In this document: piece after piece, positions 1-64,000 of the stretch
How positions within the stretch are numbered: position 1 is the first letter of the stretch
How the letters are laid out: each line of letters opens with the position of its first letter
DNA from: Parabacteroides faecalis
GTDB lineage: Bacteria > Bacteroidota > Bacteroidia > Bacteroidales > Tannerellaceae
Assembly (NCBI RefSeq): GCF_022809355.1
Contig: NZ_JAKZMM010000002.1
Span: forward strand, 1-64,000
DNA length: 64,000 bases
Direction: 5' to 3'
The notes under the pieces: model-generated
Told to the model about the DNA's origin: nothing
Database searches by the model: none
Seen by the model: the letters and a program-made list of their open reading frames with translations, nothing else
Program-made: the position numbers and the translations under genes

Positions 1-192
1 GACAATGCTGTGGCTGAACGAGTGAACGGCATTATCAAACAGGAATGGCTTTACAGGATGAAGCGGCCAAACAACTTTGTTGAAGCAAAGGAATTGCTTG
101 ACAGGATTGTCAATTTCTATAATGAAAAACGTCCGCATAGAAGCAACCAGATGAAAACTCCTGTGCAAATAAGAAGTCTCTCTGAGACTTGA
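1..192 (+). CDS. IS3-family transposase OrfB, C-terminal end (partial)
   Basis: The reading frame is open from the first base of the window and stops at 192, so only the last 63 codons are visible. The segment starts with DNAVAERVNGIIKQEW, the typical region around the third acidic residue (Glu) of the DDE catalytic triad in IS3/IS150-type integrase cores. It ends with the usual YNEKRPH motif followed by a P-x-Q segment. It would carry out the DNA strand transfer of the element. The first DDE residues and OrfA lie outside the window. A short hairpin (201-206 with 212-217) follows the stop and could belong to the element's end. The family call is firm; the subgroup is not resolved. Confidence 0.85.
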   Translation, partial: DNAVAERVNGIIKQEWLYRMKRPNNFVEAKELLDRIVNFYNEKRPHRSNQMKTPVQIRSLSET

Positions 193-492
193 CGCTCTTT
201 GGAGGCTACGCGCCTCCAGCCGCTATGGACAAACTTGCGGTAGTTTTTTCATATTAATAAATGATATGTCACCATCAGAAGATTTGTACCTTATTGTATT
301 TTTTATCTTTGCAAAGGTAAAATGTAAAGCCTTTTAGTAAGACTTATTTTATCTGTAGAGTTTTTTAGTAACGTAACAAAAAAGTGTAAAGTAAATTTAG
401 GCATAGTCAATTCCTCGTTGGTTTTGTTTCAAAAGACGCCGGCTTTTCAGTAATTCCCGGCGTCTTTTGGATAAAAGCCGGCGTCTTTTTAC
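193..492. other. Intergenic region between IS3 remnant and MATE gene
   Basis: There is no gene here. A small hairpin with stem GGAGGC/GCCTCC lies at 201-217 just after the transposase stop. A TATCTTTG element at 304-311 with a TTTG at 283-286 (17-base spacing) resembles a Bacteroidota promoter on the plus strand, but no ORF follows it. The right end of the region holds a nested terminator. I could not define the terminal inverted repeat of the IS. Confidence 0.4.
431..489 (-). terminator. Nested rho-independent terminator downstream of the MATE gene
   Basis: Three copies of a GACGCCGG-type arm occur. 431-442 pairs with 457-468 over 12 bp, and 431-447 also pairs perfectly with 473-489 over 17 bp, so two mutually exclusive hairpins are possible. 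The arms end in A and T runs on both sides, which suits termination in either direction. It starts 4 bases beyond the MATE stop codon. Confidence 0.75.
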
Positions 493-1839
493 CTAAACTC
501 GCTTTATCTGTTTGATCTTCTTATATACATAATAAAAAGCGGGAACCAAGAATAAATCGGCAGCCAGCCAGGCAGTCGAATCGCCAAAGCAAACCGCCAT
601 ATAACCCCATACCGGAACGGCAAACAAACTGACGACTGTACGGGCGATCATTTCGGCTACACCCGAGAACATCGCCAGATTCGTAAATCCGGCTCCTTGG
701 ATGGAGTAACGCAGAATACACAAAATACCCACCAAAGGGAAAAAGACAGCCGTAACATGTACATACAGGATCGCGTCTTTCAAGATCTCCGTTTCACTCG
801 GATCAACAAACAAATAAAGGATCTGACGAGCTCCTAACATCAGAACGGCAAATGTAAACACAGCATAAACCAGCATCATGCCGGTACTGGATTTGATCCC
901 TTGCCAAACCCGCTCAGGCTTGCCTGCCCCATAATTCTGCCCGACATAGGTAGCCATTGCAATACCCAGACTTTCAAACGGACACAAGAAGAACATCTTG
1001 ACACGAGCCGCTGCCGTAAAGGCTGCTACACAAGCCGTACCCAACGCATTATTCGCACTTTGCAGCATGATGCTTCCGATCGCTGTAATCGAGAATTGTA
1101 ATCCCATCGGAACACCAATCCCCAATAAATGTCCCGCCAGTCTCGAACGGAATTTCCGATCATTCTTATCTCCCTGGATAATCGGGAAATGACGGTACAT
1201 ATAAAAATAGCACAGCACGGCCGACACTCCTTGCGAAACAACAGTTGCCACACCAGCTCCCAATACGCCCCATCCCAACACTAGGATACAAAACAAATCC
1301 AACAGCACATTCAGGACAGTTGAAAACATCAGGAAATAAAAAGGTGTCTTGCTGTCTCCCAAGGCCCGGATAATGCTGGCCAGCAAATTATAGAAGAAGG
1401 TACACGGCACACCGATAAATGTAACCAACAGATACAGATAAGCATCCTTGAATATATTCTCGGGCGTCTGCATGATCCGCAGAATATCTGAACAGAAAAG
1501 ACTGGTTATAAGAGCAACAGAGATAGACATGACAACCGCCAATTGCAAACTGACAGCCACATAACGACGCATCGTCTCATAATCACGTGCACCAAACTTC
1601 TGCGCAACCGGAATACCGAAACCACAACAGCAACCGTTACAAAAACCCAAGATCAGAAAAACAACAGAAGTACTTGCTCCAACGGAGGCCAAAGCATTAA
1701 TACCTAAAAACTTTCCAACAATTGCCGCATCAATCAACGAATAAGTCTGTTGCAATACATTCCCCAGCAACAACGGCAACGTAAAACTAAAAATGAGCGT
1801 TAACGGCTTTCCAACCGTCATTTCTTTTGAAGAAGCCAT
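493..1839 (-). CDS. MATE family efflux transporter
   Basis: This is an inner-membrane cation-coupled antiporter of the multidrug and toxic compound extrusion family. The 448-residue length is typical. The protein begins with the family-typical GKPLTLIFSFTLPLLLGNVLQQTYSLIDAAIVGKFLG stretch (given here only as landmarks: P20 region, Q/Y/D in the first helices). About 12 hydrophobic segments follow as two similar halves, the second half starting near residue 235 with GIPMGLQFSITAIG-like sequence. The gene is monocistronic, ends at a strong terminator, and is divergent from the YgbA-like gene with 60 bases between the starts. A TATATTTG element on its strand (plus-strand 1860-1867) could be its -7 box. 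The substrate cannot be told from sequence. Confidence 0.9.
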   Translation of the reverse strand: MASSKEMTVGKPLTLIFSFTLPLLLGNVLQQTYSLIDAAIVGKFLGINALASVGASTSVVFLILGFCNGCCCGFGIPVAQKFGARDYETMRRYVAVSLQLAVVMSISVALITSLFCSDILRIMQTPENIFKDAYLYLLVTFIGVPCTFFYNLLASIIRALGDSKTPFYFLMFSTVLNVLLDLFCILVLGWGVLGAGVATVVSQGVSAVLCYFYMYRHFPIIQGDKNDRKFRSRLAGHLLGIGVPMGLQFSITAIGSIMLQSANNALGTACVAAFTAAARVKMFFLCPFESLGIAMATYVGQNYGAGKPERVWQGIKSSTGMMLVYAVFTFAVLMLGARQILYLFVDPSETEILKDAILYVHVTAVFFPLVGILCILRYSIQGAGFTNLAMFSGVAEMIARTVVSLFAVPVWGYMAVCFGDSTAWLAADLFLVPAFYYVYKKIKQIKRV

Positions 1840-1856
1840 AAGGTTTTCTAATTTTG
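1826..1856 (+). promoter_or_regulatory. Bacteroidota-type promoter for the YgbA-like gene
   Basis: TTTG at 1826-1829, 19 bases, then TAATTTTG at 1849-1856 matches the -33/-7 consensus. It overlaps the 5' end of the divergent MATE gene and lies 43 bases before the YgbA-like start codon. Confidence 0.6.
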
Positions 1857-1899
1857 CGGCAAATATAGAGAAGATTCAACAGATTGTGTTTATTACCGT

Positions 1900-2202
1900 A
1901 TGGCAAAAATGTCGCGTATTAAGAAAGAAAAACAGATCGTCACGATCATGGTTAAATTATATTGCCGGAAGAAAGAAGGGAATCCTGAATTATGTCCAAG
2001 TTGCCAAGCTTTATTGGATTATGCTTACGCACGATTGGACCGTTGTCCTTTCGGCGAAAACAAGACAACCTGCCAGAAATGTCCGATCCACTGCTATAAG
2101 CCGGCCATGCGGGAAAAGATGCGTGAAGTAATGCGCTTCAGTGGTCCACGTATGCTTCTTTATCATCCGATTGCGGCTATCCGACATCTGTTCAACCGAT
2201 AA
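1900..2202 (+). CDS. Nitrous-oxide-stimulated promoter (YgbA) family protein
   Basis: This is a 100-residue cytoplasmic protein with the Cys pattern of the YgbA_NO family. It has LYCRKKEGNPELCPSC near residues 20-36 and CPFGENKTTCQKCPIHCYKP near 50-68, an arrangement that could bind a metal or Fe-S cluster. In E. coli, ygbA is controlled by the nitric-oxide sensor NsrR; the molecular function is not established. The C-terminal third contains the usual RFSGPRMLLYHPIAAIRHL-like segment. A second ATG at codon 4 is an alternative start. Its stop is 11 bases from the next gene, so the two are probably cotranscribed. A link to nitrosative stress is inference from the family. Confidence 0.75.
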   Translation: MAKMSRIKKEKQIVTIMVKLYCRKKEGNPELCPSCQALLDYAYARLDRCPFGENKTTCQKCPIHCYKPAMREKMREVMRFSGPRMLLYHPIAAIRHLFNR

Positions 2203-2213
2203 ATACAACTGAT

Positions 2214-2972
2214 ATGACTTATTCTGAATTATTACAACAACTGACGGTAGAAAGTCAAGATAACGGCGAGGTATTTACCCGAACCAATCGGTTGGAACGA
2301 ATCAAAAGTCTGCTGCATGAGTCTTCTTATGAACTATTGTATGCTGGAAAGCTGGCTCTCATCTATGGGAAGAAAGGCGTTACTCCGGCAAAAGCCCGGT
2401 TACTCGTTTCTTCCCACATCGATACGGTGTACACCCATTGTTTCTGCGAGGAAACTGATACACATTGGAAAGGGACATTCGACAACAGTGCGACCAATAC
2501 AGCCTTGCTCCAGTTGATGCTGGAGAATAAAATAGGCGACCATGTGCTGATCACCTTTACCGGAGATGAAGAGATCGAATCCAGAGGTGCACAGGAAGTC
2601 AAGCGCTGGTGCAGCCAGCAGACTTGGTATCCTTCAGCCATCCTTGTACTGGACGTCACGAATGAAGGTTGGGACGACTCCGTTTCCTTCTCCATCGAAA
2701 ACGACCGTGGCTTCGATCTCCTCACTGCCCATCAAATTATCTCATCCATTCAGGAGTCAGAACAACCTTGTGTCTTTCTTCACGACGCCCTGCCCGATGA
2801 AACCTGGATCTATGGAGAGAAACAAAATCCCGACGACCGGAGCTATCCATGCCTCAGCCTTTGTCTTCCAGTAGGCGGAGACATGCACAGCAATACCGGC
2901 TGTTGGTTGAGGAAGGGAGAGCCGAAAATGTATATGAAGATACTATCAAGACTCCTAGAAAGCCTGGCATAA
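2214..2972 (+). CDS. Zinc-peptidase-like (M20/M28 clan) protein
   Basis: This 252-residue soluble protein has a compact metallopeptidase core. SSHIDTV near residue 66 carries the first metal-binding His and its Asp. GTFDNSATN near 88 supplies a bridging Asp. TGDEEIESRGA near 115 contains the acidic general base and metal ligand pair. GDMHSNTG near 225 provides the last His. The order H-D, D, EE, H is that of M20/M28 aminopeptidases and carboxypeptidases. It is shorter than typical M20 enzymes (about 350-450 residues) and appears to lack a dimerisation domain. No signal peptide is visible. It follows the YgbA-like gene by 11 bases and converges with the next gene, only 2 bases lying between the stops. 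The substrate is unknown. Confidence 0.65.
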   Translation: MTYSELLQQLTVESQDNGEVFTRTNRLERIKSLLHESSYELLYAGKLALIYGKKGVTPAKARLLVSSHIDTVYTHCFCEETDTHWKGTFDNSATNTALLQLMLENKIGDHVLITFTGDEEIESRGAQEVKRWCSQQTWYPSAILVLDVTNEGWDDSVSFSIENDRGFDLLTAHQIISSIQESEQPCVFLHDALPDETWIYGEKQNPDDRSYPCLSLCLPVGGDMHSNTGCWLRKGEPKMYMKILSRLLESLA

Positions 2973-2974
2973 CA

Positions 2975-4177
2975 TCATTTTTTCTTATACACTTCATACT
3001 GCTTATCGACCATAATCTCTTTAACCGCCTGGATGTAATCAAAGCCATACTTTACATCCGGCAAAAGATAAGCACCTTCTACCCACTCATTCCATGCATA
3101 AATGGTTATTAACTTAGGTTGCTCAGGATGATTGTCACAATATTCCTTCGCTTTTTGTAGAAAGGCTGCAAACGATCTGGGCGACTGGTTAAAATGAACC
3201 ACATCCTTCTGCGTCTTATGAGGGAAACGTGGCGTATCATCCCAACCTATAGAGGCATTCGGAAAATAAGGAATGGAAACAGCCTCACTCCATTTCTCCA
3301 GACGTTCAAAAGCTTCAGTGCCCCATTGGATATAATCTTCCGGATGCGGTCCGCCCCAGTTATACAAAGTCAAGCTGCTAATTCCTAAAACCTTTATCTG
3401 GTTTAAGAAATGATCATTCGGCTCTCCTCCCGTCATTAACTGGATATGCAAACCGGGGAAACCGGCTTTTTTTACTTCTGTCCGGAAATAATCCAGTCCT
3501 TTACAGGTTTCCTCCAAAGAGCCGAACGTCTTGATCAAATTATCCAAACTGAAAACAGAGAATACAGGTTCGCCCTGTATCTTATAATAATTAGGCTGTT
3601 TGAAATATTGCTCTATCACCCGCTGTACCACAATCTTGAAGTTAGGCCAATCAATAGCCCCGTTCCATAACCGGGAATCGTCATCCTTATACCGATGCAC
3701 ATTCCAATAATTACGAGCCACATCATGATCTGCCCACATAATATAGAAATTCATCTTCCGGTTATTCGGAGCTTTCAGGAAGCCGTCATTCAAGCAACTC
3801 TCCAGGAATGGTCCGTTATTAAACCAGTACCAATCAAAGATGAATGTATTAACTCCATGATCAGTAGCCAAATCAATCCAACGCTCCATCACTTTCGGGT
3901 CATTATCCAATTCATATCCCCACAATGGGATCTTCGGCTGATAATGACCAGGAAAACGAGGATTTCCTTTCTTGATAATCTCCCACTCACCCGTACCATC
4001 CGGCCACAACACCTCTCTTCCCATCGGATCGTCATGACAAGATGGCCAAATATAAGCAGCCACAGTATATTCAGAAGACATGTTACCATCCTTATCTCCT
4101 GATTTCGCACTTACAAATCCACTTGACAACAACAGTGCCAATAACAGACAGCCCGTCCATAAACTACATTTCTCCAT
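2975..4177 (-). CDS. WbsX/GH99-like protein, secreted
   Basis: This is a 400-residue protein with an N-terminal signal peptide (hydrophobic LLLALLLSSGFVSA, cleavage near residue 24). It carries the WbsX/GH99-like barrel: AAYIWPSCHDD near 36, HGVNTFIFDWYWFNNGPFLE near 108-128, and YAWNEWVEGAYLLPD near 365. The WNEW motif with its Glu near the C-terminus is the best catalytic candidate by comparison with GH99 endo-mannosidases. The family was first annotated as a glycosyltransferase (WbsX) but the fold is that of a glycoside hydrolase. It is the last gene of the PUL and lies 144 bases beyond the rhamnosidase. Its base composition is normal, unlike the AT-rich genes upstream. The substrate is not determined. 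Confidence 0.7.
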   Translation of the reverse strand: MEKCSLWTGCLLLALLLSSGFVSAKSGDKDGNMSSEYTVAAYIWPSCHDDPMGREVLWPDGTGEWEIIKKGNPRFPGHYQPKIPLWGYELDNDPKVMERWIDLATDHGVNTFIFDWYWFNNGPFLESCLNDGFLKAPNNRKMNFYIMWADHDVARNYWNVHRYKDDDSRLWNGAIDWPNFKIVVQRVIEQYFKQPNYYKIQGEPVFSVFSLDNLIKTFGSLEETCKGLDYFRTEVKKAGFPGLHIQLMTGGEPNDHFLNQIKVLGISSLTLYNWGGPHPEDYIQWGTEAFERLEKWSEAVSIPYFPNASIGWDDTPRFPHKTQKDVVHFNQSPRSFAAFLQKAKEYCDNHPEQPKLITIYAWNEWVEGAYLLPDVKYGFDYIQAVKEIMVDKQYEVYKKK

Positions 4178-4321
4178 AAGTGTTATTTTATAAGGTTATT
4201 TAAAAGTGTACACTTAAAATATCACCACCTCCATAATTAATAAATTTATAAAACACAACCAATATGTTTTACACTATTAGAGAGCAGTCTATTTTTCTAA
4301 CATTTACAATTTTCAACCCAA

Positions 4322-6970
4322 TTATTTACACTGTATTTGATAATGACCAGAAGATAAAAATAATTTTTTCTTTTCTACAGATTCATTCCCATTTACAAAA
4401 ACAGATTGAGCTTCAACAGGTATTATTAATGTAGCTTTACTTCCTATCGGAATATTAACATCCATTGTATAAACATCAGGCTTCTTTTCCCAACAAACTT
4501 TTAAAAATCCATAAGGTGTATCTTTTGAAACCCTCACCCAAGAAATATCATTTACTAACTGAGGACAAATAATGAAATGTTTATATCCAGGCTGACTTTC
4601 GTCTGGGATAATTCCACCTAATGCTTGATAAAACCAAGATCCTATCCCATTATAACAGTTATGAATATGACTACGTTGACCATCCCAATGTTCCCATGTT
4701 GTTGTCGCACCACGATCAATCATATACAAATACCCAGGATATTCCCTTTTTTTCAACATTCCATACATAAAATCAACTTGATTATTTTTCGTTACCCACT
4801 CAGTTATAATTGGAACTCCAACTAGCCCTGTAGATAGATGCCCTTTAAAACGCTCTGCAGTTACTTGATATAAAGTATTTTTCACCTCTGATACTAAATT
4901 ATCTGGAGTTGCACCACACAACATTGGATAAATTAGATCTATCTGTGTCCCTGTAGAATAAGTTTTCGCTTCTGGATCATAAAAAGTTTCTTGTATTTGC
5001 CTAATAAGAGTTTCATACTTATTGGTATAGATTCTTTTATCATTATTTTCACCCAACAAATCTGCAATTTTAGCCATAGTATGATAGCAAATTGCAATAA
5101 AACAATTATTCACAATATTAATTGACAAAGAGTCCGTCTGATCAATCCCTATAGGTGTAGCCCAATCTCCTAAATACCAGTTTCTATACGTTGTATTTGG
5201 CCATTTTTGTAATAAGCCATTAGGGGAATGAAGTTGAACATATTCTAACCATTGTTTCATATTAGGATAATACCTATCTAACAAACGAGTATCTCCATAA
5301 TTTATATATGTCTGCCAAGAAGCAGTGATAATAAAACCACACCAATACGGTCCACCTCCTGCAGAAAACGGATTTGGAGCTGTATGTGGTAAACTTCCAT
5401 CTTCACGCATGCAATCACCCCATGACAACATCCAATTCATATATGTAGGAGCTAAATTAAACATTGTTTGTCCCGTTAATGTTGAAGCATTTCCATCACC
5501 ACCATATCCAAGTCTCTCAACATGAGGGCAATCCACCATATCTCCTCCGATCATCAAGCATTCTAATGTATGATGAATCATATTATGAATTAAATTTAAA
5601 TCTTTGTCAGAACAAGCAAACGAAGACTTTCCTGTATAATCCGTATGAATCAAACAAGCTGTAATATCAGATAGTGCAGGAGACTCTTTTAAATTAGAAA
5701 CTTTCAAATAACGATATGCATGATAATTGAATTTATTAGTAAAAACCTCATCCTCTCTACCCGAAGCTATATAATAATCTTCATAAACACCATCCCTAAA
5801 TTGATTATTGCTATCCAAGAAATCACAATAACTAATCCTTATTCTCTGCCCAGTCTTTAATGGTGGAAACTTAATCTTTGTCCAACCTGTAAAATTCGTT
5901 CCCATATCAAATATCCAAGCTGTATCACCGGAAGCAACGGCTGTTTTAGGATGCCATTCCTTCTGAATTCGATTTAATTCAACCATTTGTGGTGTTACAC
6001 TATGAGAAGGGACCTTAACCATCTTAACTTTATACCAATCTACTTGGTCCAACGAAGAGGTTGTTAAATCAGATAAAAGACAAGATCCATCAATAATCTC
6101 ACCTCCCAACTGATGCATTCGCCACGTTGACTGATATCCACTTTCACGAGCTACCCAAGATTGATCCGTAATTAAAATTGTAGAACTATTTCTTCCTTTT
6201 ACAGATTCCAATTGAGCACGAAAAAATGGACCACCTTTAACAACACCTGGAATACCATCATGATACCAACCTTTTCCAAGCCAAACAAGTAAATCATTAT
6301 CTCCTTCATTCAGAAAATCTGTTACATCATATGTTACAACCAAAGAACGTTTATTAAATTGGGAAACAGCAGGAGTTAATACGGCATCACTTACAGGTTT
6401 TCCATTTAAATAAACTTCATGATACCCCAATGAATTAACATGTAATAATACTTTTTCGTCAGATTGAGTCCAAGAAAATGTTTTTCGGAACTGTGGTGAT
6501 TTGGGCTCTTCCAATTCATCTATCCCAATATATTGGGCTTTCCAATCATCTGACTCTAATAGACCTACTGCAAAAAAAGCAGGTTCGCTCCAATCTGTCA
6601 CATTTCCTTTTGAATCCCAAACACGAACTTTCCAATAAGCCATACTTTTTGAAACTAAAGGTTTTCCTTGATAATGGACCCATATTGATTGATCAGATTT
6701 AACCTTTCCTGTATTCCATAAGTCTGCTTTATCTTCCGATAATAATACCTCAGAAGAAGCTACTAATAATTGATATGCAGTCTGTTCTTCACCTAAATTA
6801 GGAGATGTTAAAATCCAACTAAAATGAGGTGTTGTGTTATCTATCCCTAACGGATTTATTAATGCTTCACATTTTAATTGACCAACCTGTAAAAATTTTT
6901 GTTGACTACATGAAAGCATTAATAACATATAAATAAATAAATAAATTTGTCTATAAAACACTATCTTCAT
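4322..6970 (-). CDS. Alpha-L-rhamnosidase, GH78, lipoprotein
   Basis: This enzyme removes terminal alpha-L-rhamnose from plant or microbial glycans. The start chosen is the ATG at 6970; the longer frame to 6988 would need TTG. The N-terminus ends in a lipobox (LMLSC near residue 21). The domain order is Fn3-like, then beta-sandwich N-terminal domains (residues about 30-370), then an (alpha/alpha)6 catalytic barrel with DCPHVERLGYGGDG near residue 480. Its D, E and D match the three acidic residues of GH78. TTWEHWDGQ near 765 holds the fourth acidic residue. A C-terminal beta-sandwich follows. It starts 11 bases after the susD stop in a susC-susD-GH78 operon. The gene is clearly AT-rich: a hand count at 5041-5100 gives 18 G/C in 60. 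Confidence 0.9.
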   Translation of the reverse strand: MKIVFYRQIYLFIYMLLMLSCSQQKFLQVGQLKCEALINPLGIDNTTPHFSWILTSPNLGEEQTAYQLLVASSEVLLSEDKADLWNTGKVKSDQSIWVHYQGKPLVSKSMAYWKVRVWDSKGNVTDWSEPAFFAVGLLESDDWKAQYIGIDELEEPKSPQFRKTFSWTQSDEKVLLHVNSLGYHEVYLNGKPVSDAVLTPAVSQFNKRSLVVTYDVTDFLNEGDNDLLVWLGKGWYHDGIPGVVKGGPFFRAQLESVKGRNSSTILITDQSWVARESGYQSTWRMHQLGGEIIDGSCLLSDLTTSSLDQVDWYKVKMVKVPSHSVTPQMVELNRIQKEWHPKTAVASGDTAWIFDMGTNFTGWTKIKFPPLKTGQRIRISYCDFLDSNNQFRDGVYEDYYIASGREDEVFTNKFNYHAYRYLKVSNLKESPALSDITACLIHTDYTGKSSFACSDKDLNLIHNMIHHTLECLMIGGDMVDCPHVERLGYGGDGNASTLTGQTMFNLAPTYMNWMLSWGDCMREDGSLPHTAPNPFSAGGGPYWCGFIITASWQTYINYGDTRLLDRYYPNMKQWLEYVQLHSPNGLLQKWPNTTYRNWYLGDWATPIGIDQTDSLSINIVNNCFIAICYHTMAKIADLLGENNDKRIYTNKYETLIRQIQETFYDPEAKTYSTGTQIDLIYPMLCGATPDNLVSEVKNTLYQVTAERFKGHLSTGLVGVPIITEWVTKNNQVDFMYGMLKKREYPGYLYMIDRGATTTWEHWDGQRSHIHNCYNGIGSWFYQALGGIIPDESQPGYKHFIICPQLVNDISWVRVSKDTPYGFLKVCWEKKPDVYTMDVNIPIGSKATLIIPVEAQSVFVNGNESVEKKKLFLSSGHYQIQCK

Positions 6971-6981
6971 ATTAACAATAT

Positions 6982-8754
6982 TTACCAACCTGGATTTTGT
7001 TCCAATTTCACATCTTTATTTGTATCTATAACAGTTTGAGGAATAGGCCACAAATTAAATTTTTTATTTAAAGTTGTACGTGGATAATCCCAGTAAGCAT
7101 ATTTTTTTATACGATCAACAGCAACAGTTCCTCCCATCCTTAGTAATGTATTCCAACGACTTTCTTCATACACCAACTCTCTGGCCCTTTCATCCAATAT
7201 TAAATCAAGATTAATATCTTTTGCTACTACTTTATATTGACATTTTGCTCGTTCTCGCAATAAATTTATATCATTCGCAGCTGATTGCATATTACCCAAC
7301 CTATATTTTGCCTCTGCTCTTAATAATATAGTTTCAGGTAAACGGATCAAATAATGGTCTCTAAAAATATGAGACCTATTTTCTCCATCCTCAATACCAA
7401 CATAATAATCCGGTCCAATTTTACATGAAATAGGATATAATTGAGTCGTTGCTACATCATTTCTTTGTCCAGAAGCATCTTCTCTGTATAAAACAGACCA
7501 AGGAAGTAATTTCCCATAATATTGAGACCCTGGTACATTTCCAAGAATTGTTCTACGAAATACCGCGTCAGAATTTCTCATATCAACATTCCATTTCCCT
7601 TCATAAATCAAATCTCTTGTATAGAAGGTTGGTTGTACAGCACAAGTACCTAATCCACCTACATCCTCCATTGAGCCTGTCGCATACTCTCCTCCTTGAT
7701 CCCTAAATACAGGACAATAATATCCTGCATAAATAGTCCCTTTAGAACCTTCTTGTTTATAAACTTCATAATCAAATTGGATGGCCCAAATAGATTCTCT
7801 ATTTCCTGCTTGATAATCTTGATTCCCCACTTGGAATAAATCCCAAAATACATTCCCGTCAATCCCATAACCTGCATTTTCATAAGAATGTTCTTCTGTC
7901 TGCTCAGCTTCAGAACTTGCATAATAAAATTGAGGATTTTCATTTGCCCTCATTCCAAATCGCTCTGTCATCAATGAATATAAACCTCCATCAATAACAA
8001 AATCTGCATATTCTATAGCCTTAAGATAAGCTGCATTTGAATCTCCTCCTTCTTCCGATAGAACAATACCTTTGTCTATATAAAGCTGACACAAATTATG
8101 CTGAGCAGCTGCACGAACTAACCTACCAGCTTCTTCTGAAGTCTCTGGTAAATCATCCAAACATGCTTCAAGTTCATCTATAGCAAATTGATAAGTTTCC
8201 AAACGAGTAGAACGCTCATAATCATAACGAGGTTCTATTGCTAACTCTGTTACAATTGGAACACCTCCATATAATTCTCCCAAATTCCGATAAGCAAAAG
8301 CTCTAAAAAAGCGAGCCTCTGCAATTATTCTTGCCTTCTCATCTTCCGAAGCCCAAACTATATTATCCAAATTCGCCGCCATCAATGCTGTATTTGCCAT
8401 ATTAATCAATTGATAAAAAGCAGAATATACGGAATAAAAGCCTTTTGTTTCCGAATTAAGAACACTATAATCATTAAATCGATTTGCTAAACGAATTGTT
8501 GCAACATCATACATATCCGTTCCATTACCCAAACAATATGCATAGAAATCTAAATCCCAATTTTCTTGTGGGCAATAAATATATCGAACTTGATCATAAC
8601 AACTTGTTACTACAGCACTTACTTGACTGGATGTCGTAAATATATTATCTATTGTATAAAATGTTTCAGGATTTTCATTCAAAAAATCATTATCATTACA
8701 ACCAAACAACATACTAGTCAATACCAACACTCCTAAATTAATATATTGTTTCAT
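6982..8754 (-). CDS. SusD/RagB family nutrient-binding outer-membrane lipoprotein
   Basis: This 590-residue surface lipoprotein captures glycans above its SusC partner. The signal peptide ends in a lipobox (SMLFGC near residue 19) followed by Asn-Asp-Asn-Asp, an acidic export signal typical of Bacteroidota. The N-terminal half has the TPR-like helical repeats (RIIAEARFFRAFAYRNLGELYGG near 165-187 is the hallmark). The C-terminal part contains the usual LPETILLRAEAKYRLG and ELVYEESRWNTLLRMG segments near 475 and 535. It lies 17 bases after susC and 11 before the rhamnosidase. It shares the AT-rich composition of the block. Confidence 0.92.
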   Translation of the reverse strand: MKQYINLGVLVLTSMLFGCNDNDFLNENPETFYTIDNIFTTSSQVSAVVTSCYDQVRYIYCPQENWDLDFYAYCLGNGTDMYDVATIRLANRFNDYSVLNSETKGFYSVYSAFYQLINMANTALMAANLDNIVWASEDEKARIIAEARFFRAFAYRNLGELYGGVPIVTELAIEPRYDYERSTRLETYQFAIDELEACLDDLPETSEEAGRLVRAAAQHNLCQLYIDKGIVLSEEGGDSNAAYLKAIEYADFVIDGGLYSLMTERFGMRANENPQFYYASSEAEQTEEHSYENAGYGIDGNVFWDLFQVGNQDYQAGNRESIWAIQFDYEVYKQEGSKGTIYAGYYCPVFRDQGGEYATGSMEDVGGLGTCAVQPTFYTRDLIYEGKWNVDMRNSDAVFRRTILGNVPGSQYYGKLLPWSVLYREDASGQRNDVATTQLYPISCKIGPDYYVGIEDGENRSHIFRDHYLIRLPETILLRAEAKYRLGNMQSAANDINLLRERAKCQYKVVAKDINLDLILDERARELVYEESRWNTLLRMGGTVAVDRIKKYAYWDYPRTTLNKKFNLWPIPQTVIDTNKDVKLEQNPGW

Positions 8755-8771
8755 AATCTTTTCATTTTTAA

Positions 8772-11700
8772 TTAAAAACTAATATTAGCACCTAAAGATA
8801 ACGTGGTAGAAACAGGATAAGCACCACTAGTTAAAACATTACCCAGTTCAGGATCACCGCCCTTCCATCCTGTAATAGTTAAAACATTCTTACCTGTAAA
8901 AAATACTTTTAAATTATCAATACCGATTTTTTTTATACAAGGTTGCTTAAATATATACGAAATCGTTATATCTTGCAATCTTACATAAGAACGACTTTGT
9001 AATCCTAAGAATTTACTATCACCAGAGAACCAAGCTGCAGGATATTCATTATTAGGATTCTCAGCAGTCCAATATGGAACATAAATATTATTGGCACTAA
9101 AGAAATCTGAACGACCACCAGCCATATACGCAGGCAAATTGCTTTCCTGAAAATAACCATTACCTCCAAATGTTCCAGTAAATAACATATACAATTCTAA
9201 ATTCTTCCAAGAAACAGTATTACCTAAACTCAATTTGAAACGAGGATCTTTATTTCCAATAATAACTCGATCATCAACAGTAATTAAACCGTCCCCATTT
9301 ATATCTACATATTTAGGAGTACCAGCCTCTACTCCATTAGCATCCATATATTCTATATCATTTGTTTGAACAATTCCATTTTGTTTATAACCATATATTG
9401 AATGAATAGAATGCCCTATAAACAAATTATTACCTATATCATCATCCTCTATACCATCAGCATTTAAGTCATCACCATATAAATGAGTTAATTTATTTCT
9501 ATTTAGCCAAAAAGTTAAACTCGTCTTCCAATTCCAATCTTTTGATTGAATATTAACTGATGAAAGCGTTATCTCAACACCTCTATTTTTTACCTCGCCC
9601 ATAGATGATTTCATTGTAGTAAAACCAGTCATAACAGGTATCGTCCTATTAAAAAGTTGGTCATATGTTTTGGAAAAATATATATCTAAATCTGCAAATA
9701 AACGACTATTGAACCAAGATGATTCAAAACCAAAATTCCAAGCTTCTGTTGTTTCCCAACCTAATAGAGTATTACCTATCACTGATTGCTTTATACCATA
9801 AGTAGGGGAACCTATATTACCAAAAGAATAAAAAATACCACCAGAAGAACCTGTAGAAACCGTAGATAATGTTCCATAAGGATCAAGTCCTTGATTACCA
9901 TTTTTACCCCATGATAATTTTAATTTCATGTCATCCAAAAAATTTATTGATTTCATAAATGATTCATTTGTAATACGCCACGCAGAACCAACCGCCCAAA
10001 AATTCCCCCATTTACTTTGTAAACCAAAAACAGAGGCTCCATCTCTCCTATAAGAGGCTGTTAAATAATATGTATTACTAAAGGAATAAGATATTCGACC
10101 AAAATAACCTATATTTCTTCTTTTTGTATTATTATTATTCCATTTTTGAATTTTCGCATAATGTAAACCATTTAATCCCAATATAGTATTACCATTAGTT
10201 GAAAAATCGGAGCCTGTCATCTTTTCATCTTTCACATATTTACTATCTCGAGTAGCAACAGCTGTTAAATCAATTGAATGTTCTCCAAATGAATTTTTAT
10301 AATTTAAAATATTATCTATTACCCAACTTGTTGTTTTTATATTTTGTACATAACCATTTGCTACCGATAAATAATTTTGTTGAGTTGTTATAGAATAACG
10401 AGAATCATCATCATATGGGCCAATTGGTGCAAAATAATTTTCATGATAAAATTGACCTACTCTACGATAATCCAAATTACCAGCATAATTTAAACGATAA
10501 CTCAACCCTTCTAACCAAGGAATTTTAACTAACATAAAAGCATTCATTCTAAAATTATTACGCAAATCTACATCATCTACACCTCCTGATTCAACATCCC
10601 ACAATGGATTCACTGCTTCACTTTGTCCATTAGGGTATTTTTCTAATTGTGTTGAATTAGCTCTATACAACATATCATAAGGTGTAAGAATTTGTGCATT
10701 TGTTAAATTCGCTCCAATTCCAGAATAATCCGAATGTGTATATGCAGCATCAACGCCAATCTGCAACCAATCTGTAATATTCGTATTTATTTTACCTAAA
10801 ACAGTCATACGAGAGAAATCATCACCTTTGACAACACCTTGATTATCTGTATAAGAAGCGGACATATAATAGTTCATTTTATCTCCAGCCCCAGAAACAG
10901 CTATCTGATAGTCTTGCATCCACCCAGTACGAGTTGATTCATCTAACCAATCTATTTCATTACCTGCCTCATAATTCACTTTCTCTTGACTAAACAAGAA
11001 ACTATAATCCTCATACTTATTTTTATCTCTAACCATATTTAACCATTGCTCACCTTTCAATAACTTAGGTTTAAGATGCCAATTCTGCATACTACCTGCA
11101 ACATTAAGATTAATAACAGGTTTCCCTGTTTTACCCTTTTTGGTTGTAATAATAATCACACCATTTGCCGAGCGTGATCCATATGCAGCAGCCGATGTTG
11201 CATCCTTTAATACATCAAAAGAAGCGATATCATTTGGATTAATATCATTAATATTTCCCATAAAAATAATTCCATCTACCACTATTAATGGATCATTGGA
11301 TCCCGATATTGAGTTTTGTCCACGTACCTGCATTGAAGGTTGCCCTCCTGCAGAATTTGTTGCACCAATATCTAATCCAGAAACATTACCCTTTAGTGAT
11401 TCTAAAGCATTTGTATTAGAAGATAATGCTATCGGAGAATTTTCTAACTTAAAAGAAGAAACAGAACCTGTAAATTCTTTTTTTGTCGTAGTTCCATATC
11501 CTACAACTACCAACTCATCCAAAGACTGACTATCTTCTCTTAACGTAATAGAAAATGTTTTTTGGTTTCCTACTTTTATTTCCAGGTTGGCATAACCAAT
11601 ATAAGAGATTTGCAAAGTTGCACCTTCTTCTATATCCAATGAGAACTTACCATCCATATCGGTAATCGTTCCGTTGGTGGTACCTTTTACCATTACATTA

Positions 11701-12146
11701 GCACCAATCACAGGCATACCAGATGGATCAACGATGGTTCCGGTTACAACTTTTCCGGATTGTTGAACCACAGCATCTTTCTGCATCAACAAGATATTAT
11801 TCCCCTGCATGGCATAAATAATGTCTGTCCCAGCAAACATTTGGTTTAACACTTCGGCAACCGTTTCGTTGTTTGCCTGGATCGTCACAGTGTTGTTCAG
11901 ATTTACTTTGTCATGATTATAGACAAACAGATAATCTGTCTGTTCTTCGATTTGCTTGATGACTTCTTTCGCCTGCTTCTGATTTGCATGGATATTTACC
12001 CGCAGACTTTGTGAGTTAACATTTATAGCAAAGGCCGAAGAAACACATAGTACTCCAAATAATGAGGTTAGCTTCATCAGTCTAAAAATGTGCTTAAATT
12101 CGGTTAACGACAAGGCATTTGACACCTTGATCAACTTTTTATTCAT
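8772..12146 (-). CDS. SusC/RagA TonB-dependent transporter with STN domain
   Basis: This is a 1124-residue outer-membrane glycan importer. The order is: signal peptide ending near residue 46; STN (secretin/TonB short N-terminal) signalling domain about 50-120; carboxypeptidase-regulatory-like domain about 130-205; TonB box DELVVVGYGT near 208; plug with the DPLIVVDGI and ATSAAAYGSRSANGVIIITTKKG segments near 285-340; then the 22-strand barrel ending in F. The STN domain implies control through the upstream FecR anti-sigma protein. The composition changes sharply inside the gene: up to about codon 189 it is normal, while beyond that point it is AT-rich (15 G/C in 60 at 10141-10200 versus 29 in 60 at 11701-11760). 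Recombination inside the gene is likely. Confidence 0.95.
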   Translation of the reverse strand: MNKKLIKVSNALSLTEFKHIFRLMKLTSLFGVLCVSSAFAINVNSQSLRVNIHANQKQAKEVIKQIEEQTDYLFVYNHDKVNLNNTVTIQANNETVAEVLNQMFAGTDIIYAMQGNNILLMQKDAVVQQSGKVVTGTIVDPSGMPVIGANVMVKGTTNGTITDMDGKFSLDIEEGATLQISYIGYANLEIKVGNQKTFSITLREDSQSLDELVVVGYGTTTKKEFTGSVSSFKLENSPIALSSNTNALESLKGNVSGLDIGATNSAGGQPSMQVRGQNSISGSNDPLIVVDGIIFMGNINDINPNDIASFDVLKDATSAAAYGSRSANGVIIITTKKGKTGKPVINLNVAGSMQNWHLKPKLLKGEQWLNMVRDKNKYEDYSFLFSQEKVNYEAGNEIDWLDESTRTGWMQDYQIAVSGAGDKMNYYMSASYTDNQGVVKGDDFSRMTVLGKINTNITDWLQIGVDAAYTHSDYSGIGANLTNAQILTPYDMLYRANSTQLEKYPNGQSEAVNPLWDVESGGVDDVDLRNNFRMNAFMLVKIPWLEGLSYRLNYAGNLDYRRVGQFYHENYFAPIGPYDDDSRYSITTQQNYLSVANGYVQNIKTTSWVIDNILNYKNSFGEHSIDLTAVATRDSKYVKDEKMTGSDFSTNGNTILGLNGLHYAKIQKWNNNNTKRRNIGYFGRISYSFSNTYYLTASYRRDGASVFGLQSKWGNFWAVGSAWRITNESFMKSINFLDDMKLKLSWGKNGNQGLDPYGTLSTVSTGSSGGIFYSFGNIGSPTYGIKQSVIGNTLLGWETTEAWNFGFESSWFNSRLFADLDIYFSKTYDQLFNRTIPVMTGFTTMKSSMGEVKNRGVEITLSSVNIQSKDWNWKTSLTFWLNRNKLTHLYGDDLNADGIEDDDIGNNLFIGHSIHSIYGYKQNGIVQTNDIEYMDANGVEAGTPKYVDINGDGLITVDDRVIIGNKDPRFKLSLGNTVSWKNLELYMLFTGTFGGNGYFQESNLPAYMAGGRSDFFSANNIYVPYWTAENPNNEYPAAWFSGDSKFLGLQSRSYVRLQDITISYIFKQPCIKKIGIDNLKVFFTGKNVLTITGWKGGDPELGNVLTSGAYPVSTTLSLGANISF

Positions 12147-12194
12147 AACTTTGTTGCAATTAATTTGTTGGTATTCGATTTAATTCCCGTTAGT

Positions 12195-12245
12195 GTCAGA
12201 ATACTGACTTTTTTGAGCCGGGCTATGTGGCAGCATTACCCGGCT
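12195..12245 (-). promoter_or_regulatory. Two hairpins in the fecR-susC intergenic region
   Basis: The 133-base gap between fecR and susC holds a GTCAG-AATA-CTGAC palindrome (12195-12208) and a stem of AGCCGGG with CCCGGCT (12216-12222 with 12239-12245). On the susC transcript neither is followed by a T run, so they look like leader or processing structures rather than a terminator. Confidence 0.35.
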
Positions 12246-12279
12246 TCTTGTTTTGTTCTTTCATTTATCCATAGGCACT

Positions 12280-13227
12280 TTATTTTATTGTTATTACATT
12301 CTGTTCGTTATCTTTTACATAACGGAAATGATGTTCCATCTGTAAAACCTTCAACACCTGTTCCACGCCGTCTTTACTCCGGAACTTTCCCGTATAACGT
12401 TCCTTCAAAAAGGCCTGATTCTGATGTTGTATCTCCACATCAAAATACAAAGACAACTTTTCCATAATCTTGTAAATTGGTTCATCCAGAAAACAGATCA
12501 AACCTTCTTTCCATTTGAAATAATCCGGATTCTGAATAAGTCCCGAATAATATTGCCCATCCTTGAAATAAACCATCTCTCCCGGTTTCATCGAATGAGG
12601 TTCCCGCAACCTCGATGATTCCAGTAAGACACTTCCTTTTAATAAAGCTACTTCAAAGTCGGCTTCTTCTTCATAGGCCGAAACATTAAATTCTGTTCCC
12701 AATACCTTTACATCCACTTTCGAAGTCTTTACGACAAATGGCACTTTTTCATTCCGGCGGACTTCAAAATAAGCCTCTCCTGAGAGTTCCACCGACCGAG
12801 TATCTTTCTGAAAAGAAAGTGGATAAACCAATTTGGAATGAGCATTCAGCCATACTTTCGTACTATCCGGCAACATCAGTTCTGCGCGTTGCCCAGCAGG
12901 TACATATAAAGTTTGGTACAGGGGTCGTTCTTCCGTATCTTGTTCTGACTGTCTGAACTCCCATCCATATTGAATCCCCAATACCAGTAAGATCACAGCT
13001 GCGATCTTGACGAGTTCGACTCCTATCGAACGAAGCTTTATTTGCTTTGCCCGTTTCCGAAGTGTTTGAGCAGCCGACTGGTTCATCACGGAGATGTCGA
13101 ATGCTTTATGTAAAGCCATGAACTCTTTCACATGCGCTTCATCCGCATCCAGCCAATCGACAACTTGTTCCGCTTCTTTTGCCGTTACTCGTCCTTCAAT
13201 ATATCGTTGTAATAATTCGTAATCCAT
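12280..13227 (-). CDS. FecR family anti-sigma factor
   Basis: This single-pass inner-membrane regulator transmits the SusC STN signal to an ECF sigma factor. The start is the ATG at 13227; the frame to 13263 would need TTG. The N-terminal cytoplasmic region (EGRVTAKEAEQVVDWL near 10-25) binds sigma. One membrane helix (VKIAAVILLVLGIQYGW) lies near residues 75-90. The periplasmic FecR domain follows, with VPAGQRAELMLPDSTKVWLNAHSKLVYP near 113-140, and the C-terminal part ends in the DUF4974-like DEPIYKIMEKLSLYFDVEI segment. Normally the sigma gene sits immediately upstream; here GH29 lies there on the opposite strand, and the only sigma gene is about 7 kb away. Composition is normal. Confidence 0.92.
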   Translation of the reverse strand: MDYELLQRYIEGRVTAKEAEQVVDWLDADEAHVKEFMALHKAFDISVMNQSAAQTLRKRAKQIKLRSIGVELVKIAAVILLVLGIQYGWEFRQSEQDTEERPLYQTLYVPAGQRAELMLPDSTKVWLNAHSKLVYPLSFQKDTRSVELSGEAYFEVRRNEKVPFVVKTSKVDVKVLGTEFNVSAYEEEADFEVALLKGSVLLESSRLREPHSMKPGEMVYFKDGQYYSGLIQNPDYFKWKEGLICFLDEPIYKIMEKLSLYFDVEIQHQNQAFLKERYTGKFRSKDGVEQVLKVLQMEHHFRYVKDNEQNVITIK

Positions 13228-13425
13228 CTGTTTTTTATCCGTTTCATTAATATGACAATTCAACCCTAAAAATCCCTGAACAAAAAATCCACTTTTTTCA
13301 GAAAAAAATCAAGAAGTCGATATTCTAGTATATTTTATCTGTTTCGTGTTAGGAGAAATAACTGATATTCTTTTTCTTTGTTCTATCAAATAAAAACGGA
13401 TTGCAAACCTAAACAACAAAATGAC

Positions 13426-15651
13426 ATGAGAACTATTTGGAGTTTATTGGGTGCCACGTTGCTATTGACGGCTTGTGGTACAAATCAGCAAGAGCAGATG
13501 GCGTTTCAAAACACGATTCCAATCGAGCCAAATGACACTAAAGAAATGATTATCGAAAAGGCGGCTCACGTGGTTCCAACAGAAAACCAGTTGGCTGCTC
13601 TTCATAATGAATACATTGCATTTATCCATTTCGGCCCCAATACATTTACCCGCCGTGAATGGGGAACAGGTATGGAAGATCCTAAAATCTTCGACTTGAA
13701 GAACTTGGATACCGACCAATGGTGTGAAACCATGAAGGCTGCCGGCATGAAGATGGTTATTCTGACAGTGAAGCATCACGATGGCTTTGTATTGTGGCAA
13801 AGTCGTTATACAACACATGGAATTATGTCGAGTCCATTCCAAAATGGAAAGGGAGATGTATTGAGAGATTTATCTGCATCTTGTCAGAAATATGGACTAA
13901 AGTTGGGTATTTATCTTTCTCCGGCTGACTTATTTCAGATAGAAAGTCCGGATGGTCTGTATGGAAACCTGAGTAAATATACCAAAAGAACGATCCCACG
14001 TGAAGTGCCGGGTCGTCCGTTTGCCAACCAGACTAAGTTTGAGTTTGAGGTAGATGATTACAATGAGTATTTCCTTAATCAGCTGTTTGAATTGTTGACC
14101 GAATACGGCCCTATTCATGAAGTATGGTTTGACGGAGCACATCCGAAGCGGAAAGGTGGACAGCGGTATAATTATACTGCTTGGAAAGAATTGATTCACA
14201 AACTGGCTCCGCAAGCTGTTATCTTTGGTCGGGAAGATGTCCGTTGGTGTGGTAATGAAGCCGGGAAAACAAGAGATACCGAATGGAATGTCATCACTTA
14301 TCCGCACAATCCGGATACAGCAACGGTTTTCGTTGATATGACGGATACAGATCTGGGCAGCCGCGAGGTTTTGTATAAAGCGAAATACCTGCATTACCAA
14401 CAAGCAGAAACGAATACCTCTATCCGTGAAGGTTGGTTCTATCGGGATGATACACATCAGAAAGTAAGAAGTGCCGACGATGTGTTTGATATTTACGAAC
14501 GTGCTGTCGGCGGCAATTCAACCTTCCTGTTGAATATTCCACCCAATCGCGACGGACGTTTCTCTCCAGCCGATGTAGCCTCTCTGACGGAAGCAGGCAA
14601 ACGGATCCGGAAGACTTACGGTACCAACTTGTTGGAAGGAGCCAAAGGTCCGGAAGAAGTTTTGGATAAAGATGAAAATACGTATGTGGAACTGGATGGT
14701 AAGAAGAAAGAGATCACAATCTCAACGCCTCAACCTATTACGTTCAACCGTTTGCTCTTGCAGGAAGCAATTGCTTCTCATAGTGAACGAGTAGAAAAAC
14801 ATGCGGTAGATGCTTGGATAGACGGCGAATGGAAAGAGATTGCCCAGGCTACAAATATCGGATACAAACGAATCCTCCGTTTCCCGGATGTGACAACCAA
14901 CAAGATCCGCGTACGCTTCCTGGAGAACCGGGCGAATCCGGCTATCCATACCATCACGGCTCATCATTATCAGGCACGTCCGCCTCAGTTGGATTTCATC
15001 CGTGATTTATCAGGAAATGTCAGCATCGAGCCAAAGGTACAGAACTTCAAATGGAATCAGTATGGCGAGAACGCATCCAAGAACTTAAGTCAAGGTTATA
15101 CCATTTATTATACAACAGACGGCAGTACTCCGACCACCTCATCTACTCCATATACAAAGCCGTTTAAGATGGAAAACGGAGAAGTGAAAGCTTTTGCGGT
15201 ATTAAATGAGATGGAAGGTGCCATGCAATCGGATCGTTTCGGATGGATCAAACAGGATTGGAAATTGGTATCAGCCAGCAGTGAAGCCGATAATCATCAG
15301 GCAGCTTTGGCATTCGACGAGCAACCTTATTCTTACTGGTTGTCAAAACCCGGAAAGAATCAATCCATTACCATCGACTTGGGAGCTTCACGTGAACTCA
15401 AGGGATTTGCTTACACACCGCAAACAGTTAATGCAGAAGGCATGATGGAAAAAGGAGTATTCTACATCAGTGCTGACGGAAAGAGTTGGAAAAAAGCAGA
15501 AGATTTTGAATTCGGAAATCTGATCAACGACCCGACCAAGCGCCAGCATTACTTCCAGCAACCGGTTTCTGCCCGCTTCGTTAAAATAGAAGCTACCCGC
15601 ATCGCCGCCGGAGGTCAAGTAGTAGCTATTGCAGAATTGGATTTGTTCTAA
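13426..15651 (+). CDS. Alpha-L-fucosidase, GH29, with C-terminal F5/8-type domain
   Basis: This enzyme hydrolyses alpha-L-fucosides. The start at 13426 gives a lipoprotein signal (LLGATLLLTAC); the longer frame would begin with TTG. The GH29 barrel spans about residues 45-350, with HFGPNTFTRREWG near 66, TVKHHDGFVLWQS near 112 and EVWFDGAHP near 232, whose Asp is the expected nucleophile. A CBM-like domain follows near 370-500, then a chitobiase-type Fn3-like segment (YTIYYTTDGSTPTTS near 555), and then a second discoidin-like F5/8 C domain to the end. It is the only plus-strand gene of this locus, inserted between fecR and the second susD. Exo-fucosidase activity is inferred from the family. 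Confidence 0.9.
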   Translation: MRTIWSLLGATLLLTACGTNQQEQMAFQNTIPIEPNDTKEMIIEKAAHVVPTENQLAALHNEYIAFIHFGPNTFTRREWGTGMEDPKIFDLKNLDTDQWCETMKAAGMKMVILTVKHHDGFVLWQSRYTTHGIMSSPFQNGKGDVLRDLSASCQKYGLKLGIYLSPADLFQIESPDGLYGNLSKYTKRTIPREVPGRPFANQTKFEFEVDDYNEYFLNQLFELLTEYGPIHEVWFDGAHPKRKGGQRYNYTAWKELIHKLAPQAVIFGREDVRWCGNEAGKTRDTEWNVITYPHNPDTATVFVDMTDTDLGSREVLYKAKYLHYQQAETNTSIREGWFYRDDTHQKVRSADDVFDIYERAVGGNSTFLLNIPPNRDGRFSPADVASLTEAGKRIRKTYGTNLLEGAKGPEEVLDKDENTYVELDGKKKEITISTPQPITFNRLLLQEAIASHSERVEKHAVDAWIDGEWKEIAQATNIGYKRILRFPDVTTNKIRVRFLENRANPAIHTITAHHYQARPPQLDFIRDLSGNVSIEPKVQNFKWNQYGENASKNLSQGYTIYYTTDGSTPTTSSTPYTKPFKMENGEVKAFAVLNEMEGAMQSDRFGWIKQDWKLVSASSEADNHQAALAFDEQPYSYWLSKPGKNQSITIDLGASRELKGFAYTPQTVNAEGMMEKGVFYISADGKSWKKAEDFEFGNLINDPTKRQHYFQQPVSARFVKIEATRIAAGGQVVAIAELDLF

Positions 15652-15687
15652 ACTTCACGAAACATCTTTCGTAGAATTAACTCATAT

Positions 15688-15730
15688 AGAAAAGCCCCCT
15701 CGGAGAGATTCGAAGGGCTTTTCTCTTTTT
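15688..15730. terminator. Bidirectional terminator between GH29 and susD2
   Basis: A 10-bp stem (15688-15697 with 15715-15724, AGAAAAGCCC paired with GGGCTTTTCT) is followed by a T-rich run on the plus strand. It lies between two convergent stop codons (15651 and 15743). Confidence 0.75.
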
Positions 15731-15742
15731 CCCGGTCTTTCT

Positions 15743-17368
15743 TTAATATCCCGGATTTTGTGTCAGCTGTTTATTCAGTGTAAGTACATTGTCGGGAATC
15801 GGGAAAACAGTGGTATAACCATTTTCTTCTTGCGGTAACTGCGGGCGACTGCTATAAGTCCTCGTAAACCGGCCAAAGCGAACCAGGTCTTGTCGGCGCC
15901 AGCCTTCCCAAGCCAATTCCAACTGGCGTTCTGCCAGAATATTCTCAAGCGTAGCTTTCCGTTCCGGCATTCCTACCCGCCGACGTACTTCGTTGAGTTC
16001 GCTGTCACCATTTTCTCCATTTCTCACTTTGGCCTCACTCTTCATCAACAAAGCATCTGCGTAACGGAAAAGGACGATATCATTGTCAGATAATTTCCCG
16101 TCTTTCGTTCCCTGACTATCTACTTCGTATTTCTTCATCCGTGCTCCTGCCGTCTTCTCAGCAGCCAGTCCTGAAAGATCCAGCTGAATATCCCAAGGAA
16201 GATACTCCAAGACCGTTCCATTATCCAACCGAACCGTATCACCGTTAAAGTCAAATACTACTCCTGCAAAATAGCAGGCGTCAAAACGGGTATCAACAGA
16301 ATCCGTTCCATAACCAAATGTCTGAAGGGTTTCGATGGTAGCACTCGATCCATTCTCGCCTCCCAACCCATACGCCTTTGCATGATTATAATGACGGGAA
16401 CGGAACAGATTCTGCATTTGGTTCGCATATAAATTCTTATCCATCGGGATGGTAAAGACATTCTCTTCCGAACCTTCGTTATAGACTTTAAAGTTATCGG
16501 TATAAGCCGGAGAAAGCCGATAACCGCAAACTGTCAGCGAATCACAATACGCCATCGTTGTTTGCCAGGCATTCAGGTAACGATCACCAACCTTAAAATA
16601 AATAGACTTTCCATCCGGGCGAGCTGTAGTCGTCCACCGGTCATGTAAATAGACTTCACAGTTTAATGCCAGTTTAGCCAACAGGAAAAATGCCACCGGA
16701 CGCGTCACCCGTCCGTAATAATCACCCGGATAATTACTTCGTTCCAAACTCAAATCGGGTAACGCGACCTGAAGTTCATCCACGATAAACCGGAATACCT
16801 CACTCCGTTCGCTTTGCTTAACATCTTGCATAGGCGTGGACGACGACAATACCAACGGAACACGTCCGAAAAGATCTACCAGATAATAATAGTATAAGGC
16901 ACGGATTGCCCGGACTTCCGCCAAATAAGGCGATAATTCGTACTCCGGATATTGTTTCTGCAAGGTCTGTAAGATTTCCAGAGATTTATTACTTAATACG
17001 ATTACCTTATACAGATATTCCCAGGTTGCCTGAATTGCATAATTATTCGTTCCCCAACGATGTAAGAACAGTCCTTGCCAGAAACCACCGTCATACCAGT
17101 CGCCACCCCGTGTCGGGAGCATAGCTTCGTCCGTCGTAAACGTATTCAAGTCGTACACGCCGCGATATGTTCCTTGCAGACCTTGACTATCACTATTCCC
17201 TCCTATATAATTATATAAGGTAGCAACTGTATTCAGATAAATATTGGCTGGCGTATCAAAAGCTTCTTCCTCCGAGATCTGATCACGCGGATGCTCTTCC
17301 AGGAATTTACTGCATCCCATTAACAGGAAAAGACTACTTATATATAGAAACAAACTGAACTTCTTCAT
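15743..17368 (-). CDS. SusD/RagB family lipoprotein (second copy)
   Basis: This is the surface glycan-binding partner of the SusC encoded just upstream. The ATG at 17368 is chosen because the frame to 17377 would need TTG. The lipobox is LLMGC near residue 18, followed by SKFLEEHPRDQISEEEAFDTP, the canonical SusD N-terminus. YLAEVRAIRALYYYYLVDLFGRVPLV near 155-180 is the TPR-region hallmark, and the protein ends with the usual FPIPDNVLTLNKQLTQNPGY-type tail. Its composition is normal, in contrast with the first SusD of the locus. The two SusD proteins are clearly different in sequence, so this is not a recent duplication. Confidence 0.93.
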   Translation of the reverse strand: MKKFSLFLYISSLFLLMGCSKFLEEHPRDQISEEEAFDTPANIYLNTVATLYNYIGGNSDSQGLQGTYRGVYDLNTFTTDEAMLPTRGGDWYDGGFWQGLFLHRWGTNNYAIQATWEYLYKVIVLSNKSLEILQTLQKQYPEYELSPYLAEVRAIRALYYYYLVDLFGRVPLVLSSSTPMQDVKQSERSEVFRFIVDELQVALPDLSLERSNYPGDYYGRVTRPVAFFLLAKLALNCEVYLHDRWTTTARPDGKSIYFKVGDRYLNAWQTTMAYCDSLTVCGYRLSPAYTDNFKVYNEGSEENVFTIPMDKNLYANQMQNLFRSRHYNHAKAYGLGGENGSSATIETLQTFGYGTDSVDTRFDACYFAGVVFDFNGDTVRLDNGTVLEYLPWDIQLDLSGLAAEKTAGARMKKYEVDSQGTKDGKLSDNDIVLFRYADALLMKSEAKVRNGENGDSELNEVRRRVGMPERKATLENILAERQLELAWEGWRRQDLVRFGRFTRTYSSRPQLPQEENGYTTVFPIPDNVLTLNKQLTQNPGY

Positions 17369-17380
17369 ACCCGACAAACA

Positions 17381-20146
17381 TTAAAATTGGAAATTCAAAC
17401 CGATTGAATACGAACGGGCCACCGGGTAATTCCGTTTATCATCAACTCCCAGTGTACTGTTCACAATCGAACTATTAATCATTGGCGTCAAACCGGAATA
17501 AGCGGTTATGGTTGCCAAATTATTTACAGACGCAGACAGGCGTAAGTACCGAATATATTTCTTCAGTTTCCCCAAAGGAACATTCCAGCCAACTGTCAGA
17601 TAATCAAAATTGACATAGTCTCCGTTTTCCAACCAATAATCGGTAGCAGTCTGGTCTTTGATTCGTTGTTCGGGAGCACCTTTCATAACGTTATAATCCG
17701 GGAAACTACCCATATTCATATAACTCAGTGCCGTTCCGTTATAAATCTTATGTCCAAATGCCCCATTAATCTGCAGGGAGATATCGAAGTTCCGGTAACG
17801 GAAACTGAAGTTTGAACCCAGCATTGCCTTCGGTGTGGCTTGTCCCGCCACATAACGGTCTTCTCCATCCTCCAGATTGACACCGTTTCCATTCAAGTCT
17901 GCCACTTCGTAGCGATAACTGCCGTCGGCCTGTTCTACCAATCCGGTACAATGCGGTAGATAGAAAACGCCCAACGACTCTCCTACAATCTGATATACAA
18001 TATGATTGTTTCCTCCGTGAAAACCTGCTCCATTCAGACTGGCAATCGGCGTATATTGTGGGGCCGACATATATTGCCCGTTATACATACCGCTTAACGA
18101 CAACAGTTTATTCTTCTGAAAGGCAACATTCACGTTGATATTCAATTCCATATCTTTCTTCTGAAGCGGAGTGATGCCTAATCCCAATTCAACTCCACTA
18201 TTCTCCATCGAACCTAAATTCGCCAATAACTTATTATAAGCAAACGGAGGGACACTGACATCATACAGATATAACATATCACTCGTTTTAGCATGATAGT
18301 AATCTGCCGCCAAAATCAGCCGATTCTGGAAGAAACCAGCATCCAGTCCGACATTGAACGTCCGCTTCACTTCCCATTTCAAATCGGGATTAGCATTTCG
18401 GATCACACCCATCGTAACAGTCGGTGCTCCGTTTACCGAAACAACCCCATTCGGTTTCATCAACTGTAAAGAATTATACGAATCAATGGCTCCTAAATTT
18501 CCTGAAACACCATAACCCGCACGCAGTTTCAGGTTATTTAGAAACGAGACTTCTTTCAGAAAACCTTCTTCCGACAAGATCCACGCCAGGGATGTAGAAG
18601 GGAAGAAGCCCCAACGGTTATTCTCTCCTACTTTAGACGAAGCATCCGCACGGGCATTGGCGGTCAGGACATATTTCCCGTCGTACACATAATTGAAACG
18701 CGCCAGGAATGAAGCCAACCGGGGCGATTCATAAAACGAACCCGTTCCTTCCCACAAGCGGACAGCACCTGCCTGCAAGTTATTATATCCATACTGATCG
18801 GTAGTAAAGTTGGTCACAGTGGTATAAAATCCGGTCAGAATCTTTTTCTGGACTTCCGCCAATCCCAGGACATCCAACTTATGCTTTCCCCAGGTATTGG
18901 TATAGCTCAGCATCATGTTCCCGAGCAAATCTTCCGTCTTGTTCTCCCCTTTGTAAGCTTGTCCGTGTGCCCAGACCGAAGTGGGCAAATACTGCGAATT
19001 TTCTATGACATTATAGGAATACGAGCCAAAAACCGAAAACGTCAGATGCCGGTTCAGTAAGAGAGAGAATTTCATGTGGGTATTAAAGTGAGCATTCGAT
19101 TCATCATCCTGTACCTCCAGCCAAGCCAACGGATTGGTGATCTGACTGGCATTCGTAATCTGATCCCACGAACCAGTTTCCGGATTTCGATGATTGGGGA
19201 AAGTCGGATTGAATGTCGCTGCCGAATAGAAGGTCTTTTGTTCATCTGTCAGGTAATTGTTTTTCTGCAACGAACCAAACAAACCCATATCCAACTGGAA
19301 ACGATCCTGAAAGGCCTTTTGCGAAAGATTTACCTTAGCGGTAAAATTCTGATAAGCATTATTCTGTACCACCTCTTTCCGATCCATCATACCAATAGAA
19401 GCCCGGTAATTGGTTGTATTCGTTCCGCCTCCAAAGGCTATATGATGATTTTGCATGACTCCCAAACGAGTAATCTCTTCGGGGAAATTCGTCTGGTTAC
19501 CTAAATCCAGAATATCCATATTCAGTTGTCGCGCTACGGCCCGGAATTCATCGGCCGAAAGCATTTCCAAATTCTTATAAACCGACTGAACACCGTAATT
19601 CCCGGTATAACTTACCCGAAAAGATTCACTTTTTCCTTTCTTGGTTGCTACCTCAATTACGCCAGAAGCACCCCGCGATCCGTACTGAGCAGTCTCGGAC
19701 GCATCTTTCAAAATCGTGAAACTCTCAATATCTGCCGGATAAATCGTATTCAATGCACTCAAATCTGCCGATACTCCGTCAATAATTACCAAGGGATCAT
19801 TTCCTCCCGTCAGAGAAGTTGTACCTCTGACACGCACCGACGACAGCATGGCTGCCCGGTTTTCACCTGAAGAAATACTGACACCCGCCGATTGTCCGCT
19901 CAAAGCTTCCAAGGGTGTCGTCACAAATCCTTTATTCATCCGCTTTTCAGAAACTTTATCGACAGCCCCCGATAAGGTTTGTTGGTTTCCGACGGCATAT
20001 CCGATCTTGATTTCCTCCATTCGCAATGAATCTATCCGCAATGTATCTGAAGAGATTAACTCCACTTGCCCCTTCGCGCCCAGCGAAAAACCCAGGAAAC
20101 AGGCTATCAATAACGGGCACACATGTGTTTTACTGGTACGATCCAT
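17381..20146 (-). CDS. SusC/RagA TonB-dependent transporter without N-terminal extensions
   Basis: This is a 921-residue outer-membrane importer, shorter than its neighbour because it goes from the signal peptide (ending near residue 27) almost directly to a TonB-box-like MEEIKIGYAVG near 43. It has no STN domain and no carboxypeptidase-regulatory-like domain. The plug is intact (DPLVIIDGVSADLS near 118 and ETAQYGSRGASGVIEVATKKG near 150), and the barrel ends with GLNFQF. Twelve bases separate it from its susD. Lacking an STN domain, it should not signal through FecR, even though it sits directly after the ECF sigma gene. Composition is normal (28 G/C in 60 at 18361-18420). Confidence 0.93.
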   Translation of the reverse strand: MDRTSKTHVCPLLIACFLGFSLGAKGQVELISSDTLRIDSLRMEEIKIGYAVGNQQTLSGAVDKVSEKRMNKGFVTTPLEALSGQSAGVSISSGENRAAMLSSVRVRGTTSLTGGNDPLVIIDGVSADLSALNTIYPADIESFTILKDASETAQYGSRGASGVIEVATKKGKSESFRVSYTGNYGVQSVYKNLEMLSADEFRAVARQLNMDILDLGNQTNFPEEITRLGVMQNHHIAFGGGTNTTNYRASIGMMDRKEVVQNNAYQNFTAKVNLSQKAFQDRFQLDMGLFGSLQKNNYLTDEQKTFYSAATFNPTFPNHRNPETGSWDQITNASQITNPLAWLEVQDDESNAHFNTHMKFSLLLNRHLTFSVFGSYSYNVIENSQYLPTSVWAHGQAYKGENKTEDLLGNMMLSYTNTWGKHKLDVLGLAEVQKKILTGFYTTVTNFTTDQYGYNNLQAGAVRLWEGTGSFYESPRLASFLARFNYVYDGKYVLTANARADASSKVGENNRWGFFPSTSLAWILSEEGFLKEVSFLNNLKLRAGYGVSGNLGAIDSYNSLQLMKPNGVVSVNGAPTVTMGVIRNANPDLKWEVKRTFNVGLDAGFFQNRLILAADYYHAKTSDMLYLYDVSVPPFAYNKLLANLGSMENSGVELGLGITPLQKKDMELNINVNVAFQKNKLLSLSGMYNGQYMSAPQYTPIASLNGAGFHGGNNHIVYQIVGESLGVFYLPHCTGLVEQADGSYRYEVADLNGNGVNLEDGEDRYVAGQATPKAMLGSNFSFRYRNFDISLQINGAFGHKIYNGTALSYMNMGSFPDYNVMKGAPEQRIKDQTATDYWLENGDYVNFDYLTVGWNVPLGKLKKYIRYLRLSASVNNLATITAYSGLTPMINSSIVNSTLGVDDKRNYPVARSYSIGLNFQF

Positions 20147-20206
20147 AAAGCTTTTTATTTCAAAACAAGTAAACTCAAAAGAAAGTTTACTTTCATTAGC
20201 TTTAAT

Positions 20207-20749
20207 TTACAAGAACCACCAAAACACCGGTAAATAATCTTTCAAGGCTATGCGAAGTACTTTCAATGATTTGGTAATATGATATTCTACACTTTTGGGA
20301 GCCAAGTGCAAGGTTTCGGCAATTTCCTTTACCGACATCTGTTCATATCGGCTCATGATAAAGATCTGACGTGTCTGTTCGGGCAAAGAAGCCAATGTAT
20401 CCTCCAGAATACGGGTTATCTCCGAAGAAAACATCTCTTCCGGATTACAAGCCTGCAAGGTAGCGATCCGATAAGAAGTATCCCGTATCTGCTTGTCCGA
20501 AATATCTTCCATTGCCTCCCACTCTATAGCCTGATGTTTCAAATAATTCAATGCTTTATTCTTCAAGATAGTCGTCAGCAATGCCAATGGAGTATTTACC
20601 GTTTCAGTCTTCAAAGTCTCCCATAATTGAATCAAAGCCTCTGAAGCAATATCCTCGGCCACCATATCATCACGTACATACGACTTCACAAACAGGAAGG
20701 ATCGCTTGTAGTACTGCGTATATAATCCACTGAAACTGATATTATTCAT
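20207..20749 (-). CDS. RNA polymerase ECF-type sigma-70 factor
   Basis: This 180-residue sigma factor recruits RNA polymerase to PUL promoters. The start is the ATG at 20749 (MNNISFSGL); the frame to 20773 would need TTG. Region 2 (YKRSFLFVKSYVRDDMVAEDIASEALIQLWE) lies near residues 14-45. Region 4 with the helix-turn-helix (SVKEIAETLHLAPKSVEYHITKSLKVLRIALKDY) lies near 138-172. A sigma of this Bacteroidota type is normally followed by its fecR, but here the next gene is susC2, and the only fecR in the window is at 12280-13227. A 22-bp-period palindrome array lies about 110 bases upstream. Confidence 0.92.
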   Translation of the reverse strand: MNNISFSGLYTQYYKRSFLFVKSYVRDDMVAEDIASEALIQLWETLKTETVNTPLALLTTILKNKALNYLKHQAIEWEAMEDISDKQIRDTSYRIATLQACNPEEMFSSEITRILEDTLASLPEQTRQIFIMSRYEQMSVKEIAETLHLAPKSVEYHITKSLKVLRIALKDYLPVFWWFL

Positions 20750-20858
20750 GGCATAAGAAGTATATTCTTCCAATCGAATCCGCAGTAAAGTTAATGAAAA
20801 GTTCGCATCAACAAAGAAAAAGGTAAGAGTATTTACGTAAAAATTAATTTACTTTTAA

Positions 20859-20942
20859 TTGATTCACCTTGGTGAATTAAACAAATCACCCGGGTGAATT
20901 AATCAATTCAGCTATATGAATTAATTGATTCACCCGGGTGAT
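20859..20942. repeat. 22-bp-period palindrome array A (four units)
   Basis: Four imperfect palindromes have their centres at 20869.5, 20891.5, 20913.5 and 20935.5, exactly 22 bases apart. The units are ATTCACC-TT-GGTGAAT, TCACCCGGGTGA, ATTCA-n6-TGAAT and TCACCCGGGTGA. AT-rich linkers of the TTAATTGA type join them, and the linkers are themselves near-palindromic. The array is intergenic, between the PurF-like gene and the sigma gene. No T run follows, so it is not a simple terminator. Array B near 48.9 kb has the same architecture. Confidence 0.85.
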
Positions 20943-21004
20943 GCAAACTAAAGCTTATCTATTTTAACTTAATTATCGCCTCTGATACAAGAGTTTATCA
21001 CCTA

Positions 21005-22411
21005 TTAAAAATGACTGCTTCCATCGAAACAATGCGTACATACCTTACATTTAGGTAATCCGATCGCTTCAATCAGTGTTTCCAACGTATTGAATTTCAA
21101 CGAACTCAAGCCGAAACGTTCTGCAATGATGGATACCATTTTCTTATACTCCGGAGAATCGGTGGTAGCATACTTGTCCAGATTCTTGTTTTCATCGCCT
21201 TCCAGTTCCTTAATAATACGGCGTGTGATCAACTCCAAATCACTCTTGGAAGAAGTAAATCCGATGAAAGGACAACCATAAATCAACGGCGGACAAGCAA
21301 TACGCATGTGTACTTCTTTGGCTCCATAATCATACAGGATCTTTACGTTATCCCGCAACTGAGTTCCACGGACAATCGAATCATCGCAGAACAGAATCCG
21401 CTTACCTTCCAACATTGAACGGTTCGGAATCAGTTTCATTTTGGCTACTAACGAACGTAACTCCTGATTGGCCGGAGTAAAACTGCGGGGCCAGGTCGGC
21501 GTATATTTAGCAATGGCCCGGTGATAAGGAACTCCTTTTCCTTCAGCATAACCCAAAGCCATACCTACTCCCGAATCCGGAATACCGCAGGCACAATCTA
21601 CTTCCGAATGGTCTTTCTGCCCCATCTTGTATCCACAGGCAAAACGCACTTCCTCCACATTCTTTCCTTCATAACTGGAAACGGGGAAGCCGTAATATAC
21701 CCACAAGAACGAACAAACCTGCATACCTTCATTCGGTTTGCGCATTTGTTCCAATTCATCGGCACGCAAACGGATTATTTCGCCCGGTCCTACGAATTTC
21801 TCTATCTCATAACCTAAGTTAGGCAAACTGCTCGATTCGCTTGTTGCCGCGTATGCTCCGTCTTTTTTCCCAATGACAATCGGAGTTCTTCCCCATTTAT
21901 CACGGGCAGCGATAATACCGTCTTCCGTCAACAACAGCATCGAACAAGATCCTTTGATCCGGTTATACACATTTTCAATACCTTCTACGAAATCCTTACC
22001 TTGCGTAATCAACAAGGCAACCAGTTCCGTCTGATTCGTCTTTCCGGAGCTTAATTCAGAAAAATGCATATTGACAGCCAGCAAATCTTTTTCCAGTTCG
22101 TCAATATTATTGATCTTAGCTACCGTAACAATCGCAAACTTTCCTAAATGAGAATTGATAACGATTGGTTGTGCATCGGTATCACTGATGATACCAATAC
22201 CGGCATTTCCTACGAATTTAGGCAAAGAAGCTTCAAACTTGGTTCGAAAATAAGAACTTTCCAGATTATGAATAGAGCGAGTAAACCCATTTTCTTTATC
22301 GTATGTCGCCATACCGCCTCTACGGGTTCCCAGATGTGAATTGTAGTCCGTACCATAGAACAAATCAGTAGCACAGGCCGACTTTGAGATAGTACCGAAA
22401 AAACCACCCAT
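21005..22411 (-). CDS. PurF-like amidophosphoribosyltransferase family protein lacking the N-terminal Cys
   Basis: The protein has the two-domain layout of glutamine PRPP amidotransferase (469 residues from the ATG at 22411). The C-terminal phosphoribosyltransferase domain looks intact: the PRPP loop ILFCDDSIVRGTQ near residue 345, with CPPLIYGCPF and the final KCKVCTHC cysteines that hold an Fe-S cluster in related enzymes. The N-terminal domain has the class II amidotransferase fold signature (DAQPIVINSHLGK, RDKWGRTPIVIGK, ATSESSSL), but the mature N-terminus is MGGFFG instead of MCG, and the usual NGN motif is absent. It therefore should not hydrolyse glutamine. It may be ammonia-dependent or have another role in nucleotide metabolism. 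Monocistronic. Confidence 0.8.
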   Translation of the reverse strand: MGGFFGTISKSACATDLFYGTDYNSHLGTRRGGMATYDKENGFTRSIHNLESSYFRTKFEASLPKFVGNAGIGIISDTDAQPIVINSHLGKFAIVTVAKINNIDELEKDLLAVNMHFSELSSGKTNQTELVALLITQGKDFVEGIENVYNRIKGSCSMLLLTEDGIIAARDKWGRTPIVIGKKDGAYAATSESSSLPNLGYEIEKFVGPGEIIRLRADELEQMRKPNEGMQVCSFLWVYYGFPVSSYEGKNVEEVRFACGYKMGQKDHSEVDCACGIPDSGVGMALGYAEGKGVPYHRAIAKYTPTWPRSFTPANQELRSLVAKMKLIPNRSMLEGKRILFCDDSIVRGTQLRDNVKILYDYGAKEVHMRIACPPLIYGCPFIGFTSSKSDLELITRRIIKELEGDENKNLDKYATTDSPEYKKMVSIIAERFGLSSLKFNTLETLIEAIGLPKCKVCTHCFDGSSHF

Positions 22412-22774
22412 TGTGTTTATTCTTATTATTAAGTTTTTGAAATATGGGTGCAAAAATACAAAATATCGGCCATCTGTAAAAAAGGAGCAATCAAAAAACA
22501 TCTTAATTTGTGGTGGATACACTTTACATTTTGTCAGTCAAGAAACCCTTTATTGGCTGAAAGCCTCTCACAAAAAGCATCTTTCTTCATCTCCGATTGA
22601 ACGAAAACTCAGAAGCCTGTCACTTTTATTGAACCGGTCATTACCCTATTCGCTGATTTTACTATAAATTTGCCAGCAAAGGGAAGATCGCACAATGTAT
22701 CCACATTGTCATCCGGATGTCATCGGATATTCATCCCTGAAAAATAAAAAAGCAGTTACTTTACAATCTATTCA
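22412..22774. other. Divergent intergenic region, no gene seen
   Basis: This 363-base space lies between the divergent PurF-like and phosphatase genes. On the minus strand a TATTTTTG (plus-strand 22451-22458) could be the -7 element for the PurF-like gene. On the plus strand TAAATTTG at 22665-22672 could serve the phosphatase gene. Neither has a well-spaced -33 box. I see no RNA gene. Confidence 0.4.
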
Positions 22775-24757
22775 ATGAATAAGCAGATGAAACTAAAACA
22801 CATGTACAAACAGTTAAGCCTGCTGGCTTTTATCGCCATCGGTTCCATCGGATCATTAATGGCTCAGTCCCGTATTTATATTCATTCGCACAATGATTAT
22901 TGCCAAAGTGTACCTTTTTATCAGGCCTATTCCCAAAAGGTCTATTCCATTGAAGCCGATATTTACACTAATGCCGACGAGACTGGTCTGCTGGTAGCTC
23001 ACGACCGGGACGAACTTCCCACAGCCCTTACAATTGACGAACTGTATATCTCGCCGATCGTAACCCAATTCAAGCGAAACCAAGGAAAAGCCTGGGCCGA
23101 CAATGAGCATACATTACAATTGATGATCGACATGAAAACAGCAGAACATCCTACATTAGATATATTGGTAAAGAAACTCCAGCAATATCCCGAAGTATTT
23201 GATCCGTCGGTCAATCCGAAAGCCGTAAAGGTATTGATCACAGGCAATACACCTAAACCGGAAGATTTCAAGAACTATCCGGAGTTTATCTTTTTCGACG
23301 GAAGACCTCAATATGACTACACGCCGGAGCAACTGGAAAGAATCGGACTGGTCAGCGACTCGTTCGACAAGTATTCAAAATGGAACGGCAAAGGAGCTAT
23401 GGTGGCTCCGGAAAAAGAGAAACTCAATCAGGTCATTCAGAAGGTACATAACTGGGGAAAACCGGTCCGCTTTTGGGGAACACCCGACGGTGTGACTGCC
23501 TGGAATACATTTCATGAAATGGGAATTGATATCATCAATACCGACAAACCAGAATTATGTTCAGACTTCTTCAAGGATTTCGAACGTAAAAATATGCAAT
23601 TGGCAGAAAAGACAGCCTTACAAGCTTCGGAAGAAATCGCAAAGACGAATCGATTGGACAAAGCAACCCGTTCTTTTGGTGGTTTCGATCAATCAGCCAG
23701 CCAACTAAGCCAGCCGGTTGAAACCTATCAACCTACCTTTCAGTCGGATAATGCCAATCGAACGCCTAAGAATATTATCCTAATGATAGGTGATGGCATG
23801 GGACTGGCACAAATCTGTGCGGCACAGACAGTCAACCAAACACTGACGATGTTGCAATTGAAGCACATCGGACTACAAAGAACGCATGCCAAAGATCAAT
23901 ATACAACTGATTCGGCAGGAGCAGGCAGCGCAATCGCCACCGGAGAACCAACCTGCAACCGACATATCAGTACCAATGAAGATGGAAGTATCAATCCTTC
24001 TTTAACCGAGATATTGGCACCACGTCAATACGCCTGTGGAATCGTAACTTTAGGTAATATAGCAGATGCAACACCGGCAGCCTTTTACGGACATACCACG
24101 GAACGAGATCAAACCGACGAAATTACCCGCTGGTTATTAAAAGGCAACTTGACTTTACTCAACGGTTCCGGCATGTCGGCACTTACAGATAGAAAAGACG
24201 GTACAAACCTCAAGGACGAATTATCCAAACAATACCTTATCTCTTCCTCTATAGAGGAAATCAAAACCCATGGAGAAAAGGAAATCTGTTTGGATGAACA
24301 GATGGGGAAAGCCACCACGGAAGAAAGTTTACCTCTTCTGGCAGAAGCTACACAAAAAGCGATTCAAAAGTTAACAAACGCCAGCAGCAAAGGATTCTTT
24401 CTAATGGTAGAAGGGGCGAAAGTTGATTATGCCGGACATGCCAACTACTTACCCGGCTCTGTATTGGAAACACTCAGTTTCGATCAGGCGGTAGCAGAAG
24501 CCCTCAGATTTGCAGACCAAAACGGAGAAACACTGGTTATAGTGACTGCCGACCACGAAACCGGAGGTTTGACATTAGTTGACGGAAATCTGGAGAAAAG
24601 AAAAGTGACCGCCCGGTATATGACCGACGATCACACACCGATTATGCTTCCTGTTTTCGCCTATGGTCCTGGTTCATCTAAATTCTGCGGAACTTATCCC
24701 AATACAGAAATATTCCATAAAATCTTGGAAGCCCTAAAAATCCAACAAAGACCATAA
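22775..24757 (+). CDS. Fusion of a PI-PLC/GDPD-like phosphodiesterase domain and alkaline phosphatase
   Basis: A 660-residue exported protein (signal peptide ending MAQ near residue 31). The N-terminal half (about 32-280) resembles the PI-PLC-like/GDPD superfamily: HSHNDYCQS near 37, SIEADIYTN near 60, VAHDRDE near 74 and LMIDMKT near 115. The C-terminal half (about 325-655) is alkaline phosphatase: NIILMIGDGMGL near 332, YTTDSAGAGSAIATG near 375 with the nucleophilic Ser, EGAKVDYAGHAN near 547 and VTADHETGG near 590 as metal ligands. Such a protein could release and then dephosphorylate phosphate esters in the periplasm. The activity of the first domain is inferred only. The gene is monocistronic. 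Confidence 0.85.
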   Translation: MNKQMKLKHMYKQLSLLAFIAIGSIGSLMAQSRIYIHSHNDYCQSVPFYQAYSQKVYSIEADIYTNADETGLLVAHDRDELPTALTIDELYISPIVTQFKRNQGKAWADNEHTLQLMIDMKTAEHPTLDILVKKLQQYPEVFDPSVNPKAVKVLITGNTPKPEDFKNYPEFIFFDGRPQYDYTPEQLERIGLVSDSFDKYSKWNGKGAMVAPEKEKLNQVIQKVHNWGKPVRFWGTPDGVTAWNTFHEMGIDIINTDKPELCSDFFKDFERKNMQLAEKTALQASEEIAKTNRLDKATRSFGGFDQSASQLSQPVETYQPTFQSDNANRTPKNIILMIGDGMGLAQICAAQTVNQTLTMLQLKHIGLQRTHAKDQYTTDSAGAGSAIATGEPTCNRHISTNEDGSINPSLTEILAPRQYACGIVTLGNIADATPAAFYGHTTERDQTDEITRWLLKGNLTLLNGSGMSALTDRKDGTNLKDELSKQYLISSSIEEIKTHGEKEICLDEQMGKATTEESLPLLAEATQKAIQKLTNASSKGFFLMVEGAKVDYAGHANYLPGSVLETLSFDQAVAEALRFADQNGETLVIVTADHETGGLTLVDGNLEKRKVTARYMTDDHTPIMLPVFAYGPGSSKFCGTYPNTEIFHKILEALKIQQRP

Positions 24758-24848
24758 GCGATAACAGTAATACATATTTTAACATATACGTAATATTTAA
24801 TATTTCAATCACTTATACTAAAAACAAGAGATAGAATAAAAAAAGATC

Positions 24849-24878
24849 TTGCAAATTCAGAAATTATATCTACCTTTG
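24849..24878 (+). promoter_or_regulatory. Promoter of the SRP RNA-tRNA-Thr unit
   Basis: TTG at 24849-24851, 19 bases, TACCTTTG at 24871-24878, an excellent Bacteroidota -33/-7 pair. Transcription would begin about 5-6 bases on, exactly where the SRP RNA stem starts. Confidence 0.8.
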
Positions 24879-24882
24879 CAGT

Positions 24883-24981
24883 CGGGTAAGTCCTACACGG
24901 CAAGCTCCCTCGGAATCCCCCAGGACTTGACCGTAGCAAGGGTACTTGGTTGTAGCGGCGCGATGTAGCTAGCTTACCCAT
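24883..24981 (+). ncRNA. ffs: Signal recognition particle RNA (small bacterial type)
   Basis: About 97 bases fold back with GGGTAAG (24884-24890) pairing CTTACCC (24973-24979). The inside carries the conserved SRP domain IV features: CCAGGACTTGACCG on the 5' side, AGCAAGGGTA in the apical loop region and the GCGCGATGTAGC tail found in 4.5S-type RNAs. The RNA binds Ffh and targets membrane proteins to the translocon. It starts just downstream of a strong promoter and is followed after 3-4 bases by a tRNA-Thr gene, so the two are probably cotranscribed. The exact ends are estimated from the stem. Confidence 0.85.
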
Positions 24982-24983
24982 CT

Positions 24984-25057
24984 GCCTCTTTAGCTCAGTT
25001 GGCCAGAGCACGTGATTTGTAATCTCGGGGTCGTTGGTTCGAATCCGACAAGAGGCT
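24984..25057 (+). tRNA. tRNA-Thr (TGT anticodon), copy 1
   Basis: The 74-base cloverleaf has a 7-bp acceptor stem (GCCTCTT with AAGAGGC), a TTCGAAT T-loop and anticodon loop TTTGTAA. CCA is not encoded. The anticodon stem has one T-T mismatch (29-41). It is base-for-base identical to the copy at 43833-43906 and sits directly behind the SRP RNA. Confidence 0.95.
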
Positions 25058-25063
25058 CAAAGG

Positions 25064-25099
25064 AAAGCGGGAAAAGATAACACTTTTCTCGCTTTTTTT
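25064..25099 (+). terminator. Terminator of the SRP RNA-tRNA-Thr unit
   Basis: AAAGCGGGAAAAG (25064-25076) pairs with 25083-25095 (one G-T pair) and leads into a run of seven T. It closes the short RNA unit 7 bases after the tRNA. Confidence 0.8.
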
Positions 25100-25138
25100 G
25101 TCATTATACAGTACATCATCTCACTAAATATCAAAAAT

Positions 25139-25759
25139 ATGAAAGTCTTATTAGTCAATGGAAGTCCACATCACAAAGGATGTACTTTCACCGCTCTACA
25201 AGAAATAGAAAAGGAATTACAGACACAAGGTATAGAGACAGAAATATTCTGGATCGGTATTCGCCCGCTCTCAGGTTGTATGGGATGTAATTATTGTCTG
25301 GAAGCCGGTCGCTGCTGTATGGAAGACTCCGTAAATCAATTCTTGGAAAAAGCACAACAAGCTGATGGCTTTATATTTGGTTCACCCGTTCATTTTGCAT
25401 CAGCTACAGGCGCACTGACTTCGTTTATGGATCGTGTATTCTACGGACGTGCCAAATTATTTTCTAACAAACCGGCTGCTGCAATTGCCAGTTGCCGCCG
25501 CGGAGGTTCTTCTACCACCTTCGACCAGCTCAACAAATATTTTACCATTAGCAATATGCCCGTTGTTTCATCCAACTATTGGAATACCGTACACGGAAAC
25601 ACACCAGAAGAAGTAGCTCAAGATATCGAAGGTTTACAAACGATGCGTATCCTCGCCCGTAATATGGCTTGGTTACTTAAATGCATTGAAGCCGGCAAAC
25701 AGGCAGGTATCAATCCACCCGCGTTTGAAGCGCGTACCAACACGAACTTCATCCGCTAA
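25139..25759 (+). CDS. Flavodoxin-fold NAD(P)H-dependent FMN oxidoreductase
   Basis: A 206-residue soluble flavoprotein. The start at 25139 (MKVLLVNGSPH) is chosen because it begins the flavodoxin-like beta strand and P-loop NGSPHHKGCT. The longer frame would run into the tRNA terminator. GSPVHFASATGALTSFMDRVF near residues 80-100 is the typical FMN/substrate loop. A Cys-rich segment, SGCMGCNYCLEAGRCCMED near 45-63, matches the iron-sulfur flavoprotein subgroup, though that cluster is not proven here. The electron acceptor is unknown. It is monocistronic, with a 109-base gap to the next gene. Confidence 0.8.
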   Translation: MKVLLVNGSPHHKGCTFTALQEIEKELQTQGIETEIFWIGIRPLSGCMGCNYCLEAGRCCMEDSVNQFLEKAQQADGFIFGSPVHFASATGALTSFMDRVFYGRAKLFSNKPAAAIASCRRGGSSTTFDQLNKYFTISNMPVVSSNYWNTVHGNTPEEVAQDIEGLQTMRILARNMAWLLKCIEAGKQAGINPPAFEARTNTNFIR

Positions 25760-25868
25760 ATTGGCCTTAATCATATAGGAATTAAGCTGTGGACTAATAT
25801 AAATCAGGAAATAAAGCAAGTATCAAAAAAGAATACATAAATTTGTAGGAAACCAAAAAACTATAGCA

Positions 25869-26756
25869 ATGGATAAATATGTACGTTTCGACTGGGCGAT
25901 GAAAAGAATGCTCCGGGATAAAGCCAATTTTGCTGTCCTGGAAGGTTTACTTACGGTGTTATTGGAAGAACCTATTCACATTCTGGAAATCTTGGAGAGT
26001 GAAGGAAATCAACAATCGGAAGATGACAAATTCAATCGCGTAGACATCAAAGCCAAAGACAGTAAAGATGAAATTATTATTGTAGAAATCCAGAATACAA
26101 GAGAATTGTATTATTTGGAAAGGATTCTTTATGGCGTAGCAAAAGCGATTACCGAACACATTACGCTCGGACAATCATACCAGGCTGTTAAGAAAATCTA
26201 CTCCATCAGTATCCTGTATTTTGATATCGGAAAAGGAAGTGATTATTTATATCACGGACAAAACCATTTTATAGGAGTACACACCAAAGACGAACTGGTT
26301 ATTTCTACTAAACAAGAAAATGCGATTCTTCATAAATTACCGGCTAAAATATTTCCTGAATACTACCTGATTCGTGTCAACGAATTCAATCAGGTAGCTA
26401 AAACCCCATTGGAAGAATGGATCAGTTACCTAAAAAACGGAGTCATTCGTCCTGACACAACAACTCCCGGTTTGGTGGAAGCGAGAGAAAAGCTTCAATA
26501 CTATAATATGAGCTCCGAAGAACGCCATGCCTATGATGAGCATATCAATGCAATCATGATACAAAACGATGTTTTAAATTCGGCCAAATTGGAAGGAAAA
26601 ATCGAAGGTCGAATAGAAGGCATGGCCGAAGGAAAAGCTGAAGGGAAAGCTAAAGAAAAACGGGAAATAGCGAAAAAACTAAAAGCGATAGGAATCTCCA
26701 TAGAGCAAATCAAACAAGCTACCGGTTTAAGTAGTGAAGATATTGAACAATTATAA
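25869..26756 (+). CDS. Rpn family recombination-promoting nuclease / PD-(D/E)XK transposase-like protein
   Basis: A 295-residue protein that begins with the family-typical MDKYVRFDWAMKRML. The catalytic core has RVDIKAKD near residue 58 (the D of PD-(D/E)XK) and IIVEIQNTRELYYLERILYG near 74-93 (E-x-Q in place of ExK, usual for this group). The region before the C-terminus is a low-complexity run of EGK/EGR/EGMAEGKAEGK repeats near 240-262, then a short helical tail (AIGISIEQIKQATGLS). The charged repeats are a hallmark of Bacteroidota Rpn/PDDEXK_2 proteins, which are frequently duplicated in genomes and linked to horizontal gene transfer. No mobile element ends are visible here. Confidence 0.85.
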   Translation: MDKYVRFDWAMKRMLRDKANFAVLEGLLTVLLEEPIHILEILESEGNQQSEDDKFNRVDIKAKDSKDEIIIVEIQNTRELYYLERILYGVAKAITEHITLGQSYQAVKKIYSISILYFDIGKGSDYLYHGQNHFIGVHTKDELVISTKQENAILHKLPAKIFPEYYLIRVNEFNQVAKTPLEEWISYLKNGVIRPDTTTPGLVEAREKLQYYNMSSEERHAYDEHINAIMIQNDVLNSAKLEGKIEGRIEGMAEGKAEGKAKEKREIAKKLKAIGISIEQIKQATGLSSEDIEQL

Positions 26757-26761
26757 ATAAA

Positions 26762-26806
26762 AAGAAAACGTATCCTTAAGAAAGATCTTAAAGGATACGT
26801 TTTCTT
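26762..26806. terminator. Bidirectional terminator between Rpn gene and argF'
   Basis: A perfect 16-bp stem (26762-26777 with 26791-26806) with A and T runs at its ends lies between two convergent stop codons, so it can end both transcripts. Confidence 0.85.
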
Positions 26807-26816
26807 CATTTTACCA

Positions 26817-27773
26817 TTATTTTAAACCTTCCAATATTTTCTTCAATACGGTTTGCGCTGAAATTTCACGATTTGCAGCTTCCGGAATAACGATACTTTG
26901 CGGACTTTCAATGACATCATCGGTCACAATCATATTTCTGCGAACTGGTAGACAGTGCATAAAATAAGCATTGTTTGTCAAAGCCATCTTCTCTGTATCA
27001 ACAGTCCAGTTACGATCCATATTGATCACTTTTCCATAATTAGGATCCTGATAGGCAGCCCAATTCTTTGCATAAACGAAATCAGCACCTTCCAAAGCCT
27101 TCTTCTGATCATATTCTACTTTGGCATGACCTACAAACTTAGGATCCAATTCATATCCTTCCGGATGTGTAATGACAAACTCATAGTCTGTCGCATTCAT
27201 CCATTCAGCAAAACTATTGGGAACAGCCTGAGGCAAAGCTTTCGGATGCGGAGCCCACGTCATAACAACTTTCGGACGAGCGGTTTTCTTATATTCTTCA
27301 ATCGTTATCAGGTCGGCAAAACTCTGCAACGGATGACGTGTAGCAGCTTCCATACTAAATACCGGACGTCCAGAATACTGAATAAACTGATTCAAGATCT
27401 TTTCATTATAATCATCTGCCTTATTCTCAAAACGGGCAAACGAACGAACACCAATAACATCACAATAGCAACCCATAACCGGTATAGCCTCTAACAAATG
27501 TTCAGGTTTGTCTCCGTCCATAATGACACCGCGTTCAGTTTCCAACTTCCAGGCACCTTGATTCACATCCAACACGATTGTGTTCATGCCTAAATTCATC
27601 GCAGCTTTCTGTGTACTCAAACGAGTTCGTAAACTTGAGTTGAAGAAAATCATCAACAAGGTCTTGTTCTTTCCCAACTCAGAAAACTGGAAACGATCTT
27701 TCTTAATCTCAAACGCTTCTTTAAGGGCCTGCTGTAAATCCCCTAAATCCTGTACACAAGTGAAATTTCTCAT
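26817..27773 (-). CDS. argF': N-succinyl-L-ornithine carbamoyltransferase
   Basis: Catalyses carbamoylation of N-succinylornithine to N-succinylcitrulline, the Bacteroidota variant of arginine synthesis. The 318-residue protein has the carbamoyl-phosphate loop FFNSSLRTRLST near residues 43-54, the QGAWKLE loop near 72-78, and the C-terminal HCLPVRR near 275. Residue 90 is Pro in GDKPEHLLEAIP. In Bacteroides fragilis Pro90 favours succinylornithine, whereas the acetylornithine enzyme has Glu at that place. The neighbour upstream on the same strand is an acyl-CoA ligase with only 16 bases between them, so cotranscription is possible. No other arg genes are visible. Confidence 0.88.
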   Translation of the reverse strand: MRNFTCVQDLGDLQQALKEAFEIKKDRFQFSELGKNKTLLMIFFNSSLRTRLSTQKAAMNLGMNTIVLDVNQGAWKLETERGVIMDGDKPEHLLEAIPVMGCYCDVIGVRSFARFENKADDYNEKILNQFIQYSGRPVFSMEAATRHPLQSFADLITIEEYKKTARPKVVMTWAPHPKALPQAVPNSFAEWMNATDYEFVITHPEGYELDPKFVGHAKVEYDQKKALEGADFVYAKNWAAYQDPNYGKVINMDRNWTVDTEKMALTNNAYFMHCLPVRRNMIVTDDVIESPQSIVIPEAANREISAQTVLKKILEGLK

Positions 27774-27789
27774 TTTAGCTGATTCTATA

Positions 27790-29451
27790 TTATTTTACCT
27801 GATGATCTTTATCTCTGATTTCTACCCGACGAATCTTTCCACTGATTGTCTTAGGCAACTCATCCACAAATTCAACCACGCGAGGATACTTATAAGGAGC
27901 TGTAACCCGTTTCACATGATCCTGTAATTCCTTAATTAAGTCCTCTCCGGCTTTGTCCTTATATTCTTTAGACAAGACAATCGTTGCTTTTACGACTTGT
28001 CCACGGATCTCATCCGGAACTCCAGTTATGGCACATTCTACCACTGCAGGATGAGTCATCAAAGCACTTTCCACTTCAAACGGACCAATTCTATATCCCG
28101 AACTTTTGATAACATCATCGGCACGACCAACAAACCAATAATACCCATCTTGATCTCGCCAAGCAACATCACCAGTATAATATAACCCGTCATGCCAAGC
28201 CTCACGTGTGCGTTCAGCATCCCGGTAATACTCTTTAAACAAACCTAAAGGTTTTCCATTCTGTGTATGAATCACGATCTGACCTTGCTCACCATCTTCA
28301 GCAGATGTACCATCCGGACGAATCAAATCAATATCATATTGAGGATTAGGCATACCCATAGAACCCGGTTTCGGTTCCATCCAAGGGAAAGTTGCAATTG
28401 TCAATGTTGTTTCCGTCTGCCCAAATCCTTCCATCAACTTAATACCTGTCAGTTTATAGAAAGTTTCATATACAGCTGGATTCAAAGCTTCACCAGCAAT
28501 CGTACAATATTGCAATGATGACAAATCATATTTAGTCAAATCTTCCCGAATCAAGAAACGGAAAATTGTTGGAGGAGCACAAAGAGAAGTTATCTTGTAA
28601 TCCTGAATCATACGAAGCATATCTGCTGGCGTAAACTTCTCGTGGTCATAAACGAAAACTGTTGCTCCCGCAATCCATTGGCCATAAAGTTTTCCCCAAA
28701 CAGCTTTACCCCAACCTGTATCAGCAATGGTCAAATGCAAACTGTCACGATGCAAGTTATGCCAATAACAACCCGTTGTAATATGACCAAGCGGGTAAGT
28801 AAAATCGTGCGCAACCATCTTAGGATTTCCTGTTGTTCCTGAAGTAAAATACAACAATGAAATATCATCATTACTATTAGCATGTACAGGACGTACAAAG
28901 GCTGGCACATTTTCCCATTCTTTATGAAAATCATGGAAACCGGAAGGAACAAATGGTCCGACTGAAACTACGTGTTCAATCGTGGGAGATTCAGGAAGCG
29001 CGTCCTCTATATGTTTGGTAATAACTTCTTCTCCTGCGCAAACAATCATCTTAATATCGGCGGCATTAGCACGATAAACAATATCTTTCTTGGTCAATAA
29101 ATGCGTTGCAGGAATAACTACAGCCCCCAGCTTATGCAAAGCAATAATTGAAAACCAAAACTCATAACGGCGTTTCAATATCAGCATGACCATATCACCT
29201 CGTCCAATACCCAAGGATTGGAAATAGGCCGCTGTCTGATCTGTATATTTCTTCATTTCGGCAAATGTAAAGTCTATATGTTCCCCTTTATCATTTGTCC
29301 AACACAAAGCTTTCTTCTCTGGTTCTTCTTCTGCCCAAGCATCTACGACATCATACCCAAAATTAAAATTCTCAGGTACATTTACTTTAAAGTTCTTTTT
29401 AAAGTCTTCTTGTGAAACAAAAGAAGTCTGACCTACAAATCTTTCCAACAT
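27790..29451 (-). CDS. AMP-binding acyl-CoA ligase (acetyl-/medium-chain acyl-CoA synthetase-like)
   Basis: Activates a carboxylic acid to its CoA thioester through an acyl-adenylate. The start is the ATG at 29451 ([14 protein letters not shown]); the frame further upstream overlaps the cupin gene. The 553-residue protein has the P-loop [14 protein letters not shown] near 198-211, [11 protein letters not shown] near 338, [34 protein letters not shown] near 420-455, and the catalytic Lys in [10 protein letters not shown] near 533. It begins 12 bases after the HTH-cupin gene, suggesting that the regulator controls it. The acid substrate (short, medium or branched chain) cannot be read from the sequence. 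Confidence 0.88.
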
Positions 29452-29462
29452 AATCTTCTTCT

Positions 29463-30017
29463 TTATAAAATAACAGCTAAGAAACAAACTTTCTCTCCAT
29501 CCAGAGCTTTCATTCCATGCGGCTGCTGTGAATCAAAATAAATACTATCTCCTTCTTCTAAGATCAATTGCTTCCCGTTAATCTCTATCATCATTCGTCC
29601 GCTAACAACATAATTAAATTCCTGCCCAGGATGTGAATTCCGATAAATTGGTTCATCTTCTGGTTTCGGGTGAACCGTAACCATAAAAGGATTTCCTTTT
29701 CTTTGAGCAAAACCAGCTGCTAACGATTGATATTTATACGCCTTGACACGTTCTACAGCTACTCCTTTATTCTTTCGAGTAACAAAATAAGAACTCATTT
29801 TAGGTTCGTCACCAAACATCAATGTAGTTAGCTCGACTCCATAAGCCTTAGCAATCTGATGCAATACACTAACTGAAATATCAACTGATCCGCTTTCTAT
29901 CCGATTATATTCATCAACTGAAATATGACATGTTTGAGCGACTTCTTCAGGTGTTAGTTCTAAAGCCTCACGCAAACCGATCAAACGTTCCGCTATTTGT
30001 TTAATTTGTTCATCCAT
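29463..30017 (-). CDS. XRE-family HTH regulator with C-terminal cupin domain
   Basis: A 184-residue transcriptional regulator. Residues about 8-60 form a helix-turn-helix ([29 protein letters not shown]). Residues about 110-180 form a cupin barrel ([44 protein letters not shown]) in which His and Glu residues could bind a small molecule or metal. It lies 12 bases upstream of the acyl-CoA ligase and most likely responds to that enzyme's substrate or product. The effector is unknown. Confidence 0.88.
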
Positions 30018-30120
30018 GATATATCCTTTATAATAATGATTTTCAAAGATAGAAAATAAAATAACAAAAATCCAGTAAAATCAACAAACAATTAGCAAAT
30101 AGGAATTTTATGCATAAAAA

Positions 30121-30148
30121 AAGGGCATATCGCAAACGATATACCCTT
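30121..30148 (-). terminator. Terminator after the DUF3467 gene
   Basis: On the minus strand a 12-bp stem (one G-U pair) with a UUUG loop runs into a run of seven U. It is positioned 21 bases after the DUF3467 stop. The G-U pair is only possible on this strand, so it acts in that direction. Confidence 0.8.
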
Positions 30149-30168
30149 CATATGCTTTATCAAATATA

Positions 30169-30486
30169 TCAAGCATCTCCTTTGGGAACGAAATCCTCAA
30201 AATTAGCTGTTTTGTTTTCTGCCTGAGCTTTACCAGCAGTCATCATTTCCTCGAATTTTCTCAAGTTATCTTGCAAAGCTAAATATAAACGATGAGCGTT
30301 ATCCGGAGTTAAAATAATACGGCTCTTAACTTGTGCTTTAGGAGCACCCGGAACAACGCGGATAAAGTCTAAGATAAATTCAGAAGCAGAATGAGAGATA
30401 ATGGCTAAGTTAGCATAAGTTCCTTGAGCCATTTCATCAGACAGCTCTACTTGGATTTCATTGTTTGTTGTTTTATTTTCTTCCAT
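30169..30486 (-). CDS. DUF3467 family protein
   Basis: A 105-residue acidic protein of unknown function, recognised by ELSDEMAQGTYANLAIISHSASEFILDFIRVVPG and the following KSRIILTPDNAHRLYLALQDNLRKFE segment. The family is widespread in Bacteroidota, and I recall it next to rpoC in that phylum. No signal peptide or membrane segment is seen. It has its own promoter-like element (CAAATATA on the plus strand at 30516-30523) and its own terminator, so it is probably transcribed apart from rpoC. Confidence 0.8.
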   Translation of the reverse strand: MEENKTTNNEIQVELSDEMAQGTYANLAIISHSASEFILDFIRVVPGAPKAQVKSRIILTPDNAHRLYLALQDNLRKFEEMMTAGKAQAENKTANFEDFVPKGDA

Positions 30487-30515
30487 GATTGTTAAATATA
30501 AAAGTTATACGCTTG

Positions 30516-30548
30516 CAAATATACATACTTAATTGGAATAATCCGCAA
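30516..30548 (-). promoter_or_regulatory. Probable promoter of the DUF3467 gene
   Basis: On the minus strand TTTG (plus 30545-30548 reading), 22 bases, then TATATTTG (plus 30516-30523). The spacing is slightly longer than usual. It lies 30 bases before the start codon. Confidence 0.5.
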
Positions 30549-30604
30549 AAAAACAAGAATTGTATAAACAGAGAAATTGGGTCAGTCTTCACAATACATT
30601 AATT

Positions 30605-30762
30605 ATAAAAGCAAAAGCGGCTACTTTCACAAGCAGCCGCTTTCCAGTTGTGTTTTTAATTCTCAATTCTTTAGACCAATGTAAAAATACCTTTGTGTTT
30701 TCTCTGTTTCGCTTAACGCTCAATACGAAACAGTGTTTAGTGCTAATCAAAATCTTATTGTA
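30605..30762 (-). ncRNA. Candidate small RNA between rpoC and the DUF3467 gene
   Basis: A stretch of about 155 bases on the minus strand runs from a strong promoter (plus-strand 30766-30796) to an intrinsic terminator. It contains no ORF of note. Near its 5' end is a hairpin with stem CTGTTTCG/CGAAACAG (plus 30704-30711 with 30726-30733). A purine- and A-rich single-stranded stretch follows, and then a terminator stem of 9 bp (30614-30622 with 30635-30643) with a T-rich tail. The structure looks like a free-standing regulatory RNA rather than a leader, because the DUF3467 gene has its own promoter beyond the terminator. I do not recognise the family; expression is inferred. Confidence 0.55.
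30614..30643 (-). terminator. Terminator of the candidate small RNA
   Basis: The stem AAAGCGGCT/AGCCGCTTT (30614-30622 with 30635-30643) has a 12-base loop and is followed on the minus strand by a T-rich tail. Confidence 0.65.
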
Positions 30763-30765
30763 CTG

Positions 30766-30796
30766 CAAAAATACAGAGATTATTTATAGTAACCAA
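30766..30796 (-). promoter_or_regulatory. Promoter of the candidate small RNA
   Basis: On the minus strand TTG (plus 30794-30796), 20 bases, TATTTTTG (plus 30766-30773): a good match to the Bacteroidota consensus with no gene start near it. Confidence 0.65.
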
Positions 30797-30890
30797 ATAT
30801 TATCCGAACAAAATCTATGTTTATCATGAATTTCACGAAAAAAGATCCGTCTTTATAGCTCAATAAAAAACTTTGACTATAATAAAAACA

Positions 30891-30928
30891 ATTAGGGCAA
30901 ACTATAATAATATATAGTCTGCCCTAAT
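30891..30928 (-). terminator. Terminator of the rpoBC operon
   Basis: The stem ATTAGGGCA-n-ACTATA pairs with TATAGT-n-TGCCCTAAT (30891-30906 with 30913-30928, one mismatch). On the minus strand it is followed by a T-rich run, 23 bases after the rpoC stop. Confidence 0.85.
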
Positions 30929-30950
30929 TTAAATATTTCAATAATCAAAT

Positions 30951-33900
30951 TCAGTCTTTGTCCATTTCATTGAAATCAACAACATTCTTTCGATTAGCCA
31001 TGATTCGATCGAAATCATCTTTCGCACCTACAACCAATCTATCAAATTCACGCTGACCTGTACCAGCCGGAATCAAATGTCCACAAATAACATTTTCTTT
31101 CAAGCCTTCCAAATAGTCAACCTTACCATTGATAGCAGCCTCATTCAATACTTTGGTTGTTTCCTGGAATGATGCAGCTGACATAAAGCTATTAGTCTGC
31201 AATGCAGCACGTGTAATACCTTGAAGAATCTGATTAGCTGTTGCTGGAATAGCATCACGAACTTCGACCAACTTCATATCACGACGCTTCAACATACTAT
31301 TCTCATCTCTCAGCTTACGAGCTGTAACGATCTGACCAGCTTTTAATGTTTGAGAATCACCCGGATCAGTAACGACTTTCTTACCCCAAATACGATCATT
31401 CTCATCCATTACTTCCAACTTGTCAACAACTTGTTGTTCCAAGAATCGTGTATCTCCTGGATCTACAATTTCAACCTTACGCATCATCTGACGAACAATG
31501 ACTTCAAAGTGTTTATCATTGATCTTCACACCCTGCAGACGATACACATCTTGAATTTCGTTTACGATATATTCCTGTACAGCTGTAGGTCCCATGATAG
31601 CCAAAATATCCGAAGGAGTAATTGCACCATCTGATAACGGCATACCCGCACGAATATAATCGTTTTCCTGAACCAGCAATTGCTTAGACAGAGGAACCAT
31701 ATACTTCTTAACTTCACCTAGCTTAGAAGTTACCGTAATTTCTCGATTACCACGTTTGATCTTACCAAAGCCAACTTCACCATCAATTTCAGAAACGACA
31801 GCTGGGTTAGACGGATTACGAGCTTCAAACAATTCTGTAACTCGAGGCAAACCACCCGTGATATCACCGGCTTTACTTACAGCACGCGGAATCTTAACCA
31901 AAACTTCACCAGCTTTGATAGAATCGCCTTCTTCCTTCACTACGTGAGCACCTAACGGCAAAGAATAGTTCTTCAAATAGTTTCCGTTTTCATCCACAAC
32001 ATGAGCTGCAGGAGCTTTTGTCTTATCCTTAGATTCAATGATAATCTTTTCTTTAAGACCTGTTGTTTCATCACTTTCAACTTTGTAAGTAACATTTTCA
32101 ATGACGCTTTCAAATTCAATCTTACCAGAAACTTCTGATACGATAACAGCATTGAACGGGTCCCATTCGATGATTACATCACCTTTCTTAACAAGATCAC
32201 CACTATTGAAGAACAACTTAGAACCATAAGGTATATTGTTCGTCATCAATACAATCTTTGTATTCGGATCGATCAAACGCATTTCGGCCAAACGGCTTAC
32301 TACAACCTTATGTTTCTTTCCATTTTCCTCGGCTTCAACAGCACGTAATTCTTCTATTTCAAGTAAAGCACTATCATACTTACAAGCTATGCTGTTTTCT
32401 GTTGCAACGTTTGATGCAATACCACCGACGTGGAATGTACGAAGTGTCAACTGTGTACCCGGCTCACCGATTGACTGAGCTGCAATAACACCCACAACTT
32501 CACCTTTCTGAACCATTTGATTGGTAGCCAAGTTTCGACCATAACACTTAGCACAAACACCTTTCTTTGATTCACAAGTAAGTACTGAACGAATTTCAAC
32601 ACTTTCGATCGGAGAATCCTGAATCTTCTTAGCAGCATCTTCGCGGATTTCTTCTCCGGCTTTCACGATCACCTCTCCAGTCAACGGATGAATGACATCA
32701 TGAACAGAAACACGACCTAAGATTCTCTCATACAAAGAAGCGATCACCTCTTCATTATTCTTTAATTCAGTACATACCAGACCACGCAATGTACCACAAT
32801 CTTCTTCATTGATAATCACATCATGCGATACATCCACCAAACGACGAGTCAAATAACCAGCATCGGCAGTCTTCAAGGCTGTATCAGCCAAACCTTTACG
32901 AGCACCGTGGGTAGAAATAAAATACTCCAATACAGACAAACCTTCCTTAAAGTTTGAAAGAATCGGGTTTTCAATGATCTGACCACCTTCAGCACCACTC
33001 TTCTGCGGCTTAGCCATCAAACCACGCATACCAGACAACTGACGAATCTGCTCTTTAGAACCACGGGCTCCCGAATCCATCATCATGAAAATTGAATTGA
33101 ATCCATCGTTGTCTGCTGTCAATTGCTTAATCAAGATATTTGACAACTTACTATTGACATGCGTCCAAGTATCAATGATCTGGTTATATCGTTCATTGTT
33201 TGTGATGAAACCCATATTATAGTTGGCCATGATCTGTTCTACTTCATCATAACCTTCCTTCACAAGGGCATCCTTCTCAGGCGGAATAAGAACGTCTGCC
33301 AAATTAAATGACAAACCACCCTTGAAGGCCATATAATATCCTAAGTTCTTGATATCATCCAAGAACTGAGCAGTACGAGCTACACCACAAGCCTTGATAA
33401 CTTTACCAATAATATCACGTAAAGCTTTTTTACCTAAAACTTCATTCAGATAGCCAACTTCTTTAGGTACGAATTCATTAACCATCAAACGTCCTACAGA
33501 TGTTTCAACCATCTTCTTGACTAAATTTCCATTTTCATCCAGATCTTCTACATATACCTTGATCGGAGCATGGATATCCAGTTTCTTCTCATTGTATGCA
33601 ATTGTTGCTTCCTCCGGTCCGTAGAAGACCAAACCTTCGCCTTGAGTACCTTTTCTCAGTTTAGTAATATAATACAAACCAAGTACCATATCCTGAGAAG
33701 GCACAGTGATAGGAGCTCCATTGGCCGGATTCAAAATGTTATGAGAAGCAAGCATCAACATTTGAGCTTCCAAAACAGCTTCATTACCTAAAGGTAAGTG
33801 AACAGCCATCTGGTCACCATCGAAGTCTGCATTGAACGCTGTACAAGCCAACGGATGCAATTGGATAGCCTTTCCTTCAATCAATTTCGGCTGGAAAGCC

Positions 33901-35234
33901 TGGATACCCAAACGGTGCAATGTCGGGGCACGGTTCAATAAAACAGGGTGACCCTTCATTACGTATTCCAGAATATCCCAAACAACCGGTTCTTTTCTGT
34001 CTACGATTTTCTTCGCTGATTTTACGGTCTTTACAATACCACGTTCAATCAGTTTACGAATAATAAACGGCTTATACAATTCGGCTGCCATTCCTTTGGG
34101 CAAACCACATTCGTGCATTTTCAACTCAGGACCAACGACGATTACAGAACGAGCTGAATAGTCAACACGCTTACCCAGCAAGTTCTGACGGAAACGTCCT
34201 TGTTTTCCCTTCAAACTATCAGATAAAGATTTCAACGGACGATTGGCATCTGTCTTAACGGCACTTGACTTACGTGAATTATCAAATAACGAGTCAACTG
34301 CTTCCTGAAGCATACGCTTTTCATTACGTAAAATAACTTCCGGTGCCTTGATATCAATCAATCTCTTCAAACGATTATTTCGAATAATTACTCGACGATA
34401 CAAATCGTTCAAATCTGATGTAGCAAAACGACCACCATCCAGCGGAACCAACGGACGCAATTCGGGAGGAATAACAGGAATTACTTTCATAATCATCCAT
34501 TCCGGCTTATTTTTACCCTTTGAAGCACGGAAAGATTCCACAACCTGCAAACGCTTCAAAGCTTCATTCTTACGCTGCTGAGAACTATCAGTACTTGCAC
34601 GGTGACGCAATTCATACGACAATGAGTCTAAATCCAAACGAGTCAGCAAATCGTAAACAGCTTCTGCTCCAATTTTCGCAATGAATTTGTTCGGATCAGA
34701 GTCTTCCAACAGTTGGTTTTCCTTAGGAAGATTATCCAGGATCTCTAAATATTCTTCTTCAGACAACAGATCCAATTCTGCAACAGAATCTACACAACCC
34801 GGCTGAATGACAACATAGCGTTCATAATAGATAATGGCATCCAACTTTTTGGTCGGCAAACCTAACAAATAACCAATTTTGTTAGGAAGCGAACGGAAGT
34901 ACCAGATGTGAGCAATAGGAACTACCAAATGGATGTGTCCCATACGTTCACGACGAACTTTCTTCTCGGTAACTTCCACACCACAACGATCGCAGACAAT
35001 GCCTTTATAACGGATTCGTTTATATTTACCGCAATGGCATTCATAATCCTTAATAGGACCAAAAATACGTTCGCAAAACAAACCATCACGTTCAGGCTTG
35101 TAGGTACGATAGTTGATCGTTTCTGGTTTGAGCACTTCTCCACTTGAATTTTCCAGAATTTCTTCCGGAGAAGCCAAACCAATGGTTATTTTAGTAAAGT
35201 TACTCTTTATCTTGTTATCTTTTCTAAAGGCCAT
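30951..35234 (-). CDS. rpoC: DNA-directed RNA polymerase subunit beta'
   Basis: The 1427-residue beta' subunit carries the active-site Mg motif [12 protein letters not shown] near residue 466, where three Asp bind the catalytic metal. The N-terminal zinc-binding cysteines are in [20 protein letters not shown] near 66-86, and the second zinc site has its cysteines near 815-900 ([13 protein letters not shown]). The length matches other Bacteroidota rpoC. It follows rpoB by 81 bases and ends at a strong terminator. Nothing appears truncated. Confidence 0.99.
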
Positions 35235-35315
35235 ATTTTATGTTTATAAAGAGTTATCAATTGATAAAAGTAGACAAGCCCATTTAGGCTCATCTACTTA
35301 ATATTATGTGATTTA

Positions 35316-38300
35316 TTATTCCAAAGTCAAGCTTAAACCAAGACCTCTCAACTCATGAAGTAACACATTCAAAGATTCAGGAATACCCGGTTGTGGCATC
35401 GGATCACCTTTTACTATTGCTTCATAAGCTTTTGAACGACCTACAACATCATCAGATTTGATTGTCAGGATTTCCTGCAAAACATGCGCTGCACCAAATG
35501 CTTCAAGCGCCCAAACTTCCATTTCTCCGAAACGCTGACCACCAAACTGTGCCTTACCTCCTAACGGCTGCTGCGTAATCAATGAATACGGACCAATTGA
35601 ACGGGCATGCATCTTATCGTCAACCATGTGTCCCAATTTCAAGAAGTAAGTTACCCCAACGGTTGCCGGCTGGTCAAAACGTTCACCCGTACCACCATCA
35701 TACAAATAAGTCTTACCATAACGTGGAATACCAGCCTTATCTGTCCAAGCATTCAAATCATCTAATGAAGCACCATCAAAGATCGGAGTGGCAAACTTAA
35801 CATTCAAATTACGTCCTGCCCATCCTAATACAGCTTCGAAGATCTGGCCCAAGTTCATACGAGAAGGCACACCCAGCGGGTTCAAACAAATGTCTACTGG
35901 AGTACCATCTTCCAAGAACGGCATATCTTCCTGACGAACGATCTTTGAAACAATACCTTTGTTACCGTGACGTCCGGCCATTTTATCACCTACCTGAATT
36001 TTACGTTTCTTAGCAATATAAACTTTTGCCATCTGTACAATACCTGTAGGCAATTCATCACCGATAGTCAAATCGAACTTCTTACGACGTAACTCAGCAT
36101 CCAGTTCTTTATATTTCTTCAAATAATTCAAGATAACCTGCTTGATTAACTCATTCTTTGCATCATCTGTTGTCCAAGCACTCACTTGAATTGCATTGAA
36201 GTCTAATTCTTCCAACACACGACGAGTGAACTTAGCACCCTTCGCAATGATTTCAGAATTCATATAATCTTTTACACCTTGAGAAGTCAAACCTTCTGTC
36301 AAAGTCATCAACTTATTAACCAAAAGATTCTTCAACTCAGCCATCTTTACTTCGTATTCTTCATCAAGCTTCGGTAAGACAGCCTTTTCAGTTGCCTTAG
36401 TCTTACGTTTCTTAACAGCCTTAGAGAACAACTTCGTATCTATAACGACACCACGCAAAGAAGGAGTAGCCTTTAATGAAGCATCTTTCACATCTCCTGC
36501 TTTATCACCAAAAATAGCACGCAAAAGCTTTTCTTCCGGAGACGGATCAGATTCTCCCTTCGGTGTAATCTTACCAATCAAAATATCTCCTGGTTCTATT
36601 CGTGCACCTACGCGGACAATACCTCTTTCATCCAAATCCTTAGTTGCATCTTCACTTACATTTGGAATATCTGAAGTAAGTTCTTCCATACCTCGTTTTG
36701 TCTCACGAACCTCCAAGATATATTCATCTACATGTACTGAAGTAAAGAAGTCTTCACGAACCATACGTTCATTCAGTACAATAGCATCCTCATAGTTATA
36801 TCCCTTCCACGGCATATAAGCAACTTTCACATTCTTACCCAAAGCCAATTCACCTTTTTCAGTAGAATATCCTTCAGTCAGAATATCACCAGCTTTCACT
36901 CGTTGACCACGATGACAAATAGGACGTAAGTCAACAGTTGTTGACTGGTTAGTCTTACGCCATTTCGGAATATTATATGTCTTAACCGCATCTTCGAAGC
37001 TAACGAACTCTTCATCTTCTGTACGGTCATATTTAATCTTAATACAAGTTGCATCAACAAATACAACTTCTCCTTCACGCTCAGCGATAATCTGAGTACG
37101 AGAATCACGTGCAACTTGAGCCTCAATACCCGTTCCAACAATAGGAGCATCGGTTCTCAACAATGGAACTGCCTGACGCATCATGTTTGATCCCATCAAC
37201 GCACGGTTAGCATCGTCATGTTCCAAGAACGGAATTAAGGAAGCTGCGATTGAAGCAATCTGGGTTGGAGAAACATCCATCAGATTTACTTCTTCAGGAG
37301 CAACAACAGGGAAATCAGCTTCCAATCTTGACTTAACTTTATCACGAACAAAATGTCCTTCATCATCCAAAGGAGCATTACCCTGTGCAATAATTTTACC
37401 TTCTTCTTCTTCAGCTGTATAATATTGTAATCCCTCTTCAGAAAAATCTACCTGAGCATTGACTACCCGACGATAAGGCGTTGCGATAAATCCTAAGTCA
37501 TTAATCTTTGCATACACACAAAGAGATGAAATCAAACCGATATTCGGACCTTCAGGTGTTTCAATAGGACACAAACGACCATAATGAGTATAGTGAACGT
37601 CTCGCACCTCAAATCCTGCACGATCTCTAGACAAACCACCAGGACCTAACGCAGACAAACGACGCTTATGAGTAATTTCAGCCAGCGGGTTGGTCTGATC
37701 CATAAACTGAGACAAGGCATTCGTTCCGAAGAATGAATTAACTACTGAAGAAATTGTTTTAGCATTGATCAAATCAATCGGAGTAAAGACTTCATTGTCG
37801 CGTACATTCATTCGTTCACGAACCGTACGAGACATACGAGCCAAACCTATACCAAACTGATTATATAACTGCTCGCCTACTGTACGTACACGACGGTTAC
37901 TCAAGTGGTCAATATCATCAACAATTGCTTTTGAGTTGATCAGTTCGATCAGATATTTTATAATTTCAATGATATCTTCTTTCGTCAATACCTTAATATC
38001 ATCGCTGATAGAAAGGTTTAATTTCTTATTAATACGATAACGACCTACATCTCCTAAGTCATAACGCTTTTCAGAGAAGAACAAGTTGGTAATAACTTCC
38101 CGAGCACTCGCTTCATCTGCAGGCTCTGCATTTCGTAACTGACGGTAAATATAAAGTACAGCCTCTTTTTCAGAGTTACTTGGGTCTTTCTGCAATGTAT
38201 TATAAATAATTGCATAGTCAGACAAGTTTTGGTCTTCACGATGCAACAGAATATTCTGAGCACCTGATTCAAGAATTGCATCGATATTATCGTCATCAAG

Positions 38301-39128
38301 GACAGATTCACGATCAACAATTACATCATTACGTTCAATAGAAACAACTTCGCCTGTATCTTCATCAGCAAAATCCTCTACCCAGGTTTTCAACACACGA
38401 GCAGCTAACTTACGGCCAACCAATTTCTTTAAATTAGCCTTCGTTACTTTAACTTCTTCTGCCAAATTAAAGATTTCAAGAATATCTTTATCGCTTTCAA
38501 AACCAATAGCTCGCAAAAGAGTGGTTACAGGCAATTTCTTTTTACGATCGATGTAAGCATACATGACATTATTAATGTCGGTAGCAAACTCAATCCAAGA
38601 TCCTTTAAATGGGATAATACGTGCAGAGTACAACTTCGTACCGTTAGCATGCACACTTTGACCAAAGAATACGCCCGGCGAACGATGCAACTGCGAAACC
38701 ACAACACGTTCTGCTCCATTAATCACGAAAGTACCGCGCTCAGTCATATATGGGATAGGCCCCAAATATACATCCTGAATCACCGTATCAAAATCTTCAT
38801 GATCCGGATCGGTACAATACAACTTTAATTTCGCTTTTAATGGGACACTATATGTTAAGCCTCGTGAAATACATTCATCAATAGAATAACGAGGTGGATC
38901 AATATAGTAATCTAAGAACTCCAACACGAAATTGTTACGCGTATCTGCAATAGGGAAATTCTCTGCAAATACTTTATACAAACCCTCCTTTTTTCTCTTC
39001 TCGGGAGGCGTGTCGAGTTGCAGGAAGTCTCTGAAGGACTTCAATTGCACTTCGAGGAAATCTGGATATGGTAAAGAATTCTTTATCGAAGCAAAATTAA
39101 CTCTTTGATTTACATCTGTTGAAGACAT
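35316..39128 (-). CDS. rpoB: DNA-directed RNA polymerase subunit beta
   Basis: The 1270-residue beta subunit. The rifampicin region is [40 protein letters not shown] near 455-495. [16 protein letters not shown] near 1050 is the conserved segment near the active site, and [21 protein letters not shown] near 1185 is the usual C-terminal motif. In the rifampicin region the common sensitive residues (Asp and His of the DQTN..HKRR stretch) are present, so no classical resistance change is seen. It lies 108 bases after rplL with an attenuator-like hairpin between them. Confidence 0.99.
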
Positions 39129-39173
39129 CTAGTAACGATTTTATTGAACTTATTGAAATTATAGACACAAAAA

Positions 39174-39207
39174 GGTTAAGAATCTCCGTCTCCGAAGATT
39201 CCTAACC
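39174..39207 (-). terminator. Attenuator-like hairpin between rplL and rpoB
   Basis: GGTTA-n2-AATCT pairs with AGATT-n2-TAACC (39174-39185 with 39196-39207). On the minus strand it is followed by TTTTTGTG. It sits 30 bases after the rplL stop, where partial termination would lower rpoBC relative to the ribosomal proteins, as known in other bacteria. Confidence 0.6.
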
Positions 39208-39236
39208 GACTCCCTGATTACCAGGTTTTTGAAATA

Positions 39237-39611
39237 TTAGTTAAGCTCAACTTCTGCGCCAGCGTCTTCCAAAGCCTTCTTCAAAGCTTCAGCATCTTCT
39301 TTAGAAATGCCTTCTTTAACTTTGCTAGGAGCTGCGTCTACTAAGTCTTTAGCTTCCTTCAAACCAAGACCACAGTTTTCCTTAACGGCCTTAACAACCT
39401 GCAATTTAGCTGCACCAGCTGATTTCAGGATTACATCGAAAGAAGTTTTTTCTTCTACAGCAGCAGCGCCTGCAGCAGCAGGACCAGCAACAGCTACAGC
39501 TGCAGCAGCAGGTTCGATACCATATTCTTCTTTCAGAATTGTTGCCAATTCACTAACTTCTTTTACGGTCAGGTTTACTAATTGTTCTGCAAAAGCTTTC
39601 AAATCTGCCAT
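39237..39611 (-). CDS. rplL: 50S ribosomal protein L7/L12
   Basis: A 124-residue stalk protein that recruits translation factors. The N-terminal dimerisation region is followed by an Ala-rich hinge ([20 protein letters not shown] near 35-55) and the globular C-terminal domain with [24 protein letters not shown] near 85-108. It is 45 bases after rplJ, whose product anchors it to the ribosome. Confidence 0.98.
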
Positions 39612-39656
39612 TTTTGTATGATTTAAATGATTATTTTTTACTTGTTTAATTTATAA

Positions 39657-40178
39657 TTATCTTTCTTCCAAAGTTTTCAATAAACCATGGATAGTTTGTC
39701 CTGATGACTGCAAAGCAGAGATAACATTCTTTGCCGGAGATTCCAACAAAGCGATAACGTCTGCAATAAGTTCGTTTTTGCTCTTGATATTTACCAAAGC
39801 TTCCAAAGAAGAAGCGTCGTAGAAACTTTCCTGAACATAAGCAGCTTTTAACTGAGGCTTACCTTCACCTTTGGTATCTTTTGTAAATTCTTTGATCAGG
39901 CGAGCTGGAGCATTAGCAACCTGTGAAAACATCACAGCTGTATTGCCCTTTAATGCTGAATGAAGGGGTGAAAAGTCACCACCGACATTTTCCAATGCTT
40001 TCTTAAGCAAATTGTTCTTGACAACAACCAATTTTACTTCACTCTTGAAGCATTCTCTTCTCAGACGGCTTGTAGTTTCAGCATCGATAGCTTCAATATC
40101 CGTCAAATAGAAGTTAGGATACTCCCGCAGTGTAGCAGTTAATTGTTCTATAACAACACCTTTATCTTCCTTTCTCAT
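39657..40178 (-). CDS. rplJ: 50S ribosomal protein L10
   Basis: A 173-residue stalk base protein that binds 23S rRNA and carries L7/L12 dimers. MRKEDKGVVIEQL at the start, the RRECFKSEVKLVVVKNNLLKKAL segment near 40-62 and the C-terminal helix that binds L7/L12 are typical. It is spaced 16 bases from rplA. An L10-type translational control is known in other bacteria; I cannot locate its leader here. Confidence 0.97.
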   Translation of the reverse strand: MRKEDKGVVIEQLTATLREYPNFYLTDIEAIDAETTSRLRRECFKSEVKLVVVKNNLLKKALENVGGDFSPLHSALKGNTAVMFSQVANAPARLIKEFTKDTKGEGKPQLKAAYVQESFYDASSLEALVNIKSKNELIADVIALLESPAKNVISALQSSGQTIHGLLKTLEER

Positions 40179-40194
40179 TGCTGTTCAATTGTTT

Positions 40195-40893
40195 TTAAAG
40201 TTCATCAACTGATTTTGGGTCAATTTTAATACCCGCACTCATAGTACTTGAAAGATAAATGCTCTTTATATATGTACCTTTAGCTGCAGATGGTTTCAAT
40301 TTAATCAAAGCTGCAATAAATTCTTTCGCATTGTCGCGAATCTGATCAGCATTGAAAGAAACCTTTCCGATTGATGTATGAACAATACCTGCTTTGTCAA
40401 CCTTGAAATCGATCTTTCCCTGCTTAACTTCTTTCACAGCGTTACCGATTTCATTGGTAACTGTACCACTCTTTGGGTTAGGCATCAAACCACGAGGACC
40501 TAATACACGACCCAGAGCACCAATTTTACCCATGATTGACGGCATAGTGATGATAACATCTACATCAGTCCAGCCACCTTTAATCTTATTGATATATTCA
40601 TCCAAACCAACATAGTCAGCACCTGCTGCAGTAGCTTCTGCTTCCTTGTCTGGAGTACACAATGCAAGAACCCGAATCTGCTTACCAGTTCCATGAGGCA
40701 ATGAAACAACACCTCTCACCATTTGATTGGCCTTACGGGGATCAACTCCTAAACGGACGTCCACATCTACAGAAGCATCGAACTTAGTTGTAGTGATTTC
40801 TTTCACTAAAGCAGAAGCTTCTTTCAATGAATAAGTCTTCCCAGCTTCAATCTTACCTAAAGCCAACTTTTGATTTTTTGTAAGTTTACTCAT
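40195..40893 (-). CDS. rplA: 50S ribosomal protein L1
   Basis: A 232-residue protein of the ribosomal L1 stalk, also a repressor of rplKA in other bacteria. It carries the signatures [18 protein letters not shown] near 53-70 and [30 protein letters not shown] near 116-145. It is 15 bases from rplK, and the two form the usual pair. Confidence 0.98.
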
Positions 40894-40908
40894 TTCAATT
40901 GAAGTTTA

Positions 40909-41352
40909 TTAATTATTACCCGGGAATGCCCCTTTAACAGTGATACCCATACTTCTAGCTGTTCCAGCAACCATCTTCATGGCTGATTCAACAGTAAAAC
41001 AGTTTAAATCTTGTAACTTGTCTTCTGCAATTGTCTTTACCTGATCCCAAGAAATTTCTGCAATTTTCTTACGATTCGGCTCAGCAGAACCACTCTTCAC
41101 TTTTGTAGCTTCCAATAACTGAACTGCTACAGGAGGAGTTTTAACGACAAAGTCGAAAGACTTATCAGCGTAATAAGTGATTACAACAGGTAATACCTTA
41201 CCAGCCTTGTCTTGGGTTCTGGCATTAAATTGCTTGCAAAACTCCATAATATTAATACCCTTAGAACCTAAAGCCGGTCCAACTGGGGGAGAAGGGTTTG
41301 CTGCTCCTCCTTTAATTTGCAATTTGATTTGTCCAGCAACTTCTTTAGCCAT
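40909..41352 (-). CDS. rplK: 50S ribosomal protein L11
   Basis: A 147-residue GTPase-centre protein with the N-terminal [32 protein letters not shown] segment near 15-46 and the C-terminal rRNA-binding domain ending [30 protein letters not shown]. It is needed for the stringent response through RelA in other species. Gap to nusG 66 bases. Confidence 0.98.
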
Positions 41353-41418
41353 TTTCTAAAAATTTTAGATATATAACATCAATAACCGAAAGAATAAGTA
41401 CTTTTCGTAACCAGAGTC

Positions 41419-41961
41419 TTACTCTTTCTCCACTTGCATATAACCCAGCTCAAGTGGGGTTTTACGTCCGAAGACCTTAACCATCACTTTCAGCTTGCGC
41501 TTCTCAGCATTGACTTCTTCGATTATACCACTGAATCCATTAAACGGACCAAAGGTAATTTTCACATTCTCTCCAACTACAAATTGGATATCCATATCTT
41601 CTGGTTGTTCCTGCATTTCATCAACCGTACCTAAAATACGATTAACTTCTGCCGGACGAAGGGGAACAGGATTATCTGAACCACCTAAAAAACCAATGAT
41701 ATTCGGAATGTTTCTTAATCGATGAGCAACCTCACCCACCAAAGCAGCTTCTACTAATACATAACCCGGTAAATAAGCGCGTTCTTTCATCACCTTTTTA
41801 CCGTTACGAACCGTAAAAGTTTTTTCAGTCGGGATCAACACTTGCGATACATACTCTCCTAAGTCTGTATTCTTTATTTCAGCTTCCAGATACTCCTTCG
41901 CTTTATTTTCTTTCCCGCTAATTGCGCGAAGAACATAAAATTTCTTTTGAACGTCAGACAT
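41419..41961 (-). CDS. nusG: Transcription termination/antitermination factor NusG
   Basis: A 180-residue factor with the N-terminal NGN domain (FYVLRAISGKENKAKEYLEAEI near 7-28, YLPGYVLVEAAL near 63) and a C-terminal KOW motif (VKITFGPFNGFSGIIEEVNAEKRKLKVMVKVFGRKTPLEL near 130-170). It couples RNA polymerase elongation with translation and Rho. It is 13 bases after secE in the same transcript. Confidence 0.97.
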   Translation of the reverse strand: MSDVQKKFYVLRAISGKENKAKEYLEAEIKNTDLGEYVSQVLIPTEKTFTVRNGKKVMKERAYLPGYVLVEAALVGEVAHRLRNIPNIIGFLGGSDNPVPLRPAEVNRILGTVDEMQEQPEDMDIQFVVGENVKITFGPFNGFSGIIEEVNAEKRKLKVMVKVFGRKTPLELGYMQVEKE

Positions 41962-41974
41962 ACCTTTACACTAA

Positions 41975-42169
41975 TTAAAAGATTTTTTCATAGAAGAAAC
42001 GCATCACTCCTTCAAAGCTCATGTCAATAGCAAAGATAACGACAGAAATGATAAGGGAAGCAAACATAACCACTACTGCGCTATTGGATAACTCTGCTCT
42101 TGTAGGCCAAGAAACCTTATACACAAGTTCGTTATAAGATTCTTTAATATATTCAAATATCTTCTTCAT
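41975..42169 (-). CDS. secE: Preprotein translocase subunit SecE
   Basis: A 64-residue single-membrane-segment subunit of SecYEG. The start is the ATG at 42169 (MKKIFEYIKESYNELVYKVSWPTRAEL); the longer frame overlaps the tRNA-Trp gene and is not used. The conserved VSWPT motif precedes a transmembrane helix (VVVMFASLIISVVIFAID near residues 32-50). It stabilises SecY. Confidence 0.95.
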   Translation of the reverse strand: MKKIFEYIKESYNELVYKVSWPTRAELSNSAVVVMFASLIISVVIFAIDMSFEGVMRFFYEKIF

Positions 42170-42187
42170 TGAATAGGTTATTTTTAG

Positions 42188-42260
42188 CACGGAACGAGAG
42201 GCTCGAACTCCCGACACCTGGTTTTGGAGACCAGTGCTCTACCAACTGAGCTAGTTCCGT
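42188..42260 (-). tRNA. tRNA-Trp (CCA anticodon)
   Basis: A 73-base cloverleaf with acceptor stem ACGGAAC/GTTCCGT, anticodon loop CTCCAAA and TTCGAGC T-loop. No CCA is encoded. It sits between tuf and secE and is probably processed from the same transcript. Confidence 0.95.
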
Positions 42261-42265
42261 AAATT

Positions 42266-42289
42266 AGCCAGCCCTCGCAAGAGCTGGCT
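42266..42289 (-). other. Hairpin between tuf and tRNA-Trp
   Basis: AGCCAG (42266-42271) pairs with CTGGCT (42284-42289), with an inner CTC/GAG stem and a 4-base loop. On the minus strand it lacks a proper T run, so it may be a processing signal or a weak terminator after tuf. Confidence 0.45.
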
Positions 42290-42306
42290 TTTATTTATAT
42301 CGGAAA

Positions 42307-43494
42307 TTAGTTTTCCAATTCTGTGATCTGACCAGCACCTACTGTACGGCCACCTTCACGGATAGCGAAACGCAAACCTACGTTACAAGCTACCGGATAG
42401 ATCAATTCTACATCGATAGTTACGTTATCACCCGGCATAACCATTTCAGTTCCTTCTGGCAAAGAGATTTCACCAGTTACGTCCAATGTACGGATATAGA
42501 ACTGAGGACGATAGTGATTGTGGAACGGAGTGTGACGACCACCTTCTTCTTTCTTCAAGATATAAACCTCTGCTTTGAATTTTGAGTGAGGTTTGATCTG
42601 ACCCGGGTGGCAGATAACCATACCACGTTTAACTTCGTTCTTATCGATACCACGAAGCAACAAACCTACGTTATCACCAGCTTCACCCTGATCCAATAAC
42701 TTACGGAACATTTCAACACCTGTTACAACAGATTTCTTTCCGTCAGCACCTAAACCAATGATCTGAACTTCATCACCTACCTTAACAATACCTGTTTCGA
42801 TACGACCTGTTGCTACAGTACCACGACCAGTGATTGAGAAGATATCTTCAACCGGCATCAAGAACGGTTTATCAATTTCACGCGGAGGCAGAGGAATCCA
42901 AGTATCACAAGCTTCCATCAATTCCATTACTTTTTCTTCCCATTTCGGATCGCCGTTCAAAGCACCCAGGGCAGAACCACGGATGATAGGAGTATTGTCA
43001 CCGTCGAAACCATAGAATGAAAGCAATTCACGCATTTCCATTTCTACCAATTCCAACATTTCTTCATCATCAACCATATCACACTTGTTCAAGAAAACAA
43101 CCAAACGCGGTACGTTTACCTGACGAGCTAACAAGATATGTTCACGAGTCTGAGGCATAGGACCATCAGTTGCAGCAACTACGATGATAGCACCATCCAT
43201 CTGAGCAGCACCAGTTACCATGTTCTTTACATAGTCAGCGTGACCCGGACAGTCAACGTGTGCATAGTGACGGTTTGCAGTCTGATATTCTACGTGTGAA
43301 GTATTGATAGTAATACCTCTTTCTTTTTCTTCAGGAGCGTTATCGATAGAATCGAATGAACGTAATTCTGAAAGACCTTTCTTTGCCAATACTGTTGTGA
43401 TAGCAGCTGTCAAAGTTGTTTTACCGTGGTCAACGTGACCAATCGTACCAATGTTAACATGTGGTTTCGATCTGTCAAATTTCTCTTTTGCCAT
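42307..43494 (-). CDS. tuf: Elongation factor Tu
   Basis: A 395-residue GTPase that delivers aminoacyl-tRNA to the ribosome. G1 [10 protein letters not shown] near residue 18, G3 [12 protein letters not shown] near 80, G4 NKCDMVDD near 135, then two beta-barrel domains ending [17 protein letters not shown]. It is the single tuf of the window and lies between tRNA-Thr(GGT) and tRNA-Trp. Confidence 0.99.
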
Positions 43495-43540
43495 AACTTA
43501 ATTGTCTTTATATGATTAATAATTTATTCGACTTAATCTG

Positions 43541-43612
<72 letters not shown>

Positions 43613-43617
43613 AGTTG

Positions 43618-43690
43618 AGCGGAAAACGGGACTCAAACCCGCGACCCCCAGCTTGGAAGGCTAGTGCTCTATCAACTGAGCTATTTCCGC
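43618..43690 (-). tRNA. tRNA-Gly (TCC anticodon)
   Basis: A 73-base cloverleaf, acceptor stem GCGGAAA/TTTCCGC, anticodon loop CTTCCAA. Five bases from tRNA-Thr(GGT). It corresponds in position to glyT of E. coli. Confidence 0.95.
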
Positions 43691-43704
43691 AAATAAGTTG
43701 TGTG

Positions 43705-43787
43705 TGGGCAGTGATGGATTCGAACCACCGAAGGCGTAAGCCAGCTGAGTTACAGTCAGCCCCATTTGGCCACTCTGGTAACTGCCC
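43705..43787 (-). tRNA. tRNA-Tyr (GTA anticodon)
   Basis: An 83-base cloverleaf with a long variable arm, acceptor stem GGGCAGT/ACTGCCC and anticodon GTA in CTGTAAC. It corresponds in position to tyrU of E. coli. Confidence 0.95.
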
Positions 43788-43832
43788 TAATTAAAATTGT
43801 CAATTCACCATTGTCAATTTTCAATTATTTTG

Positions 43833-43906
43833 AGCCTCTTGTCGGATTCGAACCAACGACCCCGAGATTACAAATCACGTGCTCTGGCCAACTGAGCTAA
43901 AGAGGC
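43833..43906 (-). tRNA. tRNA-Thr (TGT anticodon), copy 2
   Basis: Identical in all 74 bases to the copy at 24984-25057. It is the first gene of the tRNA-tuf cluster and matches the position of thrU in E. coli. A short spacer with ATTGTCAATT-like repeats separates it from tRNA-Tyr. Confidence 0.95.
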
Positions 43907-43922
43907 ATTCACTCTAAATAAA

Positions 43923-43953
43923 CAGCCGTTCCGGCACCACGTCGAAACGGCTG
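43923..43953 (-). terminator. Terminator of xerC-raiA overlapping the tRNA-tuf promoter
   Basis: The stem CAGCCGTT (43923-43930) pairs with AACGGCTG (43946-43953) over 8 bp. On the minus strand a moderate T-rich tail (GTTTATTTAG) follows. It lies 48 bases beyond the raiA stop and covers the expected start site of the downstream tRNA operon. Confidence 0.55.
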
Positions 43954-43983
43954 CAAATTTAGGCATTATTTCTTACATACCAA
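43954..43983 (-). promoter_or_regulatory. Promoter of the tRNA-tuf-secE-nusG-rpl-rpoBC operon
   Basis: On the minus strand TTG (plus 43981-43983), 19 bases, TAAATTTG (plus 43954-43961) matches the consensus perfectly and lies about 50 bases before the first tRNA. Transcription would begin inside the raiA terminator hairpin. Confidence 0.7.
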
Positions 43984-44000
43984 ATTTTCTACCGTTTTTT

Positions 44001-44300
44001 TTATTTGGATCTGCTTTTTTCTTTGAATTTAACTAATTGTTTCTCCAAAGCTTCCACACATTCGTCAATGGCAGCCTCAAATGAATCTTCAGTCTTCTCT
44101 GCAAAGCAGTCTCCATTCTTTATCTTCAACAAAATGTTAGCGTTTTTATTCATGGCTGTTTCCGGTTTCACTACTTTCAATGTCACCTCTGCCGATATAA
44201 TGCCGTCGAAGTATTGCTCCAACTTTGTTACTTTCTTCTGAATAAAAGCTTCCAACTGTTTCGTTGCATCGAAATGAATCGCCTGAATTCTAATTTCCAT
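44001..44300 (-). CDS. raiA: Ribosome hibernation promoting factor / RaiA family
   Basis: A 99-residue short-form hibernation factor that binds the decoding region of 70S ribosomes in stationary phase. The start is the ATG at 44300 (MEIRIQAIHFDATKQLEAFIQKKVTKLEQYF); the longer frame overlaps xerC heavily. The beta-alpha-beta fold is visible, with NANILLKIKNGDCFAEKTEDSFEAAIDECVEALEKQLVKFKEK near 50-95. There is no C-terminal dimerisation domain. It overlaps the xerC stop by 11 bases, so translation may be coupled. Confidence 0.9.
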   Translation of the reverse strand: MEIRIQAIHFDATKQLEAFIQKKVTKLEQYFDGIISAEVTLKVVKPETAMNKNANILLKIKNGDCFAEKTEDSFEAAIDECVEALEKQLVKFKEKSRSK

Positions 44301-45201
44301 AATGACCTCCTTCTTTTTGTGCTCGAGGATGAGCATGATACACTTTTTTTAATTCCTCAAAGGATGTATGTGTATAAACACTGGTTGAAGCCAAGCTACT
44401 GTGACCTAACAGATCTTTGACAGCATTCAACTCTGCCCCATTGTTCAACATACTAGTTGCAAATGAATGTCGTAATACATGCGGACTTCGTTTTGCCAAA
44501 GTAGGTATCTCCGACAACTTTCGCTTTACTATATTATAAACAATCGCTGTCGATATTTGTTCACCATTTGACCGGACGAAAAACCACTTACCGCTCCCGG
44601 CTTCCCGATTACGAATCTGTTGATACTTCTGCATCAACTCTTTCAAACCATTCGCAAAAGGAATCAATCGCTGCTTGTTTCGCTTTCCTGTTACTTTTAT
44701 CTGCATCAACTCATAGTCTATGTCCGCATCCTGCAAACCGACTAATTCTGAACGACGCATACCCGTATCGTAAAGCATTTCTACGATCAACTGATTCCTC
44801 ACGCTTTCAAAATCCTCATCCGATACTGCCGGATCTTCCTTCAATAGCAACTCCATATCCCGGTCTTTCACGAAATACGGGAGCGGCTTTTTGGTCTTAG
44901 GACCTACAACCAAACGCATCGGATTCACAGAAATTACTTTCTGCTTCATGAGATATTTAAAAAAAGATTTCAAAGAGCTTAATTTCCGATTTACAGATAC
45001 AGGAGAATAACCATTATCCATTAACTGAACAATCCAATTCCTCACCAAATCTGCATCTACATCAACCGGAAAATTCAAACATACCGATTGTTCACTTACA
45101 AAAGCCATAAACTGACTTATGTCTTTTTTATACGATTCAACCGTATAATCGGAATAATTACGTTCATAACGTAAGTAATCCAAAAAGTCATCAACCAACA
45201 T
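44290..45201 (-). CDS. xerC: Tyrosine recombinase XerC/XerD family
   Basis: A 303-residue site-specific recombinase that resolves chromosome dimers. The N-terminal core-binding domain (LDYLRYERNYSDYTVESYKKDISQFMAFV) spans 1-90. The catalytic residues are Arg in DTGMRRSELVGL near 150, Lys in TGKRNKQRLIP near 175, His-x-x-Arg in SPHVLRHSFATSML near 240, His in LLGHSSLASTSVYTH near 265, and the nucleophile Tyr in VYTH near 275. It lies after rpsU and before raiA in the same orientation. XerC versus XerD cannot be decided from this gene alone. Confidence 0.9.
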   Translation of the reverse strand: MLVDDFLDYLRYERNYSDYTVESYKKDISQFMAFVSEQSVCLNFPVDVDADLVRNWIVQLMDNGYSPVSVNRKLSSLKSFFKYLMKQKVISVNPMRLVVGPKTKKPLPYFVKDRDMELLLKEDPAVSDEDFESVRNQLIVEMLYDTGMRRSELVGLQDADIDYELMQIKVTGKRNKQRLIPFANGLKELMQKYQQIRNREAGSGKWFFVRSNGEQISTAIVYNIVKRKLSEIPTLAKRSPHVLRHSFATSMLNNGAELNAVKDLLGHSSLASTSVYTHTSFEELKKVYHAHPRAQKEGGHYGN

Positions 45202-45270
45202 GTCTCATTGCATCAACTATTCTGCAACGAATATAGAAATTAGATTCTAAAAAAACAAGTATTTTTTCAA

Positions 45271-45462
45271 TTATTCTTCAGTTTGCTGCAAATGCTGTAC
45301 ATAAATAGCACGCATCATTTGCTTTCTCTTTGCTACTGACGGTTTTTCGAAAGCCTGACGGTTTCTCAATTCTTTTACAACACCTGTCTTTTCAAATTTT
45401 CTTTTGAATTTCTTCAGCGCTTTTTCAATGTTTTCGCCTTCTTTTAATGGAACTACGATCAT
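45271..45462 (-). CDS. rpsU: 30S ribosomal protein S21
   Basis: A 63-residue basic protein of the 30S platform: MIVVPLKEGENIEKALKKFKRKFEKTGVVKELRNRQAFEKPS. Two promoter-like elements are found upstream. It precedes xerC by 69 bases. Confidence 0.96.
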   Translation of the reverse strand: MIVVPLKEGENIEKALKKFKRKFEKTGVVKELRNRQAFEKPSVAKRKQMMRAIYVQHLQQTEE

Positions 45463-45510
45463 AATTTAATTTGTTATTTTGTTTAATTAATACATCCTTA
45501 AAACGGGCAG

Positions 45511-45541
45511 CAAAATTACAGATAGTTTCGCTATCAGCCAA
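45511..45541 (-). promoter_or_regulatory. rpsU proximal promoter
   Basis: On the minus strand TTG (plus 45539-45541), 20 bases, TAATTTTG (plus 45511-45518). It is about 50 bases before the rpsU start codon. Confidence 0.65.
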
Positions 45542-45723
45542 ACTTTCTGCCAATAATTCTCACTTTGTTTAAATTTTTATGATACTTTCGCTTATGCTAC
45601 TTGCGAATACTTTATCTTTTCTAATATGAAATAAATCAACAGCCTCCTTTCCAAGTCTGATTTTAATTAAACATCGATTCAGTTCCTCTTTCGCCAAGAT
45701 TTACCCGGCGCTAAAAAACGGCG

Positions 45724-45754
45724 CAAAGATACACATTTTCAGCTTCTCTTCCAA
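45724..45754 (-). promoter_or_regulatory. Second, distal promoter upstream of rpsU
   Basis: On the minus strand TTG (plus 45752-45754), 20 bases, TATCTTTG (plus 45724-45731), about 210 bases upstream of the proximal promoter. If active it would give an rpsU leader of about 255 bases or a separate small RNA. The remainder of 45463-45941 contains no ORF that I can support. Confidence 0.55.
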
Positions 45755-45941
45755 ATCATCTCGCCGCATTATGTATTGTTTTCTTTCTGTCCGGCCCTGT
45801 TTTTCCATTATTCATTTCTCTCCGCCTATACAAATTTCACGTTGATATCTGTATTAATCTTAAAATGGAGATAAAAATAGGTATACATTCCGGCTTAATC
45901 ATTATCTTTGTCAATTAATTATTCAAATAAAACAAAGAGAG

Positions 45942-46322
45942 ATGAAACGTATAATTTTCTTATTAACAGCGCTTGTACTTTCATTAGGTGCTCTTTCGGC
46001 CCAGCAAAAGCAAGCTGTCATTTCAGCGAAGGAAACGGTTTATGATTTTGGAGAAATTAAAGAAGCTGATGGTAAAGTTGCGCACACATTTGTCATTGAA
46101 AATACAGGTGATGCGCCTTTGGTATTGACGCGCGTCATTGCTTCTTGCGGTTGTACAACTCCGGAATGGACAAAAGAACCGATTGCTCCAGGGAAAAGCG
46201 GTGATGTAAAAATCACATACAATCCAGCCGGCAGACCAGGTGTTTTTGCTAAAGCTATTTCTATCTACAGCAATGGAAAGAAAGGAAGTTTTATCCTGAC
46301 CATCAAAGGGAAAGTTAAATAA
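45942..46322 (+). CDS. DUF1573 domain-containing secreted protein (short)
   Basis: A 126-residue protein with a signal peptide (MKRIIFLLTALVLSLGALSAQQ) and one DUF1573 immunoglobulin-like domain with VTRVIASCGCTTPEWTKEPIAPGKSGDVKITYNPAGRPG near 65-104. The SCGCTTP loop is a family hallmark. It is similar to the first part of the next gene, and 46 bases separate the two. A TATCTTTG box lies at 45903-45910. The function of DUF1573 is not established. Confidence 0.85.
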   Translation: MKRIIFLLTALVLSLGALSAQQKQAVISAKETVYDFGEIKEADGKVAHTFVIENTGDAPLVLTRVIASCGCTTPEWTKEPIAPGKSGDVKITYNPAGRPGVFAKAISIYSNGKKGSFILTIKGKVK

Positions 46323-46368
46323 AGAAAGATCTTATTCATTTTACTTATAATAATTCGAGGTTGTCGCA

Positions 46369-47484
46369 ATGATACTAAATCTAAAACAGATTATCGGTAC
46401 AATCTTCCTGCTTTGCGGAAGCATTGGAATCAGCATGGCTCAAAAGGCTCCTCAGATCAGTGTTGACCAGCAAGTGTTCAACTTCGGATCGATCGAGGAA
46501 GCGAAAGGGCTGACTTCGCATGTGTTTACTATCACCAATCAGGGCGACAAGCCTCTTGTTATTACACGTGTCACTGCTTCTTGTGGTTGTACACGGCCTG
46601 AATGGACCAAAGAACCGATTGCTGCAGGAAAAACCGGGACACTGAAGGTGACCTATAATCCGAATGGCAGACCGGGACCTTTTTACAAAACGATTACCTT
46701 ATATAGTAATGCAGAAAAAAGCCGGTATAATGTAGCCATTAAAGGAAATGTAATCCCGAAGGAATTAACTCCCGAATTTACTTATCCGTATGCTATCGGT
46801 AATTTAAAACTGCATACCAAGAACGTTCTCTTCAACAACCTGCGGCAAAACGAAAGTCTTGGGGAAAAGATCAGTATCAAGAATGAAGGGAAAACTTCCC
46901 TTCAGATTGAGTTCGGTAAAATGCCGGACTTCATTATTGCTGATATGAAACCGACTTCCTTAAAGCCCAACGAGACAGGAGAGATTACCTTCCTGGTAGA
47001 TGGACGGAAGATCAAGCAGAAAGGTCGTCAGCTGGTTCATCTTCCCCTGACTGTCAAAGCTGTCGGAGAGAAAGAAGTTACGGAAACTGTTGCCTTGGCA
47101 GCCAATGTAATTGATGATTTCAGCAAGATGTCTGCCCGGGAAAAAGCCAAAGGTCCGGCTATTCATATATCTGGTACGTTGTTGGACTTCGGGAAATTAC
47201 CGTCTAAGAAAAACAAGATTCCGTTCTTCAGCAGTAAAATTACCGGAACGGTTGATATTACCAATACCGGAAAATCGGATTTGGTTATTTATAGTTTTAC
47301 TTCCGACAACGAACATATTTCGATCAGCCGGGGTAAAAAAGAAATCAAACCGGGAGAAACGACAACTTACAAGGTTTCTATTCGTCCGAAAGATGTAAAA
47401 GTCCGCTTGGAGGCTTTGGTCAACATCATCAGTAACGATCCGAACGGACCGGTACGCTTATTAAAAGTAACAGCCCATAAATAA
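46369..47484 (+). CDS. DUF1573 domain-containing secreted protein (long)
   Basis: A 371-residue exported protein (signal peptide ending MAQ near residue 24). The first domain nearly repeats the neighbour (SCGCTRPEWTKEPIAAGKTGTLKVTYNPNGRPGP near 66-101), followed by two more Ig-like segments (near 135-220 and 260-365). The pair looks like an old tandem duplication with extension. It is 11 bases before meaB, so the three genes may form one transcript. The function is unknown; a structural or scaffolding role in the periplasm is inference only. Confidence 0.85.
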   Translation: MILNLKQIIGTIFLLCGSIGISMAQKAPQISVDQQVFNFGSIEEAKGLTSHVFTITNQGDKPLVITRVTASCGCTRPEWTKEPIAAGKTGTLKVTYNPNGRPGPFYKTITLYSNAEKSRYNVAIKGNVIPKELTPEFTYPYAIGNLKLHTKNVLFNNLRQNESLGEKISIKNEGKTSLQIEFGKMPDFIIADMKPTSLKPNETGEITFLVDGRKIKQKGRQLVHLPLTVKAVGEKEVTETVALAANVIDDFSKMSAREKAKGPAIHISGTLLDFGKLPSKKNKIPFFSSKITGTVDITNTGKSDLVIYSFTSDNEHISISRGKKEIKPGETTTYKVSIRPKDVKVRLEALVNIISNDPNGPVRLLKVTAHK

Positions 47485-47495
47485 ATAATACAAGC

Positions 47496-48602
47496 ATGGA
47501 ACACCCAGAAAACGACGATTTATACAAAGGATTAAAAGTAAATAAAGGTGTAACAGATGTACCGACAGTAAATCCTTATCTCCGGAAACGGGTACAACGC
47601 AAACAATATACACCGGCTGAATACGTGGAAGGTATCCTGAAAGGAAACATCACGATTTTAAGTCAAGCGGTAACATTGGTAGAAAGTGCCAAACACGAAC
47701 ACCAGCAAATCGCACAGGAAATCATCGAGAAATGTCTTCCGTATGCCGGAAAGTCTATGCGCATTGGTATTACCGGTGTGCCTGGTGCCGGAAAAAGTAC
47801 CTCTATTGATGCGTTTGGTATGCACCTGCTCAAGAAAGGTCATAAACTGGCTGTCTTGGCCATCGACCCAAGTAGTGAGCGTTCGAAAGGTAGTATCTTA
47901 GGAGACAAGACCCGTATGGAAACTTTATCGAGAGAAAAAGATGCTTTTATCCGTCCTTCTCCTTCGGCAGGTTCTTTGGGTGGTGTTGCCCGCAAGACAA
48001 GAGAAACGATCATCTTATGCGAAGCTGCCGGTTTCGATACAGTATTCGTCGAGACAGTCGGCGTTGGTCAGAGTGAAACAGCCGTACATTCGATGGTTGA
48101 TTTCTTCCTCTTGATCCAATTGGCTGGAACAGGTGATGAATTGCAAGGCATCAAACGTGGTATCATGGAGATGGCAGACGGCATCATCATCAACAAAGCC
48201 GACGGCGATAATGTAGATAAAGCCCAAATGGCAGCGGCTCAGTTCCGTAACGCATTGCATCTTTTCCCGCCTACCGAATCAGGCTGGTCGCCCAAAGTAC
48301 TCACCTACTCCGGTTATTATAACATCGGAGTCAAAGAGATTTGGGATATGGTAGATGAGTACATGGCTTTCACGAAGAAAAACGGCTATTTCGAATATAA
48401 GAGACGCGAACAAGCCAAATACTGGATGTACGAAAGTATCAACGATACATTGCGAGATACATTCTACAACAATCCGGCTGTTAGTTCCATGCTCAACCAG
48501 ACAGAACAACAGGTGTTAGGAAACGAAATCACTCCGTTCATTGCCGCCAAGCGTATGATGGATTTGTTCTTGGAAAATATTTCCAACACAAAGTTACCCT
48601 AA
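47496..48602 (+). CDS. meaB: Methylmalonyl-CoA mutase-associated GTPase MeaB
   Basis: A 368-residue P-loop GTPase that loads and protects adenosylcobalamin on methylmalonyl-CoA mutase. Walker A GITGVPGAGKSTSID near residue 92, DPSSERSKGSILGDKTRM near 127, ETVGVGQSE near 187, and the GTP-base motif NKADGDN near 230. The C-terminal dimerisation arm is present. The mutase genes mutA-mutB begin 1.5 kb downstream on the same strand, with a shortened DUF1848 gene and a tRNA between. Confidence 0.95.
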   Translation: MEHPENDDLYKGLKVNKGVTDVPTVNPYLRKRVQRKQYTPAEYVEGILKGNITILSQAVTLVESAKHEHQQIAQEIIEKCLPYAGKSMRIGITGVPGAGKSTSIDAFGMHLLKKGHKLAVLAIDPSSERSKGSILGDKTRMETLSREKDAFIRPSPSAGSLGGVARKTRETIILCEAAGFDTVFVETVGVGQSETAVHSMVDFFLLIQLAGTGDELQGIKRGIMEMADGIIINKADGDNVDKAQMAAAQFRNALHLFPPTESGWSPKVLTYSGYYNIGVKEIWDMVDEYMAFTKKNGYFEYKRREQAKYWMYESINDTLRDTFYNNPAVSSMLNQTEQQVLGNEITPFIAAKRMMDLFLENISNTKLP

Positions 48603-48630
48603 CACATACTTTTAAATATAGTAGTCTTCG

Positions 48631-48677
48631 AGACACGGAGTTTATTTATCAAATGATCTCCGTGTCTTTCTTTTTTT
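48631..48677 (+). terminator. Terminator after meaB
   Basis: A perfect 10-bp stem AGACACGGAG/CTCCGTGTCT (48631-48640 with 48658-48667) followed by TTC and a T run. Confidence 0.85.
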
Positions 48678-48910
48678 ATTCCTACATCATCTTTTACTTT
48701 TCAGATATATACCTATAAACCAAAAGCTTGTGGTGATTTAAGGACTTCCCCAAAATACTGTTATTCTCGCTATACAAATTTCCGAAATCCACGCTGTAAC
48801 AAACAGCATCTCTCCTCCTCTCCTACCAGCAACGAATTAAACAGTAATTACTATCTATGGATATATTCGTATATTTCCCGTTATAAACTAATATTTTTAT
48901 GCCATAAATT

Positions 48911-49000
48911 AATTAATTCACTAAGGTGATTCAATCAATTCACAATAGTGATTCAATTAATTCACAACTGTGAATTAATTAATTCATATGGGTGAATCAA
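48911..49000. repeat. 22-bp-period palindrome array B (four units)
   Basis: Four palindromes have centres at 48923.5, 48945.5, 48967.5 and 48989.5, exactly 22 bases apart: TCAC-TAAG-GTGA, TCAC-AATA-GTGA, TTCACA-AC-TGTGAA and ATTCA-n6-TGAAT. The arms are conserved and the central bases vary from unit to unit. AATTAATTAA-like linkers join them. The array lies between the meaB terminator and the end of the DUF1848 gene. Its design is the same as array A at 20.86 kb. Confidence 0.85.
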
Positions 49001-49039
49001 TAAAATCATAGGCAGAAAAATAGGAAATCATAACTGGAT

Positions 49040-49693
49040 TTACAAGAATTCCCAACGACTAAACACGAGTTGATCTTTCTGCGCAAATATTTGGCGATAA
49101 AGGATATGATTTCTATCTAAATTCATTTTCACCTTCCGGTAGGAAGAAATATCGGCAAAGCTAAATACTAGTTTTTCGGTATACCCTTTCAAACGTTCCC
49201 TTATAGAAGTAACCTTTTCCATTAATGAAGGAATATCGACCTGATCAGTCAACATCAATGGATCAAAACGCCAAACAACATGCCCAAAGCCTAACTCATC
49301 GACCAGCCTTTTAAACGTATCAATTCGTTTTTCTACAGAAGGTACACCCTTTTCTAAACCTTCCTTTTCATAATCATTCAACGTATACAGAATATAACAA
49401 TTAATTTGTTTTTCTTTCAAGATCGTTAAAAATGGAAGCAGAGGAGCCGGATATTTCGACCAAAAAACAATAAATCGCGTATGCTGATAAGACACAAAAC
49501 TCTTTTTCCCATTAAAAGGATTCATCCAAGCCGAATATCCTCTTTGCAAACGATAGAAAAACCAATCGGCATAGAAAGCCGGAATATCTGTACTTCGGCT
49601 AGCAGAAACAATAACAGGAGCTTGGGCATCGGCCCATGTTCCATCATCTCGTACTATTTTCACTTTCGCCCAAGCCACATCCTCAACTAACAA
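49040..49693 (-). CDS. DUF1848 family protein, C-terminally shortened (possible pseudogene)
   Basis: The 217 residues carry the DUF1848 landmarks SASRSTDIPAFYADWFFYRLQ near 31-51, RFIVFWSKYPAPLLP near 73, HVVWRFDPLML near 140 and EKLVFSFADISSYRKVK near 172. The family usually continues for about another 80-100 residues with a cysteine cluster, but here the frame stops after SRWEFL and no continuation is visible in the AT-rich DNA beyond. There is also no ATG before the conserved motif; the apparent start is TTG, with an in-frame stop two codons upstream. The gene may be decaying. The function of DUF1848 is unknown. Palindrome array B begins about 40 bases past its stop. Confidence 0.65.
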   Translation of the reverse strand: MLVEDVAWAKVKIVRDDGTWADAQAPVIVSASRSTDIPAFYADWFFYRLQRGYSAWMNPFNGKKSFVSYQHTRFIVFWSKYPAPLLPFLTILKEKQINCYILYTLNDYEKEGLEKGVPSVEKRIDTFKRLVDELGFGHVVWRFDPLMLTDQVDIPSLMEKVTSIRERLKGYTEKLVFSFADISSYRKVKMNLDRNHILYRQIFAQKDQLVFSRWEFL

Positions 49694-49851
49694 TGATTAA
49701 GGCTTCTAAAATAGAACGTTTTTCCAAGACACACAATACTTGTCCGGAATTCTTGCAGAAGAAACAGACAACACCCATGCATACCACATTTATAAAGGAG
49801 GCATAAATATAAAAGGATGTCACTTACCATCAAGTAACATCCTTTTATAAG

Positions 49852-49924
49852 TAGCGCATCCGGGAATCGAACCCGGGTTTCAGCCGTGAGAGGGCCGCGT
49901 CCTAGGCCACTAGACGAATGCGCC
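49852..49924 (-). tRNA. tRNA-Glu (CTC anticodon)
   Basis: A 73-base cloverleaf with GGCGCAT acceptor, GGGTTCGATTCCC T-arm and anticodon loop CTCTCAC. It stands alone, divergent from the mutA promoter. CCA is not encoded. Confidence 0.93.
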
Positions 49925-49982
49925 ATTTGTTGTCCTTAAGACAGTGCAAAAGTAAAGATTTATTTTAATCCGACAAATAGTT

Positions 49983-50011
49983 TTGCAAAAAAATTATTTC
50001 TCTTACCTTTG
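49983..50011 (+). promoter_or_regulatory. Promoter of mutA-mutB
   Basis: TTG at 49983-49985, 18 bases, TACCTTTG at 50004-50011. It leaves a leader of about 75 bases before mutA. I do not see a clear cobalamin riboswitch in this short leader. Confidence 0.65.
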
Positions 50012-50093
50012 TAAGTCGTTAGGTATAATATATAACTAACGTGGTAATTAATAGAAAACATTACTAATACCAGTTTAATAAACAACTAATATT

Positions 50094-51962
50094 ATGGCAG
50101 AACAAAAAGAAAAACTTTTCTCTGAATTCGAACCCGTTTCAACCGAAGCATGGGTTGCGAAAATCACGGCCGACCTGAAAGGCGTTCCGTTTGAGAAAAA
50201 GCTTGTTTGGAAAACAGGTGAAGGCTTCAATGCCAATCCGTTCTATCGTTTGGAAGATCTGGAAGGTCTGAAAACGACAACAGCTCTTCCGGGTGAATTC
50301 CCGTATGTACGTGGTACTAAAAAAGACAATGACTGGAAAGTACGCCAGAACATCGAAGTAACTTGCTTCAAAGCGGCGAATGAAAAGGCATTGGACATTC
50401 TGAACAAAGGTATTACCTCGTTGGGCTTTATCATCAAAGGTGATGAAGTAAGCGCTGAAAACATCGCTACTTTGCTTGATGGTATCTGTCCGGCTTGTGT
50501 TGAACTTAACTTCAAGACTTGCAACTGCAAAGCAGCCAAGTTGATTGAAATCTTAGCGGCTTATTTCGCTTCTAAAGGTGTGGATGTTGAGAAGTGTGAA
50601 GGTTCTGTTAACTACGATCCGTTCAAGAAACCGCTTATCAAAGGTCGTAAGAATGAAAACTGGGTAGAAGGTGCCAAGGCTGTATTAGAAGCTGCCAAAG
50701 CTCTTCCGAAATACAAAGTTTTGGCTGTTAATGCATTCGAACTGAACAATGCAGGAGCTTATATCGCTCAGGAATTAGGTTTCGCATTGGCTTGGGGTAA
50801 TGAATTATTAGCAAAACTGACCGATGCCGGTTGCAACGTAGATGAAGTAGCCAAGAGAATCAAATTCAACTTTGGTATCAGCTCTAACTATTTCATGGAA
50901 ATTGCGAAATTCCGTGCAGCTCGTTGGTTATGGGCAGAAATCGTTGCTGCTTACAAACCGGCTTGCGAATGTGCTTGCAAGATGGCTGTTCATGCTCAGA
51001 CTTCAAAATGGAACATGACTATTTATGACGCACATGTAAACTTGTTGCGTTCACAAACTGAAGCCATGTCTGCTGCTATCGCAGGTGTTGACTCAATCAC
51101 AGTTCGTCCGTTCAACGAAGCATACGAAACTCCGGATGACTTCTCTGAACGTATCGCACGCAACCAGCAGTTATTATTGAAAGAAGAATCTCACTTCGAC
51201 AAAGTAGTTGATCCGGCTGCCGGTTCTTATACAGTTGAAGTATTCACCAACTCAATTGCAGACGTTGCTTGGAAACTGTTCTTGGAAACAGAAGAAAAAG
51301 GTGGTTTCGGTGCACAGGCTAATGCCGGAGAAATCCAGGCTGCTGTCAACGCATCCAACGAAGCTCGTCATAAAGCTGTAGCAACTCGCCGTGAAACCTT
51401 ACTGGGTACAAACCAGTTCCCGAACTTCACAGAAGTAGCTGCAGAAAAGATCAAGAAAGAAGAAGGCGCATGCTGCTGCCAGAACAAAGAAGGTCACAGC
51501 TGTGGCGAACCGGAAATTGCAGCATTGAACTTTGCCCGTGGCGGTTCAGAATTTGAAGCCTTGCGTCTGGCTACTGAAAAGAGCGGAAAGACTCCGAAAG
51601 CATTCATGCTGACAATCGGTAACTTGGCTATGCGTTTGGCTCGTTCTCAGTTCTCTTGCAACTTCTTCGCTTGCGCAGGTTACAAGACAATTGATAACTT
51701 AGGATTTGATACTGTTGAAGCCGGAGTAGAAGCTGCAGTCAATGCAGGTGCCGACATCGTCGTTTTGTGTTCTAGCGATGATGAATATGCTGAATTAGCA
51801 CCAGCTGCATTTAAAGCGCTGAACGGCCGTGCTCAATTCGTAGTAGCAGGTGCTCCTGCTTGCATGGAAGACCTGAAAGCTCAGGGTATTGATCAGTTTA
51901 TTAATGTAAAGAGCAATGTATTGGAAACATTGCAGGCTTTCAATGCTAAGTTAGGTATTTAA
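50094..51962 (+). CDS. mutA: Methylmalonyl-CoA mutase small subunit
   Basis: A 622-residue subunit of the B12-dependent mutase that interconverts succinyl-CoA and methylmalonyl-CoA; this subunit is non-catalytic. The TIM-barrel part (about 1-430) includes [20 protein letters not shown] near 92 and [27 protein letters not shown] near 356-382. The C-terminal Rossmann-like domain lacks the D-x-H-x-x-G cobalamin motif seen in mutB. Cysteine clusters stand out: [14 protein letters not shown] near 133-146, CECAC near 296, and a linker [11 protein letters not shown] near 465. It is 14 bases ahead of mutB. Confidence 0.95.
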
Positions 51963-51976
51963 AAATCCAAAAGACA

Positions 51977-54124
51977 ATGAGACCAAATTTTAAAGACATA
52001 GATATTAAAAATGCCGGCTTCGCTGCTACAAATGCAGCTGAATGGGCAAAGGCCAATGGCATTGAAGCCAATTGGAAAACACCGGAACACATCAACGTGA
52101 AACCGGTCTATACAAAAGAAGACTTGGAAGGTATGGAACACCTGAACTTCGTATCTGGTATTCCTCCTTATCTGCGTGGTCCGTACAGTGCCATGTATCC
52201 ATTGCGTCCTTGGACAATCCGCCAGTATGCAGGTTTCTCTACAGCTGAAGAATCAAATGCTTTCTATCGCCGTAACTTGGCTTCAGGACAGAAAGGTTTG
52301 TCTGTAGCATTCGACTTAGCTACTCACCGTGGATATGATGCTGACAACGAACGTGTAGTAGGCGACGTTGGTAAAGCAGGTGTTTCTATCTGTTCTGTTG
52401 AAAACATGAAAGTTTTGTTCGATGGTATTCCTTTGAACAAGATGTCAGTTTCAATGACAATGAACGGTGCTGTACTTCCGGTAATGGCATTCTACATCAA
52501 TGCAGGTTTGGAACAAGGTGCTAAATTGGAAGAAATGGCTGGTACAATCCAGAATGATATCCTGAAAGAATTCATGGTGCGTAACACATATATCTATCCA
52601 CCTGAGTTCTCAATGCGTATCATCGCTGATATCTTCGAATATACTTCACAGAAGATGCCGAAGTTCAACTCTATCTCAATCTCTGGTTACCACATGCAAG
52701 AAGCAGGTGCAACTGCTGATATTGAAATGGCTTATACTTTGTGCGACGGTTTGGAATATCTTCGTGCTGGTGTAAATGCAGGTATCGATATTGATGCATT
52801 CGCTCCTCGTCTGTCATTCTTCTGGGCAATCGGTATGAATCACTTCATGGAAATTGCCAAGATGCGTGCAGCTCGTATGTTGTGGGCTAAGATCGTTAAG
52901 AGTTTCGGTGCCAAGAATCCGAAATCATTGGCTTTGCGTACACACTGCCAGACTTCTGGTTGGTCACTGACAGAACAGGATCCGTTCAACAACGTAGGTC
53001 GTACTTGTATCGAAGCAATGGCAGCAGCTCTTGGTCATACACAGTCTTTGCATACCAATGCATTGGACGAAGCAATTGCTTTGCCGACAGACTTCTCTGC
53101 TCGTATTGCCCGTAATACTCAGATCTACATTCAGGAAGAAACAAAAGTCTGCAAGCAGATTGACCCGTGGGGTGGTTCTTACTATGTAGAATCTCTGACA
53201 AACGAACTGGTACAAAAAGGTTGGGCGTTGATCCAGGAAATCGAAAGTATGGGCGGTATGGCAAAAGCTATCGAAACAGGTCTGCCGAAGATGCGTATCG
53301 AAGAAGCAGCTGCTCGTACTCAGGCTCGTATCGACTCAGGTATCCAGACAATTGTTGGTGTTAACAAATATCGTCTGCCGAAAGAAGATCCGATCGATAT
53401 TCTGGAAATCGATAACACAGCCGTTCGTAACGAACAGATCGAACTGTTGAAGGAATTACGTGCTAATCGTGACGAAGCTGCCGTACAGAAAGCTTTGGCT
53501 GATATCACAGAATGTGTTAAGACAAAGAAAGGCAACTTGTTGGAATTGGCAGTAAAAGCAGCCGGTTTACGTGCTTCTTTGGGTGAAATCTCTGACGCTT
53601 GCGAAGCTGTTGTAGGACGTTATAAAGCAATCATTAGAACTATTTCAGGCGTGTACTCATCAGAAACTAAGAAAGACGCGGACTTTGAAAAGGCTTGCCA
53701 GTTAACAGCCGAGTTCGCTAAGAAAGAAGGTCGTCAGCCACGTATCATGATCGCTAAGATGGGTCAGGACGGACACGACCGTGGTGCAAAAGTTGTTGCA
53801 ACGGGTTATGCAGACTGTGGTTTCGACGTAGATATGGGACCGTTGTTCCAGACTCCGGCAGAAGCTGCTCGCCAGGCTGTTGAAAACGACGTTCACGTAA
53901 TGGGTGTTTCTTCATTGGCTGCAGGACACAAGACATTGGTTCCGCAAGTAATCGAAGAACTGAAGAAGTTAGGTCGTCCGGATATCATCGTCATTGCCGG
54001 TGGTGTAATTCCTGCTCAAGATTATGACTTCTTATATAAGGCTGGTGTTGCAGCCATCTTTGGTCCGGGTACTTCTGTTACCAAAGCTGCTTGCCAGATC
54101 ATGGAAATCTTGTTGGGTGAATAA
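51977..54124 (+). CDS. mutB: Methylmalonyl-CoA mutase large (catalytic) subunit
   Basis: A 715-residue adenosylcobalamin enzyme that converts succinyl-CoA to methylmalonyl-CoA on the propionate route. The N-terminal TIM barrel binds the CoA ester ([45 protein letters not shown] near 76-120, with catalytic Tyr and His). The C-terminal cobalamin domain has [12 protein letters not shown] near 595, whose His ligates cobalt, then the [10 protein letters not shown] and GGVIP motifs. The pair mutA-mutB with meaB close by supports propionate production, as known in Bacteroidales. Confidence 0.98.
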
Positions 54125-54145
54125 TTTTATTCTCTAAATCAATAG

Positions 54146-54186
54146 CCCCGCCAGACAAAGAAGAATTGTTTGGCGGGGTTTATTTT
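54146..54186 (+). terminator. Terminator after mutB
   Basis: CCCCGCCA (54146-54153) pairs with TGGCGGGG (54171-54178); the stem continues inward to 13 bp with a G-T pair and is followed by a T-rich run. Confidence 0.85.
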
Positions 54187-54250
54187 TATACGAAGTCATA
54201 GCTATTATTTCTCTATATTCCTTATATTTGCCAAAACAAAACCCTACAAT

Positions 54251-54436
54251 ATGAAAAAAGAATTCGGAAAATGGTTAATGGATATAGCCAAGTATCTAAT
54301 GACAGTTGCTATATTGTCATCTATTATTACAGATATGGATAAAACATGGTTATACTATCTGTCTTTATTATTTTTTATAGTATTAATCCTTGTATTCGGT
54401 TTGTGGCTGATACGAGATAAAAAGGAAGGAGTATAA
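54251..54436 (+). CDS. Small membrane protein, DUF6722-like
   Basis: A 61-residue protein from the ATG at 54251; the longer frame starts inside the mutB terminator. KKEFGKWLMDIAKYLMTVAILSS is followed by two hydrophobic segments (near 16-26 and 33-52) and a charged tail RDKKEGV. It fits the Bacteroidales family of short membrane proteins annotated DUF6722 (from memory). A second tiny ORF begins 1 base after its stop. The function is unknown. Confidence 0.65.
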   Translation: MKKEFGKWLMDIAKYLMTVAILSSIITDMDKTWLYYLSLLFFIVLILVFGLWLIRDKKEGV

Positions 54437-54437
54437 T

Positions 54438-54545
54438 ATGCTAACAATCATGAGTTGTATTACACTTTTAATTATAGCGATTACAGGTGTTCTTTACTTC
54501 AATTATCAAGACAAAAAAGAAGAGAAGAATAAACAGTCTAAATAA
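54438..54545 (+). CDS. Very small putative membrane protein (35 residues)
   Basis: The ORF starts one base after the preceding stop and could be translated by coupling. The N-terminal 20 residues (MLTIMSCITLLIIAITGVLY) form one hydrophobic helix, and the remainder is lysine-rich and charged. It is followed directly by a strong hairpin terminator, so it is the last gene of a small bicistronic unit. It is too short to recognise; the case rests on context, codon structure and hydrophobicity. Confidence 0.5.
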   Translation: MLTIMSCITLLIIAITGVLYFNYQDKKEEKNKQSK

Positions 54546-54594
54546 ATAGCACCACGGTATCAGGATATATTTCGATGCCGTGGTGCTATTTTTA
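54546..54594 (+). terminator. Terminator after the small membrane ORFs
   Basis: ATAGCACCACGG (54546-54557) pairs perfectly with CCGTGGTGCTAT (54578-54589), extended inward by four more pairs and followed by T5. Confidence 0.85.
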
Positions 54595-54648
54595 TTCCAA
54601 TATCTCAGACAAACATTCTTCTGAGAATTTTCTATAAGGATAAACCTC

Positions 54649-55407
54649 CTATCCTTTCCACTCTACCCATACAGAAACTTCTGTATAGATATGTTTGTAA
54701 CGGATTATCAGATGATATTCAGAACCAACACTATACAGAGAGGCAGCCCTTAGCTTTAACTGTTTTCCTTCAACAGCATAAGTAAGTTCCTCCTGAGCTT
54801 TTCCTAACAAATCGATTTCAATATCTCCCGGATGAGAAGAAGGTAAATCAACCACTAACGGAGTTTGTTCGTCGATAGAAGCCAGATAAGGATCCAACCA
54901 GATCGTTCCCAGTGAAGTTCCCCAAACCGGTAGTTGTCCTTCTGATGGTTTACCCAGTAAGAAACGGACATTAGCTCCGGTAATACTGTCACCCCGCTGA
55001 ATCCAGGAGTCAACAAATACCCGATAAACTGATGCAGACTCAGCAATAGCTAACTGTCCGGATTCTTCAAATTCTAATATGTCATCGACATCACAGATCA
55101 CATAACCATTTCCCGGTTGTACGGCTACTTGTGGAGCCATATTTATGAAATCCGGCATCTCAATATCTCCAATACCGGATTTCTTTCCCATGTCGAAAAT
55201 AGGGAAACGGTTACTATGGAAATTCCTCTCACCCGTTATATATACATCCGAATTACCCAGCAAGGTCTTTCCGTTCCTTTCGTCCATCATATACAAGGTT
55301 GCCGTGCCTTCCGGAAACAATTCTTCCTCACTCAGATCATCCGAACACGAAAAACAGGCCATTAGCCAAGACAAGGCCACCCAAATAACAAGATTACGCT
55401 TCATCAT
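54649..55407 (-). CDS. Lipoprotein of the DUF5036-like type
   Basis: A 252-residue exported lipoprotein: the signal peptide ends at a lipobox (MACFSC near residue 21), then DDLSEEELFPEGTATLYMMDERNGKTLLGNSDVYITGERNF near 23-62. That segment agrees with what I recall of the Bacteroidota DUF5036 family, but I cannot run a profile. The C-terminal half is beta-rich (ELTYAVEGKQLKLRAASLYSVGSEYHLIIRYKHIYTEVSVWVEW). The two ATGs at 55407 and 55404 are equivalent starts. Function unknown; cell-surface location is possible. Confidence 0.6.
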   Translation of the reverse strand: MMKRNLVIWVALSWLMACFSCSDDLSEEELFPEGTATLYMMDERNGKTLLGNSDVYITGERNFHSNRFPIFDMGKKSGIGDIEMPDFINMAPQVAVQPGNGYVICDVDDILEFEESGQLAIAESASVYRVFVDSWIQRGDSITGANVRFLLGKPSEGQLPVWGTSLGTIWLDPYLASIDEQTPLVVDLPSSHPGDIEIDLLGKAQEELTYAVEGKQLKLRAASLYSVGSEYHLIIRYKHIYTEVSVWVEWKG

Positions 55408-55512
55408 ACTCTTTCCTTTTTAGTTTATCAAATTCTTTTTCTGATGAAGAGTCCTGCAATTCGGATTTATCACTATAACGACCGATACCTTTTAATAATT
55501 ATTTAGAAATGA

Positions 55513-55929
55513 TCAGTTTCCCCGATAAGTAGAATATCCGAAAGGAGAAAGAGTTATCGGTACATGATAATGCTTATCATCCTTGATCTCGAACACCACT
55601 TCGATAAAAGGATAAAAAGAATCTTGCTGTTGTGCCTCAAAATAAGGAGCTGTTTCATACGTCAGCTTATAAATACCCTGATGATTGGTTCCATCTTCCG
55701 GCAAGAAGTCCTTTACCCGACCATTGATATCCGTTGTTTTCTCAGCTACCTGAATCCATGTATCAGTCTTAGTTTCCAACTTTGACAGGCGAATCTTTAC
55801 ATCTGCAGCCGGAGCTCCTTTATTAATATCTAAAATATGACTCGATAATTGATAAGAGACTTCTTGCCCCCAGCCGAACTGAGCCAACATAGCCAACGTT
55901 AGCATCATAAAAATCTTCTTCACACACAT
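55513..55929 (-). CDS. uraH: 5-hydroxyisourate hydrolase (transthyretin-like), secreted
   Basis: Hydrolyses 5-hydroxyisourate to OHCU after uricase in purine breakdown. A 138-residue protein with a signal peptide ending near residue 21 (GWGQ), so it is periplasmic. SSHILDINKGAPAADVKIRLSKL near 28-50 supplies the active-site His and Arg, and NHQGIYKLTYETAPYF near 83-98 is conserved. The C-terminal tetrapeptide is YRGN, whereas the family usually ends YRGS. No uricase or OHCU decarboxylase is seen in the window. It is monocistronic. Confidence 0.85.
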   Translation of the reverse strand: MCVKKIFMMLTLAMLAQFGWGQEVSYQLSSHILDINKGAPAADVKIRLSKLETKTDTWIQVAEKTTDINGRVKDFLPEDGTNHQGIYKLTYETAPYFEAQQQDSFYPFIEVVFEIKDDKHYHVPITLSPFGYSTYRGN

Positions 55930-56109
55930 AACTTTTACAATTAAAATAAACGGTTTAATAAATAATTCCAGGTAAGAATTTACAATCCACTCTCACAAGA
56001 AGAACAGAACGGGGGAATAAATAGTTATGTATTGAAGCGTTAATCTCTACTTAAAAGTCGTTATATCCAGAATTATTCTAACTTTGCGTACAGACTAATT
56101 ACAAAGATT

Positions 56110-57042
56110 ATGAACATCAAGAATAGCTTGACCGAATTGATTGGTCATACGCCGTTACTGGCTCTTCACCGTTGGGCGAAACAACAGCAATTGGTAGCCG
56201 AAATCGTTGCCAAAGTAGAATATTTCAATCCAGGAGGAAGTGTAAAAGATCGGGTTGCCCTTTCGATGATTACCGATGCCGAAGAAAAAGGATTGTTAAA
56301 GCCTGGCGCCCTCATCATCGAACCAACCAGTGGAAATACCGGTGTCGGATTAGCTTGGGTTGCTTCGGTAAAAGGATACAGATTAATTCTGACTATGCCC
56401 GAAACCATGAGCCTGGAACGCCGTAATTTACTGAAAGCTCTCGGAGCTGAACTAGTTCTCACCCCTGGAAGTGAAGGAATGGGCGGTGCCATCCGCAAGG
56501 CGCAGGAAATACAAGCGGCAACACCCGGTTCGTTGATCTTACAGCAGTTTGAGAATCCGGCCAATCCGCTTGCACATGAACGCACCACGGCCGAAGAAAT
56601 CTGGCAAGATACCGACGGAAAAATCGATATCTTTGTGGCCGCTGTCGGTACAGGCGGAACACTAACCGGAACAGCCCGCGGATTAAAGAAGAAGAATCCG
56701 AATATCCGGATCGTAGCTGTCGAACCAGCCGGATCACCCGTCCTATCCGGAGGAAAAGCCGGTCCACATAAAATACAAGGTATCGGAGCTGGATTCATTC
56801 CTAAGATTTTAGATACGAGTCTAATTGACCAAATTATTCCTGTTACCGACGAAGACGCCATGCGTACCAGTCGTGAATTATCTGCTACCGAAGGTTTATT
56901 GGTGGGTATATCATCCGGAGCTGCAGCTTTCGCCGCCCGAGAAATAGCAAAAGATGAAGCTAATCAGGGAAAACGCATTGTTGTTTTATTGCCTGATACC
57001 GGCGAACGTTATCTCTCTACGGAGTTGTTTCAACACACTTAA
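56110..57042 (+). CDS. cysK: Cysteine synthase A (O-acetylserine sulfhydrylase)
   Basis: A 310-residue PLP enzyme making L-cysteine from O-acetylserine and sulfide. The PLP lysine is in [12 protein letters not shown] near residue 45. The substrate loop is [12 protein letters not shown] near 71, the phosphate-binding glycine loop is [14 protein letters not shown] near 180, and [12 protein letters not shown] near 266 contains the PLP-N1 Ser. A TAACTTTG promoter box lies at 56079-56086 without a clear -33. Composition is the most GC-rich of the window (34 G/C in 60 at 56701-56760), in contrast with the next locus. Confidence 0.96.
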
Positions 57043-57088
57043 AAGATTAGAGGACTGTTTAACAGCTATATTTTCACCTACTTAAAAA

Positions 57089-57132
57089 GGAAATATGACA
57101 TGTGAATTCATCACAACACATATCATATTTCC
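57089..57132 (-). terminator. Terminator of the second PUL
   Basis: A 16-bp stem (57089-57104 with 57117-57132) has one G-U pair possible only on the minus-strand RNA, followed by a T run. It lies 38 bases beyond the GH stop codon. Confidence 0.75.
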
Positions 57133-57169
57133 CTTTGGGAATATATTGAAAATTTAATGATCTTGTATT

Positions 57170-58975
57170 CTATTTTGCAGTATAAACATAATTAAAACGT
57201 CCACCAGGAGCAACATCCCCATTTATATAAAAATCCATAATATTCCCTTCATCTTGTAAGTTATCACTCCATTTAAATTCAAAATCTAACTGATCAGTTA
57301 ACCCCAATATTGATTTTTCAACTTCAATCTCCAATCTATTCCCACTCACAACAAATTTTCCGTTTCCAATATTTGTCCACATCCATTTTCCTTTTATATT
57401 TTTTTCAATCGTAACCAATCCATTTTCTGGGGAAATACGATTAATGACCAAATCATATCCATACCAACCAGTCTGTTTGTTTCGATCAACATCAATAAAA
57501 AGGAGCATCCAATTTGGATCTTTAATTGAAGTCAAAGGTTGATCAGTTTCTACATAAAAATAAATATTTTTATTATCACGAGCTACTTTTGCTCCAATTA
57601 TATCATTTCTCCCAGTTTTATTTACGTAATAAGTATCATTTCGTCCTGGATGATCTCGATGCAAAGTATTTCCTCGATAAGAAGCAAAATAAGGCCTTAC
57701 ATCATCCCATTCTCCCTCTTTACCAATACAGATGGATTTTTGAGGAGATACAACATCCGGTTTAGAGACTCCTTTAAACCGTCTAACGTTATTCACTAAT
57801 TGTAAATAATAAACATCTCCTTTATCGCCCCACCCTTTGTTAGGCTCAATATCTCGACTACAATTCCAATTATATTGATCTACAAAAGAAAATGGTTTTC
57901 CAGTCCAACCATCTTTCTCTAGCCACATACCAGCTATGTATTCGTTCCATCCAGTTACAAAAATTAATTCTGGATCTAACCCAAGTGCATAATCCCACTG
58001 TTCTTGAAAATTCCAACCATACAAATAGCCATCAATTCGTGGATCAAACCCTTTAGTCTCAGTATAATTACGACCATATGCATTAGGCAAATTAAATGCA
58101 CTACAATGCCCTTTACTTTCAGGATTAGTATTTTGAGCGACACCAACAGTTACTTCTTCATAACCGCCTGTTGTTTTAACATATCCATGCTGAGGATACA
58201 CTTCTAACCATCCCCACTGATCGTTACGAGTAGGTCCATTCACGTAATCAGGTTGTCCAGGACGGAATGTAAAAAATTGAGCGATCTCTTGGTCAATTGG
58301 GTCATTGGTTAAATTATCTGGATAAGCCATGATACAAGGTTTTCCTTTCCAATTAAACCATAAATTTTTATAACGTCCCGTCTTATAAATATCTTCATAC
58401 AATTTTCTTAAAGAAACCAAAGAATTGGGTACAGCCCCAAAAGGGAGCATAAATGCTATTTTAGGAACTTTTACTCCATCCTTCATAGCAGATTCCCAAG
58501 TTTTCATTAAAATCTCATAAGAATCTTTCCAAGTAAATGAACCATTTGTACAATCGAAAAAGACCGCATCTATACCGGCATCAGCCAACAATTCTGCATG
58601 TTTACGAAGAACCCATGGATCCGTAGTGCGATAATATCCCATCAAGGGTTGTTCCCAATAGAAAAAACCAGGTTTTTTATCGCCCCATGCCGGATGATTA
58701 TAATCTGCCATAGCTTCCGGATATTGACGAACTATTTCCGTAATATTTTTAACAGGGTAATTTGTATCATCACTCCCCTGGTGCCATGTCCAGTAAAAAA
58801 TCGCAACATATTTATTCTCCCTTTTTGCCAATGCTTCTGAATAATCTATGACCTTACGTCCTAAAGCATCAGTGGCAGCCCATTGATCACTATTCACCAA
58901 CTGTTGGGATTGCATATTTATATACATTCCACAACAACATAATATACATATTATTCTCTTAAATAACTCTTTCAT
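57170..58975 (-). CDS. GH71/GH99-like glycoside hydrolase with CBM9-like C-terminus (copy 1)
   Basis: A 601-residue exported protein. The start is the ATG at 58975, which overlaps the upstream stop in ATGA; the longer frame would need TTG. A signal peptide ends near residue 24. The catalytic-type barrel (about 25-385) includes YVAIFYWTWHQG near 57, LADAGIDAVFFDCTNGSF near 130 and LIFVTGWNEYIAGMWLE near 338, the WNE motif being the likely active-site Glu. The C-terminal region (about 430-600) has a CBM9/DOMON-like beta domain (FIDVDRNKQTGWYGYDLVINR). The next gene upstream is a close homologue. AT-rich (15 G/C in 60 at 57541-57600). Confidence 0.75.
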   Translation of the reverse strand: MKELFKRIICILCCCGMYINMQSQQLVNSDQWAATDALGRKVIDYSEALAKRENKYVAIFYWTWHQGSDDTNYPVKNITEIVRQYPEAMADYNHPAWGDKKPGFFYWEQPLMGYYRTTDPWVLRKHAELLADAGIDAVFFDCTNGSFTWKDSYEILMKTWESAMKDGVKVPKIAFMLPFGAVPNSLVSLRKLYEDIYKTGRYKNLWFNWKGKPCIMAYPDNLTNDPIDQEIAQFFTFRPGQPDYVNGPTRNDQWGWLEVYPQHGYVKTTGGYEEVTVGVAQNTNPESKGHCSAFNLPNAYGRNYTETKGFDPRIDGYLYGWNFQEQWDYALGLDPELIFVTGWNEYIAGMWLEKDGWTGKPFSFVDQYNWNCSRDIEPNKGWGDKGDVYYLQLVNNVRRFKGVSKPDVVSPQKSICIGKEGEWDDVRPYFASYRGNTLHRDHPGRNDTYYVNKTGRNDIIGAKVARDNKNIYFYVETDQPLTSIKDPNWMLLFIDVDRNKQTGWYGYDLVINRISPENGLVTIEKNIKGKWMWTNIGNGKFVVSGNRLEIEVEKSILGLTDQLDFEFKWSDNLQDEGNIMDFYINGDVAPGGRFNYVYTAK

Positions 58976-61002
58976 CTTTTCCAAATATAACGATAATTAA
59001 AACGACGATTGGGAGCTGCGTCCCCTTCAATAAAAGCAATAGGATCAATTAATTCAGTAGCTGGATTATCCGCCCATTTGAAATCCAAAACAAAAGAATC
59101 ATCTTTAAGTCCCAATAAATCCCGATCAATTGCTAATTCCATACATTTATTCCCTTTTCTATAAGCAATATCTCCAACATTCATCCAAGAGTCTGATTTA
59201 TGATCATATTTCATTATAGTTGTTTTCTGTCCATCTATAACATGTTTATTAATCAAATAATCATAACCATACCAACCTGTTTCCACGTTTTTATCAACAT
59301 CAATAAACAACATCATCCAATTTTCATCATTAAAATCCGTTAAGATATCAGCCGTTTCCACAAAAAAATAAATATTATCTTCATCTACAGCAACCTTTGA
59401 ACATATAATATCGTTACGTCCAGTTGTATCTATATATTGATAACCTCCATATCCTTTATAATTTCTATGGACAATATCACCTCTTGTATCTCGATATTCT
59501 ACCAAAACATCTTCCCAATCTTTAAATGATCCATCGATTTTTATATTGACAAATCCCTTGCATTCAGGGATACTTCGAACTCCCTTATAACGACGAATAT
59601 TTTGAACCATTTGCATGTAATAATTATCAGTATATCCGCCTTTCATCGGTTGAATCGTACGATTAAATTCTGCATTATATTGATCAACAAAATAAAAATT
59701 ACTTTTCCGATTCAAAAATGTAGTTGGCCCAGGAGACTCAGAGCCAGGAGCCTTTCCTCCAACATATTTACCCGCAGTCCACTCGTTCCAATCGTTTAAA
59801 AATAAAAAATCCGGATCATTTGCCAATGCTTCATCCCATCTTTGCTGAAAATAAATGCCATAAGCTGTAGGATTATTTACCGTTTTCCCTAACCAAGGGA
59901 CATAGGAAGAAAGTGGCATGTCGTATTCATTCAACTTTGGCTCTTTATTTTCTCGAGTCCAAGATTTACCAACAACCGAAATTGGATGCTGAGCAGGAGT
60001 AACAGCCATTTGTTCCTTCAGACCTTTGTGAGTTGCTACTAAATCTGCTGGATTTAACAGACAAACACGATCATCTCCCAAATCATAACCAAAACTCCAA
60101 TTATCTTCAGTACCGACATAACGTTCTCCTGCCCATTCATAATATCCCCACCACATATTGCGTAACGTAAAAAAATCTTTTACTTCTTGTGTATAATCAG
60201 TATAAAATTCGTCTACATAATCTTTATCTAGGTAATGTTGGTGTGTTGGATCTGTCAAAGCTTTCGGATCATAATGTGGATTGGGATTTTTTACCCCTCC
60301 ACCATTTGCATCTACAAAAGGTTTGCTATTATATAACAATAAAGGCTTACTATCCCAATAAAACCATAAGTCTTTATATTTTCCTTCTTTATATATTTTG
60401 TCATATAAATCTTGAACAACGGTAATCACTGGGCCATTAAATGCCCAAAAACAGAATTGAGGAACTTTGTTACCTTCTTCTTTCATCTTAAGCATCGTAG
60501 AAAATAAAGCCTCCCATTCATCCCAATAACGGACAGCATTGGTTACATCCAGGACTAATACATCTACTCCAGCATCAGCTAACATAGAAATATCTTTCTG
60601 AATAACATATGTGTCACGACTTAAGAAATAGCCTAACTCAGGCTCACCCCAATGATATGAGCTTTCAGTCCATACAGGATTTGTACCATCGAGCCTTGCC
60701 ATAGGATCCTCTCGCAAAACCTTAGTAACATCACCGTTATAAGGAGCTCTTAAATTAGCTAATCCATCAGAATGCCAAGTGATATAAAAAATTCCTACGA
60801 CTCTACGTTTATCCGTCTTTACTTCCCCAACATCTTCTTGTTCAGGCATAGTTCTTCCTAAAGCATCAGTTGCAACCCATGTATCTGAATAAATATCCCA
60901 CTCAAGATTATCAGATATCATTCCTATATTCTTCCGACTACTACAGGCCATCAACAAACTTTCCAAAAGAATACCCAAGACAACCCATTTAATATATTTC
61001 AT
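58972..61002 (-). CDS. GH71/GH99-like lipoprotein with CBM9-like C-terminus (copy 2)
   Basis: A 676-residue lipoprotein (lipobox LLMAC near residue 20) homologous to the gene that follows it. VVGIFYITWHSDGLANLRAP near 67, LADAGVDVLVLDVTNAVRYWDEW near 170 and FLFLNDWNEWTAGKYVGG near 420 define the same barrel and WNE motif. The C-terminus carries the same FIDVDKNVETGWYGYDYLINK module. The pair overlaps by ATGA, pointing to translational coupling. An acetylated or alpha-linked glycan as substrate is only inferred. Confidence 0.75.
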   Translation of the reverse strand: MKYIKWVVLGILLESLLMACSSRKNIGMISDNLEWDIYSDTWVATDALGRTMPEQEDVGEVKTDKRRVVGIFYITWHSDGLANLRAPYNGDVTKVLREDPMARLDGTNPVWTESSYHWGEPELGYFLSRDTYVIQKDISMLADAGVDVLVLDVTNAVRYWDEWEALFSTMLKMKEEGNKVPQFCFWAFNGPVITVVQDLYDKIYKEGKYKDLWFYWDSKPLLLYNSKPFVDANGGGVKNPNPHYDPKALTDPTHQHYLDKDYVDEFYTDYTQEVKDFFTLRNMWWGYYEWAGERYVGTEDNWSFGYDLGDDRVCLLNPADLVATHKGLKEQMAVTPAQHPISVVGKSWTRENKEPKLNEYDMPLSSYVPWLGKTVNNPTAYGIYFQQRWDEALANDPDFLFLNDWNEWTAGKYVGGKAPGSESPGPTTFLNRKSNFYFVDQYNAEFNRTIQPMKGGYTDNYYMQMVQNIRRYKGVRSIPECKGFVNIKIDGSFKDWEDVLVEYRDTRGDIVHRNYKGYGGYQYIDTTGRNDIICSKVAVDEDNIYFFVETADILTDFNDENWMMLFIDVDKNVETGWYGYDYLINKHVIDGQKTTIMKYDHKSDSWMNVGDIAYRKGNKCMELAIDRDLLGLKDDSFVLDFKWADNPATELIDPIAFIEGDAAPNRRFNYRYIWKR

Positions 61003-61079
61003 AATTCATCTTTCCTTAATTTATTATTTTACTATTCCAAACATGATCAATTCTACAAAAATCTCCTTTACATAAATTT

Positions 61080-61123
61080 AGCGAAGAGGCTATAAGTTAG
61101 TACAACTTACGCCCTCCTTCGCT
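61080..61123 (-). other. Intergenic hairpin between the Fn3-like lipoprotein and the GH pair
   Basis: AGCGAAG (61080-61086) pairs with CTTCGCT (61117-61123), and inner ATAAGTT/AACTTAC arms nearly pair. On the minus strand the following bases (TAAATTTATG) are AT-rich without a full T run, so it may be a partial terminator or an mRNA processing hairpin in the PUL transcript. Confidence 0.45.
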
Positions 61124-61133
61124 TTATTTTACA

Positions 61134-62228
61134 CTATTCAAAATGTATATTCTTTAATTTAATAGTTAAACCAGCTTTTGTACCAAGATCAAATCTCATA
61201 AAGTCACCAGCATTACCCATCCAAGAATGCTGAGCCATAGCCTCGGTATAATCGTATCGGAATGTTTGCCACTCTCCTGTATTATTTTCAGGCACTTCTA
61301 CTGAAGTAGAACGTCCTCCTGCAGCACCCCCACCTGCATCACACCAGAACAACTCTAAAGTAAAGGATTCTGTCGATTGATAACGAAATACCAATACTTT
61401 TCCTGCGATTGAATTGTGCATACCATAACAATTAATATTTGGATCACCCCCAAAGGTAACAAAAGTATATTCATACACATTATCTGGATTATCTTGGGTA
61501 AATGATACCTGATTAGCACCTGTTCCAAAAGTAATATAATCCACATCGTCATATACTATATCATCTGGATCAATGAGAGGAGTTACCTCAAAAGTATGAG
61601 GATCTGTCTCACCTTCATCCCCATCATTTTTGGCCACAATAGTCAAAACCGTAGTTTTTGTTATTCCTGCTAAAACATAACTACCAGTAACACCAGCATC
61701 AATTTCTACTTCTATGTTCTCCCCTTCCCTATTAACATAAAAAACTTTTAACTTTACAGAAACTCCTGTTTCATTCACCCAAGAAATCCTTGCCCCAGAA
61801 GATATTGGATCTACTGTAATAGTTTCAATAACATAATTCATTGCTTCTTGAGTATTTTGAGGTATACCAGATATTTCAACTGCAGATGAAATTACTCCAG
61901 AATAACCAACTGAACGTAAATTAAACACATGCTCATTCGTATCGGTAAATCCTCCTACAGTTGTTTCACCCAAGCCATCTTCATTTATATCATATTTACT
62001 AACTTTCTTCCTTACTTCCTTTCCTCCTGAATCTTTATATGTAATTAAAACATAATAAAAATCCTCATTATCTGGGTTCTCCCAATTCAAAATAACAGAT
62101 CCAATAAAAGAAGTACTAGTAACATTCGATACAGGTTCTATTTTAGAATCATTTTTCCCATCATCCTCAGTACATGAAAAAATGGAGATAAGTAAAAATG
62201 AAATCAGAAATGCAATATTTTTTTTCAT
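61134..62228 (-). CDS. Fn3/DUF4959-like PUL surface lipoprotein
   Basis: A 364-residue lipoprotein: signal peptide ending at LLISIFSC near residue 19, followed by TEDDGKND, an acidic export signal. The N-terminal domain (about 30-125) is fibronectin-III-like (SVILNWENPDNEDFYYVLITYKDSGGKE). A second such domain is near 130-215, and the C-terminal 150 residues are a beta-rich region (SWMGNAGDFMRFDLGTKAGLTIKLKNIHFE) of the kind found in surface glycan-binding proteins. It follows susD and takes the place of SusE/F in the locus. The ligand is unknown. Confidence 0.6.
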   Translation of the reverse strand: MKKNIAFLISFLLISIFSCTEDDGKNDSKIEPVSNVTSTSFIGSVILNWENPDNEDFYYVLITYKDSGGKEVRKKVSKYDINEDGLGETTVGGFTDTNEHVFNLRSVGYSGVISSAVEISGIPQNTQEAMNYVIETITVDPISSGARISWVNETGVSVKLKVFYVNREGENIEVEIDAGVTGSYVLAGITKTTVLTIVAKNDGDEGETDPHTFEVTPLIDPDDIVYDDVDYITFGTGANQVSFTQDNPDNVYEYTFVTFGGDPNINCYGMHNSIAGKVLVFRYQSTESFTLELFWCDAGGGAAGGRSTSVEVPENNTGEWQTFRYDYTEAMAQHSWMGNAGDFMRFDLGTKAGLTIKLKNIHFE

Positions 62229-62249
62229 ACTACTTATTCTTTTTATTAA

Positions 62250-64000
62250 TTACCATCCTAAATTTTGCCAATCATCACCAGTTAATCTCTCCATTTTATC
62301 AACTTCAGTAACATCTAATGGATAAAATAGATAACGATCTTCATAAGAAGCACGATCATTAAAACGAAAACGCTGATAACTCAAAGAACCATCTTCTTTT
62401 CGTACAATACGCATACCTGTTACAAAACGCTCCGTTTCACTCAGAATCTTCCAACGACGCACATCAAAGTAACGCAAAATTTCCATCGCATATTCTATAC
62501 GACGTTCATTACGATATTTCTTCTGAAATTCATCTGCACTCATGCCTGATTCAAATCTAGGCATTCCCACACGAGCTCTAACCACATTAATTGCATCACA
62601 TGCACTCAACGAAATGCCATTACCCAAATCAATTTGTTTGTCAGGGCCATAAACCTGATAAGCTGTTTCTGCAAAATTATAATATAGTTCAGGTAAACGG
62701 AAAATACGCATGTATCCATCTGAATTACTATATCGATTAGAATTAAAATGTGCATACTTATGCATATAGTATCCTGTTCGTGTATACATCTTACTTGTCG
62801 TAGATATACCTTCAGTTCCCCCCTCGAATGTTTCTATTTTCTGATCGCTTGAACCATCTAATTTGCGAAGTGCCCCATTATAATAAATAGTTGCATAAAA
62901 ACGAGGGTCACGACCTTCATATGGATTATTTTCATCATATCCCGAATTAGGATTAATAATAGGCTTCAAATGATCTACATCGTCATAGCCTAAAATAGGG
63001 GCTAATCCATTGGCCATTTCATAAGCATCTACCAAATCCTGAGTAGGACATGGACCAGCTTTAGTCATACCTTCAGTCGTAGGCAATCCAGCATCCGACC
63101 ATGCGCTAACTTGAGTTCCACCATAAATTGTTTCTTTATCAGTAGCTCCTAAATCATTGGGATTATACAAAAAATAATATGCATATGCATTATGATAATC
63201 ATCGGTTGTAGTAAACAAAGTATACCCATGATTTAAACACTGTGATAATGCGTCTCCAGTAATTTGAACTGCTTGTTCTATAGTAAAAGTACCGTCATCA
63301 AATAATGGACTTACGGCAAATGTAATAGCCTGTGACTTTATTGCATAAGCAACTGCTCGAGTCATCATATTCCACTGATTGCTCATCATTCGCCATGGAA
63401 AATCTTCACTTTCAGCAGTTGCTAATGCCGTATCACAATCCGACAATATTTGTGTAACAATTTCACCTATTGAAGCCTTTTTATCTTGAGCATAATCATA
63501 ATCTGCAGACCTGGATTCTAAAACTAAAGGAACTTGTCCATAACGCTTAAAAAGCTCTAAATAATAAAATGCCCGTAAAACATAAGCCTGAGCTTTCCAG
63601 CCTATTTTTTCCGCATCTGTAACGTAAGCCGTGGCTTCATCAATATTAGCTATAAAAACATTACAACGACGAATTCCTTGATAATAATTTCCCCATGGAG
63701 AACCATCTAAAATATAAGAAGCAAAATTCGTTGCATTTACTCCTCCATTATACCAATAATCATATCGTGAACCAGGAGTAATATCATCACTATCTTCTGC
63801 ATCATCTGTAAATGAACCTGCTTCTAAATAAGGGCTTGGCAAAAATCCATAACAACCATTTAAATAGCCACGAGTACGATTTCTGTCAGTAAAAACCTCA
63901 GCCATCGTAATAGATCCGTCAGACTTTAAATCCAAATCATCATTACAAGAGGTTACAAATAGCTCGCTAACCAACAATAAGGAAAAAAATATAAATTTAT
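62250..64000 (-). CDS. SusD/RagB family lipoprotein (third copy, partial at its 5' end)
   Basis: Reading back from the lipobox (FVTSC near 63950) the frame stays open to the end of the window without an ATG (preceding codons KFIFFSLLLVSEL), so the start lies just outside. The visible protein has the SusD N-terminus NDDLDLKSDGSITMAEVFTDRNRTRGYLNGCYGF, the TPR-region hallmark WKAQAYVLRAFYYLELFKRYGQVPLV and the C-terminal ERRIEYAMEILRYFDVRRWKI block. A susC is expected upstream beyond the window. The Fn3-like lipoprotein follows after 21 bases. Confidence 0.92.
   Translation of the reverse strand, partial: KFIFFSLLLVSELFVTSCNDDLDLKSDGSITMAEVFTDRNRTRGYLNGCYGFLPSPYLEAGSFTDDAEDSDDITPGSRYDYWYNGGVNATNFASYILDGSPWGNYYQGIRRCNVFIANIDEATAYVTDAEKIGWKAQAYVLRAFYYLELFKRYGQVPLVLESRSADYDYAQDKKASIGEIVTQILSDCDTALATAESEDFPWRMMSNQWNMMTRAVAYAIKSQAITFAVSPLFDDGTFTIEQAVQITGDALSQCLNHGYTLFTTTDDYHNAYAYYFLYNPNDLGATDKETIYGGTQVSAWSDAGLPTTEGMTKAGPCPTQDLVDAYEMANGLAPILGYDDVDHLKPIINPNSGYDENNPYEGRDPRFYATIYYNGALRKLDGSSDQKIETFEGGTEGISTTSKMYTRTGYYMHKYAHFNSNRYSNSDGYMRIFRLPELYYNFAETAYQVYGPDKQIDLGNGISLSACDAINVVRARVGMPRFESGMSADEFQKKYRNERRIEYAMEILRYFDVRRWKILSETERFVTGMRIVRKEDGSLSYQRFRFNDRASYEDRYLFYPLDVTEVDKMERLTGDDWQNLGW

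Follow-up and report, generated by a model that had tools for sequence, protein, structure and literature searches.

The four palindromes that repeat every 22 bp in the window (the whole stretch of 64,000 nucleotides that was analysed) are, with a probability of about 85%, an array of cognate sites for an HU-wHTH protein that binds as a homodimer; HU-wHTH denotes a member of the HU-HIG family in which an HU domain is fused to a winged helix. The copy at the protein's own gene would be autoregulatory, and the copies scattered over the genome would be further sites. The proposal draws on what we observed in sequence: the geometry of the arrays, the number of their units, the pairing of gene and array, the placement of the operator, the agreement of scattered arrays with the operator found in the same genome and an association between residues and bases. 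The original prediction had offered a binding array for a dimeric protein, a structured RNA or a REP-like element, and is partly supported: sequence speaks strongly for the first option, with the winged-helix HU-HIG protein as candidate, the second is disfavoured and the third retains a loose likeness.

Table 1. Features of the window and gene-array pairings in the genome of P. faecalis.
Feature	Position	Strand	Description
Array 1, family A	20859..20946	.	Four 22-bp palindromic units
Array 2, family A, four units	48913..49000	.	Second array of the window, flanked by two convergent ORFs
ECF sigma factor gene	20207..20773	-	ORF; Sigma70_r2 4.9e-9, Sigma70_r4_2 1.9e-15
PurF-like gene	21005..22522	-	ORF; 3′ end towards array 1
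Pairing, family A	C25:9793 (gene)		Operator C25:9660-9737, 56 bp before gene
Pairing, family B	C5:87185		Two-unit operator
Pairing, family C	C6:22659		
Pairing, family E	C49:25910		
Pairing, period-21 family	C1:28526		Array directly upstream of HU-HIG gene

Array 1 consists of units 20859-20880, 20881-20902, 20903-20924 and 20925-20946, spaced by 22, 22 and 22 bp. This bears out the exact 22-base period announced for the four palindromes, and the constant TCAC/GTGA arms around a variable centre and the near-palindromic linkers are found as described; of the range then given, 20859..20942, the start stands and the end does not, the last unit extending 4 bp further. Within the window, TTCACCNNGGTGAA with up to 2 mismatches occurs 11 times against a mean of 2.63 in shuffled sequences, 11 being reached in 0 of 100 shuffles. 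The array starts about 110 bp upstream of the likely ATG (~20749) of the ECF sigma gene, that is, on its 5′ side, and a near-consensus TACCTTTT can be seen by eye between the two. The place between a PurF-like and an ECF sigma gene is confirmed, the latter being backed by Pfam domains and the PurF-like label being the name given to its ORF by the earlier reader from sequence alone. Comparison of 30 purF loci revealed family A units scoring >16 in two, that of P. faecalis and that of G034, in which the units sit on the opposite side of purF. Arrays of differing alphabets are found in the neighbourhood of purF in two genomes, family A in P. faecalis and family F in G018, where the array (L095, around 1156-1243) lies ~250-330 bp past the 3′ end of the gene.

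Scanning the P. faecalis genome (4.31 Mb) with TCA-n6-TGA repeated four times at a 22-bp period (3 mismatches at most) yielded 31 forward matches, corresponding to 25 places and 6 shifted overlaps, and the reversed-pattern control gave 0 matches in the same genome. The original prediction was to be abandoned if there were no further period-22 arrays or if they belonged to a known repeat or terminator family; with 25 places in the genome, this did not materialise, and the array is neither a terminator nor a known RNA. The 25 places are distributed among alphabets that differ in their linkers, 15 in family A (AATT-type), 8 in family B (ACGATCGT) and 2 in family C (AAGCACTT-like). Scans on palindrome and period alone reveal more alphabets, namely D (TCCTCCGATCGGAGGA), E (AAAGCTTT) and a period-21 family. 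Four-unit arrays of the latter (TTAGTTCACG) lie at C1:18244, 29028, 70429 and 123462 of P. faecalis, and a family D array at C1:88381; the search for an HU-HIG partner found none for this family D array, nor for the G004 arrays at 80320 and 30292. When four repeated palindromes were scored at periods of 15-33 over 853,466 bp of four genomes (score at least 1.25), the counts were 15 at period 22, 4 at 21, 2 at 16, 1 at 23, 1 at 24 and 0 otherwise, matches being taken regardless of coding status, so that a few may be in coding DNA. The feature common to the arrays is their period rather than their sequence. The flanking ORFs of 50 arrays were both on the minus strand in 13 cases, both on the plus strand in 13, convergent in 12 and divergent in 5, and 7 arrays had a single neighbour. 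Since array 2 lies between convergent ORFs, simple promoter control would be insufficient for all copies.

In 44 arrays aligned from five genomes there are four units in all 44 and a fifth in none; the set includes two operators, L041 and L125, and was picked by a four-unit pattern, which shorter arrays could escape. When 453,466 bp of the P. faecalis genome were scanned with a profile of one family A unit (score >16), 9 clusters emerged: four units are present in 4 of them and three in 2, and the others are a one-unit piece, a two-unit piece and a lone unit with a score of 16. With this profile the fourth units of the two three-unit clusters score 9 and 12. The one-unit and two-unit pieces are at contig ends, both beside the same insertion-sequence end, and have a 9-base stretch in common at the break, from which we infer that they are one array split by insertion. 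Scattered family A copies hence comprise 14 found whole by pattern, two of them in the window, and this apparently split one. An insertion sequence with ends GGGCTGACGCATTAC is found in or beside arrays at the end of L059 (C2, 153.3 kb), at the starts of L060 (C9) and L042 (C26), and at 147.6 kb of C1. Other unit numbers were seen in one five-unit array (Bacteroides sp. 214) and in operators with fewer units, two in the family B operator of P. faecalis and three in the CCTAGG operator of G034. In most arrays of P. bouchesdurhonensis the middle linker is, by eye, of the RATY type and the outer linkers of the TATA type, a pattern that seems to indicate a fixed order of the four units.

Nine public genomes picked for TCAC-like operators were searched with the TCAC pattern (up to 3 mismatches). 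TCAC arrays are present in 8 of the 9, and the control gave 0 in every one. P. vulgatus has 18 matches, P. distasonis 9, B. ilei 7, B. neonati 3 and P. massiliensis 2; Bacteroides sp. 214 has 14 and P. bouchesdurhonensis 11, each including one shifted overlap; B. faecichinchillae has 1, which is its operator, and Bacteroides sp. 224 has 0. Among 198 genomes of the order, searched with up to 2 mismatches, only that of P. faecalis matches, and 7 of the 38 genomes of the genus match TCAC patterns; these numbers are small because genomes use different alphabets and each genus has few representatives in the order sample.

The partner gene of family A, on contig C25 from position 9793 onward, encodes a protein combining an HU domain with a winged helix, and its promoter region holds an array with the same alphabet as those of the window. 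The name HU-HIG was reportedly given in a 2017 survey of the HU/IHF superfamily. Matches above the curated cut-offs to PF18291 (HU-HIG; 3.7e-39 over residues 1-125) and TIGR01201 (1e-23) assign the protein to this family, which is characterised by an N-terminally extended HU domain and a fused C-terminal domain, and the Pfam entry text of PF18291 itself mentions fusion to a wHTH. An AlphaFold2 model of the P. distasonis relative, made with 47 natural sequences (pLDDT 89.8, pTM 0.61), has HU elements at 34-118 and a C-terminal three-helix domain (helices 137-150, 156-163 and 167-179). Against solved structures the family profile matches HU at 4.3e-10 (positions 29-119) and a Z-alpha winged-helix domain at 0.0013 (positions 130-193), and among the matches listed no single chain spans both the HU part and the C-terminal part. 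That best solved match of the C-terminal domain is a Z-DNA-binding domain. PF18291 matches number 20, 23 and 13 in three genomes, some being plain HU or weak, and among 43 pattern matches on viral contigs none is a relative of the HU-wHTH protein.

We gathered HU-HIG genes from eight genomes and scored their upstream regions for arrays. Genes of the winged-helix class, from seven genomes of the genus, have an upstream array in 12 of 15 cases (10 at period 22 and 2 at 21) and fall below the threshold in 3; the comparison by Fisher test was with 24 of 605 other genes, many of the 24 being scattered arrays by sequence, and the 605 being 607 minus two array-bearing HU-HIG genes, with array-less HU-HIG genes kept in. 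Short-class HU-HIG genes have one in 9 of 37 cases (4 at period 22, 3 at 20 and 2 at 23), so that arrays also go with proteins lacking a winged helix, which is hence not always required. Both class counts omit L193, L203, L208, L216 and L220 (plain HU or fragments) and L196, L206 and L212 (<200 bp upstream). Repeats at periods of 23 and 20 bp are seen upstream of the short genes L219 and L215 (G025) and L180, L182 and L185 (P. faecalis), and the HU-HIG reading frame of the period-21 pairing has a winged-helix-like segment at its end. The period of an array may follow the HU-HIG protein subfamily.

A second set came from public records, in which seven such proteins used as queries led to 74 loci. 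Of these, 67 were scored (threshold at least 1.15), leaving out L224, with 73 bp upstream, and six partial matches (L292-L297); the upstream region of L282 was masked. These loci, of the Bacteroides, Phocaeicola, Parabacteroides and Tannerella type, carry an upstream array of four 22-bp units in 55 of 67 cases, or 49 of 59 once proteins at least 95% alike are merged, with 12 of the 67 below threshold. All 55 operators have period 22 and none a period of 18-21 or 23-27, and the downstream windows contain an array in 0 of 66 loci. The check proposed with the original prediction, co-occurrence with one candidate protein, has therefore succeeded and given that protein a name.

The position of the array relative to the promoter was determined in 60 operators (score at least 1.1) using the motif TAnnTTTG, which we take to be the -7 box. 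This box is found 5-45 nt before the array in 45 of the 60 operators, and 14-15 nt before it in 42 (37 of 53 when merged), ending 14 nt before in 27 and 15 nt before in 15. Windows shifted by 120, 170 and 220 nt contain it in 1, 1 and 0 of 60. If transcription starts ~7 nt after the -7 box, the operator would begin near +8, a position suited to repression. In the HU-HIG paralogues L175, L200 and L210 the promoter box comes, by eye, after the array.

We scored scattered arrays against profiles of 11 operators and found the best fit to be the operator of the same genome for 12 of 12 family A arrays, 1 of 1 family C and 1 of 1 family E arrays in P. faecalis, 19 of 19 in G023, 2 of 2 in G025 and 6 of 6 in G034. 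Array 1 scores 11.5 with the family A operator of its genome (next best 9.0), and array 2 scores 12.3 (next 7.4). The family B array of P. faecalis scores best with the G004 operator, its own two-unit operator being absent from the 11. The arrays of G004 and G005 are split between the very similar operators of G004 and G023, which do not distinguish them, and those of G009 fall to family A of P. faecalis because the contig of G009 does not include its operator; the two proteins are 64% identical. None of the 11 profiles fits the arrays of families D and F or those at G004_80320 and G004_30292. By eye, the family F array resembles the one upstream of the short HU-HIG gene L201 of the same genome, and the AAAACACC arrays of G014 resemble three units at L210.

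The half-site core was then compared with protein columns over 72 operators, a number that includes near-duplicates (for example L166/L232, L194/L228, L195/L225 and L275-L277/L279), using z scores without tree correction. The strongest association with the core is that of R172, which lies in the presumed recognition helix (z 9.0); T166, just before this helix, comes next (z 8.4). Arg172 accompanies CAC in 49 of 49 and CAT in 5 of 5 operators (together 54 of 54) and GAC in 0 of 8, which have 4 Glu, 3 Lys and 1 Thr instead; after merging at 90% identity, the figures are 41 of 41 for CAC/CAT and 0 of 6 for GAC. Columns 82 (z 7.5) and 22 (z 7.1) of the HU part also score high, so shared ancestry contributes to the association.

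What we infer from these observations is that the protein binds the arrays with one dimer per unit, bends the DNA and represses its gene, and that the scattered copies have a role. One HU-wHTH dimer would occupy each 22-bp unit, its winged helices reading the two TCAC half-sites and its HU domains bending the DNA. Four dimers, covering 8 half-sites and 88 bp, would then share one face of the helix, with DNA wrapped or bent into one nucleoprotein complex. At the protein's own gene, the array just behind the transcription start would lead to repression, and hence to autoregulation. The scattered family A copies would be further sites of the same HU-wHTH protein, gained or spread over time, and probably shape local chromosome structure or expression.

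The most serious competitor, which we nevertheless regard as unlikely, is that the array forms the central part of a MITE-like mobile element. In this case it would resemble the HU-wHTH operator only secondarily, through capture or domestication of the operator from the element. MITEs are marked by terminal inverted repeats and a target-site duplication. Most G023 copies do share leader and tail flanks, and at locus L129 of G023 ~176 bp are absent in G004 and G005, whose flanks are 87-95% identical, and 8 bases may be duplicated at this single insertion. In-register inverted flanks are seen at several loci, but only at some, and the inversion signal over all loci is weak, with a mean of 14.1 compared with 13.5 for mismatched pairs (L068, L073 and L080 omitted as duplicates); the second locus compared, L114, lacks a clean empty site. 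Furthermore, G023 arrays whose leader or tail is shortened or missing still have all four units intact, and HU-wHTH operators keep a fixed distance to the promoter box across genera. When the 79 ORFs beside arrays were compared with Pfam, no transposase or recombinase recurred among the matches listed; HU-HIG was found in 3 of 79, as were the unrelated GH43 and TPR. The BrickBuilt MITE of Porphyromonas gingivalis (PMC4596501) is described as having 23-nt units in 1 to 22.8 repeats, IS5-like ends, a leader and a tail, and 19 intergenic copies in strain ATCC 33277. The arrays resemble it as intergenic tandem repeats of about two helical turns with leader and tail, but differ in having 22-bp units, four of them in 44 of 44 picked arrays instead of variable copies, and a cognate DNA-binding gene; we do not count them as BrickBuilt members.

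We consider it very improbable that the array acts as a structured RNA or RNA-level regulatory element. Operator arrays often lie within the presumed 5′ UTR, their palindromes could fold into hairpins, and centre dinucleotides match across the palindrome in 35 of 80 G023 cases. However, the two halves of a linker resemble each other in 0 of 60 cases in G023 (from related arrays) and in 5 of 39 in family A of P. faecalis, an exact period without indels fits DNA, and the box after the array in the three paralogues argues against a transcribed element. Mutual information between half-units indicated no consistent RNA pairing, and no Rfam family reached its cut-off in 20700-21200 (best 29.4 bits against 113, matches such as MIR807 being far below). 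CRISPR is ruled out, as originally claimed, because the repeats have no unique spacers and the linkers are themselves near-palindromic. Least credible of all is a REP element, a GTAG/CGTC-tagged palindrome that would be mobile through a REP-associated tyrosine transposase (RAYT). The copies are indeed dispersed, palindromic and intergenic, with some CTAA/TTAG ends and one G023 copy that looks gained relative to two relatives, but they form four-unit arrays paired with a non-transposase gene, and their alphabets track HU-HIG paralogues.

Returning to the HU-wHTH binding array, the combination of fourfold site and gene points to a paired protein-and-site system in gut Bacteroidales. A bolder extension, to which we give rather less than even odds, is that these bacteria have several private chromosome-tagging systems, in which each HU-wHTH paralogue would read its own alphabet via an altered recognition helix, mark scattered four-dimer sites that all have one nucleoprotein geometry, and set its own level via a site of this kind. 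If true, bacterial chromatin would have a multi-channel address system, with sites and readers co-evolving and spreading. MatP-matS, ParB-parS, and IHF and HU sites offer a parallel in their dispersed sites for a chromosome-shaping protein, but those are single sites with one motif per protein, whereas the arrays would hold four dimers and have several alphabets per genome. Lrp/AsnC octamers phase several dimers on one DNA face and are autoregulatory, as proposed here, but have another fold without HU domain and are not dispersed as four-unit arrays. The HU-HIG family itself (HU_rel; PF18291, TIGR01201), to which the partner belongs by its domain matches, is already known. In open-licence papers we recognised nothing on the binding sites, targets or regulons of its members, nor on these four-unit arrays, which now supply it with predicted sites and a predicted operator. 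These gut bacteria carry many HU-HIG proteins, and the arrays offer a one-residue hypothesis for their specificity; if right, a histone-like fold would have been turned into a family of sequence-specific, self-regulating site readers.
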